A stretch of DNA of 53,387 nucleotides, from assembly GCA_947175575.1 (NCBI GenBank), contig CAMWNG010000006.1:1-53387 (forward strand), written 5' to 3'. The notes beneath the pieces are model-generated. The model was not told where the DNA came from, searched no databases, and saw nothing but the letters and a program-made list of their open reading frames with translations. The DNA is from an uncultured Bacteroidales bacterium. GTDB lineage: Bacteria; Bacteroidota; Bacteroidia; Bacteroidales; Muribaculaceae. Both the position numbers and the translations under genes were made by a program. Positions 1 to 53,387 of this stretch are shown in pieces (position 1 is the first letter of the stretch; each line of letters begins with the position of its first letter).

Positions 1-287
1 GTCTTGTAGATCAGGTACCAGGCTCCGGGGAGCGAGTCGGTCGACACATTGTTGGCCGTGAGATTACGCTTCATGCCGGCGAGCACCTTGAACGCGTTCT
101 GATAATTCTGCACCTTCGAGCTGTTTATGGCTGCCTTTGACGCGCTCACTGCGGCGGCTTCGAGCTTGCCTTGGGCGATCTGCCGCTCGAATGCGGCCAT
201 ATGTTGCAGATATTCACTGTGGGAATATGCCATCATCGGCATGATACATGCGGCAAGAGCCAAAACGACTGAGAGAAGTCTTTTCAT
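1..287 (-). CDS. Exported protein of unknown function, N-terminal part only
   Basis: The gene starts with ATG at 287 and runs off the left edge of the window, so only about 95 residues are visible. It opens with a signal peptide: a short basic start (MKRLL), a hydrophobic stretch of about 15 residues, then a likely cleavage site after MMAYS. The mature part is helical, alanine- and lysine-rich (EYLQHMAAFERQIAQGKLEA), and could be a tetratricopeptide-like periplasmic sensor or accessory region. No domain can be named from this fragment. It is divergent from the TolB-like gene at 447. No clear -7 box was found upstream of it on the minus strand. Confidence 0.7.
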   Translation of the reverse strand, partial: MKRLLSVVLALAACIMPMMAYSHSEYLQHMAAFERQIAQGKLEAAAVSASKAAINSSKVQNYQNAFKVLAGMKRNLTANNVSTDSLPGAWYLIYK

Positions 288-384
288 TGCTACGGAACGT
301 GGTTAAAATATGGGTACTTTCAGTATAACGCAGGGAATGTTAAAATAGTTTATACGATGCCAATTATTTTTCAATTTTTTTATG

Positions 385-392
385 TACCTTTG
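385..392 (+). promoter_or_regulatory. Bacteroidota -7 promoter box for the TolB-like/amidase pair
   Basis: TACCTTTG matches the TAnnTTTG consensus exactly and lies 54 nt upstream of the ATG at 447, in an AT-rich stretch. No clean TTG lies at the expected -33 distance. Confidence 0.6.
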
Positions 393-446
393 CGTGCATA
401 AAACCTTGAACAACTATTTTACTAACACTATACCCTAAAAACAACC

Positions 447-1355
447 ATGAAAAAAGCATTTCTGACCCTTGCGCTGGCAGCGGTGGCCGCCGGTGCGTCA
501 GGACAGGTGGTGCAAGTGGCAAGCGTGGAAAAAGTGTCTCTCCCTCAGGAGATTGCCGTGAATATTCCGCGTGTCAGCCCCGACGGCTCTTTTGTCGTCT
601 TGTCCACCAACACAGACAACGCACTCTATCGTGTAAGCCTCGCCGGAGGCTCCCCGGAGCTGGTAGCCACATCAGGTTCGGCTCTCGAACTCGCCTTCTC
701 TCCGGACAGCAAGGCCGTTGTTTTCAAATCGTCGACCACCGACCGCAACCGTTTGCGCTATTACCATGTGCAGTCTGTTGACCTCGAAAAAGGCACATCC
801 CGCGCCCTTACATCCAAGAAGCGCCACTGTGCATCCTTCTCTGTTTCTCCTGCCGGCCAACTCTCTCTCGCCGACGGCGGCAAGTTCTCCGCCCGCAGTT
901 TCTCAGGGGCAAAGGTCAAATCCGCACGTCCCGTCGTAGGAATCAACCGCGGACATCTTGAAATCACCACTCCTGACGGCCGTACACGAAATCTCGACCC
1001 CCAGGGCCGGGGTAGCTACCTGTGGCCTTCGGTAAGTCCGGACGGCACAAAGATTGTCTACTATCTCTCCGGTCACGGCTGCTATGTCTGTGACATCGAC
1101 GGTTCTAATGTACGAGAACTCGGATTCGTCCACGCTCCGCAATGGCTCGGAGACAATGCCGTTATCGGATGTCAGGATCAGGATAACGGCGTTTACGTCA
1201 CATCCTCCTCGATCGTGGCCGCTGACCTTGACGGCACCATCCAGACCCTCACCGATCCCTCGCTGCTGGGTATGAATCCCTCTGCATCGGCCGATGGCAA
1301 GACTATCGCTTTCGCCTCCGCTGACGGCAAACTTTATCGCATCAACCTTAAGTAA
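447..1355 (+). CDS. TolB-like WD40/PD40 beta-propeller exported protein
   Basis: 302 residues. An N-terminal signal peptide (basic MKK, then an Ala/Leu-rich core ending near GASGQ) sends it to the periplasm or beyond. The rest is a run of PD40-type propeller blades, visible as repeated S-P-D-G/S phrases: RVSPDGSFVV near residue 43, AFSPDSKAVVF near 84, SVSPDGTKIVYY near 195 and SADGKTIAFASADGKLY near 284. Such blades bind proteins or glycans in TolB and related proteins. It lies 9 bp upstream of the large amidase gene and is probably co-transcribed, so a role in the cell envelope is likely. It lacks the TolB N-terminal domain, so it is not a true TolB. Confidence 0.85.
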   Translation: MKKAFLTLALAAVAAGASGQVVQVASVEKVSLPQEIAVNIPRVSPDGSFVVLSTNTDNALYRVSLAGGSPELVATSGSALELAFSPDSKAVVFKSSTTDRNRLRYYHVQSVDLEKGTSRALTSKKRHCASFSVSPAGQLSLADGGKFSARSFSGAKVKSARPVVGINRGHLEITTPDGRTRNLDPQGRGSYLWPSVSPDGTKIVYYLSGHGCYVCDIDGSNVRELGFVHAPQWLGDNAVIGCQDQDNGVYVTSSSIVAADLDGTIQTLTDPSLLGMNPSASADGKTIAFASADGKLYRINLK

Positions 1356-1364
1356 ACATTCGAT

Positions 1365-4300
1365 ATGAAATTCAGATATATCGCCGCCGCGGCAGTGATG
1401 GCCTGTGCATCGCTCGCTTCACAGGCGGCCAAGACGCCCTCCGAACTACGCGTCTACATCAACCCCGGTCACGGTTCATGGACAGGCAACGACCGTCCCA
1501 TGCAGGTGATAGGCAAGCCGGCCTATTCATCCACCAATACAGATACCACCGGTTTCTTCGAATCCAACACCGACCTCATCAAGGGTTTCGGTATGCTTGA
1601 GAAACTCATCGAAATGGGCATGCCGTTCGACCGCACTCTCAACCAGACCGGCGAACGATGGGAAATCGGGGCCGCCCGCGACCTCTCGCAGAACATCGTC
1701 ATGAGCCGTGTGAAAAACGGTCCCTTCGAAGACAATAACACCACCTCGTCGCCCAATTACATGCAGTATAACCGCAACCTGCTTGAAATCGCCACCGAGG
1801 TTGAACATAACGAGTTCGACATCTTCGTATCCATTCACTCCAACGCTGCCACTGTAGGCTCTACGGTCAACTATCACCTGTTCATGTACCGCGGCCATAA
1901 CGGCAAGGACGGCGTGCTCGCTCCCGGTTCATACGAAATGGCCGAAGCAGCTGCCAAATATTCGTTTATCAACGAGCATGCCGCATGGTCAGCCAACTAT
2001 CCCTACATCAACGGCGATATCGACTTCATGACTTCCGACAAGAAAGGCACATATAACGATCTCGGCTATTACGGCTACCTCGGTGTGCTCAAGCACGGCA
2101 CACCCGGCTATCTTGTTGAAGGCTATTTCCACACATATCTGCCCGCCACACACCGTGGCATGAACTTCGATGTCGACGCAGTCGAAGGCATGCAGTATGC
2201 CCGCGGTGTGGCAGAATACTTCGAGTTTGAAAAACGCGACGCCACCGGTGAAATTTACGGCATCGTACGCGACCGCCACGAACGCTTCGCCCATCAGCTC
2301 TACAAACCCAATCCCGCCACCGACGACATCTACAAGCCCCTCAACGGCGTGAAAGCAGTGCTCATGCAGGACGGCGAAAAGGTAGCCGAATACACCACCG
2401 ACGAATTCTACAACGGCGCGTTCGTGTTCACCGGACTCAAACCCGGCAAATACACCGTTGAGGTCGAACATCCCGACTACAAGTCAGCCGATCCTCTCGA
2501 AGTGGAAGTGAAGGCCGGTGCCACATCTTATCCCAAGATGTTCATCGAGGCTGCCGACTATGTGGAGCCTGACAACGTGGCTTCCAACTATCCCGACCCG
2601 GCTGTCAAATACGGCGCTCTCTCCGCAACTGACAACTATGAGGTCGCAACCCTTATCGAGGACGCAGAGATTCCCGCCCTCGACGGCCTGACCGTACGCC
2701 GTGTTATCGCACGCGACGGACGTCTCTATATACTGGCTCTCGACAAGCCCATCGAATATGCGGCAGCGATTCCCGTCGACGAGCAGGCCAAGGCCACTAT
2801 CCTCGTCTATGACATCAAGAAACAGGAAGTTGTCGCTACCGTAAGCACTGAAGGTGCAGCCGGGTCCATCGCTCCGATCAGCGACATCCAGCTCGCCGCC
2901 GACGGAGTGCTTCTGGCATGCAACGCCACCAAGAACCAGTACGACGCCTCAAATGTCCAGGAAGGCGACGCCGGCCGCGGCACCTTCCACATTTATAAAT
3001 GGGAGAACGATAAGGACGGGCTGCCTGCAGGCGATCCCGAATCCTGGATTTCCACCACCTACTCGGGTCTCTGGTACCGTGCATATCCCACACGTTTCGT
3101 TTACTCAGGCACAACTCAGGAAGGTAAGTTTGTCATTCCCATGCCTACCATCACCGGTCCCGCTTACTCCACCCGCGCCGTTGCCGGCACAGTGCTTGAC
3201 GGCAATCCTCAGGTGGTTGACGGCATCAAGCCTTCTGTAGCTTATAATACCGGAGATGCCGGTGCCGACCTCAATCTCTTCGCATCTCCCCTCTCGGAGG
3301 ATGAAGCCCTCGTTATCGACAGCAAGAACGCCATCGGCAGCTGGAATTTCAACACTCCTTACGAATTTATCGAGAAAGGTAACGACCTGCTCAAGGGTGT
3401 CTCGGGAGCATCTTCACTCATGCGCTACGCCGGTCATTCCTATGTGGTGAAAGCCCTCGCCGACGGTACACTCGAACTTGTAGACATCACCGACGGTCTG
3501 GCCAAGGCTGTTGCTACCGGCATCACCTTCCAGGCAGCCCCCGTTGCCGGTGAAGTTGCGTCCGTGGCCACTGCCGCCGAAACTCTCGCCGACCGCGATG
3601 TCATCACCGGTGCCGTGACCGACGCCTGGTTCAACCTCTACCTGCTCCGCGACGGACATCTTTCGGCATACACCACCAAGGGTCAGGCAAAAGCCGACCG
3701 CTGTGCGCCGATGGCTTATGACCTCAACCAGAATTTGATCTATACGGTCAACGAAAAGAGCCTTTCGTTCCGGTTCAAGGTTACGGCAGACGCTCCTTCG
3801 GCAACCCTCGTTTTCACCAACTCTGAAAACTCCGCCGATGTGCTTGAAGTCGAAGTCGGTCCTGTCAAAGCCGGCGAACTTTACGACATCGATTCCGAAC
3901 CCTTCCTCAAGGATGTCCTCGATATGGGTCTCTGCAATTGGGCTGTGAAGGTCGAAGGATATCCCGTGAACGTGGCCGGTACCTATTATACCGATCCCGA
4001 AGCCAAACGCACAGCCGGCTCGCGTGGCGGCGTTGTCGCTTTCACCGATACCGAGAACCCCGAAACTGTCGGCATGGTGGCCGTGTCCCACAGCTACGCC
4101 GCAGGCTTTGATGTCTTCGGCGGCGACGGTGCCAAACTTGCATCCAACGTACACTCCGGCGCTCCCTTCGTTACCACCAAGATCAACAGTGCCATCCGCG
4201 GCGGTGAATTCTGCGGACGCGCAGTGTTCATCGACTGGTCGGATGCTAACGCAGGCATCTACGCCCTTGATCCTCTGAAAGCCAACGATCCTATCGTGCA

Positions 4301-5144
4301 GATGTTCGCCGGCACACGCGACGGCATCGGTGCGTACACCTACGAAGGCAAGGTCATCGGTGGCGGTGGCTCAGGCGTTTCATTCCAGCGCAAGGGTGAT
4401 GATTTCTACATGTACACATTCGAGGAAGACCTCGGCCTCGTTGCAAACAACGGCGACAACCTCCTTGTCCGCTACACCATTCCTGCCGACGAATACACCA
4501 TCAAGGTCGGTCCTGATGAAGAATTCGATCGTCAATATTCCGGCAAGAATCTGCTCACAAGCACCAATGTCGACATCGACGCCTTCCCCGGCGGATTCAT
4601 CGCTTCACAGCTCTCGGGTGAGAACTCGGAGGCTAAACCCGGCTTCATTATCGCCGACGAATCCGGCAAGCAGCTCTTCAACTCATCTGCCCTGACTGAC
4701 ATGCTTACCTGCTCCAGCGGTGTGGCTCTCTCCAAAGACCGCAAGACCATAGCCGCACCCACCAAGGCCGGTGTGCAGATCTATGCAGTTGATTGGGCCG
4801 AAGACGGCACACCCTCACTCACATTCAAGTATCAGATTCCCGGTACCGCTTCTGAATGGTGCGACCTCGCCTTCGACCTCGCAGGCAACCTCCATGCCTA
4901 CACCCTCGAGAAAGGTTACGCTTGCTATGCTCTCACCAATCCCGCGCCAGTGACCGTCACCCCCGCCGCTTCCAAAGACTTCGTACATGGCATTCCCGTA
5001 GGAATCGCAGGTGTTGAAGCCGATGGCGATGCTCCCGTTGAGTTCTTCAACCTTCAGGGCATCCGTGTGGCCGCCGACGCCCTCACCCCCGGCATCTACA
5101 TCCGCCGCCAGGGCAACACCGCCTCCAAGGTAGTCGTTCGCTAA
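1365..5144 (+). CDS. Large secreted N-acetylmuramoyl-L-alanine amidase (Amidase_3-like) with C-terminal sorting tail
   Basis: 1259 residues. After a signal peptide (about residues 1-21) comes a zinc amidase domain of the Amidase_3 type: NPGHGSW with His36, FVSIHSNAA with His158, and LVEGYF with Glu252, matching the metal-binding and catalytic positions of enzymes that cleave the bond between MurNAc and the stem peptide. From about residue 295 there is a carboxypeptidase-regulatory-like beta-sandwich (VFTGLKPGKYTVEV), followed by a long propeller-like region of several hundred residues. The last 35 residues (FFNLQGIRV ... GIYIRR ... KVVVR) resemble the C-terminal tails of T9SS cargo proteins. 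Typical amidases are 200-500 residues, so the extension is unusual. The fold of the middle region is inferred. It follows the TolB-like gene by 9 bp and is closed by a hairpin terminator. Confidence 0.85.
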   Translation: MKFRYIAAAAVMACASLASQAAKTPSELRVYINPGHGSWTGNDRPMQVIGKPAYSSTNTDTTGFFESNTDLIKGFGMLEKLIEMGMPFDRTLNQTGERWEIGAARDLSQNIVMSRVKNGPFEDNNTTSSPNYMQYNRNLLEIATEVEHNEFDIFVSIHSNAATVGSTVNYHLFMYRGHNGKDGVLAPGSYEMAEAAAKYSFINEHAAWSANYPYINGDIDFMTSDKKGTYNDLGYYGYLGVLKHGTPGYLVEGYFHTYLPATHRGMNFDVDAVEGMQYARGVAEYFEFEKRDATGEIYGIVRDRHERFAHQLYKPNPATDDIYKPLNGVKAVLMQDGEKVAEYTTDEFYNGAFVFTGLKPGKYTVEVEHPDYKSADPLEVEVKAGATSYPKMFIEAADYVEPDNVASNYPDPAVKYGALSATDNYEVATLIEDAEIPALDGLTVRRVIARDGRLYILALDKPIEYAAAIPVDEQAKATILVYDIKKQEVVATVSTEGAAGSIAPISDIQLAADGVLLACNATKNQYDASNVQEGDAGRGTFHIYKWENDKDGLPAGDPESWISTTYSGLWYRAYPTRFVYSGTTQEGKFVIPMPTITGPAYSTRAVAGTVLDGNPQVVDGIKPSVAYNTGDAGADLNLFASPLSEDEALVIDSKNAIGSWNFNTPYEFIEKGNDLLKGVSGASSLMRYAGHSYVVKALADGTLELVDITDGLAKAVATGITFQAAPVAGEVASVATAAETLADRDVITGAVTDAWFNLYLLRDGHLSAYTTKGQAKADRCAPMAYDLNQNLIYTVNEKSLSFRFKVTADAPSATLVFTNSENSADVLEVEVGPVKAGELYDIDSEPFLKDVLDMGLCNWAVKVEGYPVNVAGTYYTDPEAKRTAGSRGGVVAFTDTENPETVGMVAVSHSYAAGFDVFGGDGAKLASNVHSGAPFVTTKINSAIRGGEFCGRAVFIDWSDANAGIYALDPLKANDPIVQMFAGTRDGIGAYTYEGKVIGGGGSGVSFQRKGDDFYMYTFEEDLGLVANNGDNLLVRYTIPADEYTIKVGPDEEFDRQYSGKNLLTSTNVDIDAFPGGFIASQLSGENSEAKPGFIIADESGKQLFNSSALTDMLTCSSGVALSKDRKTIAAPTKAGVQIYAVDWAEDGTPSLTFKYQIPGTASEWCDLAFDLAGNLHAYTLEKGYACYALTNPAPVTVTPAASKDFVHGIPVGIAGVEADGDAPVEFFNLQGIRVAADALTPGIYIRRQGNTASKVVVR

Positions 5145-5165
5145 TTGATTTACCTCCCTTATATC

Positions 5166-5198
5166 AGCCGGGCCGCTCATTCAGTGGCCCGGCTTTTT
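5166..5198 (+). terminator. Rho-independent terminator after the amidase gene
   Basis: A perfect 9-bp GC-rich stem (AGCCGGGCC / GGCCCGGCT) with an 11-nt loop is followed by TTTT, 21 bp after the amidase stop codon. Confidence 0.9.
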
Positions 5199-5337
5199 GC
5201 ATTTTATTGGCCAAATTGGACCTCGTTTATGTGAACTTTTCAAGTTGGCGTCAGGTTATAAACATAGGTGTTACATACGCCTCCGGGTCGTTCGGGCTTC
5301 GGTTTCATTATTTTTTCATCGCTCTAATTCCTCTGAA

Positions 5338-6699
5338 ATGCGTTCATACCTTCTGATAATTATCGCCTTCTGCGTTGCTTTGTCCTCCGCCGCTCAGACC
5401 CCGGACCTCGCTCGTCCGCTGCCGTCATCGTGGCAATACACCGATGGAATACCGCAGACTCTTCCTGATGATGATTCGTGGTGGAAGTCTTTTAACGATC
5501 CAGTCCTCGATTCGCTAATTACCCTGGGCGTCAATAACAATTTCGACCTCTCTATGGCAATGCGTCGCATGGATGCGGCCGCCCGTCAGATTGATGCCGC
5601 CCGCGCCGCATATTATCCCACCCTCGGCGTCAACGCTGCATATACACGTTCGCGTTCCGAAGGGGTGAACGCCAACCGCTACTCTCTTGGTGCCACGGCG
5701 AGCTGGGAGATTGACCTTTTCGGCAAGATCACTGCCGGGGTGCGTCAGAAGAAAGCCGCCTACCGCGCCTCGCGAGCCGAGTGGACAGGTGCTATGGTCA
5801 GCCTCGCCGGAAACATCGCTTCAACTTACGTACAGCTTCGGCAGTATGAGGCTCAGCTCAAAGTCGCCGAGCAGAACACTCTCGCCCAGGACTCCATAGC
5901 CGGACTTGTGAAGGCTCGTTACGATGCCGGTCTCGGTAGCAAGCCGTCGCTTGAACAGGCGCAGTCCCTCATGTACAGCACCCGCAGCACTATTCCCTCG
6001 CTTCGCACATCGGTTGCAAAGACACGTTCGGCGTTGGCTCTTTTGGTCGGTGTATATCCCGGCGAGCTCGAACCGTTGTTGTCACGTGGTGACAGATTGC
6101 CAGACTATCACATGGTGGTGAGTGCCGGTGTGCCGGCCGACCTCCTGCGCCGGCGCCCCGATATAGCGCAGGCCGAGGCCGAGGTGGCCGCCGCTGCAGC
6201 TGCCGCGGGCATCGCTAAGAAAGATTACCTTCCGTCGCTCACAATAGAAGGAAATGTGGGAGTTGCTGCCGGAACACCCGGCGATATGTTCACATCTCAC
6301 GGATTCAATTATTCCGTAACGCCTACCTTGTCGTGGACCGTATTCGACGGACTCGCGCGCCGGGCCAATGTCGCTGCTGCCAATGATGAGCTTCTCGCAC
6401 AGATCGACAATTATAATTATGTGGTGATGAACGCATATGCCGAAGTCGATAATGCCCTGATAGCTTATGGAAACACACTCTCGCAGATTTCCGATGCCGA
6501 GCAAGCCCGCGATTCTGCCATGGAATTTCTGCATCTTCAGCTCGACCTCTACACTCAGGGCCTCAGTACGTTCAGCGATGTCGCTACAGCCCAGCAGAGC
6601 GTCCTGAGTTATTCTAACAATGTGATTAATGCCCGTGCGGCCGCTCTGACCGCCCTGATTGACCTTTATGAGGCTCTTGGAGGCGGGTTTGTACAATGA
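5338..6699 (+). CDS. TolC/OprM-type outer-membrane efflux protein
   Basis: 453 residues from the ATG at 5338. An upstream extension to 5197 in the same frame lacks any signal-like sequence and overlaps the terminator, so it was not used. The protein starts with a Sec signal peptide (MRSYLLIIIAFCVALSSAAQ) without a lipobox cysteine, unlike many NodT-type members. Two tandem OEP repeats follow, with the typical alanine-rich helices (MRRMDAAARQIDAARAAYYP) and the family phrase LLRRRPDIAQAEAEVAAA near residue 268. It forms the trimeric outer-membrane channel of an RND efflux pump. The adaptor starts 18 bp downstream and the pump follows, so the three genes form one operon with the channel gene first. 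No promoter consensus was seen in the 140 bp upstream. Confidence 0.92.
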   Translation: MRSYLLIIIAFCVALSSAAQTPDLARPLPSSWQYTDGIPQTLPDDDSWWKSFNDPVLDSLITLGVNNNFDLSMAMRRMDAAARQIDAARAAYYPTLGVNAAYTRSRSEGVNANRYSLGATASWEIDLFGKITAGVRQKKAAYRASRAEWTGAMVSLAGNIASTYVQLRQYEAQLKVAEQNTLAQDSIAGLVKARYDAGLGSKPSLEQAQSLMYSTRSTIPSLRTSVAKTRSALALLVGVYPGELEPLLSRGDRLPDYHMVVSAGVPADLLRRRPDIAQAEAEVAAAAAAAGIAKKDYLPSLTIEGNVGVAAGTPGDMFTSHGFNYSVTPTLSWTVFDGLARRANVAAANDELLAQIDNYNYVVMNAYAEVDNALIAYGNTLSQISDAEQARDSAMEFLHLQLDLYTQGLSTFSDVATAQQSVLSYSNNVINARAAALTALIDLYEALGGGFVQ

Positions 6700-6717
6700 T
6701 ATAAACATACCGGAAAA

Positions 6718-7842
6718 ATGAAAACCTCATCATTCTATCCCCTGATGGCTGCTATGCTGTTTGCCGCCACTTCTTGTCAGAAACATAACACTGAGGACGC
6801 TGTCGCGCAGGCACCGCAGATCGAAGTGTCCGAAGTGGTAACCGATTCTGTGACATTGTTTAAAGAATATCCGGGAGTACTTACCGCCAATAATAAACTG
6901 GAAATTGTGGCACGTGTGAGCGGTACTGTTTCGGGTCCCGACTACAAGGGCGGAGAGCAAGTCCGTGCCGGACAGCTCCTCTTCACCATAGATCCCACCA
7001 CTTATCAGAATGCCGTGACTTCCGCCCAGGCCGAACTGGCCACGGCGCAGAGTCAGAACACTTATGCCGAGCAGCATTATACGGCAGTCGAGAAGGCCTA
7101 TGCCAGCCATGCTGTCAGTCAGATGGAACTTGCTCAGGCGCTGAGTAGCCGTGATCAGAGTCGCGCGGCCGTCAAGAGTGCCGAAGCGGCTCTCTCCGAC
7201 GCACGAACCCGCCTCTCTTACTGTTATATTCGCGCTCCTTACGCCGGGAAGATTACTTCTAATGTTTATGCTCCGGGTACATTTATCAACGGCGAAGGGT
7301 CGCCGGTGACTCTTGCCACTTTATATGAAGATGATAGACTTACGGCGAATTTTTCGATTGAAGATGCTTCTTTCCTAAGGATCTTCAGTAATGACAACAA
7401 CCGGCATCTCATCGACTACAAAGCCATCCCGATCAGTTTCTCGGAATCCCTTCCGCATTCATACACGGGCGATATGAGCTACATGGCTCCGAATGTCGAT
7501 ACCTCCACCGGCACGATTCTGCTGCAGGCCAAGATTGATAACAAGTACGACGAACTCCGCGCAGGCATGTATTGCACCGTCAGACTGCCTTATAAAGTGG
7601 AGCCGCAGGCTCTTTTGGTCCGTGACGCATCCATCTCCACCGACCAGAAAGGACAATATGTCTATCTGGTCAACGATTCTGACAAAGTGGTGTACACTCC
7701 GATTGTCGTCGGCGATATCGTTGCCGACACCATGCGTGTGGTTACGCAAGGCCTCCGTCCCGGCGACCGATATGTTACTTCGGCTATGCTCAAGGTACGC
7801 AACGATATGAAAGTACGTCCGTATATGTCCTCTAACCGTTAA
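6718..7842 (+). CDS. RND efflux periplasmic adaptor lipoprotein (MFP family, AcrA-like)
   Basis: 374 residues with a lipoprotein signal peptide: the lipobox AATSC places the acylated cysteine at residue 20. It shows the usual order of a barrel-sandwich (lipoyl) half near residues 60-95 (VSGPDYKGGEQVRAGQLLF), an alpha-helical hairpin near 100-160, the second lipoyl half (YCYIRAPYAGKITSNVYAPG near 173), a beta-barrel and a membrane-proximal domain near 290-365. It bridges the inner-membrane pump and the outer-membrane channel. It sits between those two genes with gaps of 18 and 12 bp. The substrate cannot be told from sequence. Confidence 0.93.
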   Translation: MKTSSFYPLMAAMLFAATSCQKHNTEDAVAQAPQIEVSEVVTDSVTLFKEYPGVLTANNKLEIVARVSGTVSGPDYKGGEQVRAGQLLFTIDPTTYQNAVTSAQAELATAQSQNTYAEQHYTAVEKAYASHAVSQMELAQALSSRDQSRAAVKSAEAALSDARTRLSYCYIRAPYAGKITSNVYAPGTFINGEGSPVTLATLYEDDRLTANFSIEDASFLRIFSNDNNRHLIDYKAIPISFSESLPHSYTGDMSYMAPNVDTSTGTILLQAKIDNKYDELRAGMYCTVRLPYKVEPQALLVRDASISTDQKGQYVYLVNDSDKVVYTPIVVGDIVADTMRVVTQGLRPGDRYVTSAMLKVRNDMKVRPYMSSNR

Positions 7843-7854
7843 CGCCTCTCTGCC

Positions 7855-10800
7855 ATGTTCTCGAGATTTTTTATCGAAAGGCCTATTTTTGCGATTGTTA
7901 TCGCGGTGGCCATGGTGCTTGCGGGTGCCCTTACATTCAGCAAGCTGCCTGTCGCGCAGTATCCCGATATCACTCCTCCCACGGTGATGGTCATGGCCAC
8001 GTATCCCGGTGCTGATGCCACCACTGTGGCCGAAACCGTAGGCGTGCCCATCGAAGAGCAGGTAAACGGCGTGGAAAACATGATGTACATGAGTTCGTCG
8101 TCGGGCTCGGACGGTTCATATCAGCTCACTATCACCTTCGAGCAGGGAACCGACCTCGACGTCGCCACCGTAAAAGTGCAGAATCGTGTGGCACAGGCCG
8201 AGCCATCGCTCCCCACGGCTGTAAAACAACAGGGCGTGACGGTCAATTCGCAGTCGTCCAACCAGATCCTGTTCATCGCACTCGAAAGCGAGGATCCCGG
8301 ACGCTACGATGCTCTATATCTAACGAATTATGCGAAACTTAATCTTACCGACCGCCTGGCCCGCGTCGACGGCGTGGGCGACGTGCAGGCCTTCGGCGGC
8401 GGTGAGTATTCTATGCGCATTTGGCTCGACCCGGCCAAGATGCGCGAACGTGGTCTGACCACTTCCGACATTACGGCGGCAATTCAGTCGCAGAATATGG
8501 AGGTGTCGGCCGGCAGTGTCGGAGCGCAACCCGCAAGTTCCGACGATGCGTTCACGTACACCCTCACCACTCGCGGGCGTCTCTCCGACCCAAAGGAGTT
8601 CGGTGACATAATCCTGAAGAGCGATGGCCAGAACATACTCCATCTTAGCGATGTGGCACGCATCGACCTCGGCTCTGAGACATATACCCAGACTGCAAGG
8701 GTCGACGGAGGCCAGGCTGCTCTCATTGGCATCAGCCAGCTCCCGGGCGCCAACGCTCTTTCGGTTGCGAAAGCCTGTCAGGCCGAACTTGAGGCCCAGC
8801 GCGATTTCCTGCCGCCGGGCGTCAATTACCGTGTACTCCTTAACACCACCGACTTTGTGACAGCCTCGATCGACGAGCTCTTGGTCACCTTCCTTGAGAC
8901 CACTCTTCTCGTCATGCTCGTCATACTCATTTTCCTTCAGAACTGGCGTGCCGTGGTCATTCCGATGCTCACCATTCCGGTGTCGCTGATCGCAACCCTT
9001 GCGGTGATGAAGTGGATGGGATTCTCGCTTAATACACTCACCCTTTTCGGTCTCGTGCTCGCCATAGCCATCGTGGTCGACGATGCCATTGTCGTGGTCG
9101 AGGATTGTTCCCGACTGCTCGACGATGGGACTCTCAACCCGCGTCAGGCTGCCGAGAAGGCCATGATGGAGCTTCAGGGGCCTGTAATCGGTGAAGTGCT
9201 TGTACTGCTGTCCGTGTTCATCCCTACGGCTATGGTTAGCGGCATCACCGGACAGCTCTACAAACAGTTCGCGCTCACCATCGCTGTCTCCACGGCGTTC
9301 TCCGGCTTCAACGCTCTTACGTTCACACCTGCCATGTGTGCCCTGTTCTTGCGTAAGACAAAACCCGCCAAATTCTTCCTCTATAAATGGTGGAACAAAG
9401 GTTTCGGTGCCGTACTTGCAGGATACATGAAAGTTGTCGGTCAGTTCCTCAAGCGGCCTGCTGTGGCCATCGGTGTCTACCTGCTCATCACCGGGGCTGC
9501 CTTCTGGGGCTTTGTCAAGTGGCCGACATCATACATTCCGGCTGAGGACATGGGCTATTTCATCAGCTCTGTACAGCTCCCCACCGGCGCCTCTCTCGAC
9601 CGTACAGACCGCATTATGTCTGATTATACCGACAGTCTCCTGCATATTCCGGGTGTGAAAAATGTGATGGCCATCAGCGGCATGTCTTTCATGGGCGGTG
9701 GCGCAAGCTCAAATCTCGGTTCGGCATTCGTTATGCTCGAACCGTGGGCCGACCGTAAATCGAAAGACGAGAGTGTCAGCGCCATCATCGACCGTACCAA
9801 CCGCATAGGCGCATCTATGCAGGAGCCGGTGATATTCTCTCTCAATCCCCCCGCAATTCCGGGTCTCGGGATGTCCTCCGGTCTTGAGATGCAGCTTCTC
9901 GACATCAACAGTCGCGGCCCTGCCGAACTCCGTAACGCGCTCGATGCCATCATTGCCGAGGCCGATAAGGATCCGCGCATCGCATCTGTTTCTTCACTTT
10001 ATGAAGGCACAGTGCCGCAATATACCGTCAAGATCGACCGCAACCGCGCCAAGATGCAGGGCCTTACGCTCGAAAACATCTATTCCACGCTGTCGGCTTT
10101 CATGGGCGGCCAGTATGTCAACGACTTCGTTGAATTCGGACGCGTATATCAGGTCAACATAGCTGCCGACGCCGCTTCTCGCAATCATATCCACGATGTA
10201 CTCGCGCTCACAGTGCGCAATGCCGCCGGTGACATGGTGCCGTTCTCCACTTTCGCCACAGTCGAGCCTTCTATGGGCGCGCCCACCGTTCAGCGTTACG
10301 ACATGTACACCACCGCCGCACTGACCGCCACTCCCGCCAAAGGTGTCAGCTCCACCGAGGGCATTCAGGCCATGGAGGAAATCGTGCAGCGCGCCGTGGG
10401 CGAGAACTACGGTTACGCATGGACCGGCGAGGCCTTCCAGGAAACTCAGTCAGGCACAACCGTTACGTTCGTGCTCATCCTTGCCGTGATAGTCACACTC
10501 CTTGTCCTCGCGGCCCAGTATGAGAGTCTCACCGACCCGATAGCCGTGATCATTGCCATGCCGACGGCCATCCTCGGCACAATAGTCGGGTGTATATTCA
10601 TGGGACAGAGCATCAGTATTTATACCCAGATTGGCATAGTGCTGTTGCTCGGACTCTCGGCCAAGAACGCTATTCTTATCGTTGAATATGCGATGGACTA
10701 TCGTAAAGCGGGCGAGAGCATCCGTCAGGCCGCCCTTGATGCGGGGCGTGTGCGTTTCCGCCCGATCATGATGACCGCTCTTGCCTTCGTGTTCGGTGTG

Positions 10801-11016
10801 ATGCCGATGCTCTTTGCCACAGGAGCCGGCGCTGCATCCCGAATCTCTCTCGGTACTGCCGTAGTGTTCGGCATGGCTATCAACGCGGTTGTAGGCACGC
10901 TCTTCGTGCCGAATTTCTGGGAACTGCTTCAGCGTTTCGGCGAAAAATATATCAGTCCCTTCTTCCATTCGGCCAAAGGCTTGTCCGCCGATGACAAAAA
11001 CACCGGCGGCATCTGA
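7855..11016 (+). CDS. RND multidrug efflux pump, HAE1 family (AcrB/MexB-like)
   Basis: 1053 residues, the normal length for this family. It has the hallmark start FFIERPIFAIVIA, twelve predicted membrane helices in two groups (helix 1 then 2-6, helix 7 then 8-12) and two large periplasmic loops. The proton-relay aspartates are in AIVVDDAIVVVE near residue 410 and the relay lysine is in LSAKNAILIVEYA near residue 940, so the pump should be active. It uses the proton gradient to expel hydrophobic compounds, drugs or bile salts. It is the last gene of the operon and is followed at once by a strong terminator. No regulator gene lies nearby. Confidence 0.95.
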   Translation: MFSRFFIERPIFAIVIAVAMVLAGALTFSKLPVAQYPDITPPTVMVMATYPGADATTVAETVGVPIEEQVNGVENMMYMSSSSGSDGSYQLTITFEQGTDLDVATVKVQNRVAQAEPSLPTAVKQQGVTVNSQSSNQILFIALESEDPGRYDALYLTNYAKLNLTDRLARVDGVGDVQAFGGGEYSMRIWLDPAKMRERGLTTSDITAAIQSQNMEVSAGSVGAQPASSDDAFTYTLTTRGRLSDPKEFGDIILKSDGQNILHLSDVARIDLGSETYTQTARVDGGQAALIGISQLPGANALSVAKACQAELEAQRDFLPPGVNYRVLLNTTDFVTASIDELLVTFLETTLLVMLVILIFLQNWRAVVIPMLTIPVSLIATLAVMKWMGFSLNTLTLFGLVLAIAIVVDDAIVVVEDCSRLLDDGTLNPRQAAEKAMMELQGPVIGEVLVLLSVFIPTAMVSGITGQLYKQFALTIAVSTAFSGFNALTFTPAMCALFLRKTKPAKFFLYKWWNKGFGAVLAGYMKVVGQFLKRPAVAIGVYLLITGAAFWGFVKWPTSYIPAEDMGYFISSVQLPTGASLDRTDRIMSDYTDSLLHIPGVKNVMAISGMSFMGGGASSNLGSAFVMLEPWADRKSKDESVSAIIDRTNRIGASMQEPVIFSLNPPAIPGLGMSSGLEMQLLDINSRGPAELRNALDAIIAEADKDPRIASVSSLYEGTVPQYTVKIDRNRAKMQGLTLENIYSTLSAFMGGQYVNDFVEFGRVYQVNIAADAASRNHIHDVLALTVRNAAGDMVPFSTFATVEPSMGAPTVQRYDMYTTAALTATPAKGVSSTEGIQAMEEIVQRAVGENYGYAWTGEAFQETQSGTTVTFVLILAVIVTLLVLAAQYESLTDPIAVIIAMPTAILGTIVGCIFMGQSISIYTQIGIVLLLGLSAKNAILIVEYAMDYRKAGESIRQAALDAGRVRFRPIMMTALAFVFGVMPMLFATGAGAASRISLGTAVVFGMAINAVVGTLFVPNFWELLQRFGEKYISPFFHSAKGLSADDKNTGGI

Positions 11017-11039
11017 CCCCTGCCTGCCGTCACTTATGC

Positions 11040-11067
11040 GCCACGCCTCTCCGGGCGTGGCTTTTTT
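11040..11067 (+). terminator. Rho-independent terminator of the RND operon
   Basis: GCCACGCC / GGCGTGGC stem with a 6-nt loop, followed by six T residues, 24 bp after the pump stop codon. Confidence 0.92.
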
Positions 11068-11131
11068 ACGGCCCGCAACATTCTCATAGCAAGGAGCGTG
11101 ACGCATTGTCAAACCTATGAATCATGTCTAA

Positions 11132-11197
11132 GGCACTTACATCACATAGCCAAATCTCATGTTTTTACACCACATTTGGCTGCGTGATGTAAGTGCC
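11132..11197. repeat. Long palindrome made of two inverted copies of the MITE-type end
   Basis: GGCACTTACATCAC at 11132-11145 pairs perfectly with GTGATGTAAGTGCC at 11184-11197. Further in, AGCCAAAT (11148-11155) pairs with ATTTGGCT (11174-11181). Each arm resembles the end of the element at 11245-11502, so this looks like two element ends joined tip to tip, or a deletion derivative. There is no T-tract, so it is not an obvious terminator. Confidence 0.75.
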
Positions 11198-11244
11198 CCA
11201 AAGACAATCGTACTCATTGTTCAATGACACAACAACGATATATA

Positions 11245-11502
11245 CTTACATCAGGCAGCCAAATCTCATAATTTTAGGCGTATAGGTCAAAATGGGTGCT
11301 AAAATCGCTGTAAGTTCTATGATTATTAATTAATTACATGCGTTCAAAAGCTTTCAGCAATAAAATCATTCAAAATTCAGCTCGCTAATAATCTGAATAA
11401 CAATATTATGCAATTTGGCCATGCCTAAGAAAACCCTTCAAAAAACACCCAAATTGACCCATAAGTCTAATTTTATACCACATTTGGCTGGCTATGGTGA
11501 GC
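11245..11502. mobile_element. MITE-like element with terminal inverted repeats, no transposase
   Basis: The left end (11245-11298) and right end (11446-11502) are imperfect inverted repeats of about 54 nt. They share GGGTG/CACCC at the inner edge, the block TTGACC-ATA-G-CTAA and the exact 9-mer CAGCCAAAT/ATTTGGCTG. The first 32 paired positions agree at about three quarters of sites. The interior of about 150 bp is AT-rich and contains no open frame of note, in contrast to the GC-rich genes around it. No target-site duplication could be fixed by eye because the outermost bases are diverged. Together with the palindrome at 11132 it fills most of the 618-bp gap between the RND and ior operons. 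Confidence 0.55.
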
Positions 11503-11595
11503 AACTGTGCATTATTTCTCCGTTTTGCTTTTTTACGGCAAGATTTTCGCTCTGATTATGTTATAAAACATACCGGCGATTTCCCGGAATTTGTG

Positions 11596-11603
11596 TAACT
11601 TTG
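11596..11603 (+). promoter_or_regulatory. Bacteroidota -7 promoter box for the ior operon
   Basis: TAACTTTG matches TAnnTTTG. It would start transcription near 11610, leaving a leader of about 25 nt before the ATG at 11635. This argues against the GTG at 11623 as the start. No TTG is seen at the -33 distance. Confidence 0.7.
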
Positions 11604-11634
11604 CACAGCGCCACTGCGCTTTGTGTTACCGATC

Positions 11635-13251
11635 ATGAAACTGAAAAAACTACTTTTAGGCGATGAAGCCTTGGCCTTGGGTGCCATAAACGCCGGTCTG
11701 TCCGGTGCCTATGCATATCCCGGCACCCCCTCGACTGAAATTCTTGAGTTTGTACAGCAAAACCCGGTTGCCCGCGAAAGAGCCATCCATTCCCATTGGT
11801 CGTCGAATGAAAAGACTGCCGTCGAGGAAGCGCTCGGCATGTCGTTCTGCGGACGCCGTTCGATGGTGTCCATGAAGCACGTGGGACTTAATGTGGCGGC
11901 TGATCCGTTTGTGAATTCTGCGATGACCGGTGCCAACGGCGGCATGCTCGTTATTTCTGCTGACGATCCTTCGATGCACTCGTCTCAGAACGAGCAGGAC
12001 TCACGTTTTTATGCCTCTTTCGCTCTCCTGCCGGTGCTTGAACCACGGTCTCAGCAGCAGGCTTACGATATGGCCGCATACGGTTTCGCGCTCAGTGAGG
12101 AATACGGCGTTCCGGTCATGGTGCGCATGGTGACCCGTCTGGCTCACTCTCGCGCCAATGTGGAGATCGATTCCGATGCCGCTCCTGAAAACGCGTTGCA
12201 TTATCCTGAACACACAGCCCAATGGGTCCTTATGCCCGGCAATTCCCGCCGCCGCTACCCGCGCCTTATCGAGACTTATAACGCCCTCGCCGAGGCGGGT
12301 GAACATTCGCCTTTCAACACCTTCAGTCCGGGCTCTGACCGACGTATAGGCATACTGGCGTCGGGCATCGCCGCCAACTATGTCGAGGAATGTTTCGACG
12401 GCGCATGTCCCTTCCCGATGGTGGTGATCGGACAGTATCCTCTCCCGGTCGGCATGATCGGACGTCTGGCCGATTCCTGCGACGCCGTGCTGGTGGTCGA
12501 GGAAGGGCAACCGGTTATCGAGAAGGAGCTGCGCGGATTGCTTGACCGCGGAGTTCGCGTCTACGGCAAACTCGATGGCCATCTGCCCCGCACGGGCGAG
12601 CTGACACCCGATTCCGTGGCCGCCTGTCTCGCCTCACTTGTGCATGACGTTGCTCCGGACTTCGCGCTCCCCGCGGCCGTAGAGACCGATAATATGGTTA
12701 TGGCGCGTCCGCCGGCTCTCTGTCAGGGCTGCGGACACCGCGACGTCTATGCGGCTCTCAACGCTGCCTTGGCTCAGTATGAGAATGCCAAGGTATTCGG
12801 CGATATAGGTTGCTACACATTGGGCTGGCTCGCACCCTTCAACGCCATCGACACCGTGGTGGATATGGGCGCCAGCATCACCATGGCCAAAGGCGCCGCC
12901 GATGCGGGGCAGCATCCTGTCGTGGCCGTTATCGGCGACTCGACTTTCACCCATTCGGGAATGACAGGACTCCTTGACGCAGTAAATGAAAACTCGCCTG
13001 TGAGTATCATTATTTCCGACAACCTCACCACAGGCATGACCGGCGGACAAGACTCGCAGGGCACCGGTAAGCTTGAACAGATATGTCTTGGTCTCGGTGT
13101 GAGTCCCGACCATCTGCACACAATCGACTCCTTGCCGCGGACTGTTGCCGAAATGCAGGCTCTTTTCGCTGCGGAGTTAGAATATCAGGGCGTCAGCGTA
13201 ATCATCGCCCGCCGTGAGTGTATCCAGACGGCCCGCCGTCACAAGAAGTAA
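11635..13251 (+). CDS. iorA: Indolepyruvate:ferredoxin oxidoreductase alpha subunit, lacking the ferredoxin domain
   Basis: 538 residues from the ATG at 11635. The N-terminal half is the transketolase-like pyrimidine domain (AYPGTPSTEILEF near residue 25, STEKTAVEEA-like region near 60). The C-terminal half is the thiamine-diphosphate domain with CQGCGHRDVY near 362, GDIGCYTLG near 388 and GDSTFTHSGMTGLLDAVNEN near 435. With IorB it oxidatively decarboxylates aryl-pyruvates (indolepyruvate, phenylpyruvate) to aryl-acetyl-CoA, or runs in reverse. Archaeal IorA has a C-terminal pair of [4Fe-4S] cysteine motifs. Here the protein ends at IIARRECIQTARRHKK and lacks them. It is the first gene of a four-gene operon. 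iorB follows after 211 bp that contain a repeat element. Confidence 0.92.
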   Translation: MKLKKLLLGDEALALGAINAGLSGAYAYPGTPSTEILEFVQQNPVARERAIHSHWSSNEKTAVEEALGMSFCGRRSMVSMKHVGLNVAADPFVNSAMTGANGGMLVISADDPSMHSSQNEQDSRFYASFALLPVLEPRSQQQAYDMAAYGFALSEEYGVPVMVRMVTRLAHSRANVEIDSDAAPENALHYPEHTAQWVLMPGNSRRRYPRLIETYNALAEAGEHSPFNTFSPGSDRRIGILASGIAANYVEECFDGACPFPMVVIGQYPLPVGMIGRLADSCDAVLVVEEGQPVIEKELRGLLDRGVRVYGKLDGHLPRTGELTPDSVAACLASLVHDVAPDFALPAAVETDNMVMARPPALCQGCGHRDVYAALNAALAQYENAKVFGDIGCYTLGWLAPFNAIDTVVDMGASITMAKGAADAGQHPVVAVIGDSTFTHSGMTGLLDAVNENSPVSIIISDNLTTGMTGGQDSQGTGKLEQICLGLGVSPDHLHTIDSLPRTVAEMQALFAAELEYQGVSVIIARRECIQTARRHKK

Positions 13252-13268
13252 TCCTAAATAGCAAATTC

Positions 13269-13462
13269 TAAGTAACTCTTAAAAATTAGCTGATATGAAT
13301 TTGAGCAGGATTGATGCGGGAATTTCTTCGTTGAGAGAAGGAGTGTAGCGAGCTACACGACTGAACGAAAGGAAGAAAGGCTCCATCAAGACAATCAAAG
13401 GCATATCAGCCCGAAGGGTTACAAAAAAAGCCATAATATAAACTAATTTTGAAGAGTTACTT
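13269..13462. repeat. Intergenic inverted-repeat element A with a structured core, between iorA and iorB
   Basis: The element is bounded by imperfect inverted repeats of about 20 nt: AAGTAACTCTTAAAAATTAG at the left and CTAATTTTGAAGAGTTACTT at the right. Its middle holds a core (13337-13369) with the perfect stem GTGTAGC/GCTACAC, enclosed by a second stem TTCGTT/AACGAA and an internal loop GAAGGA / GACTG. A diverged copy of this core lies on the minus strand at 39022-39055. The right arm ends at the iorB start codon, so the element is transcribed with the operon and probably affects iorB translation or message processing. Confidence 0.7.
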
Positions 13463-14077
13463 ATGACAGTCAACATGATACTTGCCGGGGTAGGGGGACA
13501 GGGCATCTTGTCTATCGCTACTGTTCTGGGCCGTGCGGCCTTGGCTCTCGATCTTAATCTCAAACAGGCCGAAGTTCACGGCATGAGCCAGCGCGGAGGC
13601 GATGTGATGTCGTGCCTGCGCCTCAGCGATGCTCCGATCGCGTCCGACCTGATTCCCGCCGGGAAAGTCGACATGATTGTGGCGATGGAACCCATGGAGG
13701 CCATGCGTTATCTGCCGCAACTCAAACCCGGAGGCGTGGTTATAAGTTCTTCGGAAACGGTGGCCAATGTCCCCGGTTATCCCGAACGCGCTGAGTTGTG
13801 TGACAGACTCGTTTCTCTCGCCCGGACGCATGGGCTGGAGTGTGCCGTTTTTGATGCTGAAAGCCTTGCGCGTGAGGTGGCCTCGCCCCGTTCATCAAAC
13901 ATGGTGCTTCTCGGCGCGGCGGCAGCCTGGCTTCAGCTCCCGGAATATCTTGGCATAGCTCCGCAGGAAATCGAGAACGCCGTTGCAGCCGTGTTCGCGC
14001 CCAAGGGCGAAGCTGTGGTAAAGTCTAACATCGAGGCATTCCGCAAAGGATTGGCCGTAGGTAAAGATTCTCTCTGA
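13463..14077 (+). CDS. iorB: Indolepyruvate:ferredoxin oxidoreductase beta subunit
   Basis: 204 residues, the normal length for IorB. It is the gamma-domain type (POR_gamma) with the start motif ILAGVGGQGI at residues 6-15, KQAEVHGMSQRGGDVMSCLR near 35-54 and AMEPMEAMRYLPQLKPGG near 76-93. It completes the thiamine-diphosphate enzyme with IorA. Its ATG lies directly at the right arm of the repeat element, with no room for a separate promoter outside the element. The aminotransferase gene starts 8 bp downstream. Confidence 0.93.
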   Translation: MTVNMILAGVGGQGILSIATVLGRAALALDLNLKQAEVHGMSQRGGDVMSCLRLSDAPIASDLIPAGKVDMIVAMEPMEAMRYLPQLKPGGVVISSSETVANVPGYPERAELCDRLVSLARTHGLECAVFDAESLAREVASPRSSNMVLLGAAAAWLQLPEYLGIAPQEIENAVAAVFAPKGEAVVKSNIEAFRKGLAVGKDSL

Positions 14078-14085
14078 ATTTGAAT

Positions 14086-15402
14086 ATGTATCCCGTATCA
14101 TCTTCTGATCTCGCCGCCGCAATGGCGCGCATGAACATCGACGATATAGCGTCCGCAACAATACGTCAGATTCTGGCGCTTGCCAATATTCTCGAATCGA
14201 CACGCACAGAGCCGTTCGTACACCTCGAGATGGGTAATCCGGGTCTTCCCGCTTCCGAAATTGGTGTGGAGGCCGAACATGAGGCGCATCTGAAAGGAAT
14301 TGCCAACAAATATCCGAACATTGCCGGAGTCAAAGCTCTCAAGGATGCCGGTTCGCGGTTTATGAAGTCGTTCCTTGACATCGAAATTCCCGGACGCTGC
14401 ATTGTGCCTACCGTCGGCTCGATGCAGGGCACGTTCACCCTGATGATGCTTCTCGCTCAGCGTATCCCCGGACGCGACACGGTCCTGTTCCTTGATCCGG
14501 GCTTTCCCGCGCAGCACCATCAGGCCAAATTGCTCGGGATAAACCAACGCTCGATCGACGTGTACGACTGCCGCGGTGCCGCACTTGAGGCCCGGCTCGA
14601 GGAAGCTGTGGCCGACGGTCGTGTCACAGCCCTGCTGTACAGCAATCCAAACAATCCCGCATGGTTCAATTTCACCGACGAGGAATTCCGTATCCTTGCC
14701 CGGGTGGCCGACCGGCACGATCTCGTCATAATGGAGGATCACGCATATCTCGGCATGGATTTCCGCCGCGCTTACGGTACGCCCGGACGCGCTCCGTTCG
14801 TTCCAACCGTCGCACGTTATTCCGACCGTGCCGTACTGCTCGTCTCGGCGTCCAAGATCTTCAGCTATGCCGGACAGCGTATCGCGATTGTGTGCTTCAC
14901 TCCCGGGGTGTTCGACCGTCGATACGACACTTTCGCCGATTTTTACGATATGCCTGCCCTCGGTGACGCCTACGTTTTCGGAGTGCTTTACTGCGCCTCA
15001 TCCGGTACCTGTCATTCCGCCCAGTACGCCATGGCTCGCATGATGGACGCAGCCTGCGACGGTCGGCTCGACTTCGTGGGACAGACACGCGAGTACGGCC
15101 GCCGTGCCGCCCTGGCCAAAAAGGCTTTCACAGATGCCGGATTCCACATCGTTTATGACCGAGACGGCGACGAACCCATCTCCGACGGATTCTTCTTCAC
15201 CGTCGGACGCCATGGCTGGAACGGACCTGAACTTCAGCGCGAACTGATGCGCTACGGCGTCAGCACCATCTCTCTGCCAGCTACAGGCAGTCTGCAGGAA
15301 GGCCTGCGTGTCTGTGTGTCGATGCTGTCAGACGACACTGTGTTCGCTCACCTGCGCGAACGTCTTTCCAAGTTTAACCGGGATTATCCTTTGTCAGAAT
15401 GA
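14086..15402 (+). CDS. PLP-dependent class I/II aminotransferase, probably aromatic
   Basis: 438 residues from the ATG at 14086. A TTG two codons earlier is also in frame. It has fold-type I features: LYSNPNNPAWFNFTDEEF (substrate and cofactor pocket), EDHAYLGMDF with the pyridine-ring aspartate region, and SASKIFSYAGQRIAI, whose lysine should form the aldimine. It ends four bases inside the next gene (ATGA). Lying between iorAB and a CoA-transferase gene, it most likely interconverts aromatic amino acids and the aryl-pyruvates used by IorAB. The substrate is inferred from context, since sequence alone does not fix it. Confidence 0.85.
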   Translation: MYPVSSSDLAAAMARMNIDDIASATIRQILALANILESTRTEPFVHLEMGNPGLPASEIGVEAEHEAHLKGIANKYPNIAGVKALKDAGSRFMKSFLDIEIPGRCIVPTVGSMQGTFTLMMLLAQRIPGRDTVLFLDPGFPAQHHQAKLLGINQRSIDVYDCRGAALEARLEEAVADGRVTALLYSNPNNPAWFNFTDEEFRILARVADRHDLVIMEDHAYLGMDFRRAYGTPGRAPFVPTVARYSDRAVLLVSASKIFSYAGQRIAIVCFTPGVFDRRYDTFADFYDMPALGDAYVFGVLYCASSGTCHSAQYAMARMMDAACDGRLDFVGQTREYGRRAALAKKAFTDAGFHIVYDRDGDEPISDGFFFTVGRHGWNGPELQRELMRYGVSTISLPATGSLQEGLRVCVSMLSDDTVFAHLRERLSKFNRDYPLSE

Positions 15403-16703
15403 ACGTAATGACTGCCGACGAGGCTGTGCGTCTGATTCACAGCGGCGACCACGTTTATATTCAGGGCTCGACCTCCGTGCCCGAGACTCTTGTCGAAGCC
15501 ATGACCCGCCGCGGCCACGAGTTGCGCGATGTCACTCTGTATTCCGGGTTCTCCGTATCGCGCGGACCGGCCCCTTACTGTCGGCCCGAATTTAAGGACT
15601 CATTCCTTGTCGACACCTGTTTCGTGTCAAATAATGTCCGGCAGTGGATCAACGAAGGTTACGGCACCACCACCCCGCGTTTCCTCGGCGAGGTGCCCGC
15701 GCTCATGCGCGACGGCCAATGGCCCGTCGATGTGGCCCTTCTCAACTGCTCGATGCCCGATTCCGAGGGCTTCGTGAGCTTCGGAGTCTCTGCCGATCTT
15801 GCCACAGCCGCCGCACGCAATGCCCGTACAGTCATTGCGCAGCTCAATCCGAATATGCCTTTCAGCTACGGCGATCCGGTCATCCATGTGTCAAAGCTCG
15901 CCGCGGCCGTGATGGTCGACGATCCTTTGGTTGAAGTCCCCACCCCCGAACCTACGGAACGGGAAATTGCCATCGGTAATGCCATCGCCGCGCATATTCC
16001 CGACGGCGCCACACTCCAGATCGGGGTCGGCGGAATACCCAACGCCGTTATCCGCGCCCTGAAAGATCATAAGCACCTCGGCCTCCACACCGAGGCCATG
16101 ACCGACGGCGTACTGCCCCTTATCGAAAAAGGTGTCATAGACAATTCAATGAAACGCGTCTATCCCGGCCGCTCCGTGGCCTGCCTCGCTCTCGGCTCCA
16201 AGGAACTATACCGCCACATGGATTACAATAAGGATATGATTTTCAAGGACGTCGCCTGGACCAACGATCCCTTCATCATCTCCCGCAATCCGCGTGTGAT
16301 GGCCATAAACTCCTGCCTTGAGATCGACCTCACCGGCCAGATTTGCGCCGACTCCATCGGCACACGCCTTTTCTCCGGAATCGGCGGACAGCACGACTTT
16401 GTCTACGGAGCCTCACGCAGCGCCGGCGGAAAATCATTCATCGCCATGACCTCCACCACCAACAAAGGACAGGGCAAGATAAAACCGGTCCTCACTCCCG
16501 GTGCCGGAGTGGTCACCACCCGTTTTCAGGCCAATTATATCGTCACCGAATACGGAGCGGTAAACCTCCTCGGCAAGAACCTCGCCGAGCGCGCCCGGCT
16601 CCTCATCTCCATAGCCAATCCCGCCGACCGTCCCGCCCTCGACGCCGCCGCCCGCGCCCGCTTCGGATACTCCTACACCCGCCTCAACCACACCGGTGTC
16701 TGA
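15399..16703 (+). CDS. Acetyl-CoA hydrolase/transferase family protein
   Basis: 434 residues. It belongs to the family of 4-hydroxybutyrate/succinyl/acetate CoA-transferases. Visible marks are IQGSTSVPETLVEAM near residue 21, LQIGVGGIPNAVIRAL near 205, LHTEAMTDGVLPLIEKG near 228 (containing the likely catalytic glutamate) and EYGAVNLLGKNLAERA near 384. It overlaps the aminotransferase stop codon by ATGA and is the last gene of the operon. In this context it probably moves CoA between aryl-acetyl-CoA and acetate or another acid, taking the place of the phenylacetate-CoA ligase often found beside iorAB. That role is inference. Confidence 0.88.
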   Translation: MNVMTADEAVRLIHSGDHVYIQGSTSVPETLVEAMTRRGHELRDVTLYSGFSVSRGPAPYCRPEFKDSFLVDTCFVSNNVRQWINEGYGTTTPRFLGEVPALMRDGQWPVDVALLNCSMPDSEGFVSFGVSADLATAAARNARTVIAQLNPNMPFSYGDPVIHVSKLAAAVMVDDPLVEVPTPEPTEREIAIGNAIAAHIPDGATLQIGVGGIPNAVIRALKDHKHLGLHTEAMTDGVLPLIEKGVIDNSMKRVYPGRSVACLALGSKELYRHMDYNKDMIFKDVAWTNDPFIISRNPRVMAINSCLEIDLTGQICADSIGTRLFSGIGGQHDFVYGASRSAGGKSFIAMTSTTNKGQGKIKPVLTPGAGVVTTRFQANYIVTEYGAVNLLGKNLAERARLLISIANPADRPALDAAARARFGYSYTRLNHTGV

Positions 16704-16721
16704 TTCAACGAGTTCCTTAAA

Positions 16722-16746
16722 ATATATAACACAAAGTATTATATAT
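16722..16746. terminator. AT-rich hairpin between convergent genes
   Basis: ATATATAA (16722-16729) pairs with TTATATAT (16739-16746) around a 9-nt loop, between the CoA-transferase gene and the convergent DUF1016 gene. It is weak because it has no G-C pairs, and the T-run on the plus strand (GACTTTTTATG) is 6 nt further on. Confidence 0.35.
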
Positions 16747-16769
16747 AGCGGACTTTTTATGCAACAGGT

Positions 16770-17840
16770 TCAAGAGAAATCATCCATATGTTGAAGATAG
16801 AATAAGGCCTTTTGGGCTTCAATTTCTTGTCTTAGTTCTTGTTCGGAAGGCAGCAGAATCAGATATTTTGATGCAAAAAGTTGATTGTTTCCGTTGAGGA
16901 CGGAATATTTTGCAACATCCTGATCTGTCTCGGAGCAAAGGACAATCCCTAACGTAGGATTGTCACCTTCTGTACGTTTCAGGTCATCGTACATTCTCAC
17001 ATACATATCCATCTGACCGACATCCTGATGTGTTATTTTGTTGGTTTTAAGATCGATCAGGACAAAACATTTCAAGATATAGTTGTAGAAAACCAGATCG
17101 ATGTAGTAATCATCGGTCTCCGTTACTATATGTTGCTGACGCTCTACAAATGCAAACCCTTTACCCAGTTCCATTATAAAATGCTGTAAATGGGTGATCA
17201 ATGCAGTCTCAAGTTCCCTTTCAGTATATTTCTGATCTTGTGAAATGCCGAGAAATTCCGTTACATATGGTGATTTAAGAAACATCGCAGGGGAAAGCTT
17301 ATTATATTCCCTGTTTGAAGTTTTATGCTCCATCTCGGTCTTTACTGCTTCAGGGTCTGAAGAAGCAAGCAGTCGATGATAATATTGGGTTGAGACATTG
17401 CGGTCGAGTGTTCTGGATGACCACATTTGAGAAGAAGCCTCGGCAAGATACCATTCCCGTGCTGTTTTATCAGATACACGTAAAAGGATACGTATATGCG
17501 TCCAAGTCAGATTTGGAACGCGTGCGTTCCAAATTGTCCAATCGGGGAAAAGAATATAAAACTGTCTGTAATTTTGAAGATTTCGAGGACTGAAGCCTTT
17601 ACCTAATTCGATAGTAAGGCGTTTGGAAAGTTCTTTCAAAGAAGCGGCTCCATATTCCGCTCGCATTTTACCGCCTTGTTCTTCCAATACAATCCGCTCG
17701 CCTATTTTCCAATAAGCGTTTACCATAGCCGTATTTATAGCAGTAGCAGTTTGACTACGAGCGTTATAAAGGATATTTCGGATATCTCTAATAAGATTTT
17801 CTGAGGCATTATTCCTTTCAAATTTTTCTTTCTTGTCCAT
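16770..17840 (-). CDS. DUF1016/YhcG-family PD-(D/E)XK nuclease-domain protein
   Basis: 356 residues. The N-terminal DUF1016_N part (residues 15-165) has the family phrases AYWKIGERIV, LSKRLTIELGKGFSPRNLQ and RVPNLTWTHIRILLRV. The C-terminal part is the YhcG-type PD-(D/E)XK fold: FAFVERQQHIV, then DDYYIDLVFYN and VLIDLKTNKITHQDVGQM, where the aspartate and the D-x-K pair mark the active site. Such proteins are thought to act on DNA, often near restriction or mobile genes, but the role is not settled. It stands alone, is clearly more AT-rich than its neighbours and uses different codons, so recent transfer is likely. It faces away from the XRE regulator gene and is convergent with the ior operon. 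Confidence 0.9.
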   Translation of the reverse strand: MDKKEKFERNNASENLIRDIRNILYNARSQTATAINTAMVNAYWKIGERIVLEEQGGKMRAEYGAASLKELSKRLTIELGKGFSPRNLQNYRQFYILFPDWTIWNARVPNLTWTHIRILLRVSDKTAREWYLAEASSQMWSSRTLDRNVSTQYYHRLLASSDPEAVKTEMEHKTSNREYNKLSPAMFLKSPYVTEFLGISQDQKYTERELETALITHLQHFIMELGKGFAFVERQQHIVTETDDYYIDLVFYNYILKCFVLIDLKTNKITHQDVGQMDMYVRMYDDLKRTEGDNPTLGIVLCSETDQDVAKYSVLNGNNQLFASKYLILLPSEQELRQEIEAQKALFYLQHMDDFS

Positions 17841-17854
17841 GACTATGGTTGATA

Positions 17855-17867
17855 TTTACTAAGTAAA
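17855..17867. promoter_or_regulatory. Short palindrome in the leader of the DUF1016 gene, possible operator
   Basis: TTTACTAAGTAAA is a perfect 6+1+6 palindrome between the -7 box (17886-17893) and the start codon at 17840. Its position would suit a repressor, but no binding protein is known. The XRE regulator on the other side of the gap is one candidate. Confidence 0.3.
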
Positions 17868-17885
17868 GTAAATTGTGTTTGGTTG

Positions 17886-17893
17886 CAAATTTA
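17886..17893 (-). promoter_or_regulatory. Bacteroidota -7 promoter box for the DUF1016 gene
   Basis: Read on the minus strand this is TAAATTTG, matching TAnnTTTG, 46 nt upstream of the start codon. No -33 TTG is evident. The gap 17841-18146 holds this box, the palindrome at 17855 and the XRE promoter. Nothing else was recognised in it. Confidence 0.5.
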
Positions 17894-18093
17894 GCGAAAT
17901 TCTCGGATATTAGGTTATATTGTACGCATAAAGTTTGAAAATAAGTGTATCATTTGAACAAAGATACAAAACTGATTTCGAGCTTGTATGCAAATGCGAA
18001 TATAATGCTCGTTGTGTGTGAATATCGGATGTAATAAAGTTATGAATCGTTATAAAACCCCTGTCAATGATCCCCACGTAATTATTCCCGATT

Positions 18094-18123
18094 TTGTGGC
18101 GTCGTTGTTTTTTTGTAACTTTG
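18094..18123 (+). promoter_or_regulatory. Complete Bacteroidota promoter for the XRE regulator gene
   Basis: TTG at 18094-18096, a 19-nt spacer and TAACTTTG at 18116-18123 match both consensus elements at the expected distance. The start codon follows 23 nt after the -7 box. Confidence 0.8.
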
Positions 18124-18146
18124 GAAAAAATTGAAGACAGATAATT

Positions 18147-18590
18147 ATGCCACGCATTGATATAGCCCAGTTGCGCAAGAGCCTTGGAATCAGCCAGAGC
18201 GAGTTGGCTCAGAAGTTACAGATAAATCAGAGTTTCCTTTCGGCTATCGAGAACGGCCGGAGTCCGCTGCCGCAGGAGAAGGAGAATCGGCTTGCCGAGA
18301 TTTTTCCTGACGTCGATTTCTCGGAGTTCATGATGGAACCTGAGCGCGACTCTGCAAAAAGCATTGACGATCTGTCAGAGACGGAGATGATAAATCTATT
18401 CCTGCAGCGGTTCCATTCGCAGGCTCACCGCCACGACGATTCACAACACCATCAGCAACATCACCAGCGCATCGAACTGCTCGAGGCTCAAAACGCCGAA
18501 CTGATCCGTCAGAACGGTAAACTCCTCGACCGCCTGGACGACCTCATGACCCGCCTTCTCGACCTCCAGTCGCGCCTCAACGGCGGATGA
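18147..18590 (+). CDS. Small XRE-family HTH regulator with histidine-rich linker and coiled coil
   Basis: 147 residues. Residues 5-58 are a classic Cro/C1 helix-turn-helix (LRKSLGISQSELAQKLQINQ, then FLSAIENGRSPLP). Residues 90-113 form a linker very rich in His and Gln (HRHDDSQHHQQHHQ), and residues 114-145 are a leucine-heptad coiled coil (IELLEAQNAELI, LLDRLDDLMTRLLDL) that should make it dimeric. A promoter lies directly upstream. The gene overlaps the end of the convergent lipoprotein gene by 14 bp. The target is unknown. The His-rich linker could bind metal, but that is speculation. Confidence 0.85.
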   Translation: MPRIDIAQLRKSLGISQSELAQKLQINQSFLSAIENGRSPLPQEKENRLAEIFPDVDFSEFMMEPERDSAKSIDDLSETEMINLFLQRFHSQAHRHDDSQHHQQHHQRIELLEAQNAELIRQNGKLLDRLDDLMTRLLDLQSRLNGG

Positions 18591-19209
18591 GAGGGAGGAT
18601 TTCGCCCTCGAAGATGTCGCGTGACATTATGCGGTAGTGTACTTTGTAGAGTTCGTTGAACTCGCGGCTGTGATGCGCCACATAATTCCCCTCGGCCAGG
18701 CGGTCGAGGATAGCGCGGCGGTCGGTTTCAACTCCCGGATAACCATAACCGGTGCTCATAAGCGCAGAATCGATAACAGACCATTCCGCCTGCCATACCT
18801 CCGGGGCCGGAGGTTCGATGCCATTCACGCTGCGGACGAACGCATCGAAATATTGCGGAAAACCGACTGTGCTGTCAGCTACCAGCGACAGGTTGACGCG
18901 ATAGAAATTCGTGCGATAACCCGCAGGTTCGTATGCCGGACCGTAAAACTCCGTGCAACCCTCGAGTTCGCCCTGTATGCCGGCCGCTGCTCGTGCGGTG
19001 TCGGCCAACAGATGACCCGGCCCGAAATAATCCTGCATGAAATTTTTATAAACGTCCTGATACCGCGCACCGGGGTATGTGGCCAGATAGGAGTCAATCG
19101 CCCGGCGCACAGAATCGGCTCGTTCGGAAACTTCGGTGCCATGACCGTGTCCGCAGGCTGTCGCAGTCAAGAAGACAGCCACGACAGGAAAGAGTTGTCT
19201 GATTTTCAT
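18577..19209 (-). CDS. Lipoprotein of unknown function
   Basis: 210 residues with a lipoprotein signal peptide: lipobox TATAC puts the acylated cysteine at residue 19, followed by GHGHGTE. The mature part is soluble and probably mostly helical, with many aromatic residues (KNFMQDYFGPGHLL, FYGPAYEPAGYRTNFYRVNL, YVAHHSREFNELYKVHYRIM). I do not recognise a family. It overlaps the upstream methyltransferase gene by four bases (ATGA), so both are on one transcript. Its 3' end overlaps the convergent XRE gene. Confidence 0.8.
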   Translation of the reverse strand: MKIRQLFPVVAVFLTATACGHGHGTEVSERADSVRRAIDSYLATYPGARYQDVYKNFMQDYFGPGHLLADTARAAAGIQGELEGCTEFYGPAYEPAGYRTNFYRVNLSLVADSTVGFPQYFDAFVRSVNGIEPPAPEVWQAEWSVIDSALMSTGYGYPGVETDRRAILDRLAEGNYVAHHSREFNELYKVHYRIMSRDIFEGEILPLIRR

Positions 19210-19799
19210 TTTTCAATTTCGACAATATACAGCTCTTCGCTTTCGGCTACCACACGTGTCGGGAAGCCTGCGGCGGCGAGGCGTGCGGCCAGGGAAGTGG
19301 CCGAGGGCAGCGGCTCATGCGGAGCGTGTTTGTCGGCATGTATGTTGTTCACGAACACCTCATCGTTGGGGAAGGCTATGATTATCCGGCCTTCCGGAGC
19401 GAGCGACTCATCGAACAAGCGCCGCAATGTGGCGATGGGATAATGAAGATGAGGATACACGCAGTAAAGCAGCACCAGGTCGAACTTGCCGTCGATCGGT
19501 TCGGTCTCGAAGTCCTTACATTCGAGCGACACATTGCCGAGGTGCGAGTTCTTGCGTTCACACTCGGCGAGCATGCCGCGGCTAATGTCCACCCCGGTGA
19601 CATGACCGTCGGGTCCGACCATCTCCGACAGATAAGGCAAAAGGACTCCGGTTCCGGTGCCGAGATCGAGCACACGCATTCCGGGTTCGACACCGCAGAG
19701 TGTGAGAATCAGACGTACCTTCGGAGGCAGCGATTTAATTTCCATAGAGTCCCACCGGGGTGCAATCTTGTCGAAAAATGCAATTTCGTCGGCAGTCAT
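19206..19799 (-). CDS. Class I SAM-dependent methyltransferase
   Basis: 197 residues, a Rossmann-fold Methyltransf_11/25 type enzyme. Motif I is MRVLDLGTGTGVLLPYL (residues 39-55) and the acidic end of strand 2 is VTGVDISRGML near 70. Motif post-II is ECKDFETEPI near 93, and motif III is LVLLYCVYPHLHYP near 107. The opening phrase FFDKIAPRWDSM is common to small ubiE-like methyltransferases. The substrate cannot be told. It is the first gene of a two-gene operon with the lipoprotein and is divergent from the TonB receptor gene. A -7 box lies about 40 nt upstream. Confidence 0.88.
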   Translation of the reverse strand: MTADEIAFFDKIAPRWDSMEIKSLPPKVRLILTLCGVEPGMRVLDLGTGTGVLLPYLSEMVGPDGHVTGVDISRGMLAECERKNSHLGNVSLECKDFETEPIDGKFDLVLLYCVYPHLHYPIATLRRLFDESLAPEGRIIIAFPNDEVFVNNIHADKHAPHEPLPSATSLAARLAAAGFPTRVVAESEELYIVEIEK

Positions 19800-19836
19800 G
19801 AGCGAAGTATAAGTTATGTAGATTATAATTTCAGGG

Positions 19837-19844
19837 CAAAATTA
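19837..19844 (-). promoter_or_regulatory. Bacteroidota -7 promoter box for the methyltransferase-lipoprotein pair
   Basis: On the minus strand this is TAATTTTG, matching TAnnTTTG, about 38 nt upstream of the methyltransferase start. It lies back to back with the promoter of the TonB receptor gene. Confidence 0.5.
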
Positions 19845-19876
19845 CTGAAAATTTCTGATATTTTAAAAAGTTTTTG

Positions 19877-19884
19877 TAATTTTG
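19877..19884 (+). promoter_or_regulatory. Bacteroidota -7 promoter box for the TonB receptor operon
   Basis: TAATTTTG matches TAnnTTTG. CTG, one mismatch from TTG, lies 19 nt upstream at 19855-19857. Transcription would start near 19891, which supports the ATG at 19929 as the start. Confidence 0.65.
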
Positions 19885-19928
19885 CGGCATCAAACAAAAC
19901 GCATACAAAATCTAAACGAACATACAAC

Positions 19929-21800
19929 ATGAAACATCCGCTTCTGGTTCTGTCAGTTATTGCTGTCGGTGCCGCCTCATTATCCGCTACACCACTTGAT
20001 GAAGATACCCTGCATCTGAAAGAAGTCCTTGTCACCGCCCCGGCAAAGACCAACGTAATGTTGACTCCGCTGGATGTTTCCGTGGTCACTTCCACCGTAA
20101 TTGAAAAATCGACGGAATCTTCACTTATGCCTGTAATACAGCATAATGTTCCAGGCGTCTTCGTCACAGAGCGCGGGTTCGCCGGCTACGGCGTGTCGAA
20201 CGGCGCGGCCGGTTCGATGAGCATCCGCGGAGTGGGCGACAATAACCGTGTGCTGTTTCTCATTGACGGGCAGCCGCAGTGGGCAGGACTGTTCGGCCAC
20301 TCCCTGCCGGACATATATGTGTCTAACGGCGTAGAGCGCGTCGAGGTGGTCAAAGGCCCGTCTTCGCTGCTTTACGGTTCCGGTGCTATGGCCGGGTCGG
20401 TCAATATCATCACCCGACATCACACCGAGGATGGCGTTTCGGGACGCGCACGTGCTATGTTCGGGTCGTTCACCACACAGAAATTCGATGTCTCCACCGG
20501 CTTCAAGAAAGGCAAACTCTCAGGTGTGGCAGCCGGACAGGTCAACCGCTCGAACGGCAACCGCGAAGGTTCCGAGTTCTGGCTTGCCAACGAATATCTC
20601 CACATGCAATATTCGGCCTCGGGGCACTGGAATGTGGGTACGAATGTCGAGATGACCCAGACCAAATCCAACAATCCCGGCACCCTTCAGAGTCCGCTCC
20701 TCAGCATGTGGACCCGCATGGACCGCGGTATGGCGTCTGTGTTCGCCAACGACCGCTACGGCATAGCCAACGGTGGCGCGCAGGCATGGATCAGCTGGGG
20801 CAAACACCTCATCGACGACGGCTATGCGCCGGGCGGCACTCCCCGAAGCTACCTTTTCAATTCCACCGACTACAACATGGGTTTCACCGTGTTCCAGACC
20901 GTCAATCCATGGCAGATGGCCGACATCTCCGCCGGTATCGACTTCCAGCACTGGGGCGGACATTCATGGAACACCGACAAGGCCGACCCCTCGCAGCGCA
21001 CATCCGATTTCCATCAGGGAGAGAACGAAGTGGCCGGTTATGTCATGATGCAGCAGGGCTTCTTCTCCGACCGACTGTCAGTCAACGCCGGTGTGCGTCT
21101 TCAGCACGGTTCGCAGTACGGCAACGTGTGGGTTCCCCAGGCAGGTGTCATCTATCATCCGGCAGCGGCGGCCGACATCAAGTTCTCCTACGGAAAAGGC
21201 TTCCGTTCGCCCAACCTCCGCGAGCTTTACATGTACGGCATGGCGAACTCCGATCTGCGTCCGGAATACATGTATAATTACGAACTCGCCTACAATCAGC
21301 ATCTGCTTTCCGGACGGCTGATGCTCGGAGCCGCGCTTTACTTCATCGACGGTAAGGACCAGATACTCATGATACCTGTCGACGGACGCAACCGATGGAT
21401 GAATGTCGGAAAATTCCATAATAAAGGTTTTGAGCTTCAGGGCGCATATACCATCAACAGCCTATGGAACATCCAGGCCAATTACGCCTATCTGCACACT
21501 GACAACAATTCGGTGATCGCTCCAAAAAACACGCTTAACGCCGAACTCAATTACACTCCGGGGCCGCTGTCGTTCACCCTTTCCAGCAACACCGTCTGGA
21601 GTCTTCAGAACGGTAATCCGACCGGCGCCACCGCATCCTATTCGCTTCTCAATCTGCGCGCTTCGTACACTATGGGCCTGCGCATGCCGCTGACCTATCT
21701 TGTTAAACTCGACAACATCACCAACCGTCATTACGATGTGATATACGGTCGCCCGATGCCGGGCATCACCATCATGGGCGGCGTGGAATTCAAGTTCTGA
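19929..21800 (+). CDS. TonB-dependent outer-membrane receptor (BtuB/FepA-like size)
   Basis: 623 residues from the ATG at 19929. The open frame extends far upstream but only as antisense of the methyltransferase gene. A signal peptide (MKHPLLVLSVIAVGAASLSA) is followed by a TonB-box-like stretch (LHLKEVLVTAP), the plug domain (MSIRGVGDNNRVLFLIDGQP and VERVEVVKGPSSLLYGSGAM) and a 22-strand barrel ending in an aromatic residue (GGVEFKF). It lacks the carboxypeptidase-like N-terminal domain of SusC, and no SusD partner is present. It imports a substrate using TonB energy. The adjacent nucleoside symporter starts 4 bp downstream, so the substrate may be a nucleoside or nucleic-acid fragment. That link rests only on position. 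Confidence 0.92.
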   Translation: MKHPLLVLSVIAVGAASLSATPLDEDTLHLKEVLVTAPAKTNVMLTPLDVSVVTSTVIEKSTESSLMPVIQHNVPGVFVTERGFAGYGVSNGAAGSMSIRGVGDNNRVLFLIDGQPQWAGLFGHSLPDIYVSNGVERVEVVKGPSSLLYGSGAMAGSVNIITRHHTEDGVSGRARAMFGSFTTQKFDVSTGFKKGKLSGVAAGQVNRSNGNREGSEFWLANEYLHMQYSASGHWNVGTNVEMTQTKSNNPGTLQSPLLSMWTRMDRGMASVFANDRYGIANGGAQAWISWGKHLIDDGYAPGGTPRSYLFNSTDYNMGFTVFQTVNPWQMADISAGIDFQHWGGHSWNTDKADPSQRTSDFHQGENEVAGYVMMQQGFFSDRLSVNAGVRLQHGSQYGNVWVPQAGVIYHPAAAADIKFSYGKGFRSPNLRELYMYGMANSDLRPEYMYNYELAYNQHLLSGRLMLGAALYFIDGKDQILMIPVDGRNRWMNVGKFHNKGFELQGAYTINSLWNIQANYAYLHTDNNSVIAPKNTLNAELNYTPGPLSFTLSSNTVWSLQNGNPTGATASYSLLNLRASYTMGLRMPLTYLVKLDNITNRHYDVIYGRPMPGITIMGGVEFKF

Positions 21801-21804
21801 CCAG

Positions 21805-23133
21805 ATGTCCGGAATCCTGCGCCTGCGTCTTTCGGCACTCTATGCCCTTCAGTTCGCTGTATGGGGTTGTTATCTTTCATGCTTCGGACAGCTGTTAGGG
21901 GCGTCCGGGCTGGGTGCGAGCATCCAGTGGTTCTATGCTGCGGTGGGAATCGTGTCGCTCTTCACGCCGGTGCTTATGGGCTATGTGGCCGACCGTTTCA
22001 TTGCATCGGTACGTCTGCTCGGGTTATGCCACCTTGGAGCGTCGGTCGTGATGACTGCTGCCTGGGTCTATGCCGCGAGTCGTCCGACAATGGATTTCGG
22101 AGCCTTTTTCCCTTTGTATCTTGGCTTCCTCGCGTTTTATATGCCTACAATGGCTCTGAGCAACACCACCGCGTTCGGCATCCTGAAGGCGAACGGGCTT
22201 CGCCCTGTCGATCATTTCCCCTCCATACGCATCTGGGGCACCATAGGCTTCGTGGCCGCGATGTGGTTTGTAAACAGCGCATATTTTTATGACGGCTCTT
22301 TCGGCTTTACGCTCGACGACAGTGTCCCGGCCGCCCGATTCCGTTTCCAATACACCTCCATGCAGCTGCTCTCCGCGGCGGTTTTCGGGCTGCTTACAGC
22401 CATATATACTCTCACCTTGCCGCGAGTTGAGCCGACGGCCCCCAAACGCGGCCCGGGGCTGCCCATACTGCGGTCATTCGCTCTTTTCCGCGACCCGCAG
22501 GTCCGGAATTTCTTGATCTTCGCGGTTTTCGCCGGTGTGTGTCTCCAAATATCCAACGGCTATGCAATTCCGTATATAAACCATTTCATGGCTGACGCGC
22601 GCTATGCCGGCTCGTTCGCCGCCGGGAACGCCACCATGCTTTTCTCGCTTTCGAATATATCCGAGGCCTTATGCGTGCTGCTTGTAGGTGTGAGTCTTAA
22701 ACGGTTCGGAGTGAAGTGGGTGATCGCATTGGCTCTTCTGGCGTGGAGTCTGCGGTTTCTGTTGCTCGGCGCGGGAAACCCCGGAGACGGGCTATGGCTC
22801 CTTGTCGGCTCCATGCTTGTCTACGGCATCGGATTCAATTTCTTCAATATCGCCGGAAACATTTACATGGACAGCGTGAGCGACTCCACCAACCGCGGGT
22901 TCGGTCAGGGGCTTCTGATGATGATGAGCAACGGTATCGGTGCGTCGTGCGGTATGATAGCCGCCGGGGCTGTGGTAAACCACTATTGCCGTTGGCAACC
23001 CGTGTCGACTCCCGGAGGCACGGTAATGCCCCTTTTCATGGGCGACTGGACCGCCCCATGGCTTATCTTCGCGGCATACGCACTCGCCGTAACAGTCCTG
23101 ATATGCCTGTTCCTGCGCAATTCCAAGACATGA
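21805..23133 (+). CDS. MFS transporter, NupG-type nucleoside:H+ symporter family
   Basis: 442 residues with 12 predicted membrane helices. The opening LRLSALYALQFAVWGCYLSCFG and the stretch SIRIWGTIGFVAAMWFVN near residue 145 are typical of the NupG/XapB branch (Nuc_H_symport), as is GFGQGLLMMMSNGIGASCGM near 365. It should carry nucleosides across the inner membrane with protons. It starts 4 bp after the TonB receptor stop codon and ends just before hairpin element C, which probably terminates it. Confidence 0.85.
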   Translation: MSGILRLRLSALYALQFAVWGCYLSCFGQLLGASGLGASIQWFYAAVGIVSLFTPVLMGYVADRFIASVRLLGLCHLGASVVMTAAWVYAASRPTMDFGAFFPLYLGFLAFYMPTMALSNTTAFGILKANGLRPVDHFPSIRIWGTIGFVAAMWFVNSAYFYDGSFGFTLDDSVPAARFRFQYTSMQLLSAAVFGLLTAIYTLTLPRVEPTAPKRGPGLPILRSFALFRDPQVRNFLIFAVFAGVCLQISNGYAIPYINHFMADARYAGSFAAGNATMLFSLSNISEALCVLLVGVSLKRFGVKWVIALALLAWSLRFLLLGAGNPGDGLWLLVGSMLVYGIGFNFFNIAGNIYMDSVSDSTNRGFGQGLLMMMSNGIGASCGMIAAGAVVNHYCRWQPVSTPGGTVMPLFMGDWTAPWLIFAAYALAVTVLICLFLRNSKT

Positions 23134-23153
23134 AAATAAATAAGGGCAATCAA

Positions 23154-23195
23154 GACCCCGTTCCCCGGAATTAACAAATGTCGGGGAACCGGGTC
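23154..23195. repeat. Hairpin element C (GACCCCGTTCC family), probable two-way terminator
   Basis: 42 nt. GACCCCGTTCCCCG pairs with CGGGGAACCGGGTC at 13 of 14 positions. The plus-strand side is followed by TCTAAG and seven T residues, giving a strong terminator for the nucleoside symporter gene. On the minus strand, the element border CTTAGACC supplies the TAG stop codon (23195-23197) of the GntR gene. Read in reverse it matches element D at 25380 at 33 of 42 positions, with an identical loop block ATTTGTTAA. Confidence 0.85.
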
Positions 23196-23557
23196 TAAGA
23201 TTTTTTTGACAGATCTTCGGGGAGGACATCATCGAGTGTGAGTTGCAGACGAGTCATCTCGGCGAAGAATTCCGGGGCTTTCGTCTTGATGAACTCCATC
23301 CGTTGCAGATGCAGGGCGCGCTCGCGGGCGTCTTCGGTCAGAAAATATCCCATGCCGCGGCGTACTTCCATGATGCCGTCGGCCTGCAGGCTCTCATACG
23401 CGCGCAGGACCGTGTGCGCGTTTACCGACATCTGTGCGCCGAGGTCGCGCATGGACGGCACGCGGGCACCGTTTTTCCATTCGCCTTCAAGAATCCGCGC
23501 GCACACATAGTCGGCTATCTGACGATAGATGGGGCGTTCGGCGTGAAACTCCATCAT
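23195..23557 (-). CDS. GntR-family regulator, YtrA-like (short)
   Basis: 120 residues. Residues 8-75 are a winged helix of the GntR type: PIYRQIADYVCARILEGEW, then GARVPSMRDLGAQMSVNAHT and VLRAYESLQADGIMEVRRGM. The remainder is a short helical tail, as in the YtrA subfamily, with no large effector domain. YtrA regulators usually repress the ABC transporter operon they belong to. It is the last gene here, overlapping the membrane-protein gene by ATGA. Its TAG stop codon lies inside hairpin element C. Autorepression of the promoter at 25311-25340 is inferred. Confidence 0.92.
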   Translation of the reverse strand: MMEFHAERPIYRQIADYVCARILEGEWKNGARVPSMRDLGAQMSVNAHTVLRAYESLQADGIMEVRRGMGYFLTEDARERALHLQRMEFIKTKAPEFFAEMTRLQLTLDDVLPEDLSKKS

Positions 23558-24357
23558 ATCTGTGACCTCTTGATTTTATTGTAAAAAACAGGGATCGATA
23601 TGGCGAACACCACTGCGCCGAGGGTTGCCATTCCGTAGAGGACAAGCCGTATCATAGTTGTGACGAAAGACAATCCGGCTTTAAAACCCTCCTCGTAAGG
23701 GGCGTCTCCCATGCTTATGAGGTCTGCTTTGGTCAACTCGGTTATCGCAATCACTATACCGAAAATCATGCAGACCACTCCGAGTGCGACCATTCCGATC
23801 ACAAGACCTGCAATGGTGGACATCACCGGACTTCTGCGAGCTATCAGCGCAGCATAGAGTCCGAAAGCCATAGGTGTGATATTTCCCAATATTCCGCAAA
23901 GCATGTACGTGAACGACCGATAGTTGACCGAGTCAAGAAATCCTGTCAACTCCGGCTCGCCTTTTGCATACATCTTGTTCAATATTCTGAGCAGGTCGGA
24001 TGGTACGCCAAAAGCAGCTCCGATGCTTTCGTATATTTCCCACAGCAACGAAAGCCCGACGGGTGCGACTATGAAGCAGAAAAGGACAGGTACGGCGGTG
24101 CGCTCCGCGGCTGTGGCGGGGATCTGAAGCTCAAGCGCGCGTTCGCGTCCGAGCGCGAAAACGAACGGCGCACCGAAGACGATATAGCTCACTACCGATG
24201 AAAACAAGGGGTAGCCGAAAGTCGTTCTGTAACAGTAATCTGCAACGAGTCCGAGATAGGTTATCAGAAGCGCGCCCCCCGCGATAATCCACATGCGCAG
24301 CATGCGAGGATGATAAAAGCTCCATAGCGATGTGAAACGTGAAAAATCAAAACTCAT
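23554..24357 (-). CDS. Membrane protein, probable ABC permease subunit
   Basis: 267 residues with about six hydrophobic segments: near residues 20-40 (MLRMWIIAGGALLITYLGLV), 50-65, 90-110 (VPVLFCFIVAPVGLSLLW), 150-170, 180-205 (IAGLVIGMVALGVVCMIFGI) and 240-260. It overlaps the ATPase gene upstream by 11 bp and the GntR gene downstream by four, so the three are translated together. It should be the membrane half of the transporter. The substrate is unknown. Related operons respond to cell-wall stress or export peptides. Confidence 0.8.
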   Translation of the reverse strand: MSFDFSRFTSLWSFYHPRMLRMWIIAGGALLITYLGLVADYCYRTTFGYPLFSSVVSYIVFGAPFVFALGRERALELQIPATAAERTAVPVLFCFIVAPVGLSLLWEIYESIGAAFGVPSDLLRILNKMYAKGEPELTGFLDSVNYRSFTYMLCGILGNITPMAFGLYAALIARRSPVMSTIAGLVIGMVALGVVCMIFGIVIAITELTKADLISMGDAPYEEGFKAGLSFVTTMIRLVLYGMATLGAVVFAISIPVFYNKIKRSQI

Positions 24358-25201
24358 GGCTGCGGGGATTATAGCGGTTTATAAAATCTGCGAGAGAGTG
24401 GCCTGCGGCTGATGTGAGGGCCGAGAAAAGCAGCGGAAAGTCAATCTCGGTGTCCAGCCCGTCCTCATTGGCAATAACGGCATGGAACAGTCCGCCGAAG
24501 GGTTCCTGATAAGCCGCGCCCTGAACAGGTGACGGCGAGGTTACGAAAGCTATGCGTTCCAGCAGGTCGGGAATGGAAATCGACAGACTGAGCCGCCCCT
24601 TGTCGAGATAAAGCAGATGGGTGAACATGCTGCTGAGCTCATGGATGTTGTGGGTGGCTATTACAAGGGTCGAATCGTCAGACACGCAGCGGTTGATCAT
24701 TCGCATGAAGATCTTTTTGGAGTCTATGTCCATGCCGTTTGCCGGCTCGTCGAGCAGCAGATACTTCACTCCCAGACTCAGCGCGTAGGCCAACAGCGAC
24801 TTGCGGCGCATGCCGAGGCTAAGCGAATCCAGTTTCTCAGTGCCTGTGAGTCCGAAGTCGGTCAGATTAGCTCTCAGAAGTTCCGGATTGAAGGACGGAT
24901 AGAAGCATGCGTGCCGTTTTTCAAGTTCGGCGATGGTAGGCATCGGCGATTTGAGGTCGTCAGGCATGTAGAAAATCTGTTTCATGTCCTCCGGACGTCG
25001 TAAGGTGATATCCCGGCCGTCGAGTTTTACTTCGCCTTCAGTAGCGAAAAGTAAAGTTGACAGCAGTCGCAACAGGGTGGTCTTTCCGGCACCGTTGCTG
25101 CCGATAAGCAGATATGTTCCCGGACCAATCTCGGTATTGGCATCGGTAATGGCCTGCACTCCGCCCTTGTATTTATAACTAACGTGGTCAAGAGTCAGCA
25201 T
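24347..25201 (-). CDS. ABC transporter ATP-binding protein
   Basis: 284 residues. Walker A is GSNGAGKTTLLRLLS (residues 33-47), the signature is LSLGMRRKSLLAYALSLG near 125, Walker B is YLLLDEPANGMD near 147, and the H-loop is VIATHNIHELS near 178. About 70 residues beyond the ATPase core form a small C-terminal domain (SPSPVQGAAYQEPFGGLFHA onward). It powers the membrane protein encoded next. The gene starts 2 bp after the stop codon of an 18-residue hydrophobic peptide gene. Confidence 0.95.
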   Translation of the reverse strand: MLTLDHVSYKYKGGVQAITDANTEIGPGTYLLIGSNGAGKTTLLRLLSTLLFATEGEVKLDGRDITLRRPEDMKQIFYMPDDLKSPMPTIAELEKRHACFYPSFNPELLRANLTDFGLTGTEKLDSLSLGMRRKSLLAYALSLGVKYLLLDEPANGMDIDSKKIFMRMINRCVSDDSTLVIATHNIHELSSMFTHLLYLDKGRLSLSISIPDLLERIAFVTSPSPVQGAAYQEPFGGLFHAVIANEDGLDTEIDFPLLFSALTSAAGHSLADFINRYNPRSHEF

Positions 25202-25203
25202 AA

Positions 25204-25260
25204 TCAGAGCAGAATGAGAATTAGAAGCAGGGGTAAGATGGCTGCAAGAAGTTCTTTCAT
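25204..25260 (-). CDS. 18-residue hydrophobic peptide, first cistron of the ABC/GntR operon
   Basis: The minus strand reads ATG at 25260 to TGA at 25204, giving MKELLAAILPLLLILILL. A charged start is followed by 13-14 hydrophobic residues, enough to enter or cross the inner membrane. It lies between a complete promoter (25311-25340) and the ATPase ATG, which comes 2 bp after its stop codon, so translational coupling is likely. It could be a small subunit of the transporter, a leader peptide that tunes translation, or chance. No homologue can be checked here. It is too short for normal gene finding. Confidence 0.5.
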   Translation of the reverse strand: MKELLAAILPLLLILILL

Positions 25261-25310
25261 ATCCTTGTAGGTGTTATAGAATTCGGGTGTGCTACATCAC
25301 TAACACACTG

Positions 25311-25340
25311 CAAAGGTATGAAGAAATATCGGATTACCAA
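25311..25340 (-). promoter_or_regulatory. Complete Bacteroidota promoter of the ABC/GntR operon
   Basis: On the minus strand, TTG (25340-25338), a 19-nt spacer and TACCTTTG (25318-25311) match both consensus elements. The leader to the peptide ATG at 25260 is about 45 nt. The area overlapping this promoter is where a GntR operator would be expected, but no clear palindrome was picked out by eye. Confidence 0.8.
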
Positions 25341-25379
25341 AATAAATCCGAAAAAAAGTTCCGGACGCCGGAAATTTAA

Positions 25380-25421
25380 GACCCCGTTCCATAATATTTG
25401 TTAAGGCTGGGTAACGGGGTC
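25380..25421. repeat. Hairpin element D (GACCCCGTTCC family)
   Basis: 42 nt. GACCCCGTT pairs with AACGGGGTC (9 bp), continued by CC/GG with a bulge. The loop contains AATATTTGTTAAGGC, matching the arm of the long element B at 38948. The right border GGGTCTAAG contains, on the minus strand, the TAG stop codon (25421-25423) of the neighbouring hypothetical gene. It would terminate that gene before it reaches the ABC operon promoter. Confidence 0.8.
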
Positions 25422-25918
25422 TAAGCGTGTTTCCCGGTGAATTGTCTTGAGATGGCGAATTCATACTGCATGGCGTTGGCTATGTGCACCCAGAAATCCT
25501 CCTCGGAGGCATGACGTATGGGTCCGTCGTGCAGTGAGGCGATCTGCCAGTAGTCCACGATGGCCCGCGCCGCGCGGTCGAAGGTCTCGCGGTCTATTTT
25601 GTATTGCAGGCAGAAACGTCGAGAGCATGCCTTGGTGAAGGCCTGCAGGTATTCGAGTTCCTGTGCTGGCGGTTCGGGGATTGCGGTGGCAGGCGCGGGA
25701 AGGGCTTCGGATGGCTTGGAGTTATCCGGGGAGTCGGCTTTTTCGGCGTCGATGAGGTCGAGGATTATGCCGAGGTAGGGGAGTAGCTTTTCGGGGATCG
25801 GGGTGCCGTGGAGCAGGAAGGCGATGAGCGCACCGTAGAGACGCGGGCGCATGCGTTCGGGGAAGCGTTCGATGTGGTTGATCCAGAGGGGCTGAAGGGT
25901 AAGAGTGGAGTTTGTCAT
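25421..25918 (-). CDS. Hypothetical protein
   Basis: 165 residues. The N-terminal part (residues 10-60: WINHIERFPERMRPRLYGAL, then IPEKLLPYLGIILDLIDAEK) is helical and faintly resembles DUF6291-like domains of Bacteroidota and phage proteins. Residues 62-85 are a proline- and alanine-rich linker. The C-terminal part (residues 86-165, YLQAFTKACSRRFCLQYKID onward) is again helical. No function is known. It is a single gene with its own -7 box upstream, and its stop codon lies inside hairpin element D. Confidence 0.75.
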   Translation of the reverse strand: MTNSTLTLQPLWINHIERFPERMRPRLYGALIAFLLHGTPIPEKLLPYLGIILDLIDAEKADSPDNSKPSEALPAPATAIPEPPAQELEYLQAFTKACSRRFCLQYKIDRETFDRAARAIVDYWQIASLHDGPIRHASEEDFWVHIANAMQYEFAISRQFTGKHA

Positions 25919-25966
25919 AATTTTTTAGATTTTGGATTTTTATTAGTTTGTTTTGGAATTCCGGTG

Positions 25967-25974
25967 CAAAGATA
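25967..25974 (-). promoter_or_regulatory. Bacteroidota -7 promoter box for the hypothetical gene at 25421-25918
   Basis: On the minus strand this is TATCTTTG, matching TAnnTTTG, about 49 nt upstream of the start codon. No TTG lies at 19-21 nt. Confidence 0.5.
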
Positions 25975-26051
25975 ATACACGGGATGAGGGCGTGGACGAC
26001 AATCGGTCCGATTGTGCGATTTTTTTCGGTGGCGTAGAATTTGGTGATGGA

Positions 26052-26084
26052 TTGCTGTTCTTTGGAAAAAAATGCGTAACTTTG
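26052..26084 (+). promoter_or_regulatory. Bacteroidota promoter for carAB
   Basis: TAACTTTG at 26077-26084 matches TAnnTTTG. TTG at 26052-26054 lies 22 nt upstream, slightly longer than usual. Transcription would start near 26091, which excludes the in-frame upstream start at 26086 and supports the ATG at 26134. Confidence 0.7.
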
Positions 26085-26133
26085 CGTGGTCTTTCAATAT
26101 AAGGCCGGCTCACGATTAAAACCAATCAATCGC

Positions 26134-27219
26134 ATGCGAGAAACCAAGCGCGCCACCCTGATACTGGAGGATGGCACCCGATTCGAAGGCCGATCGTTCG
26201 GCTACGAGGCTCCTACGGCCGGAGAAGTTGTGTTCAATACAGCCATGACCGGTTATCCCGAAAGCCTCACTGACCCGTCCTACGAGGGTCAGATTCTTGT
26301 CACCACATTTCCTCTTTTAGGTAATTACGGCGTTCCGCCCGAAGGCGGGTCTCCCGACCTCAGCGAGCATTATGAAAGCTCGCGCATACACTGCAAGGCC
26401 ATCATCGCCCAGGATTATGCCTGGGATCATTCCCATTGGCTTGCAGACCGCAATCTGGCCGACTGGCTCAAATCAGAAAAAATCCCCGGCATCTACGGCA
26501 TTGACACACGCGCGCTGACAAAGCATCTGCGTGAGAGCGGCTCGATGTTGGGGAAAATTGTATTCGAAGGCGACAATCCCGACGATACTCCCTGGTATGA
26601 CCCAAACAAGGAGAACCTCATAGCTTTGACGTCCTGTACCGAAGTGAAGGAATACGGGCCCGAGGATGGCCCGCGCGTGGTGCTGGTGGACTGCGGAATA
26701 AAGCATAACATCATCCGCTGTCTGGTGAGTCGCGGAGTGCATGTGATCCGTGTGCCGTGGGACTATGATTTCAACGGTCTCGACTATGACGGGCTGTTCA
26801 TCTCGAATGGTCCGGGCAATCCGGATTTTGCAGAAAAGACCGTCGAAAACATCCGTCGGGCTATGGAATCGGGCAAACCCATCTGCGGCATCTGCATGGG
26901 CAACCAGCTGTTGGCCAAAGCCGCGGGGGCGAAAACCTACAAGCTCAAATACGGTCATCGCAGCCATAATCAGCCGGTGCGCAGGGCGCACACAAACCAG
27001 TGCTACATCACCTCGCAAAATCACGGATTCGCGGTGGACTCGGACACACTGCCCGCTGATTGGGAACCTTTGTTCATCAACATGAACGACGGCACCAACG
27101 AGGGCATCCGCCACATGAGCAAACCCTGGTTCTCGGCACAATTCCATCCCGAGGCGTCGAGCGGTCCGCGCGACACGGAATTCTTTTTCGATGAGTTTAT
27201 CAGCTATCTCAAGAAATAA
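26134..27219 (+). CDS. carA: Carbamoyl-phosphate synthase, small (glutaminase) subunit
   Basis: 361 residues. The N-terminal CPSase small-chain domain is residues 1-140 (ILEDGTRFEGRSFG, FNTAMTGYPESLTDPSY). The C-terminal class I glutamine amidotransferase has SNGPGNPDF, CGICMGNQLLA with the nucleophilic cysteine near residue 255, and the His-Glu pair in FHPEAS near 338. It supplies ammonia from glutamine to CarB for carbamoyl phosphate, the precursor of pyrimidines and arginine. carB follows 22 bp downstream in the same operon. Confidence 0.97.
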   Translation: MRETKRATLILEDGTRFEGRSFGYEAPTAGEVVFNTAMTGYPESLTDPSYEGQILVTTFPLLGNYGVPPEGGSPDLSEHYESSRIHCKAIIAQDYAWDHSHWLADRNLADWLKSEKIPGIYGIDTRALTKHLRESGSMLGKIVFEGDNPDDTPWYDPNKENLIALTSCTEVKEYGPEDGPRVVLVDCGIKHNIIRCLVSRGVHVIRVPWDYDFNGLDYDGLFISNGPGNPDFAEKTVENIRRAMESGKPICGICMGNQLLAKAAGAKTYKLKYGHRSHNQPVRRAHTNQCYITSQNHGFAVDSDTLPADWEPLFINMNDGTNEGIRHMSKPWFSAQFHPEASSGPRDTEFFFDEFISYLKK

Positions 27220-27241
27220 CCCCGCTTCACACATATTTTAT

Positions 27242-30200
27242 ATGAACAAAGACGAATCAATCAAGAAGGTATTGCTGCTGGGAAGCGGTGCGTTGAAAAT
27301 AGGCGAGGCCGGCGAGTTCGACTACTCCGGCGCCCAGGCCCTCAAGGCCATGAAGGAGGAGGGAATCACGACGGTGCTCATCAATCCGAACATCGCTACA
27401 GTGCAGACCTCCGAAGGCTTCGCCGACAAGATTTACTTCCTGCCTGTCACTCCGGAATTCGTGGAACGTGTGATAGACAAAGAGCGCCCCGACGGCATTC
27501 TGCTCGCATTCGGCGGACAGACAGCGCTCAACTGCGGGGTGGAACTATACCGCAGCGGTGTGCTGGAGCGTTACGGTGTGAAAGTGCTCGGCACTCCGGT
27601 GCGTGCGATTATCGACACGGAGGACCGCGAACTGTTCGTAGAAAAACTTGATCAGATAGATGTCAAGACCATCAAGAGCCGCGCCGCATCCGATGTGGAG
27701 ACATCGCTCGAGATAGCATCAGAACTCGGTTATCCGGTGATTGTCCGAGCTGCATACGCTCTGGGCGGTCTGGGCAGCGGATTCTGCGAGAATCCGGACG
27801 AACTGCGCGCACTGGTCGAGAAAGCCCTCGCCTTCTCGCCTCAGGTACTTATCGAAAAATCGCTTAAAGGTTGGAAAGAAGTGGAATACGAAGTGGTGCG
27901 CGACCGATTCGACAACTGTATCACGGTCTGCAACATGGAAAACTTCGATCCGCTGGGAATCCACACAGGTGAGTCGATAGTTGTGGCTCCGTCGCAGACT
28001 CTCAGCAATGACGACTATCATAAGCTGCGTTCGCTGGCTATCAAGATTATACGCCATATCGGCATCGTGGGTGAATGTAATGTGCAGTATGCCTACGATC
28101 CGGCTTCGATGGACTACCGCGTCATCGAAGTCAACGCCCGTCTGAGCCGCTCGTCGGCCCTGGCCTCGAAGGCCACAGGCTATCCGCTGGCCTTCGTGGC
28201 GGCCAAATTAGGTCTGGGATATGGCCTGTTCGATCTTAAAAACTCTGTCACACAGTCTACTTCGGCGTTCTTTGAACCCGCGCTCGATTACGTGGTGGTA
28301 AAGCTTCCCCGCTGGGACCTCGGAAAATTCCACGGAGTAAACCGCGAGATCGGTTCGTCGATGAAATCCGTGGGTGAAGTGATGTCGATAGGGCGCACGT
28401 TCGAAGAGGCCTTTCAGAAGGGTCTGCGCATGATAGGGCAGGGTATGCACGGCTTTGTGGACAACAAAGAAATCAAGATAGACGATCTTGACCACGCGCT
28501 CAAGTCGCCGACCGACAAACGAGTTTTCGCGCTCGCAGAGGCATTCTCGCGCGGCTATTCGGTGGATCGGATACATGAACTGACCAAGATAGACAGATGG
28601 TTCCTTTATAAACTCCGCAATATTGTGGAAACGGCTGCCGAGCTCGGCAACTATGATAAAGTGGCAGATGTTCCCGCCGATCTGTTGCGCCAGGCCAAAC
28701 AGCAGGGATTCAGCGATTTCCAGGTGGCTCGCTCCGTGCTCAAGGAGGCGATGACCGATTCGCAGTCGGCTCTGATGTCGGTACGCGCACGTCGCAAGGA
28801 GCTGGGAATCACCCCGGTAGTGAAGCAGATAGACACATTGGCGGCCGAATATCCCGCTATGACCAACTATCTTTATCTGACCTACAACGGCACAGAAAAC
28901 GATGTGGATTATCTCGGCGACCACCGCAGCGTCGTGGTGCTCGGTTCGGGCGCTTACCGTATCGGTTCGTCAGTTGAATTCGACTGGTGCTCCGTGAACG
29001 CCCTCATGACCGTGAAGAAAGAAGGATGGCGCTCGGTGATGATAAACTATAATCCCGAAACCGTATCGACCGACTACGATGCGTGCGACCGTCTCTATTT
29101 CGACGAACTCACATTCGAGCGCGTTATGGATATTCTGGAACTTGAGAATCCCCATGGTGTCATACTGAGCGTCGGGGGACAGATCCCGAATAATCTCGCT
29201 ACCCGTCTGGCCGATCAGGATGTCAACATTCTGGGCACATCGGCGGCTTCGATCGACAACGCCGAAGACCGTCACAAATTCTCCGCCATGCTCGACCGTC
29301 TGGGCATCGACCAACCCCGCTGGCGCGAGCTTTCCTCGATGGACGACATCAAGGAATTTGTCGAGGAGGTGGGATTTCCGGTGTTGGTGCGTCCGTCGTA
29401 TGTGCTGTCGGGAGCGGCCATGAATGTGTGCTCCAATCCCGACGAACTTGTACGTTTCCTCAAGTTGGCCGCGAATGTCAGCAAGCAGCATCCGGTGGTG
29501 GTGACCGAATTCATACAGGATGCCAAGGAGATTGAAATGGACGCAGTGGCCCGCGAAGGCGAGATCAAGGCCTATGCGATCTCTGAACACATCGAATATG
29601 CCGGCGTGCACTCAGGCGACGCCACCATCCAGTTCCCGCCGCAGAAACTGTATGTGGAAACCATGCGCCGCATCAAGAAAGTGGGCGCCCGCATTGCACG
29701 CGCACTTAATATTTCCGGTCCGTTCAACATTCAGTTCCTCGCCAAGGATAACGATATCAAGGTGATAGAATGTAATCTTCGTGCATCGCGTTCGTTCCCG
29801 TTCGTGTCGAAGGTGCTCAAGATCAACTTTATCGACCTCGCCACACGCATCATGCTCGGCGAGGATGTGGAAAAGCCGGCCAAGAGCGCGTTCGACTTGG
29901 ATTATGTGGGCATCAAGGCGTCGCAGTTCTCGTTCTCGCGTCTGCAGGGAGCAGACCCTGTGCTGGGCGTCGACATGGCCTCGACCGGCGAGGTGGGAAC
30001 CCTCGGCGAGATGACATCCGAAGCAGTGCTGAAGTCGCTGTTGTCAGTAGGCCAGCGAATCCCGCAGAAAGGCGTGATGCTCAGCTGCGGCAATGCCAAG
30101 CATAAAGCCGCCATGCTCGAGGCGGCCCGGCGGCTTGACAGCCGCGGGTTCAGGCTTTACGCAACATCAGGAACACACCGCTTCCTGGCAGAAAACGGGG

Positions 30201-30469
30201 TGAAATCCACCGAGATTTTCAAACCGTCAGAGCCCGACCGTCATCCGCAGGCTCTCGATATCCTGCACAAGCATGATGTAGACCTGGTGGTCAACATCCC
30301 CCGAGACCTCTCGTCCGACGAAATCAGCAACGGCTATCGCATACGTCGCGCGGCCATCGATCTCAACATCCCGCTGCTCACCAACGCCCGCCTGGCGTCG
30401 GCGTTCATCAGAGCGTTCACTACGATGGGTCCGGACACTGTGGAAATCAAGAGCTGGGACGAATATTGA
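27242..30469 (+). CDS. carB: Carbamoyl-phosphate synthase, large subunit
   Basis: 1075 residues, normal length, from the ATG at 27242. A longer frame back to 27191 overlaps carA and is not used. It has the duplicated architecture: N-terminal ATP-grasp half (LLLGSGALKIGEAGEFDYSG; VIEVNARLSRSSALASKATG), oligomerisation domain, second ATP-grasp half (VVLGSGAYRIGSSVEFDWCS; VIECNLRASRSFPFVSKV) and a C-terminal MGS-like regulatory domain (LYATSGTHRFLAENGV, then DLVVNIPRD). It makes carbamoyl phosphate from bicarbonate, ammonia and two ATP. Confidence 0.97.
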   Translation: MNKDESIKKVLLLGSGALKIGEAGEFDYSGAQALKAMKEEGITTVLINPNIATVQTSEGFADKIYFLPVTPEFVERVIDKERPDGILLAFGGQTALNCGVELYRSGVLERYGVKVLGTPVRAIIDTEDRELFVEKLDQIDVKTIKSRAASDVETSLEIASELGYPVIVRAAYALGGLGSGFCENPDELRALVEKALAFSPQVLIEKSLKGWKEVEYEVVRDRFDNCITVCNMENFDPLGIHTGESIVVAPSQTLSNDDYHKLRSLAIKIIRHIGIVGECNVQYAYDPASMDYRVIEVNARLSRSSALASKATGYPLAFVAAKLGLGYGLFDLKNSVTQSTSAFFEPALDYVVVKLPRWDLGKFHGVNREIGSSMKSVGEVMSIGRTFEEAFQKGLRMIGQGMHGFVDNKEIKIDDLDHALKSPTDKRVFALAEAFSRGYSVDRIHELTKIDRWFLYKLRNIVETAAELGNYDKVADVPADLLRQAKQQGFSDFQVARSVLKEAMTDSQSALMSVRARRKELGITPVVKQIDTLAAEYPAMTNYLYLTYNGTENDVDYLGDHRSVVVLGSGAYRIGSSVEFDWCSVNALMTVKKEGWRSVMINYNPETVSTDYDACDRLYFDELTFERVMDILELENPHGVILSVGGQIPNNLATRLADQDVNILGTSAASIDNAEDRHKFSAMLDRLGIDQPRWRELSSMDDIKEFVEEVGFPVLVRPSYVLSGAAMNVCSNPDELVRFLKLAANVSKQHPVVVTEFIQDAKEIEMDAVAREGEIKAYAISEHIEYAGVHSGDATIQFPPQKLYVETMRRIKKVGARIARALNISGPFNIQFLAKDNDIKVIECNLRASRSFPFVSKVLKINFIDLATRIMLGEDVEKPAKSAFDLDYVGIKASQFSFSRLQGADPVLGVDMASTGEVGTLGEMTSEAVLKSLLSVGQRIPQKGVMLSCGNAKHKAAMLEAARRLDSRGFRLYATSGTHRFLAENGVKSTEIFKPSEPDRHPQALDILHKHDVDLVVNIPRDLSSDEISNGYRIRRAAIDLNIPLLTNARLASAFIRAFTTMGPDTVEIKSWDEY

Positions 30470-30528
30470 TCAGCTTCGGAGCGAATGAAAAGATAAAAAC
30501 TGCGACTGCAAATTTTATTGAAAAAACT

Positions 30529-30558
30529 TTGCGCTCTCATACGTTTTTACTAACTTTG
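30529..30558 (+). promoter_or_regulatory. Complete Bacteroidota promoter for yceD-rpmF
   Basis: TTG at 30529-30531, a 19-nt spacer and TAACTTTG at 30551-30558. The start codon of the DUF177 gene lies 28 nt further on. Confidence 0.8.
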
Positions 30559-30586
30559 CAAAGTTTTTCACCAATCATAGACCGCT

Positions 30587-31162
30587 ATGGGTAAGTTTAC
30601 GGCTTATAAGCTGCCTCTGAAATCGCTTGGCGTGGGAACGCACGAGTTTGATTATAAGCTCGATAAGCAGTTTTTCGCCAATATGGAGTACGCTGATGTC
30701 CGCGACGCGGATATCGACGTTCACCTTATTGTAGACTATCATAACGATATCTATCATCTGGACTTCACGCTCACCGGCATGGTAACTCTGCTGTGTGACC
30801 GTTGTCTTGATGACCTGGTGCTTCCCATCGACACCACATATTCTATAAATGTGGAATACGGCGATGACTACAACGATGATTCCGACGACCTGATGATCAT
30901 CCCCGAGTCGGATAATTATCTGAATGTAGCCTATATGCTCTACGACACAGTGGTGCTGGTGATTCCCATCAAGCATGTCCATCCGCTGGGAAAATGCAAC
31001 CGAGCCATGAGCGCGCTACTGAAGAAACACCGCGCGCAGGGTGAGGATGCCGAACTGGAGGAAGAACTGATGGAAGGCATCGAGGATGCCACACCAGATC
31101 CGCGCTGGGACGCCCTTAAGGGATTGGGATCGGACGCCGGGAGCGACCCTTCAGCCGAATAA
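30587..31162 (+). CDS. DUF177/YceD-family protein
   Basis: 191 residues. The central part has the family mark TGMVTLLCDRCLDDLVLPID near residues 63-82, with the C-x2-C pair, followed by an acidic stretch (YGDDYNDDSDDLMIIPESDN). The C-terminal region has HPLGKCNRAM and a Glu-rich tail. YceD proteins are nearly always encoded just before rpmF, as here (90 bp downstream). They have been tied to rRNA maturation in bacteria and chloroplasts. It leads the cluster yceD-rpmF-fabH-era-der. Confidence 0.93.
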   Translation: MGKFTAYKLPLKSLGVGTHEFDYKLDKQFFANMEYADVRDADIDVHLIVDYHNDIYHLDFTLTGMVTLLCDRCLDDLVLPIDTTYSINVEYGDDYNDDSDDLMIIPESDNYLNVAYMLYDTVVLVIPIKHVHPLGKCNRAMSALLKKHRAQGEDAELEEELMEGIEDATPDPRWDALKGLGSDAGSDPSAE

Positions 31163-31252
31163 TCCCGGACAGAGACAAAAACGCTTCTCCAAGGCCGCCC
31201 GGCCCGCGGCCATACAATATTAAATAAAAAATAAAAAACATCAATAAGCATC

Positions 31253-31438
31253 ATGGCACATCCTAAACGCAAACAATCAAAGACCCGCACCGCTAAACGT
31301 CGTACCCACGATAAAGCCGTAGAGCCCACACTGGCCCTCTGCCCCAACTGCGGCGCCTGGCACATCTACCACACCGTTTGTGGCGAATGTGGATACTACC
31401 GTGGCAAGCAGGCCATCGTGATGGACAACGCACTCTGA
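31253..31438 (+). CDS. rpmF: 50S ribosomal protein L32
   Basis: 61 residues, the full length of L32. It opens with AHPKRKQSKTRTAKRRTHDK. It carries the zinc-ribbon form with two C-x2-C pairs (LCPNCGAWH and VCGECGYYRGK). It sits between yceD and fabH, the usual arrangement. Confidence 0.97.
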   Translation: MAHPKRKQSKTRTAKRRTHDKAVEPTLALCPNCGAWHIYHTVCGECGYYRGKQAIVMDNAL

Positions 31439-31511
31439 TAGTATCGCGTAGCGGATCATGCGGCATCCGCCCGGGATTCCGCACTCATCAATTTCCATTA
31501 CACGTTATTCT

Positions 31512-31592
31512 GAAAAATCTCCTTTGGCTATCCCGCTTCCGGCATCCTCGTGAGGGATTCCGCGAGCCGGAAGTTTCAAAGGGGGATTTTTC
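31512..31592. repeat. Long interrupted hairpin between rpmF and fabH
   Basis: GAAAAATCTCCTTTG (31512-31526) pairs with CAAAGGGGGATTTTTC (31577-31592). Nested inside, CTTCCGG (31536-31542) pairs with CCGGAAG (31567-31573) around a GC-rich loop. The fold spans 81 bp in the 240-bp rpmF-fabH gap. It may terminate rpmF, act as a processing site, or regulate fabH. No ORF or promoter consensus was recognised in the rest of this gap. Confidence 0.65.
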
Positions 31593-31678
31593 GCAATTTA
31601 CACACAGATGTCAGGCTCCGAACGAAAGGCCGCGGCATGACTACCTATTAATAACAAACATCAAAATTCCCCATAACC

Positions 31679-32665
31679 ATGCTCAGCGCACGCATCTCCG
31701 CCATCGCATCTTACGTACCCGATGACATCCTCGACAATGAAATGTTGTCGCAGATGGTAGACACCAACGACGAGTGGATCACAACCCGTGTAGGCATCAA
31801 GGAACGCCGCATTCTCCGCAAGGACGGCGCCGGCTCGTCTTACCTCGGCATCAAGGCCGTGGAAAAAATGCTTGCAGAATACAACATAGATCCCTGTGAA
31901 GTGGATCTGCTCATCTGCGCCACATCGAATCCTGATTACCGTTTCCCCAGCACGGGCTCTGTGATAGCTCACGGCACCGGCCTCAAGAACGCCTATGCCT
32001 ACGACATCCAGGCCGCCTGCGCCGGATTCATCGTAGCCCTTCAGGACGCCAACGCCTACGTACGCTCCGGTATTTATAAGAAAGTGGTGGTTGTATGTGC
32101 CGAAAAGATGTCCTCGATGGTCAATTATCAGGACCGCGCAACCTGTCCCTTGTTCGGTGACGGTGCGGCATGTGTGCTCGTGACACCTACCGAGGAAGAG
32201 GGTGTTGGCGTTATCGACGCCGTGTTCCATGTGGATGGCCGCGGTCGCGAATATCTGCTGATGGAAGCCGGCGGCTCTGTGCTCCCCACCTCGCAGGAAA
32301 CACTTGACGCAGGCAAACATTTCCTCTATCAGGAGGGTCGCAATGTGTACAAGAATGCGGTGACCGACATGCTCACCAGCACACAGGACGTTATGAAACG
32401 CAATAACCTGGGCGCAGACGACGTGGACTATCTCATCCCTCACCAGGCGAATCTGCGAATCATCGAGGCCGTGGCCGACCGTGCCAAGTTCCCCATGGAA
32501 AAGGTTCTGGTGAACATCCAGCATTACGGCAACACCTCCGCGGCGTCAATCCCCCTGTGTCTTGACGAATACAAGAACAAACTCAAAAAGGGTGACCGTC
32601 TGGTGCTCACCGCTTTCGGAGCAGGCTTCACATGGGGTGCGATGTACCTTGTTTGGGACATGTAA
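31679..32665 (+). CDS. fabH: 3-oxoacyl-[acyl-carrier-protein] synthase III
   Basis: 328 residues, normal length. The Cys-His-Asn triad is visible: AYDIQAACAGFIVAL (cysteine near residue 113), YLIPHQANLRI (histidine near 255) and HYGNTSAASIPL (asparagine near 285). GFGAGFTWG-type ending is present as AFGAGFTWGAMYLVWDM. It condenses acetyl-CoA with malonyl-ACP to start fatty-acid synthesis. It follows rpmF and precedes a terminator. Confidence 0.97.
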   Translation: MLSARISAIASYVPDDILDNEMLSQMVDTNDEWITTRVGIKERRILRKDGAGSSYLGIKAVEKMLAEYNIDPCEVDLLICATSNPDYRFPSTGSVIAHGTGLKNAYAYDIQAACAGFIVALQDANAYVRSGIYKKVVVVCAEKMSSMVNYQDRATCPLFGDGAACVLVTPTEEEGVGVIDAVFHVDGRGREYLLMEAGGSVLPTSQETLDAGKHFLYQEGRNVYKNAVTDMLTSTQDVMKRNNLGADDVDYLIPHQANLRIIEAVADRAKFPMEKVLVNIQHYGNTSAASIPLCLDEYKNKLKKGDRLVLTAFGAGFTWGAMYLVWDM

Positions 32666-32717
32666 TTCACGCGCACCTCAAGATTTCAATCTTCCGACCT
32701 CTTTCCCCCACCGGATG

Positions 32718-32762
32718 CCCCGCGGCCCTAAGCCGGGGACGGCTCCGGCGGGGATTGTTTTT
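32718..32762 (+). terminator. Branched terminator after fabH
   Basis: CCCCGC (32718-32723) pairs with GCGGGG (32748-32753), enclosing a second stem AGCC/GGCT. ATTGTTTTT follows on the plus strand. It lies about 55 bp after the fabH stop codon, so era probably has a separate promoter or is reached by read-through. Confidence 0.7.
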
Positions 32763-32829
32763 CAGACGCGGGTCTAACTTTTGGCTCCCTCCGGTTGTTA
32801 TAAAGCTATAATGACTAAAAACTACTAAT

Positions 32830-33720
32830 ATGGAACACACACATAAAGCAGGATTTGTAAACATCGTAGGTAACCCCAATGTAGGCAAATCGACACTGAT
32901 GAACGACCTCGTAGGCGAACGCGTGAGCATCATAACCAACAAGGCTCAGACTACGCGCCATCGCATTATGGGAATAGTGAACACACCGGAATATCAGATC
33001 GTTTTCTCCGATACTCCCGGCGTTCTCTCTCCCAAATACAAATTACAGGAAAGCATGCTGAGCTATTCGGAGGGCGCGCTGACCGACGCCGATGTGCTGC
33101 TTTATGTGACCGATGTGGTGGAGGATCCTACCAAAAACGCCGACTTTCTGGCCCGTGTGGCAGCCGAGAAGGTGCCAGTGTTACTTGTGATAAACAAGAT
33201 CGACCTGCTCAAGAATCAGGAAGATCTTGAAAAGATCGTTACACGCTGGCAGGAAATGCTCCCGAACGCCGAAATTTTCCCCGCTTCGGCTAAAGAAGGT
33301 TTCAATGTGGGCAATCTGATGAACCGTATCGTGGAACTCCTTCCCGAGGGCGAACCTTATTTCGGAAAGGACGCGCTGACAGACAAACCGGCACGCTTCT
33401 TCGTCACCGAGATCATCCGTGAGAAGATCCTGACTAATTATGACAAGGAAGTGCCATACTCTTCGGAAGTGATCGTGGAAAAATTCGAAGAGAAAGAAAA
33501 TTCGATACACATCATGGCCGTGATCTATGTGGAGCGCGATTCGCAGAAGGGCATCCTGATAGGCAAGGGCGGCGAGAAACTCAAAAAGGTGGGTATCGAA
33601 GCCCGAAAGGATATCGAAAAATTCTTTGACAAGAGCGTCTATCTGGAACTGTTCGTGAAAGTAGAGCCCAACTGGCGCAACCGTGAAAACAAACTGCGCT
33701 CTTTCGGGTACATTGAATAA
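32830..33720 (+). CDS. era: GTPase Era, ribosome assembly factor
   Basis: 296 residues. G1 is GNPNVGKST (residues 13-21), G2 region [11 protein letters not shown] near 37, G3 DTPG near 62, G4 VINKIDLL near 122 and G5 PASAKEG near 152. The C-terminal KH domain has [12 protein letters not shown]-like [20 protein letters not shown] near residue 233 and ends with KLRSFGYIE. It binds the 3' end of 16S rRNA during small-subunit maturation. der follows 31 bp downstream. Confidence 0.97.
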
Positions 33721-33751
33721 CAGACACATTTTACAAACAGAGAATATAATT

Positions 33752-35068
33752 ATGTTAACAGCAATTGTAGGCCGGCCGAATGTGGGAAAATCGACCCTGT
33801 TCAACCGCCTGACCGAAACACGCAAGGCTATCGTGGACCCGACGGCGGGCACGACACGCGACCGTCAGTACGGCAAGGTGGAATGGAACGGAACGGAGTT
33901 CTCCATTGTGGATACCGGCGGCTGGGTGGTCAATTCCGAGGACGTGTTCGAATCGGAAATCAACCGCCAAGTCGAGCTTGCCATAGAGCAGGCGGATGTG
34001 ATTCTTTTTGTGGTGGACGCCATGAACGGCACCACCGATCTTGACGACCATGTGGCCGAAATTCTCCGCAAGAGCCGCAAGCCCGTGGTTCTCGTGGCCA
34101 ATAAGGTTGATTCGAACGACTGGTTGTATAACGTGCCCGAGTTCTACTCGCTTGGTCTGGGCGATCCGTTCCCGGTGTCGGCTGTAAACGGCTACGGTAC
34201 CGGTGATCTGCTTGACCAGATAGTCAAGGATCTGCCCCAGGATAAGGATGAGAAGGCTGAGGAACTGGCCGAAATCCCCAAATTCGCTATCGTAGGCCGA
34301 CCGAATGCAGGCAAATCCTCCTTGATAAACGCATTTATCGGCGAGGATCGCCATATCGTGACCGATATAGCCGGCACGACGCGCGATTCGATCTATACCC
34401 GCTACGACAAATTCGGATTTGACTTCTATCTTGTTGATACCGCCGGTATCCGTAAGAAGAACAAGGTGAACGAGGATATCGAATATTATTCAGTGATCCG
34501 TTCGATACGCGCGATTGAAGCATCGGATGTGTGCATTCTGATGATCGACGCCACACGCGGCATCGAAACTCAGGATGTGAATATCTTCTCGCTCATCCAG
34601 CGCAACAAGAAGGGGCTGGTTGTTGTGGTGAACAAGTGGGATCTTGTGGAAAACAAGTCTCAGGCAGCCATCAAGACATTCGAGAACGCCATCCGTGAGC
34701 GTTTCGCACCGTTTGTCGATTTTCCCATCATCTTTGCGTCGGCCCTCACCAAGCAGCGCATATACAAGGTGCTTGAAACAGCCGTGGAGGTCTATAAAAA
34801 CCGTCAGCGGACGATTTCCACATCGGAACTCAACCGGGTTCTTCCGGAAGATATCGCCGCGTATCCGCCACCATCCAACAAGGGCAAGTACATCAAGATA
34901 AAATATATCACCATGCTGAAAGGCGCGCAGGTGCCTACGTTCATCTTCTTCTGCAACCTGCCGCAATGGATCAAGGAGCCATATCGCCGCTATCTCGAAA
35001 ACAAGATACGCGAGCACTGGGACTTCTACGGAACACCAATCCAACTCTTCTTCCGAGACAAATCCTGA
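33752..35068 (+). CDS. der: GTPase Der (EngA), tandem G domains
   Basis: 438 residues from the ATG at 33752. An in-frame start at 33683 lies inside era and was rejected. Two GTPase domains are visible: [16 protein letters not shown] near residue 7 with DTGGW, and [20 protein letters not shown] near 183 with [11 protein letters not shown]. The C-terminal KH-like domain ends in [13 protein letters not shown]. It acts in 50S subunit assembly. It is the last gene of the cluster and is followed by a hairpin terminator. Confidence 0.97.
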
Positions 35069-35070
35069 AA

Positions 35071-35102
35071 CAAAACGCGCGACCGTCAGGCCGCGCGTTT
35101 TG
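35071..35102 (+). terminator. Rho-independent terminator after der
   Basis: CAAAACGCGCG and CGCGCGTTTTG form an 11-bp stem around a 10-nt loop, ending in a T-rich run (TTTTGTTT), 3 bp after the der stop codon. Confidence 0.85.
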
Positions 35103-35120
35103 TTTCATAGTCGTTCAGCG

Positions 35121-35163
35121 ATAAGAATGGGGATGCGTCACACGGACACATCCCCATTCTTAT
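35121..35163 (-). terminator. Strong hairpin after nifJ
   Basis: ATAAGAATGGGGATG (35121-35135) pairs perfectly with CATCCCCATTCTTAT (35149-35163), giving a 15-bp stem with a 13-nt loop, 18 bp beyond the nifJ stop codon on the minus strand. It is the likely nifJ terminator. Its T-tract is poor, so it may instead be a 3'-end stabiliser. Confidence 0.65.
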
Positions 35164-35180
35164 GAAGTATGTTACGGATT

Positions 35181-38100
35181 TTATTTCACGTCGGGATCAA
35201 CACCCCACTGCTGGCGGGCCAGACGGCGGTAGTTGTTGTAGCGCCACATTGCGTTGGCCTTGGCTGCGGCGAAAAGTTCTGCGGCTTCAGCGGGGTACTG
35301 CTTGAGAACCGAAGAGTAGCGTACTTCGCCCTTGAGGAAGTCTTCGAATTTGTCCCAGTCGGGTTCTTTGGAGTCAAGGGTGAATGGGTTCTCGTTGTTG
35401 AGCTCGTTGGCGGGGTTGTAGCGCCAGAGCTGCCAGTAGCCACATTCGACAGCGCGAGCTTCTTCGGCCTGGCTGTGACCCATGCCTGCGCGGAGGCCGT
35501 GGTTGATACAGGGCGAGTAAGCGATGATGAGCGAAGGACCGTCGTAAGCTTCAGCTTCACGGATGGCTTTGAGGGTCTGTGCGTTGTCGGCACCCATTGC
35601 AACCTGAGCCACATAAACGTATCCGTAGGTGGAGGCGATAAGGCCGAGATCCTTTTTGCGGATGCGTTTGCCGGCAGCGGCGAATTTGGCGATAGCACCC
35701 ACGGGGGTAGCTTTTGAAGCCTGGCCGCCGGTGTTGGAGTAAACTTCGGTGTCGAGAACGATCACGTTCACGTTTTCGCCCGAAGCGAGCACGTGGTCAA
35801 GACCGCCGAAACCTATGTCGTATGCAGCACCGTCGCCGGCGATGATCCACTGGCTGCGGGCGGCGATGAATCCCTTGAGCTCAAGGAGAGCCTTGCAGGT
35901 GTCGCAGCCGCATGCTTCGCAGAGAGGCACGAGTTTGTCGGCAACTTCGCGTGTGGAGGCGGCGTTGTCGCGGTTGTCGAGCCACTGCTGTGCGAGAGCC
36001 TTGATTTCATCGGAGCACTTGTCGCAGGTGGTGAGCTGTGTCATCAGTTCGGCGACGCGGGCGCGCATCTTGCCGGATGCGATCTTCATGCCGAGGCCGA
36101 ATTCAGCGAAGTCCTCGAAGAGCGAGTTGGCCCATGCGGGACCGTGTCCGTTCTCATCCTTGCAGTAAGGGGTAGAGGGCACAGAGCCGGAGTAGATTGA
36201 CGAGCAACCGGTGGCGTTTGCTACCATCTGATGGTCACCGAAGAGCTGAGTGATGAGTTTGACGTAGGGAGTTTCGCCGCAGCCGGAGCAAGCACCTGAG
36301 AATTCGAAGAGCGGAGTAGCGAACTGCGAATTCTTGACGTTGGCCTGAACGTCGACGAGCGATGCCTTGGATTTGACGTTAGCCACGCAGTAGTCCCATT
36401 CGGCCTGAGCGGCGAGCTGGGTTTCGAGGGGCTTCATCTCCAGAGCTTTCACGCCCTTCTTGCCGGGGCAGACGTCAACGCAGTTGGAGCATCCGAGACA
36501 GTCGAGAACGTCGACAGACTGGATGAAGCGCATGCCGGCGAAAGTCTTGCCGATGGCGGGCAGAGTGTCGGCCTCGCCGAACGGTGCGCCGGCCATTTCC
36601 TGTGCGTCGAGCACGAAGGGGCGGATGGCGGCGTGAGGGCAGACATAGGCGCACTTGTTGCACTGGATACAGTTTTCTTCGAGCCATTCGGGAACGAAAG
36701 CTGCGACGCCGCGCTTTTCGTAGCGAGCGGTGCCCTGCTGCCATGTGCCGTCGGAGAAGTCGACGAACTGTTTCACGGTGAGGAGTGTGCCGTCCTGAGC
36801 ATTGATGGGACGTACGATTTCGTTGATGAAGGCGGGGTCGTTGTTCTCAGCCTTGGGATCATCGGGGAGCTGAGCCCATGCGGGATCGACAGCGAGGGTG
36901 TGGTATTCACCGCCGCGATCAACGGCCGCATAGTTCTTGTCGACCACATCCTGACCCTTCTTGCCGTAGCTCTTGACGATGAATTTCTTCATCTGCTCGA
37001 TGGCGAGGTCAACGGGAATCACTTCGGTGATGCGGAAGAACGCAGACTGGAGGATGGTGTTGGTGCGGTTTCCGAGACCGATTTCCTGAGCGATCTTGGT
37101 TGCGTTGATGTAATAGACAGTGATGTTGTGCTGTGCGAAATAGCGTTTTACGCGGTTGGGGAGGTTGGCTGCGAGTTCGTCACCTTCCCAGATTGTGTTG
37201 AGGAGGAATGTGCCGCCGTCGCGCAGGCCGCGTGTCACGTCGTACATGTGCAGGTAAGCCTGAACGTGACAAGCCACGAAGTTAGGGGTGTTCACCAGAT
37301 AAGTGGAGCGGATGGGCTCGTCGCCGAAACGGAGGTGGGAGCAGGTGAAGCCGCCTGATTTCTTGGAGTCGTATTCAAAGTAAGCCTGACAGTATTTGTC
37401 AGTGTTCTCACCGATAATTTTGACAGAGTTCTTGTTTGCGCCCACTGTGCCGTCGGCACCCAGTCCGTAGAACTTAGCCTCGTAGATGCTGTGTCCGCCG
37501 AGAGCCATTTCGGGACGCTGGGGAAGCGAAGTGAATGTAACGTCGTCGACGATACCCACGGTGAAGTGGTCTTTAGGCTGGGGCAGGGCGAGGTTTTCGT
37601 ACACGCCGATAATCATCGAGGGAGTGGTGTCCTTCGAAGCCAGACCATAGCGGCCGCCTACGATGACGGGGGCGTCGGCCTTGCCGTAGAAAGCTTCCTT
37701 GACGTCGAGGTAGAGGGGTTCGCCGTTTGCACCGGGCTCTTTTGTGCGGTCAAGCACAGCGATGCGTTTCGCTGTGGCGGGGATGGCGGCCATGAGGTGC
37801 TTGACGGAGAAGGGACGGTAGAGGTGAACGCTCACCAGACCGACTTTCTCACCCTTGGCCATCATGTAGTCGATGGCTTCCTGAGCGGCCTGGGTCACGG
37901 AGCCCATGGCGATGATTACGCGGTCGGCATCTTCGGCGCCGTAGTAGTTGAAGAGGTGGTATTCACGGCCGGTGATTTCGGAAATTTTGGCCATGTATTC
38001 CTCGACGATCTCGGGCACGGCATCGTACACTTTATTGCAGGATTCGCGGTGCTGGAAGAAAACGTCTGCATTTTCGGCCATGCCGCGGGCAACGGGAGCG

Positions 38101-38738
38101 TCGGGTGTGAGTGCGCGCTGGCGGAAACGGGCCAGAGCGTCGCGGTCGAGCAGGGGAGCGAGGTCGTCCTGGTCGAGCATTTCGATTTTCTGAATTTCGT
38201 GAGAAGTGCGGAAACCGTCGAAGAAGTTGACGAAAGGCACAGAGCTCTTGATGGTGGAGAGGTGAGCCACGCCTGCGAGGTCCATTACTTCCTGAACAGA
38301 GCCTTCGGCAAGCATGGCGAATCCGGTCTGGCGTACGGACATCACGTCCTGATGGTCGCCGAAGATGGATAGCGCGTGCGAGGCCAAAGTACGGGCAGAC
38401 ACATGGAAAACGGTGGGCAACTGTTCGCCGGCGATCTTGTACATGTTGGGGATCATCAGCAGCAGGCCCTGAGATGCAGTGTAAGTAGTGGTGAGCGCAC
38501 CGGCCTGGAGCGAGCCGTGCACGGCACCGGCAGCGCCGCCTTCGCTCTGCATTTCCTGCACGAGTACAGTTTCACCGAAGATGTTTTTACGACCGGCGGC
38601 AGCCCATTCGTCCACATACTCGGCCATGGTCGAGGACGGGGTGATGGGATAGATAGCGGCCACTTCCGAGAACATATAGCTCACGTGGGCGGCCGCCTGG
38701 TTTCCGTCGCAGGTCAAGAATTTCTTGTCCTTACTCAT
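35181..38738 (-). CDS. nifJ: Pyruvate:ferredoxin (flavodoxin) oxidoreductase, single-chain
   Basis: 1185 residues, the usual length of the homodimeric enzyme. The order of domains is: POR N-terminal (HVSYMFSEVAAIYPITPSS near residue 17), transketolase-like domain II, POR gamma domain (FYGLGADGTVGANKNSVKII near 428), 2x[4Fe-4S] ferredoxin domain (CIQCNKCAYVCP near 687, CLGCSNCVDVCP near 742), and the thiamine-diphosphate domain (CSGCGETPYVKL, DGAAYDIGFGGLDH, DTEVYSNTGGQASKATP). A further cysteine set is in CEACGCDTC. It oxidises pyruvate to acetyl-CoA and CO2, passing electrons to ferredoxin, a central step in anaerobes. It is transcribed alone. Confidence 0.97.
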   Translation of the reverse strand: MSKDKKFLTCDGNQAAAHVSYMFSEVAAIYPITPSSTMAEYVDEWAAAGRKNIFGETVLVQEMQSEGGAAGAVHGSLQAGALTTTYTASQGLLLMIPNMYKIAGEQLPTVFHVSARTLASHALSIFGDHQDVMSVRQTGFAMLAEGSVQEVMDLAGVAHLSTIKSSVPFVNFFDGFRTSHEIQKIEMLDQDDLAPLLDRDALARFRQRALTPDAPVARGMAENADVFFQHRESCNKVYDAVPEIVEEYMAKISEITGREYHLFNYYGAEDADRVIIAMGSVTQAAQEAIDYMMAKGEKVGLVSVHLYRPFSVKHLMAAIPATAKRIAVLDRTKEPGANGEPLYLDVKEAFYGKADAPVIVGGRYGLASKDTTPSMIIGVYENLALPQPKDHFTVGIVDDVTFTSLPQRPEMALGGHSIYEAKFYGLGADGTVGANKNSVKIIGENTDKYCQAYFEYDSKKSGGFTCSHLRFGDEPIRSTYLVNTPNFVACHVQAYLHMYDVTRGLRDGGTFLLNTIWEGDELAANLPNRVKRYFAQHNITVYYINATKIAQEIGLGNRTNTILQSAFFRITEVIPVDLAIEQMKKFIVKSYGKKGQDVVDKNYAAVDRGGEYHTLAVDPAWAQLPDDPKAENNDPAFINEIVRPINAQDGTLLTVKQFVDFSDGTWQQGTARYEKRGVAAFVPEWLEENCIQCNKCAYVCPHAAIRPFVLDAQEMAGAPFGEADTLPAIGKTFAGMRFIQSVDVLDCLGCSNCVDVCPGKKGVKALEMKPLETQLAAQAEWDYCVANVKSKASLVDVQANVKNSQFATPLFEFSGACSGCGETPYVKLITQLFGDHQMVANATGCSSIYSGSVPSTPYCKDENGHGPAWANSLFEDFAEFGLGMKIASGKMRARVAELMTQLTTCDKCSDEIKALAQQWLDNRDNAASTREVADKLVPLCEACGCDTCKALLELKGFIAARSQWIIAGDGAAYDIGFGGLDHVLASGENVNVIVLDTEVYSNTGGQASKATPVGAIAKFAAAGKRIRKKDLGLIASTYGYVYVAQVAMGADNAQTLKAIREAEAYDGPSLIIAYSPCINHGLRAGMGHSQAEEARAVECGYWQLWRYNPANELNNENPFTLDSKEPDWDKFEDFLKGEVRYSSVLKQYPAEAAELFAAAKANAMWRYNNYRRLARQQWGVDPDVK

Positions 38739-38837
38739 AATATTATTTTGCTTAATTGGTTTTTTGAGTTAATCACCATGACGCCGTTTCCACATTAATA
38801 TAATGCCGGGGAATAAGGCGCCAGAAGAAAATTCGCA

Positions 38838-38868
38838 CAAAGGTAATGAAAAAATCCGCAATCACCAA
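38838..38868 (-). promoter_or_regulatory. Complete Bacteroidota promoter for nifJ
   Basis: On the minus strand, TTG (38868-38866), a 20-nt spacer and TACCTTTG (38845-38838). The leader to the nifJ start codon at 38738 is about 93 nt, longer than for the other genes here. Confidence 0.8.
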
Positions 38869-38947
38869 AACAAACAGCCCCATCCGGAGCGCAAAATGTG
38901 CGAAAAGATATTAAAAGTATGCGGGCGGTAGCCGGCGTCTTCGCGTT

Positions 38948-39125
38948 CTTAGACCCCGTTCCTCAATATTAGTTAAGACCCGGTATATCCCAAGCCAAAC
39001 GATAAGTTACAAAATGCCTTGTTCTTCAGTCACGTAGCTACGGCTACGCTCCTTCATCACAAGACAAAAATCACTCAGAGATATGCGACCCCGGCCTTAA
39101 CAAGTATTGGGGAACGGTGTCTTAA
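38948..39125. repeat. Element B: 178-bp inverted-repeat element with structured core
   Basis: The arms (CTTAGACCCCGTTCC at the left, its reverse complement at the right with two changes) agree at about 28 of 35 paired positions and match the short hairpins C and D. The loop, read on the minus strand, holds at 39055-39022 the core GAAGGAGCGTAGC / AGCTACGTGACTGAA, a diverged copy of the core in element A at 13337. A 16-codon open frame over the core (MKERSRSY...) is not conserved in element A. The element fills most of the 468-bp gap between divergent nifJ and porU, downstream of the nifJ promoter elements. No porU promoter was recognised in the 81 bp that remain before porU. Confidence 0.75.
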
Positions 39126-39206
39126 CAATTATTATGGATATCAGGCCGGAATATCGGACAATATCGGAAGTCATCTTACGTTATAAGTGTGTAAAGCTAC
39201 GTATAC

Positions 39207-42200
39207 ATGCAATTATCATCATATCTCTCTCATCTCCGGCGTCGGGTGATCATAGTGCTTGCCGCCGTTTTCGTTTCTCTTACTGCCGGTGCGTTCTCGC
39301 CCGATTCTTATCCGCAGACATCACCCCTGGCCTCGGGCAAGTGGGTGAAGGTAGCTGTTTCGGAATCAGGCCTTTACCGCGTCGATGCCGCATCGCTGCG
39401 TTCCATGGGATTCAGCGACGCCTCCCGCGTGCGTGTCTACGGACAGGGCGGCGGACGCCTTTCGGATATATTGGATAAGCAGACGGCTCAAGACTATATG
39501 TTCGTCAATCATTCGGAAGCGCTTCCGGACGGATCGTTGGTGTTCTACGGTTATGGTCCCGAGCACTGGGAGGTGTCGACCGGCACCCGCTACCACAGCG
39601 AGATGAATCCGTATGCTTCAGAGGGCTACTATCTGCTTACCGAGGCAGGGGGGGCGGATGCCGATCTCCCCGCCCCGATGGCCTATGGGGAAGACAGCCG
39701 TAATCCCGTAGAGACAGCCTTCTGCCGCCTGCAGCACGAGAAGAACACGGTGCAGGCCACCGAGGTCGGCCCTCTGTTTCTGGGCGAGGACATGATGCGC
39801 ACGCCGCAGCGCGACTTCGAGTTCCGGACTCCGGGACGTCTGCAGGGGTCGGACGTGTGGATCGAGACCCAGATAGCACATTTCCACACAGGAGCGCGGG
39901 CCAATCTCGAATTCTATATCAACGGCAATAAGGACATAGTGCAGAGCACGGACGTGGTGCCGGCCACCACAGTCAGCAATTATGTGTACGGATCCATGAC
40001 CACTACGCGGCGCACCGTGCGTCCGGCCACTTTGGACAAGTTCACCGTCACGGTGAAATATATTCCGGAGGTGACTCCGAAGTGGGCTAACCTTGACTAC
40101 GTGACAGTGAACTATACCCGTGAACTCAAACTTGAGGCAGGGGACAGTTTCATGTTCTGGAGCAATCAGCCGTCGCTCGGTCTGACCGCTCCGGCCGATG
40201 CCCGCGTGTGGTGTGTCGACCAGTATTCACCGGTGCGCAGCGTAGAGACGAGATATGCCGACGGCGTGCACGTGTTCCGTCCGTCGGACGGTGTGCTTCA
40301 CGGCTATGTCGCCTGGACTCCGTCGTCTTCCTTCATGGTTCCGCGCGTCGTGGGTGATGTGGCCAATCAGGACCTTCATGCCCAGGTGATGGCGGAGCCG
40401 GCCGAGATGCTCATAATCACTCCCTCGCTCTACCGTGAGTCGGCCGAACGTATCGCCGCCCTTCACCGCGATGTGCAGGGCATGGCTGTGCGTGTCGTGG
40501 ATTGCAAGGACATATATAACGAATATGGAGCGGGGAATCCGGATGTGAGCGTGCTGCGCCGCTATCTCAAGCATGTATATGATGTACAGGGTGCCGGAGA
40601 GACCCCTCTGCGATATGTGCTGCTTATGGGTCGCGCCACGATGGACGGCGCGGAGCGCCTGGCCGACACTTCGGCTCAGGGATATGTGCAGCTGCCGTGG
40701 TGGGTGGTGCGACAGGCACGTCTGTCCATGACGTCCAACGACGGCTTCGGCACCGACGATTTCATAGCGATGCTCGAGGATAACGCCGGATCCGATCTCG
40801 GACTGGATCACCTCTCGGTTGCTGTGGGTCGTATTCCGGTGCTTACGCCGGACGAGGGTCTCACCATAGCCGACAAGTTAACCGGTTATATGACTCAGGC
40901 AAAAAAGACAGGTTGGAAAAATCGTGTCGTGATTCTGGCCGACGACGAGGACCGCGGCGTGCATCTCCATCAGGCCGAGGAACTGATAAGATATCTCGAG
41001 GAAACCCCCGGCATGCAGCATCTGGTCGACAAGGTGTATATCGATGCGTACGAAAAGACCGGGGGTACCTATCCCGCCGCCCGTCAGGAAATGTTCCGCG
41101 CGCTGGACGAGGGCGCCGCGTGGTGGCTCTACACCGGCCATGCAAACAATCATTCATGGACCGGAGAGGCTATGCTCACCTATTCCGACATCAATTCCAT
41201 GTATTTCCGTAATCTGCCGTTCGTGCTCGCGTCCACCTGCGACTTCCTGCGTTGGGACTGCGAGACCGTTTCCGGCGGCGAGATTATGTTCAAGGAGCGC
41301 TACGGCGGAGCCGTGGGCATGATCAGTGCCACCCGTCCCGTTTATATATCCGATAACGCATACTTCCTGAACGCTTTCGGGCGCGCGTGTGCCGCCCGTG
41401 ATGAAAACGGATCTTTCGGTACGCCCGGCGATGTCTACCGCAACCTCAAGAACGACATCCGCGACATCAAAGGCAAGCGCGTGAGCAATGCCAACCGGCT
41501 GCGTTTCGTGTTCATGGGCGATCCGGCTGTGCCGATGGTGACGCCTGACAACATAGTGCGTGTGGAGACAATCGACGGAAAACCTGTCGACGGCAACGAT
41601 CAGATAATCATCGGTGCCCTCGGACGCCCGGTGATCGAAGGTGTAGTTACCGACCCCGCCGGAAATGTCCTTACAGGATTCAACGGTGTTGTCACCGTGG
41701 ACATTTTCGACGCCCTTCAGTCGGTAACGACACTTGCCCACGGCAACGGCATCGAGGACACGTTCGACCGTCACGGCGACCGTCTCTATTCCGGTTCGGC
41801 GCGTGTGACCGACGGTCACTTCTCACTTGTGGCAGCGATGCCCTCGCTGGTGGCCGACAACTTCCGTCCGGCCACGATGTCGCTCTATGCCTACGATCTC
41901 GGTTCATCTGCCGAGGCGGTTGGTCTTAACAAGGACTTCTATGTGTTCGGCTTCGACGAGCCGGAGACTCCCGACACCACAGTGCCTGTTATCGAATCGT
42001 TCGTCCTCAATCACGCAGGATTCACCTCGGGCGATCAGGTCAACTTCAACCCGATGGTGATAGCCCGCGTCAGCGATGACCTCGGCCTGAATCTTTCTAC
42101 CGCCGGCGTAGGTCACAACATGACCCTCACGCTTGACGAACGCACCACATTCTCCGATGTGTCATCGTTCTTCATCCCGGATGCCAACGGCAATCCGTCC

Positions 42201-42638
42201 GGTGTGATCAACTACAGTCTGTCGGATCTCACCGAGGGGTATCATCAGTTGCGTCTGCGCGTGTTCGACACCTCGGGCAACATGTCCGAACAGACCATCG
42301 AGTTCTATGCCTGCGAGAATCTGTCGCCGCAGATATTCGATGTGTACACCGATGCCAGCCCGGCGCGCACAACGGCTAATTTTTACGTGAAGCATGACCG
42401 TCCTGAAAACATCACCGAAGTACTCGTCACAGTTTATAATCTGATGGGAACTCCCTTGTGGAGCGGCAGTGCCAAAGGTATGAGCGACGGCGACGTGTCG
42501 GCTCCTGTGACATGGAATCTCAATGACAATTCCGGCCGTCGGGTTCCTCGCGGAATCTATCTTTACCGTGCGTCGATCACCACTGACAACCAGACGTTTG
42601 AAACAGCGAGCCGGCGTATTGCCGTGGCGGCGGAATGA
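39207..42638 (+). CDS. porU: Type IX secretion system sortase PorU (C25 gingipain-like peptidase)
   Basis: 1143 residues. After a signal anchor or peptide (VIIVLAAVFVSLTAGAFS) the N-terminal part has the PorU phrases SGKWVKVAVSESGLYRVDAA and RVRVYGQGGG. The C25 protease domain spans about residues 395-770, with the catalytic histidine in WLYTGHANNHSW near 645 and the catalytic cysteine in LASTCDFLRWD near 677. The end of the protein has the usual PorU tail with TVYNLMGTPLW and GIYLYRASIT. PorU sits on the cell surface, cleaves the C-terminal signal from T9SS cargo and attaches cargo to A-LPS. Its stop codon overlaps the next gene by ATGA. Confidence 0.93.
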   Translation: MQLSSYLSHLRRRVIIVLAAVFVSLTAGAFSPDSYPQTSPLASGKWVKVAVSESGLYRVDAASLRSMGFSDASRVRVYGQGGGRLSDILDKQTAQDYMFVNHSEALPDGSLVFYGYGPEHWEVSTGTRYHSEMNPYASEGYYLLTEAGGADADLPAPMAYGEDSRNPVETAFCRLQHEKNTVQATEVGPLFLGEDMMRTPQRDFEFRTPGRLQGSDVWIETQIAHFHTGARANLEFYINGNKDIVQSTDVVPATTVSNYVYGSMTTTRRTVRPATLDKFTVTVKYIPEVTPKWANLDYVTVNYTRELKLEAGDSFMFWSNQPSLGLTAPADARVWCVDQYSPVRSVETRYADGVHVFRPSDGVLHGYVAWTPSSSFMVPRVVGDVANQDLHAQVMAEPAEMLIITPSLYRESAERIAALHRDVQGMAVRVVDCKDIYNEYGAGNPDVSVLRRYLKHVYDVQGAGETPLRYVLLMGRATMDGAERLADTSAQGYVQLPWWVVRQARLSMTSNDGFGTDDFIAMLEDNAGSDLGLDHLSVAVGRIPVLTPDEGLTIADKLTGYMTQAKKTGWKNRVVILADDEDRGVHLHQAEELIRYLEETPGMQHLVDKVYIDAYEKTGGTYPAARQEMFRALDEGAAWWLYTGHANNHSWTGEAMLTYSDINSMYFRNLPFVLASTCDFLRWDCETVSGGEIMFKERYGGAVGMISATRPVYISDNAYFLNAFGRACAARDENGSFGTPGDVYRNLKNDIRDIKGKRVSNANRLRFVFMGDPAVPMVTPDNIVRVETIDGKPVDGNDQIIIGALGRPVIEGVVTDPAGNVLTGFNGVVTVDIFDALQSVTTLAHGNGIEDTFDRHGDRLYSGSARVTDGHFSLVAAMPSLVADNFRPATMSLYAYDLGSSAEAVGLNKDFYVFGFDEPETPDTTVPVIESFVLNHAGFTSGDQVNFNPMVIARVSDDLGLNLSTAGVGHNMTLTLDERTTFSDVSSFFIPDANGNPSGVINYSLSDLTEGYHQLRLRVFDTSGNMSEQTIEFYACENLSPQIFDVYTDASPARTTANFYVKHDRPENITEVLVTVYNLMGTPLWSGSAKGMSDGDVSAPVTWNLNDNSGRRVPRGIYLYRASITTDNQTFETASRRIAVAAE

Positions 42639-43669
42639 AACGGTTGATGAAATTTATAATGGCGGTGACAGTCGTCCTTATCGCGGGCGCCTGTCACCGC
42701 CTGCCGCATTTTGAAAATGACCCCGAAGGTAATTTTGACGCACTCTGGAGCATTCTTGATACACATTACTGCTACTTCCGTGAGAAAGGCATAGATTGGG
42801 ATTCGGTGTATTCCGTTTACCGTCCGAAAGTTACACCCGAAACCGGAGCGATAGAACTGTTCACCATCTGTTCGGCCATGCTTGACGAACTGCGGGACGG
42901 TCATGTGAATCTCTCGACACCGTTCGCCACATCGTATTATAAGAAATGGTGGTCGGATTATCCACAGAACTATGATGCCAGACTTGTGGAACAATATTAT
43001 CTGAACTTCGGGGGATTCTCACGCAACGGTCTGACCTATGCGATACTTCCCGACTCGGTGGGCTATATGCGGTACACGAGCTTCTCCTACACCCTTTCTG
43101 ACCTTACTCTCGACTACGCACTCGCGCTTCTCAACCCGTGCAAGGGGCTGATCATTGATGTGCGCGACAACGGCGGAGGTGAACTCACCAATGTGGAGAC
43201 CCTCGTGGCACGATTCATCGACCGACGTATCACGGCAGGTTATATCTCGCACAAGTCAGGTCCGGGGCATGGCGATTTCTCTGAACCGTATGAGTATTAT
43301 TTCGATCCGGCGCCGGCACCCCGTATACACTGGGAGAAACCCGTAGCGATTCTGACGAACCGGAGCACGTTCAGTGCGGCGAATAATTTCGTAGCCGTAA
43401 TGCATGCGTTGAGTGCCGTAAGGCTCATCGGCGACACTACCGGGGGAGGGTCCGGCATGCCGTTCAGTTCTGAGATTCCTTGTGGCTGGAGCGTGCGATT
43501 TTCCGGTTCGCCGGTCTATGAGTCCAATATGCTGGTCACTGAATTCGGAATCGCCCCCGATATACATGTGGATCTGGATCCGGAGAAAGCTCTTGACGGC
43601 ATCGACACAATGCTTGACGCAGCTGTGGACGACATATTGCAGCGCGCGTCAGGGCAGAAACAAGATTGA
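42635..43669 (+). CDS. S41-family peptidase, lipoprotein
   Basis: 344 residues. The lipobox IAGAC gives an acylated cysteine at about residue 20. The N-terminal helical region (FDALWSILDTHYCYFREKGI) is typical of tail-specific proteases. The S41 core has GYMRYTSF, GLIIDVRDNGGGEL near 171 and the nucleophile region ILTNRSTFSAANNFVAVM near 239, followed by GDTTGGGSG. No PDZ domain of normal size is seen, so it is the short type. It overlaps porU by four bases, so the two are made together. A link to surface-protein processing is inferred from that. A terminator follows. Confidence 0.9.
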   Translation: MKRLMKFIMAVTVVLIAGACHRLPHFENDPEGNFDALWSILDTHYCYFREKGIDWDSVYSVYRPKVTPETGAIELFTICSAMLDELRDGHVNLSTPFATSYYKKWWSDYPQNYDARLVEQYYLNFGGFSRNGLTYAILPDSVGYMRYTSFSYTLSDLTLDYALALLNPCKGLIIDVRDNGGGELTNVETLVARFIDRRITAGYISHKSGPGHGDFSEPYEYYFDPAPAPRIHWEKPVAILTNRSTFSAANNFVAVMHALSAVRLIGDTTGGGSGMPFSSEIPCGWSVRFSGSPVYESNMLVTEFGIAPDIHVDLDPEKALDGIDTMLDAAVDDILQRASGQKQD

Positions 43670-43687
43670 GACACATATTGCTTTAAG

Positions 43688-43724
43688 AAAAAATGCAACA
43701 ACCGCAGGGCTGTTGCATTTTTTT
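43688..43724 (+). terminator. Rho-independent terminator after the S41 peptidase gene
   Basis: AAAAAATGCAACA and TGTTGCATTTTTT form a 13-bp stem with a 10-nt loop, ending in seven T residues. Confidence 0.9.
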
Positions 43725-43736
43725 GTGCCCGAAAAT

Positions 43737-43767
43737 TTGCAATCGTTGAAATAATGTTGTAAATTTG
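43737..43767 (+). promoter_or_regulatory. Complete Bacteroidota promoter for the small gene at 43806
   Basis: TTG at 43737-43739, a 20-nt spacer and TAAATTTG at 43760-43767. Confidence 0.75.
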
Positions 43768-43805
43768 CAACGTAATAACAATGTGAAATATTCCTACCAG
43801 AAACT

Positions 43806-44210
43806 ATGAAGAGAATAATTAACCAGCGAAACCGCGACTTTCTGCGCAAATGCCGCGAACGCATCACCTTGTTGAAGGCAGACGGTCGAGTGTCAACGAT
43901 TGAAGATGTCGTGGATTATGTGTTGTTGCATCCGGCACCGCGCTATTATGCCGACAACTCAAGGATTTACAGGCGCGTAATAAGTTATATGAACGGTGAA
44001 AGGGCGAAACACGGCACCGTATGCGCCACCGAGGGATTCGAGGATCTGATGAGGGATCTCGCAAAGGCTTGTAAGCGTTTTCCGGAAGATTCAGTGCGCA
44101 TAAATCTCATGAGACTCACGGCCGGCCTGTTCGGATCACCTCGTTTCTACATATCTCGCCACCGGGCTCTGATGCTCGCGCATCTCAATTTTTCCGAAAT
44201 CATTGCATAA
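43806..44210 (+). CDS. Small basic hypothetical protein
   Basis: 134 residues, rich in Arg, Lys and aromatic residues, with no signal peptide or membrane segment. It begins MKRIINQRNRDFLRKCRERI and contains DVVDYVLLHPAPRYYADNSR, then RVISYMNGERAKHG. The predicted fold is all-helical and basic enough to bind nucleic acid. I do not recognise a family. It has a complete promoter of its own and lies 32 bp upstream of a second small unknown gene, so the two may form a unit. Confidence 0.75.
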   Translation: MKRIINQRNRDFLRKCRERITLLKADGRVSTIEDVVDYVLLHPAPRYYADNSRIYRRVISYMNGERAKHGTVCATEGFEDLMRDLAKACKRFPEDSVRINLMRLTAGLFGSPRFYISRHRALMLAHLNFSEIIA

Positions 44211-44242
44211 TTACAACATTATTTTACCAATCCAAAATCTCT

Positions 44243-44644
44243 ATGAAAATTTCCCACGATTCGATTCTGGAGGCTCTCTATGCCTCCACGGCTCTGGCCA
44301 CTCTTACGCCCGAACATCGCGCGACTCTCCTTCACCCCGACCATGCTCCGGCCATCAAGGCTCTCGTCAAGGACGCGGTAGGAATAGTCATAGCCCGCTG
44401 CCCCAATCTGTCTCCGGCGGTCAACTTCCTTATAGACTCAGTTGAAATTGAGTTGCCGGCAGGCAGTCCGGCAGCAGCGATTGAATGTGCGCTTCGTCCG
44501 GTTCTCGCCTCCATAATACTCTACATAGTGAGACTTTCTGCGGGCGAAAGCCCCGTTTTCCCCTCCGCCATTCTTGACTCTCTGAATCAGCTCGCGGCCC
44601 CGGCGGTCGGTTCCGGAGTCAGGATACGCCGGGTGTATTACTGA
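44243..44644 (+). CDS. Small hypothetical protein
   Basis: 133 residues. It is Ala- and Leu-rich and helical, with a hydrophobic stretch near residues 86-98 (LRPVLASIILYIV) that is too short and isolated to call a membrane segment with confidence. There is no signal peptide and no recognised domain. It has no promoter consensus directly upstream and probably shares the transcript of the gene at 43806. It is convergent with the CpsB-like gene, with a 28-bp gap. Confidence 0.65.
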   Translation: MKISHDSILEALYASTALATLTPEHRATLLHPDHAPAIKALVKDAVGIVIARCPNLSPAVNFLIDSVEIELPAGSPAAAIECALRPVLASIILYIVRLSAGESPVFPSAILDSLNQLAAPAVGSGVRIRRVYY

Positions 44645-44672
44645 TACGGGAGCAGAGGCGGAGGAAATGCGG

Positions 44673-45410
44673 TCAGATACGGTCGTTGAGGATTCTGTTT
44701 TCGAGCGCTGCGCGGTGGCGCGTGTAGTCTTTTGATGCGAGATACTGCTCGATGGATTCTATGTGGGCGAAGCGGTGAATGTCAGTACCAAGATATCGGA
44801 CAAGTCCCGCATCGATAAGGCTCTCTGCGGCTTTCTTCTCGTTAGCGCCGTAATAGCCCGCGAGGCTCAGCATGTTTACCTGAAGCGCAAGTCCGGCATC
44901 GACGAGCTTGGCCAGATGGTCGCGGTGGCCGTGGTAGTAGGTGTATCGTTCCGGATGGGCCATTATGGGGGTCAGGCCTTTGACCTGGATGTCAAACACG
45001 AGTTTCTCGAGATTCCAGGGTTCCTGCATGAAGGAATTCTCGATTAACACGCGGTTGCCGGGAATTGTCAGCATACGGTTTTCTTCAAGGTTGCGGTACA
45101 TCAGATCGTCGATGCGGTTCTCCGCCCAGTGATGAAGCTCGACATCCGTTCCGCGTGAAGCCACGGCTTCTTTGAGGCGGCTGAAAGGTTCGGCGATGGT
45201 TTCGGGAGTGTTCTCGAAAGTCGTCATGGTGATATGCGGCGACGCGAAGATGCGCTTGAATCCGAGCGCGGACATGCGTTCCACGAGTTCGGCTCCCGTC
45301 TCGAGGTCGGGGGCGCCGTCATCAATTCCCGGTATCACATGGCAGTGTATATCGGTGTTGAAGAACAAAGGCTGCGGGGACTGTGTGCGTCGTTTGAATA
45401 TCGAGAACAT
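44673..45410 (-). CDS. CpsB/YwqE-type tyrosine-protein phosphatase (PHP fold)
   Basis: 245 residues from the ATG at 45410. The frame can be extended to 45689, but the extension overlaps the promoter and a divergent gene and is not protein-like. The PHP metal-binding residues are visible: NTDIHCHVIPGIDDGAPD near residue 19, ASPHITMTTF, AENRIDD, MAHPERYTYY near 145 and GTDIHRF near 205. Family members use manganese to dephosphorylate tyrosine kinases that control capsule or exopolysaccharide export. No such kinase or export gene is in the window. A -7 box lies 33 nt upstream. Confidence 0.88.
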   Translation of the reverse strand: MFSIFKRRTQSPQPLFFNTDIHCHVIPGIDDGAPDLETGAELVERMSALGFKRIFASPHITMTTFENTPETIAEPFSRLKEAVASRGTDVELHHWAENRIDDLMYRNLEENRMLTIPGNRVLIENSFMQEPWNLEKLVFDIQVKGLTPIMAHPERYTYYHGHRDHLAKLVDAGLALQVNMLSLAGYYGANEKKAAESLIDAGLVRYLGTDIHRFAHIESIEQYLASKDYTRHRAALENRILNDRI

Positions 45411-45442
45411 ATACGTTTGTGGGCGTCTTGGATTTAACGGCG

Positions 45443-45450
45443 CAAAATTA
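45443..45450 (-). promoter_or_regulatory. Bacteroidota -7 promoter box for the CpsB-like gene
   Basis: On the minus strand this is TAATTTTG, 33 nt upstream of the ATG at 45410. Its position supports that start over the longer frame. Confidence 0.55.
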
Positions 45451-45580
45451 CGAAATAATTTTGAAAAATAATCGCGGCCGTCACGCTGCCGTCGCAACGT
45501 ATCCTGTTTTTTACACTCATTTTTGACTGATTTATAAAATTTAACGCGTGGGTTATGCTTACTACCTAAAAAAATTGTTG

Positions 45581-45588
45581 TAACTTTG
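45581..45588 (+). promoter_or_regulatory. Bacteroidota -7 promoter box for the acyltransferase operon
   Basis: TAACTTTG matches TAnnTTTG. Transcription would start near 45595, after the GTG at 45593, so the ATG at 45611 is the likely start. Confidence 0.65.
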
Positions 45589-45610
45589 AAGCGTGATATT
45601 ATCCAATGAT

Positions 45611-46816
45611 ATGACAACAACAGAAAACACATATACCCCGGCCGCTGTCCCGGCCGAATTTGAAGACATAGCACCTTACGACGACGCACAATATCAAGAA
45701 AAACTTGCGTCGCTGATTCACGAACCGGGTTTCGAGCATGCCGTACGTTATGTGCTGCCCGATGTCAATTATCCGGAATTTGCCGACAGTCTGCTCAAGG
45801 TCAAGAACCAGCATGACTTTCAGCAGAATGTGATGGGGCCATTCCTCGAGATGCTCGTGAAGACCACTACCGCCGGGCTCAGCTGCGACGGCCTTGAAAA
45901 CATCCTTCCCGACCGCAACTACACGTTCATCACCAACCACAGGGATATCGTGCTCGACGCCTCGTTTCTCAACCTGTGCTTCATACGCCGCAAGATGCCG
46001 ATAACACAGGTGGCCATCGGCAATAATCTTCTGATTTACGACTGGATAACCGATCTGGTGAAACTCAACCGCAGTTTTATCGTTAAGCGCGATGTCCGCA
46101 TGGTGGACGCTCTGGCTGCAGCCAGACAGCTTTCAGCGTATATCCATTATGTGGTCAATGACCGTCACGAGAGCGTTTGGATCGCTCAGCGCGAGGGTCG
46201 GGCAAAGGATAGCAACGACGTAACTCAGGAGAGTCTGATAAAGATGATAGGCCTCGCTCCGGACGAGGATGCAAAATCCAATATCTTGGGAGCTAATCTC
46301 CTGCCTGTGTCGATTTCGTATGAATTCGACCCCAACGACTATCTGAAAGTGCGCGAATTCCTGCTCCGCAGGCGTGATCCGGATTTCAAAAAGTCACAGC
46401 GCGACGATCTTTTCAGCATGGAGACCGGCTTGCTCAGTTTCAAAGGCCGGGTGCACATGCGCATCGGTAAATGTATTAATCCCGAACTTGAGGCAGCCGA
46501 CACTCCGTCGCGCCTCGAAGCCGTGCGTGAAGCTTGCCGCCTGATCGATCTTGAGATTCATGACGGCTACGAACTGTTCCCCTGCAATTATATCGCATAT
46601 GACCGGGTGAACGAGACTGACCGTTTCGCGCAGAAGTATTCTGAGTCCGATGTCAATTCTTTCCGCGAGTATATCAACCGCCAGCTCGACCGTGTGGATC
46701 TGCCGGACATTACCCCGGAAGAACGCGAGTACATGCAGCACATGATGCTCACTATGTATGCCAATCCTGTCAAGAACCAGCTGGCCGCGCGCGGCGAAGC
46801 TGACACGAACGTCTGA
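45611..46816 (+). CDS. PlsC-like 1-acyl-glycerol-3-phosphate acyltransferase family protein
   Basis: 401 residues. The acyltransferase motif N-H-x4-D is present as TFITNHRDIVLDASFLN near residue 100. The second block VWIAQREGRAKDSND near 190 matches the glycine-containing E-G-R motif that binds the glycerol phosphate. No clear membrane span is seen, so it is probably peripheral on the inner membrane. It should acylate a lysophospholipid or related acceptor. It heads a probable operon with a metallophosphoesterase (9-bp gap) and folK. Confidence 0.85.
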   Translation: MTTTENTYTPAAVPAEFEDIAPYDDAQYQEKLASLIHEPGFEHAVRYVLPDVNYPEFADSLLKVKNQHDFQQNVMGPFLEMLVKTTTAGLSCDGLENILPDRNYTFITNHRDIVLDASFLNLCFIRRKMPITQVAIGNNLLIYDWITDLVKLNRSFIVKRDVRMVDALAAARQLSAYIHYVVNDRHESVWIAQREGRAKDSNDVTQESLIKMIGLAPDEDAKSNILGANLLPVSISYEFDPNDYLKVREFLLRRRDPDFKKSQRDDLFSMETGLLSFKGRVHMRIGKCINPELEAADTPSRLEAVREACRLIDLEIHDGYELFPCNYIAYDRVNETDRFAQKYSESDVNSFREYINRQLDRVDLPDITPEEREYMQHMMLTMYANPVKNQLAARGEADTNV

Positions 46817-46825
46817 CGCTGTAAG

Positions 46826-48010
46826 ATGAGAGTCCCGCTTCTGCCGGTTCTGTGTGTGCTCCTCGTGGGAGTGCTGCTTGATTGCTACATCTATCGCCGC
46901 ATGCGGCATGCCGGTGTGCGCCGCGGGTGGCTGTGGGTGTATGTCGCGGTTGCAATAGTGGTGAGCGGTGCCCTTCTTTGTGTTGATCTCTGGCCCAAGA
47001 AATCGGCTGGAGATTCGTCGTTGCTTGTGCTGATGTGGGCATTGTTCACCTACATCTCCGTATATTTGCCGAAACTCGTGTTCGCGCTCGTATCTCTTGT
47101 GCAACAGTTGCTCGGCCGGCTGTTCCGGCGCAGGTTGCGCGGGATCGCGATCGCGGGAGGTGTATTTGCCTTCGCAATGTTCGCGTTGATGTGGTGGGGT
47201 GCGCTCTTCAACCGCTTCAACATACAGATAAACGAGGTGGAAGTGCCGATAGCCGGATTACCCCCGGCGTTTGACGGCTACCGTATCGTGCAGGTATCGG
47301 ATATACACAGCGGAACTTACGGCACCGATACTACCTTCCTTGACAAACTTGTCAATTGTGTCAATTCGCGGCAGGCAGATATGATTGTCTTTACCGGCGA
47401 CATCGTGAACCGTCATTCCGAAGAGCTTTTGCCGTTCATGTCCGTACTTGGGCGGATGCAGGCTCCGGACGGTGTATTGTCGGTGATGGGTAATCATGAT
47501 TACGGCGACTATTACCGTTGGCCTGATGAAAACGCTCACCGTGCCGACGCGCGGAATCTCAAGGCGATGGAGGGGGCTATGGGTTGGCGGATGCTCAATA
47601 ACGAGAATATGAAGGTGCGCCGCGGCGCGGATTCGCTTGTAGTGATCGGCGTTGAGAATATCGGGGATCATCCTTTCCCTGTTTACGGCAGTTTGACTGA
47701 CGCTTATCCGGATGCGTCAGATAGTGCGGTCAAAGTCCTTCTTAGCCATAATCCCGCTCACTGGGTCGACTCGATATCCGGTCACCGTGACATGAACATC
47801 GCCCTGACTCTGGCCGGCCATACACACGCCATGCAGATCGAGGCGTTCGGACATTCGCCCGCATCGCTTCGTTATCCCACCTGGGGAGGAATGTACACTG
47901 ACAGTCTGGGACGCCACCTCTATGTGAATATCGGAACGGGCGAGGTCGGATTTCCTGCCAGAATCGGAGCCACTCCGGAAGTAACGGTATTCACCTTGCG
48001 CCGCAGATGA
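46826..48010 (+). CDS. Membrane-bound metallophosphoesterase (YkuE-like)
   Basis: 394 residues. The first 135 residues hold about four hydrophobic segments (LLPVLCVLLVGVLLDCYIYR, VYVAVAIVVSGALLCVDLW, LVFALVSLV, IAIAGGVFAFAMFALMWW). The phosphoesterase domain follows with all metal ligand motifs: VQVSDIHSG near 156, IVFTGDIVNRH near 192, VMGNHDYGDYY near 220, LLSHNPAHW near 307 and LAGHTHAMQ near 330. It acts at the inner membrane, perhaps on a lipid-linked pyrophosphate, as related enzymes do. It overlaps folK by ATGA. Confidence 0.9.
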   Translation: MRVPLLPVLCVLLVGVLLDCYIYRRMRHAGVRRGWLWVYVAVAIVVSGALLCVDLWPKKSAGDSSLLVLMWALFTYISVYLPKLVFALVSLVQQLLGRLFRRRLRGIAIAGGVFAFAMFALMWWGALFNRFNIQINEVEVPIAGLPPAFDGYRIVQVSDIHSGTYGTDTTFLDKLVNCVNSRQADMIVFTGDIVNRHSEELLPFMSVLGRMQAPDGVLSVMGNHDYGDYYRWPDENAHRADARNLKAMEGAMGWRMLNNENMKVRRGADSLVVIGVENIGDHPFPVYGSLTDAYPDASDSAVKVLLSHNPAHWVDSISGHRDMNIALTLAGHTHAMQIEAFGHSPASLRYPTWGGMYTDSLGRHLYVNIGTGEVGFPARIGATPEVTVFTLRRR

Positions 48011-48375
48011 TCGCTCATAAAGCAGTACTCTTGCTTGGAAGCAATGTTGAATCGCGCGTCGGAATTCTCGAACGCGCGCTTGTGCGTGTGGACAGTCTCG
48101 GACATCGTGAACGTGTGAGCGAAGTGTGTCTGAGCGCTGATGTCGCCGGTCTCGGAAATGATTATGCCAATGTTACCGCCGTGTATTCTACTGAGATGAC
48201 ACTCGGCGATTTTTGTTGTGCGCTGGCGGCTATTGAAACCGAGGCCGGGCGTATTCCTTCAAGTAAATACACCGGAATCATGCCTCTTGATATAGATGTG
48301 GTGATATGGGATGGGGCGGTGGTCTCGCCCGATGATTTCTCGCGTCCGTATTTCAGGCGTGAGATTATCGGATAG
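48007..48375 (+). CDS. folK: Short HPPK-like protein (FolK family)
   Basis: 122 residues, shorter than typical HPPK (about 160). It opens with AVLLLGSNVESRVGILERAL, the pterin/ATP-binding start of the family. It keeps NDYANVTAVYST, the ETEAGRIPSSKYTGIMPLDIDVVIWDG block with the two magnesium aspartates, and lacks most of the flexible loop 3 and the usual G-P-R-T before the aspartates. HPPK transfers pyrophosphate from ATP to 6-hydroxymethyl-dihydropterin in folate synthesis. Whether this shortened form still does so is uncertain. It overlaps the metallophosphoesterase gene by four bases and the convergent DUF3316 gene by 11. Confidence 0.75.
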   Translation: MIAHKAVLLLGSNVESRVGILERALVRVDSLGHRERVSEVCLSADVAGLGNDYANVTAVYSTEMTLGDFCCALAAIETEAGRIPSSKYTGIMPLDIDVVIWDGAVVSPDDFSRPYFRREIIG

Positions 48376-49159
48376 GCAGACTTATGCGTTTTATGACTAC
48401 ACCCACCACGAATGAGTGTGTGATGGAGCGTGAAGTATTTCCCGACGCATAGGAATCGAAATACTCCATTCGGTAGCCGAGGCGCAGGGTGGTGCGACCG
48501 AAGTGCAGATCGGCGGTCAGGAGGTTGTCAAGACGGAAATAGCTTCCGGGCCATGCGAAATGGCACAGGCCGGAATGATTTCCGAGCCAAATTTCATAAT
48601 ACAGTTCATCATAGTCAGGCCCGAAAAATGCACCGATAAGCGGCATTCGGGGCATATATCGCACTGTCACCGGCAGGCGTCCGATGCTGAAGTCGTAGCT
48701 TGCCGCGGCTGTAAGTCCGAGAGTAGCGGAGACCTGCGCCTGAGCGGGGTTGTTGCCGTTGCGTGGCAGATATAGCACTCCCGCATTTACTGTCGCGTTT
48801 CCACCGATAGCCACGCGCAGACCCTCTGCCGGGCGGAACACGCGCATCATGCTCCAGGACGGACGCAATTCGAGTTGCTGCATGCGTGCGGTTCCGGCAG
48901 GGTTAAGCATGCGTGAATAGCCGAAGGTGCCATGAAGCATCATTTCCCAGCGTTCGGGACTGAAACGCATCGGCTGGATGCGTTCGTAGTCAAGCGCGAT
49001 CGCGGTGCCGTCATAGTGCAGGGGGCTGAGATATGTGTCGGTGCGGTGGGCTGTCCCGAATTCCAGAGAGTAGGCGGAGGTGACAGGAAGCGGTTCGGCG
49101 GCGGTGAGGCCGAGAACCGCCGGCAAGGCGAGAATTATGGCTTGGAGGCGGTGGAACAT
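48365..49159 (-). CDS. DUF3316-family outer-membrane protein
   Basis: 264 residues. A signal peptide (MFHRLQAIILALPAVLGLTA) is followed by alternating-strand sequence typical of a small beta-barrel, with many aromatic girdle residues (YSLEFGTAHRTDTYLSPLHY, LGYRMEYFDSYASGNTSRSI) and a final strand ending in an arginine. The family is restricted to Bacteroidota and has no known function. Its ATG overlaps the last base of the parC stop codon, so it is translated from the parC message. Confidence 0.82.
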   Translation of the reverse strand: MFHRLQAIILALPAVLGLTAAEPLPVTSAYSLEFGTAHRTDTYLSPLHYDGTAIALDYERIQPMRFSPERWEMMLHGTFGYSRMLNPAGTARMQQLELRPSWSMMRVFRPAEGLRVAIGGNATVNAGVLYLPRNGNNPAQAQVSATLGLTAAASYDFSIGRLPVTVRYMPRMPLIGAFFGPDYDELYYEIWLGNHSGLCHFAWPGSYFRLDNLLTADLHFGRTTLRLGYRMEYFDSYASGNTSRSITHSFVVGVVIKRISLPIR

Positions 49160-51888
49160 CAGTCGAAAAGACGTTGTTGGCCGTTGAATTCGTCGCGGAG
49201 TTCATCATCGCTCACCTCTTCGAATTGTTCGGCTGTTTCTTCAGGTTCCTGAGGCATGGAGATCTCTGTCGAGTCATCGGTCGATGACTGTTCTTTAGGT
49301 TCAAGTTCCTCGACTGATGCGATGGTGTATGTGGTGAGGCGTTTTCCTCGGGCCTTGAAAGATTTGAGTCCGATGAATTCCTCGGCATCGACTGTCATCG
49401 GTTCGCGCACGGCATCGTCGGCGCCGAATGTCACCTTGAACATGGCTCCGGGGTTGTCCGAAAGCGCGATTAGGGTGGAGCGGTCTGAGTCGGTGAGATA
49501 GCGTTGTACTTTCGATGACGCTTCGAACGTGAAGCGTTTGATGTAGGGATAACCTTGCTCGGCATCGTTTAGAATTGCGGTCCACACTTTGTCGGGCTCG
49601 AATTTTTCGATGCGCAGGATGTTGTCGTCGTAATGGTTTGTGGCCTGGAAAGTTGTGGTATAGAATTCGCCGTTGCGTGTGATGACCAGAATCCGGTCTT
49701 CGCCGGTGAATTCGCCCAGATATTCGCCGCGGCCATCGAAGTTGAGACGCAGCACATCGTGGTCGAACCATACCTGCAACCCTCCGAGTGTGGATGCTCC
49801 GTGACTCTTGAGGGTCAGACGCTGCAATTCGTTGCGTGTGACGAGGTTTCCCATGGCTGCGCGGCCTTTGGGGCGTATGTTGGCGAAATCGACGTCGAGC
49901 TGCAGTTTCTTGAGCCCGCGTTTGGGCTTGAGAATCACTTTTACCACTTCGGCCTCGCCGTTCGGATTGGCTGAGAACCACATGACCTTGGAGCCGGCGG
50001 GCACCGGATTGCCGGGTATGATGTTGTACACTTTGTCGCGTGTGAGTCCTGTGGCGGCGAAGCGCTTCATCATGTAAGGGCCGGTCTTTCCCTGACGGTA
50101 GATCACGTTGTAGATGGTGCGGTTGTCGTTGCGTTTGAACACGGCTATGTGCATCACACCTTCATCGACGGCCATTTTGTCCTGCACGCGGCATACCATA
50201 TAGCGGCCGTCTTTGTAGAATATGATGATGTCGTCGATATTGGAGCAGTTGCACACGAATTCGCCGTTCTTGAGACCCGTACCCACGAAACGGTCTTCGC
50301 GGTTAATGTAGAGCTTTTCGGTGGCTTCGGCAACGGTCGCGGCCTCGATGGAGTCGAATCCGCGGATGACGGTGCGGCGCGGATGATTCGCTCCGTATTT
50401 TTCCTTGAGGCGTTCGAACCAACCTATCGTGTATTCGACCATCGCGGAGAGGTGGCGGTGCACCTCGTCGATGCGTTCGCGGAGGCGTGTCATCTGACGG
50501 TCGGACTCGTCGGCGTTGAAGCGCATGATGCGTTTCATCTTGATTTCGAGCAGGCGCAGGATGTCATCATCCTCCACCGGGCGGACGAAGTCCTTGACGA
50601 ACGGCTCGAGACGTTTGTAGATGTGCGCTTTTGCCGATTCGAGGTCTTTGGCTTCTTCGTATTCCTTGTCCTTGTATATGCGGTTTTCGATGAAGATGCG
50701 TTCAAGCGATGCGAACAGCAACTGGTTGTTGAGTTCGCCGAGTTCGTATTCGAGTTCGGCTTTCAATATGGCCATCGTGCGGTCCGCGGAGTGACGCAGC
50801 ACGTCGCTGACACCTATGAATTCGGGTTTGTCGCCTACGATCACGCAGCAGTTCGGCGAGATTGACACCTCGCAGTCGGTGAAGGCATAGAGGGCGTCGA
50901 TTGCCATGTCTGACGATGTACCGGGCTGCAGATGCACGACGATACGGGCGTTTTCGGAAGTGTTGTCGTCCACCTTGCGCACCTTTATCTTGCCTTTCTC
51001 CATGGCCTTGATTATGGAGTCGATTACGGCTCCTGTGGTGCGTCCGAACGGAATTTCGGTTATGGCGAGGGTGCGGTTGTCCACTTTCTCGATTTTTGCC
51101 CGCACCTTCAGCGAGCCGCCTCGGCGCCCGTCGTTGTATCGGCTTACATCAATGAAGCCACCGGTCACGAAGTCGGGAAGAAGTGTGAATTCTTCACCGC
51201 GAAGATAGGCGATGGAGGCGTCGAGCAGTTCGTTGAAGTTGTGAGGGAGGATTTTCGATGACAGACCCACGGCTATGCCTTCGGCACCTTGGGCGAGCAG
51301 CAGCGGAAATTTGGAGGGTAGGGTTACGGGCTCGCGTTTGCGGCCGTCGTAGCTCCAGGTCCATTCCGTCACTTTCGGGTTATAGAGAGTCTCGAGGGCG
51401 AAGGTGGAGAGTCGGGCCTCGATGTATCGGCCGGCCGCGGCGGAGGCTCCGGTGAGCACGTTACCCCAGTTACCTTGTGTGTCGATGAGCAATTCTTTCT
51501 GTCCGAGCTGAACCAGAGCGTCGTTGATCGAAGCGTCGCCGTGCGGGTGATACTGCATGGTGTTGCCCACGATGTTGGCCACCTTGTTGTAGCGTCCGTC
51601 GTCAAGGGTCTTCATGGAGTGGAGGATTCGACGCTGCACAGGCTTCAGTCCGTCCTCGATGTTGGGGACGGCGCGTTCGAGAATCACGTATGAGGCATAG
51701 TCCAGAAACCATGTCTGGAACATTCCGCTGAGGTGGTGACGTATGACGTCGTGCGGATCGCAGTAGGGGCGGGGAGTGCCCGGGGCTATGGCTGTCTCTT
51801 CTGTTTCAGGCACGAGGTCGGCGGATTCGGCATCCGGTTCGTTGCCGTCGGGTGTGATTTCTTCGGGGTCTGTGTATTCTTCGCTCAC
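49159..51888 (-). CDS. parC: Topoisomerase IV / gyrase-type subunit A (ParC)
   Basis: About 909 residues. The start is taken as the GTG at 51888 (SEEYTDPEEI). An in-frame TTG at 51897 is possible and would add three residues. The breakage-reunion domain has SYVILERAVPNIEDGLKPVQ, then MQYHPHGDASINDAL, and the active-site tyrosine in AAGRYIEARLSTFA near residue 155. A coiled-coil region follows near 370-440. The C-terminal beta-pinwheel lacks a clear GyrA box, and a long acidic tail (EQSSTDDSTEISMPQEPEET) ends the protein. It decatenates chromosomes with ParE, which is not in the window. The gene is followed by DUF3316. Confidence 0.92.
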   Translation of the reverse strand: MSEEYTDPEEITPDGNEPDAESADLVPETEETAIAPGTPRPYCDPHDVIRHHLSGMFQTWFLDYASYVILERAVPNIEDGLKPVQRRILHSMKTLDDGRYNKVANIVGNTMQYHPHGDASINDALVQLGQKELLIDTQGNWGNVLTGASAAAGRYIEARLSTFALETLYNPKVTEWTWSYDGRKREPVTLPSKFPLLLAQGAEGIAVGLSSKILPHNFNELLDASIAYLRGEEFTLLPDFVTGGFIDVSRYNDGRRGGSLKVRAKIEKVDNRTLAITEIPFGRTTGAVIDSIIKAMEKGKIKVRKVDDNTSENARIVVHLQPGTSSDMAIDALYAFTDCEVSISPNCCVIVGDKPEFIGVSDVLRHSADRTMAILKAELEYELGELNNQLLFASLERIFIENRIYKDKEYEEAKDLESAKAHIYKRLEPFVKDFVRPVEDDDILRLLEIKMKRIMRFNADESDRQMTRLRERIDEVHRHLSAMVEYTIGWFERLKEKYGANHPRRTVIRGFDSIEAATVAEATEKLYINREDRFVGTGLKNGEFVCNCSNIDDIIIFYKDGRYMVCRVQDKMAVDEGVMHIAVFKRNDNRTIYNVIYRQGKTGPYMMKRFAATGLTRDKVYNIIPGNPVPAGSKVMWFSANPNGEAEVVKVILKPKRGLKKLQLDVDFANIRPKGRAAMGNLVTRNELQRLTLKSHGASTLGGLQVWFDHDVLRLNFDGRGEYLGEFTGEDRILVITRNGEFYTTTFQATNHYDDNILRIEKFEPDKVWTAILNDAEQGYPYIKRFTFEASSKVQRYLTDSDRSTLIALSDNPGAMFKVTFGADDAVREPMTVDAEEFIGLKSFKARGKRLTTYTIASVEELEPKEQSSTDDSTEISMPQEPEETAEQFEEVSDDELRDEFNGQQRLFD

Positions 51889-51924
51889 TGGTATCAAATC
51901 TTTAAGGTAATGACTTGCTCAAGG

Positions 51925-51932
51925 CAAAGGTA
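51925..51932 (-). promoter_or_regulatory. Bacteroidota -7 promoter box for parC
   Basis: On the minus strand this is TACCTTTG. Transcription would start near 51919, about 20-30 nt before the possible start codons. Confidence 0.6.
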
Positions 51933-52034
51933 CGAAAAAATCCGCATATAATCGAGAGACTATGCGGAGAATATGCCTTTAACGGTATAAAAGACACTGC
52001 GACTGGGACATCGCAGGTGGTTCGGACACTGCAG

Positions 52035-53018
52035 TTAAAGTTGACCGGTGTTGCGGAAATATTTTTCGAGCACCATGAGCGAGATGAGATCTTCGCGTTC
52101 CTCGTCGCGGAAACGGTCGACGTATGCGTTGGCGTTGGCTATGATGGCTTCACATTCGTCGGGATGAGCTATGTAATAGCTCAGACGGTCCGGGAGGTCA
52201 GAGAAGTCCGGCGCGATCTCTATGTAATGGTGGTCGGGGATGAGGGTGCCTTCCATGAACCATGATTCGCATGTGGGCCGTGGCATCACGGCTACGGAGT
52301 TTGATGACATGACCCATTTAAGATTGCTTGCTACATCGTTTCCTTCAAGTGCAAGAATAAATTTGTGGCGCAGCTGTTCCGGAATGGTGAGTTTGTGGCG
52401 GAGCCATTCGGGATGCTCGTCGTTGTATCGTGTGACATCGCCTGCGTCAACCATCGGATGACCGTAAAATTTTTCCAAAAAACGGATTCGGTTGTCTTTT
52501 CCGCCGATCTTGCCACGGAACAGGGCTATGTCTGACTTTTGCCGGAACGGAATATCGTTCTTGGCAAATATGAAATGTCGCACGCGGTCGAGTTTGAACA
52601 GCACCGAGAACGCATTGTCGGCGCTGTCTGCAATGGGGCGGCTTTTGGTCACCGAAGGTTTGTCGGGCACATAGTCGATATCGCCCGGGAGGAGTCTGAG
52701 TCTGAGATCGGGGTTGAAGTATCGCGCATAACGCCAGGTGTCCAGGTAATAGACTTTCTGCCGGGTCATCTCCATCTCGCGGATTGTGGGGCATCCGTCG
52801 CACAAGGGAGTCCCGGGCCGGAGTCTGTTGCAGTAATCGCGGCGTTCGAGCATGTATTCGTAATCAGGGCGCAAGGCTGCCGACTCAAGCCGTCGCTGCA
52901 GCATTCTGCGGAAAGGTTCGGCCGGGCACACGGAGCGGAGGTATGACGCGAGATAGTAGTGCCATTTGGGATTCTTTCCGCTATTGAACATGAAATACAG
53001 TTTTTGAGCGAGCGACAT
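52035..53018 (-). CDS. Glycosyltransferase family 90 (CAP10/LpsA-like)
   Basis: 327 residues. The family 90 core is visible: FAKNDIPFRQKSDIALFRGK near residue 150, then RHKFILALEGNDVASNLKWV near 217 and SNSVAVMPRPTCESWFMEG, with the glutamate-glycine and the tryptophan typical of the nucleotide-sugar site. DHHYIEIAPDFSDL and ANANAYVDRFRDEERED follow. Bacterial members add sugars to lipopolysaccharide or capsule. It has no signal peptide and is probably cytoplasmic or membrane-associated. It lies alone between parC and the inositol-phosphate synthase gene. No promoter consensus was found upstream. Confidence 0.88.
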   Translation of the reverse strand: MSLAQKLYFMFNSGKNPKWHYYLASYLRSVCPAEPFRRMLQRRLESAALRPDYEYMLERRDYCNRLRPGTPLCDGCPTIREMEMTRQKVYYLDTWRYARYFNPDLRLRLLPGDIDYVPDKPSVTKSRPIADSADNAFSVLFKLDRVRHFIFAKNDIPFRQKSDIALFRGKIGGKDNRIRFLEKFYGHPMVDAGDVTRYNDEHPEWLRHKLTIPEQLRHKFILALEGNDVASNLKWVMSSNSVAVMPRPTCESWFMEGTLIPDHHYIEIAPDFSDLPDRLSYYIAHPDECEAIIANANAYVDRFRDEEREDLISLMVLEKYFRNTGQL

Positions 53019-53052
53019 TGGCGGCGGTGGATTTGATACTTCTAATAAAGGA

Positions 53053-53078
53053 CCTCCCCCGCGGTAAGGCGGGGGAGG
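53053..53078 (-). terminator. Terminator after the inositol-phosphate synthase gene
   Basis: CCTCCCCCGC and GCGGGGGAGG form a perfect 10-bp stem with a 6-nt loop. On the minus strand it is followed by TCCTTTATT, 29 bp after the stop codon at 53107. Confidence 0.8.
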
Positions 53079-53106
53079 CGGTTATGAGGGATGAGTGCTA
53101 TTAGAA

Positions 53107-53387
53107 TTAGTCGATGGGTTCGTCAGCAGGATAGCCGCCCATTTCGCGGATGGCGTTCTTGAGCATGGTGTACTGCTGGTAGAGGTTGTTGACGGGCACC
53201 TCGTTCTTGGTGTAGTCGTGCATGGGGCTCTTGAGGAAGAAGCTCAGGAAGCGCTGAATGCCGTAGCGGCCTGCGCGGGCGGCGAGGTCGCTGAGGAGCA
53301 CGAGGTCAAGGCAGAGGGGAGCTGCGAGGATCGAGTCGCGGCAGAGGAAGTTGATCTTGATCTGCATGGGATAGCCCATCCAGCCGA
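53107..53387 (-). CDS. Inositol-3-phosphate synthase, C-terminal part only
   Basis: The gene enters from the right edge, and about 93 residues are visible. GWMGYPMQIKINFLCRDSIL, then APLCLDLVLLSDLAARAGRY and FLSFFLKSPMHDY, match the end of Bacteroidota inositol-1-phosphate synthases, where the lysine and aspartate residues line the active site. The enzyme makes inositol-3-phosphate from glucose-6-phosphate for inositol lipids, which Bacteroidales use in their membranes. The internal ATG at 53379 is not the start, since the frame continues upstream. Confidence 0.85.
   Translation of the reverse strand, partial: GWMGYPMQIKINFLCRDSILAAPLCLDLVLLSDLAARAGRYGIQRFLSFFLKSPMHDYTKNEVPVNNLYQQYTMLKNAIREMGGYPADEPID

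Follow-up and report, generated by a model that had tools for sequence, protein, structure and literature searches.

In the 53,387 nucleotides of the window, the whole stretch of DNA analysed here, which comes from an uncultured Bacteroidales bacterium of the family Muribaculaceae, two separate segments on opposite strands can be folded around a similar core. The original prediction described these cores as a structured RNA or DNA motif, mobile or modular, that matched no named family, and the locus raises the question of what carries the cores, of whether their sequence or their fold is under selection, and of the nucleic acid in which the fold works. In this work we show that the two segments, elements A and B, belong to two families of MITEs, small transposons that lack a transposase, and that both families share a hairpin domain of about 100 nt; no transposase is present in either window copy. 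These results go beyond the earlier description, given that A and B are transposons, that the domain is about 100 nt and not about 30 nt long, and that its parents are insertion sequences of the IS5 type.

Results

Elements A and B in the window

The two cores lie where they had been placed and pair as described (13337-13365 of the plus strand in A, 39025-39055 of the minus strand in B). The inner helix is GTGTAGC/GCTACAC in A and GCGTAGC/GCTACGT in B; its second pair is T-A in A and C-G in B, a compensatory change, and its first pair is G-C in A and a G-T wobble in B. Outer helices that differ in sequence between A and B, and an internal loop common to both, are also present in the sequence.

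Element A is a 195-bp MITE with one hairpin that occupies positions 13269..13463 of the plus strand, as judged from its sequence, from repeated copies with the same ends and from relatives free of the insert; its right end had been put at 13462, one base short of the true end. The element is bounded by a left terminal inverted repeat at 13269..13289 (TAAGTAACTCTTAAAAATTAG) and a right one at 13443..13463 (CTAATTTTGAAGAGTTACTTA), both given on the plus strand, and the conserved hairpin domain extends over 13299..13399 of the same strand (positions 1-101 of covariance model R1, 83.7 bits). Core A (13337..13365) consists of GAAGGA, one strand of a 7-bp helix, a loop, the other strand and GACTGAA, and in it two tandem G.A mismatches flank an A-U and a G-C pair. 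The predicted RNA fold of 13269-13462 has an energy of -71.5 kcal/mol, against a mean of -33.3 in 200 shuffled sequences (z -11.3). TA is found at both ends of 9 of 9 family A copies whose two ends are visible, where it is not separable from the repeat itself.

Element A is located between two co-directional genes of an operon similar to those for indolepyruvate/pyruvate:ferredoxin oxidoreductase; the upstream gene (11623-13251) encodes POR_N and TPP_enzyme_C domains and the downstream gene (13463-14077) a POR domain. The last base of the element is the A of the downstream ATG (13463), and thus the sequence just upstream of the second gene is MITE-derived. In a genome of the same genus (G032) the matching oxidoreductase genes are only a few bases apart, and no 195-bp insert was found at this site in any of the five relatives inspected (G032, G022, G030, G005 and G004). 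The right repeat (13443-13463) contains TAATTTTG, which fits the Bacteroides -7 promoter consensus TAnnTTTG; judging from this sequence, the downstream gene (start at 13463) could be provided with a promoter by element A.

Element B (38949..39124, minus strand) represents the second MITE family in a short and damaged form, with TAA at both ends, a hairpin-side terminal inverted repeat at 39097..39124 (TAAGACACCGTTCCCCAATACTTGTTAA) and the opposite one at 38949..38976 (TTAACTAATATTGAGGAACGGGGTCTAA), both on the minus strand. Its hairpin domain is partial (39015..39066, minus strand; model positions 28-77, 40.2 bits) and includes core B at 39025..39055 of the same strand (GAAGGAGCGTAGCCGTAGCTACGTGACTGAA). 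The element sits between divergent genes for a pyruvate:ferredoxin oxidoreductase and a peptidase C25, and the minus strand of the region 38940-39140 is predicted to fold as RNA with -71.8 kcal/mol (z -5.7 with respect to shuffled sequences). In the B family, matching TNA ends were observed in five of the seven copies whose two ends are visible (L005, L008, L015, L018 and L020, and not L002 or L012). Weak matches to the B terminal repeat at 23179-23198 (+, 3 mismatches) and 25377-25396 (-, 2 mismatches) of the window are possible B remnants.

The terminal inverted repeats, the TNA or TA ends and the empty A site in five relatives bear out the proposed mobility. The arms outside the cores had been called unrelated; this stands for their sequences, which differ, and fails for their layout, given that both follow one common architecture whose outermost parts are the transposon terminal inverted repeats.

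Copies and distribution of the domain

The original prediction expected further copies, and the covariance model R1 gave 43 matches in the genome of the window, that is, dozens and not none. The exact pattern GAAGGAGYGTAGC, a core half-pattern, occurs 24 times in this 2.36-Mb genome and 0 times read backwards; the B terminal repeat (up to 3 mismatches) is found at 74 places, with 0 in the backward control. Contigs of this genome break in or beside the hairpin at L001, L013, L019, L022 and L023, so its copy numbers are probably lower bounds.

R1 matches were detected in 22 of 38 sampled genomes of the family, the own genome included, and genome G006 has at least 100 (100 of the 106 candidates scored). 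The loose pattern GAAGGA, 12-24 bases of any kind and GACTGAA matched in 37 of 59 family genomes, many of these matches being due to chance, since backward controls match too, and the pattern itself requiring the loop; in paired matches, differing stems flank the unchanged loop. A mismatch-tolerant pattern gave 3 places, fewer than the 5 obtained when it was read backwards, although one of the 3 (L030) is a genuine element, and a pattern without the loop gave no matches. Under strict filters, a draw from the order yielded matches in 11 of 247 genomes, from the own family and eight other families, with 16 candidates scored per genome and the outer matches partly weak (E up to 5e-4). In a draw of 198 genomes from the phylum, with the same kind of filters and 20 candidates scored per genome, the only match was the own genome, and the domain was not seen outside the order in this draw. 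A search for phage carriage with one core pattern gave 0 exact matches in viral_contigs. At one place (L155/L161; G461 contig 28, 72486-72845) a stretch of 360 bases holds three R1 matches of the same strand, two of them overlapping, and these are thus arranged in tandem or nested, unlike the inward pairs seen elsewhere.

Covariation of the fold

The fold was analyzed on alignment A1, a nearly gap-free MAFFT alignment that was not fitted to a structure model and that contains 18 representatives, among them three from family B and another two that are alike. RNAalifold predicted 30 pairs, of which 24 have changed on both sides, some representatives sharing a family. The larger alignment included 106 matches from 81 loci chosen for diversity, with 104 distinct sequences; these, like the sequences of the 59-sequence and 23-pair analyses described below, were found by and aligned to the model, which favours the expected strand and pairs. 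Standard pairs fill 91.1% of the paired cells in the 104 distinct sequences and 61.9% when shuffled. The covariation score is 0.768, against 0.223 for shuffled alignments and at most 0.166 for slid versions, and 0 of 500 shuffles reach it; weak among the five covariation measures is the number of pairs with two-sided changes, 28 of 30, which 22 of 500 shuffles attain. Most helix changes proved to be compensatory. The stem and apical-loop sequences differ between families. Farther from the apex, columns 18-25 and 126-133 of alignment A3 form another internal loop that is conserved.

No match to Rfam was obtained in the window at the gathering score, in agreement with the earlier statement that no named family applies; when 12 element loci were searched with E up to 1, two chance-level matches to snoRNA families appeared, far below the cut-off. 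The window has no tRNA, and literature searches found no description of the motif.

The internal loop is formed by two tandem G.A mismatches around standard pairs that covary and whose number varies too. Among 59 sequences of less than 85% identity, 30 have GAAGGA/GACTGA and 13 have GAGGGA/GACCGA, and thus the two standard pairs between the tandem mismatches covary; two sequences have three pairs there (GAAGCGA or GAAGTGA with GAGCTGA) and one has a single pair (GAGGA/GACGA). In 3 of the 59 the inner mismatch has changed jointly from GA/GA to GC/AA, the kind of change expected for non-canonical pairs of RNA, and the other ten differ otherwise. The commonest pair beside the tandem G.A is G.U (56 of 104 rows). 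In the most abundant MITE family of G006, with about 40 places (L283, L288 and L294-L301), the loop is mostly GAAGAA with GCCTGAA, L283 and L295 keeping one side of the inner G.A; the loop, elsewhere conserved, has drifted in this family, and the inner G.A pair is therefore not indispensable. In the kink-turn, a three-nucleotide bulge adjoins two tandem sheared G.A pairs; here tandem G.A mismatches usually flank one to three standard pairs, and no fixed three-nucleotide bulge was seen in the alignment.

Strand of the fold

In the same 59 sequences G.U pairs number 106 and A.C pairs 25, and in 58 of 59 the strand with GAAGGA has the more stable fold of the two (mean -41.8 kcal/mol, vs -29.3 for its complement). 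One strand is thus selected, as RNA or as single-stranded DNA, and not a cruciform, which would give G.U and A.C about equally and is disfavoured by these counts. G.T wobbles occur in DNA too; the strand test opposes the cruciform and cannot separate RNA from single-stranded DNA. A choice of copies by model score is biased towards paired ones, and copies from G006 were therefore picked by DNA similarity; over the whole element, 7 single changes led to G.U and 7 to A.C in one family, and 16 and 5, respectively, in the other.

Parent insertion sequences

Contig 56 of the own genome carries an element of about 1.15 kb (L167) with an intact reading frame for an IS5-type transposase (NF033580, transpos_IS5_3, 161.7 bits with a cut-off of 110; Pfam DDE_Tnp_1 and DUF4096), which is flanked by hairpins at 367-469 (+) and 1355-1457 (-). 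A total of 55 relatives of the transposase were found in named genomes, the nearest being records of Muribaculaceae and Porphyromonadaceae. The eight that are titled Muribaculaceae or Porphyromonadaceae all carry hairpins, at both ends in four (L173, L178, L179 and L188), and are not independent, L174, L176 and L188 coming from one genome and L177 and L178 from another; hairpins were found in 0 of the 47 other, distant relatives. In 30 selected genomes, 14 of 30 loci that match NF033580 have hairpins (L278 and L282 are the same element). Eight loci are above the NF033580 cut-off: L257, which is the same element as L167, and L259 have both hairpins; one was detected in L256; the single hairpin of L254 faces outward and is perhaps part of another element; and L253, L255, L258 and L271 show no model match beside the transposase.

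Altogether, an IS5 transposase, or what remains of it, is flanked by two inward-facing hairpins in L167, L173, L178, L179, L188, L257 and L259. Each terminal inverted repeat is followed, on its inner side, by one hairpin, whose foldable strand runs from the element end towards the middle. Terminal inverted repeats are present at both ends in the nine A copies and the seven B copies whose two ends are visible, and in 11 of 17 transposase loci, including all the hairpin elements tested except L175, whose contig starts inside the transposase gene. Elements with hairpins (L173, L179, L256, L257 and L259) measure 1.08-1.27 kb, whereas the relatives L255 and L258, which have none, measure about 0.9 kb, so that the domain looks like a module added at each end. 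The transposase tree, which has weak branch support and several partial rows, groups the hairpin elements (2 changes vs 6.4 when shuffled, with 1 of 500 shuffles as low). These results show that the parents are IS5-type insertion sequences of about 1.1-1.3 kb, a putative assignment for family A. No IS5_3 match was found in seven MITE-rich genomes (G006, G007, G024, G030, G031, G035 and G036).

Comparison of the two ends of single elements

A second MITE kind (L303, L328, L340 and similar ones) carries two inward hairpins some 60-65 bases apart. The left and right hairpins of one element were compared in the 23 inward pairs of A3 (22 places, L075 and L340 being one). These pairs come from insertion sequences, from copies with deletions and from MITEs with two hairpins, and eight are of family B. 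The stems are identical at 609 of 1377 positions (44%); the outer 30 nt agree at 535 of 690 in register (78%), or at 593 of 690 (86%) when shifts of up to 2 bases are allowed, with poor outer repeats (8/30) in L093 and L096. At 296 of 690 pairs both sides have changed between left and right and are still paired. In a subset of 14 elements the corresponding values are 370/840 for the stems, 378/420 (90%) for the outer 30 nt and 176/420 for the double changes, and pairing is equal at both ends (392 of 420 cells on the left, 385 of 420 on the right). The stems have diverged and the pairing has been kept; the two ends have thus changed their sequence while holding the same inward-facing fold. Given the covariation, the strand asymmetry and this comparison within single elements, we conclude that selection acts on the fold of one strand and not on its sequence. 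The domain is accordingly structured, and it is modular as had been proposed, since several MITE families, as well as the left and right ends of insertion sequences, have the same fold with different stems.

Retention without the transposase and placement

Two G006 families were used to compare the hairpin with the spacer, which is A- and T-rich and aligns less well, and this may inflate the contrast between the two. In the 12-copy family (the nearly full-length copies among 42 matches, one without its right end) the hairpin has 26 events in 106 sites (0.25) and the spacer 32 in 51 (0.63; p 1.5e-4); in the 30-copy family (the best 30 of 43) the values are 46 in 121 (0.38) and 21 in 30 (0.70; p 0.019), and the core itself, at 0.50, is more variable than the whole hairpin. 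The left terminal repeat is the least variable part (2 events in 28 sites and 4 in 18, respectively). These data, from two families of one genome, support that the hairpin is kept in copies without transposase, and its role is therefore not merely the regulation of transposase translation.

Placement was examined for 93 elements with usable flanks, taken from high-scoring matches in eight genomes, genes being crude open reading frames of at least 90 aa. The 72 single-hairpin elements lie in 32 divergent gaps, in 4 convergent gaps and in co-directional gaps with 23 in sense and 13 in antisense orientation; no preference for gene starts is seen among the 21 elements with two hairpins, of which 2 lie in divergent, 6 in convergent and 13 in co-directional gaps. 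This distribution is suggestive of a preference of single-hairpin copies for gene starts.

Discussion

The fold most likely works as RNA in cis on host transcripts that enter the element, a reading to which we assign a probability of roughly 0.4. A host transcript entering from the hairpin-bearing side would first form a rod with stacked G.A mismatches, and this rod might be bound by a host factor or might shield the transcript from Rho or from nucleases; insertions beside or between genes, for instance that of A between the oxidoreductase genes, would hence be tolerated and persist. The placement of single-hairpin copies, with 32 in divergent and 4 in convergent gaps, counts for this reading. 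Against it, relief of polarity should give an excess of sense orientation in co-directional gaps, and the excess found there is not significant (p 0.13); besides, two-hairpin elements show no gene-start preference. The two G006 families also count against it, one by its equal numbers of single changes to G.U and to A.C, the other by a core that varies more than its hairpin taken as a whole. We tentatively propose that the domain represents an undescribed class of RNA structure, whose stacked G.A loop is recognised by a host factor or by the polymerase and with which the elements insulate themselves or their neighbours. If this is true, insulation on read-through transcripts would underlie the spread to as many as 100 matches per genome.

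The main rival of RNA in cis, possible and in our opinion somewhat less probable, is a single-stranded DNA hairpin in transposition: the strand with its 5' end at the transposon end would fold while the DNA is replicated or strands are exchanged, and would help to bring in the transposase or a host protein, or promote excision. Such a hairpin fits the symmetry of the elements, with the domain at both ends on the inward-reading strand; the role of one strand, suggested by G.U vs A.C; and retention in non-autonomous copies, where cis-acting signals for transposition should matter. However, a protein that reads the ends should hold their sequence, and the outer repeat is kept at 78-86%, whereas the stems are kept at 44%; there are abundant MITE families with just one hairpin, and the IS5_3 transposases L253, L255, L258 and L271 have no adjoining match. 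RNA is also the better fit for the frequent G.U pairs.

The end repeats of IS10 and IS50 limit transposase expression from read-through transcripts. An equivalent 5'-leader structure, merely inherited by the MITEs, would account for the position of the left hairpin in L167, L173, L179 and L259, with the terminal repeat on one side of it and the transposase gene on the other; it is an improbable explanation of the domain, because the right hairpin, located beyond the gene and on the other strand, is equally kept, the gene-less MITE copies keep the hairpin better than the spacer, and a distance of at least some 75 nt separates the left hairpin from the coding match, leaving the gene start uncovered. 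A small RNA acting in trans on transposase or host genes would be compact and strongly folded, as the domain is, and has a precedent in the processed 5' RNA derived from IS200, which regulates host genes according to the account in PMC12594629. It is nevertheless very unlikely, given that stems and apical loops differ by family and that no conserved unpaired stretch of target length was seen there. Finally, imperfect repeats are known to undergo templated repair, to which any long palindrome could be subject; it could keep functionless palindromes and mimic compensation, but this is highly improbable, since it should erase the G.A loops, which are conserved, and leave Watson-Crick pairs, when G.U is four times as common as A.C, and since left and right hairpins of one element share the fold and differ in their stems.

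Among known systems, the elements resemble those of the IS5 family (NF033580) and their MITEs in the transposase match, the terminal inverted repeats and the ends, mostly of 3-bp TNA type, and differ from the relatives of about 0.9 kb (L255, L258) in carrying a covarying domain of about 100 nt inside the ends. NEMIS, ERIC, RUP and YPAl are each known as one sequence family, whereas here one fold recurs across families with different stems, which by description alone sets them apart. They are, like our elements, structured MITEs next to genes; by the account in PMC3733652 they are transcribed and foldable and affect mRNA stability. The same source describes REPs as repeats of 20-40 bp often linked to IS200/IS605-type transposases; the GTAG/CGTC-tagged REPs associated with RAYT are likewise palindromic and intergenic, and cores A and B contain GTAGC (PMC3733652). 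An origin from REP/RAYT was rejected, given that the letters of the GTAG stem vary together with their partners, the conserved part being the loop of GAAGGA/GACTGA type, and that the transposase between the hairpins is of the DDE and not of the tyrosine (Y1) type. In Porphyromonas gingivalis, a related bacterium, BrickBuilt and MITE239/464/700 are also MITEs with terminal repeats of the IS5 type (PMC4596501). As far as that account goes, the stems of BrickBuilt are derived from 23-nt tandem repeats, and BrickBuilt has no BLASTn match outside the species and is described with no shared core, internal loop or covariation, a distinction by description only (PMC4596501).

In the usual view, MITEs are bare transposon ends; here a single-strand fold is selected, not only at the two ends of insertion sequences but even in non-coding copies, and the element therefore seems to gain from the fold itself. 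The comparison of left and right within one element is a clean natural experiment, with kept repeats and with stems that are divergent but equally folded. If the fold works as RNA, it would represent a new class with a testable partner; if it works as single-stranded DNA, it would represent an unexpected step in DDE transposition. Either way, many host genes have the domain in their leader or spacer.
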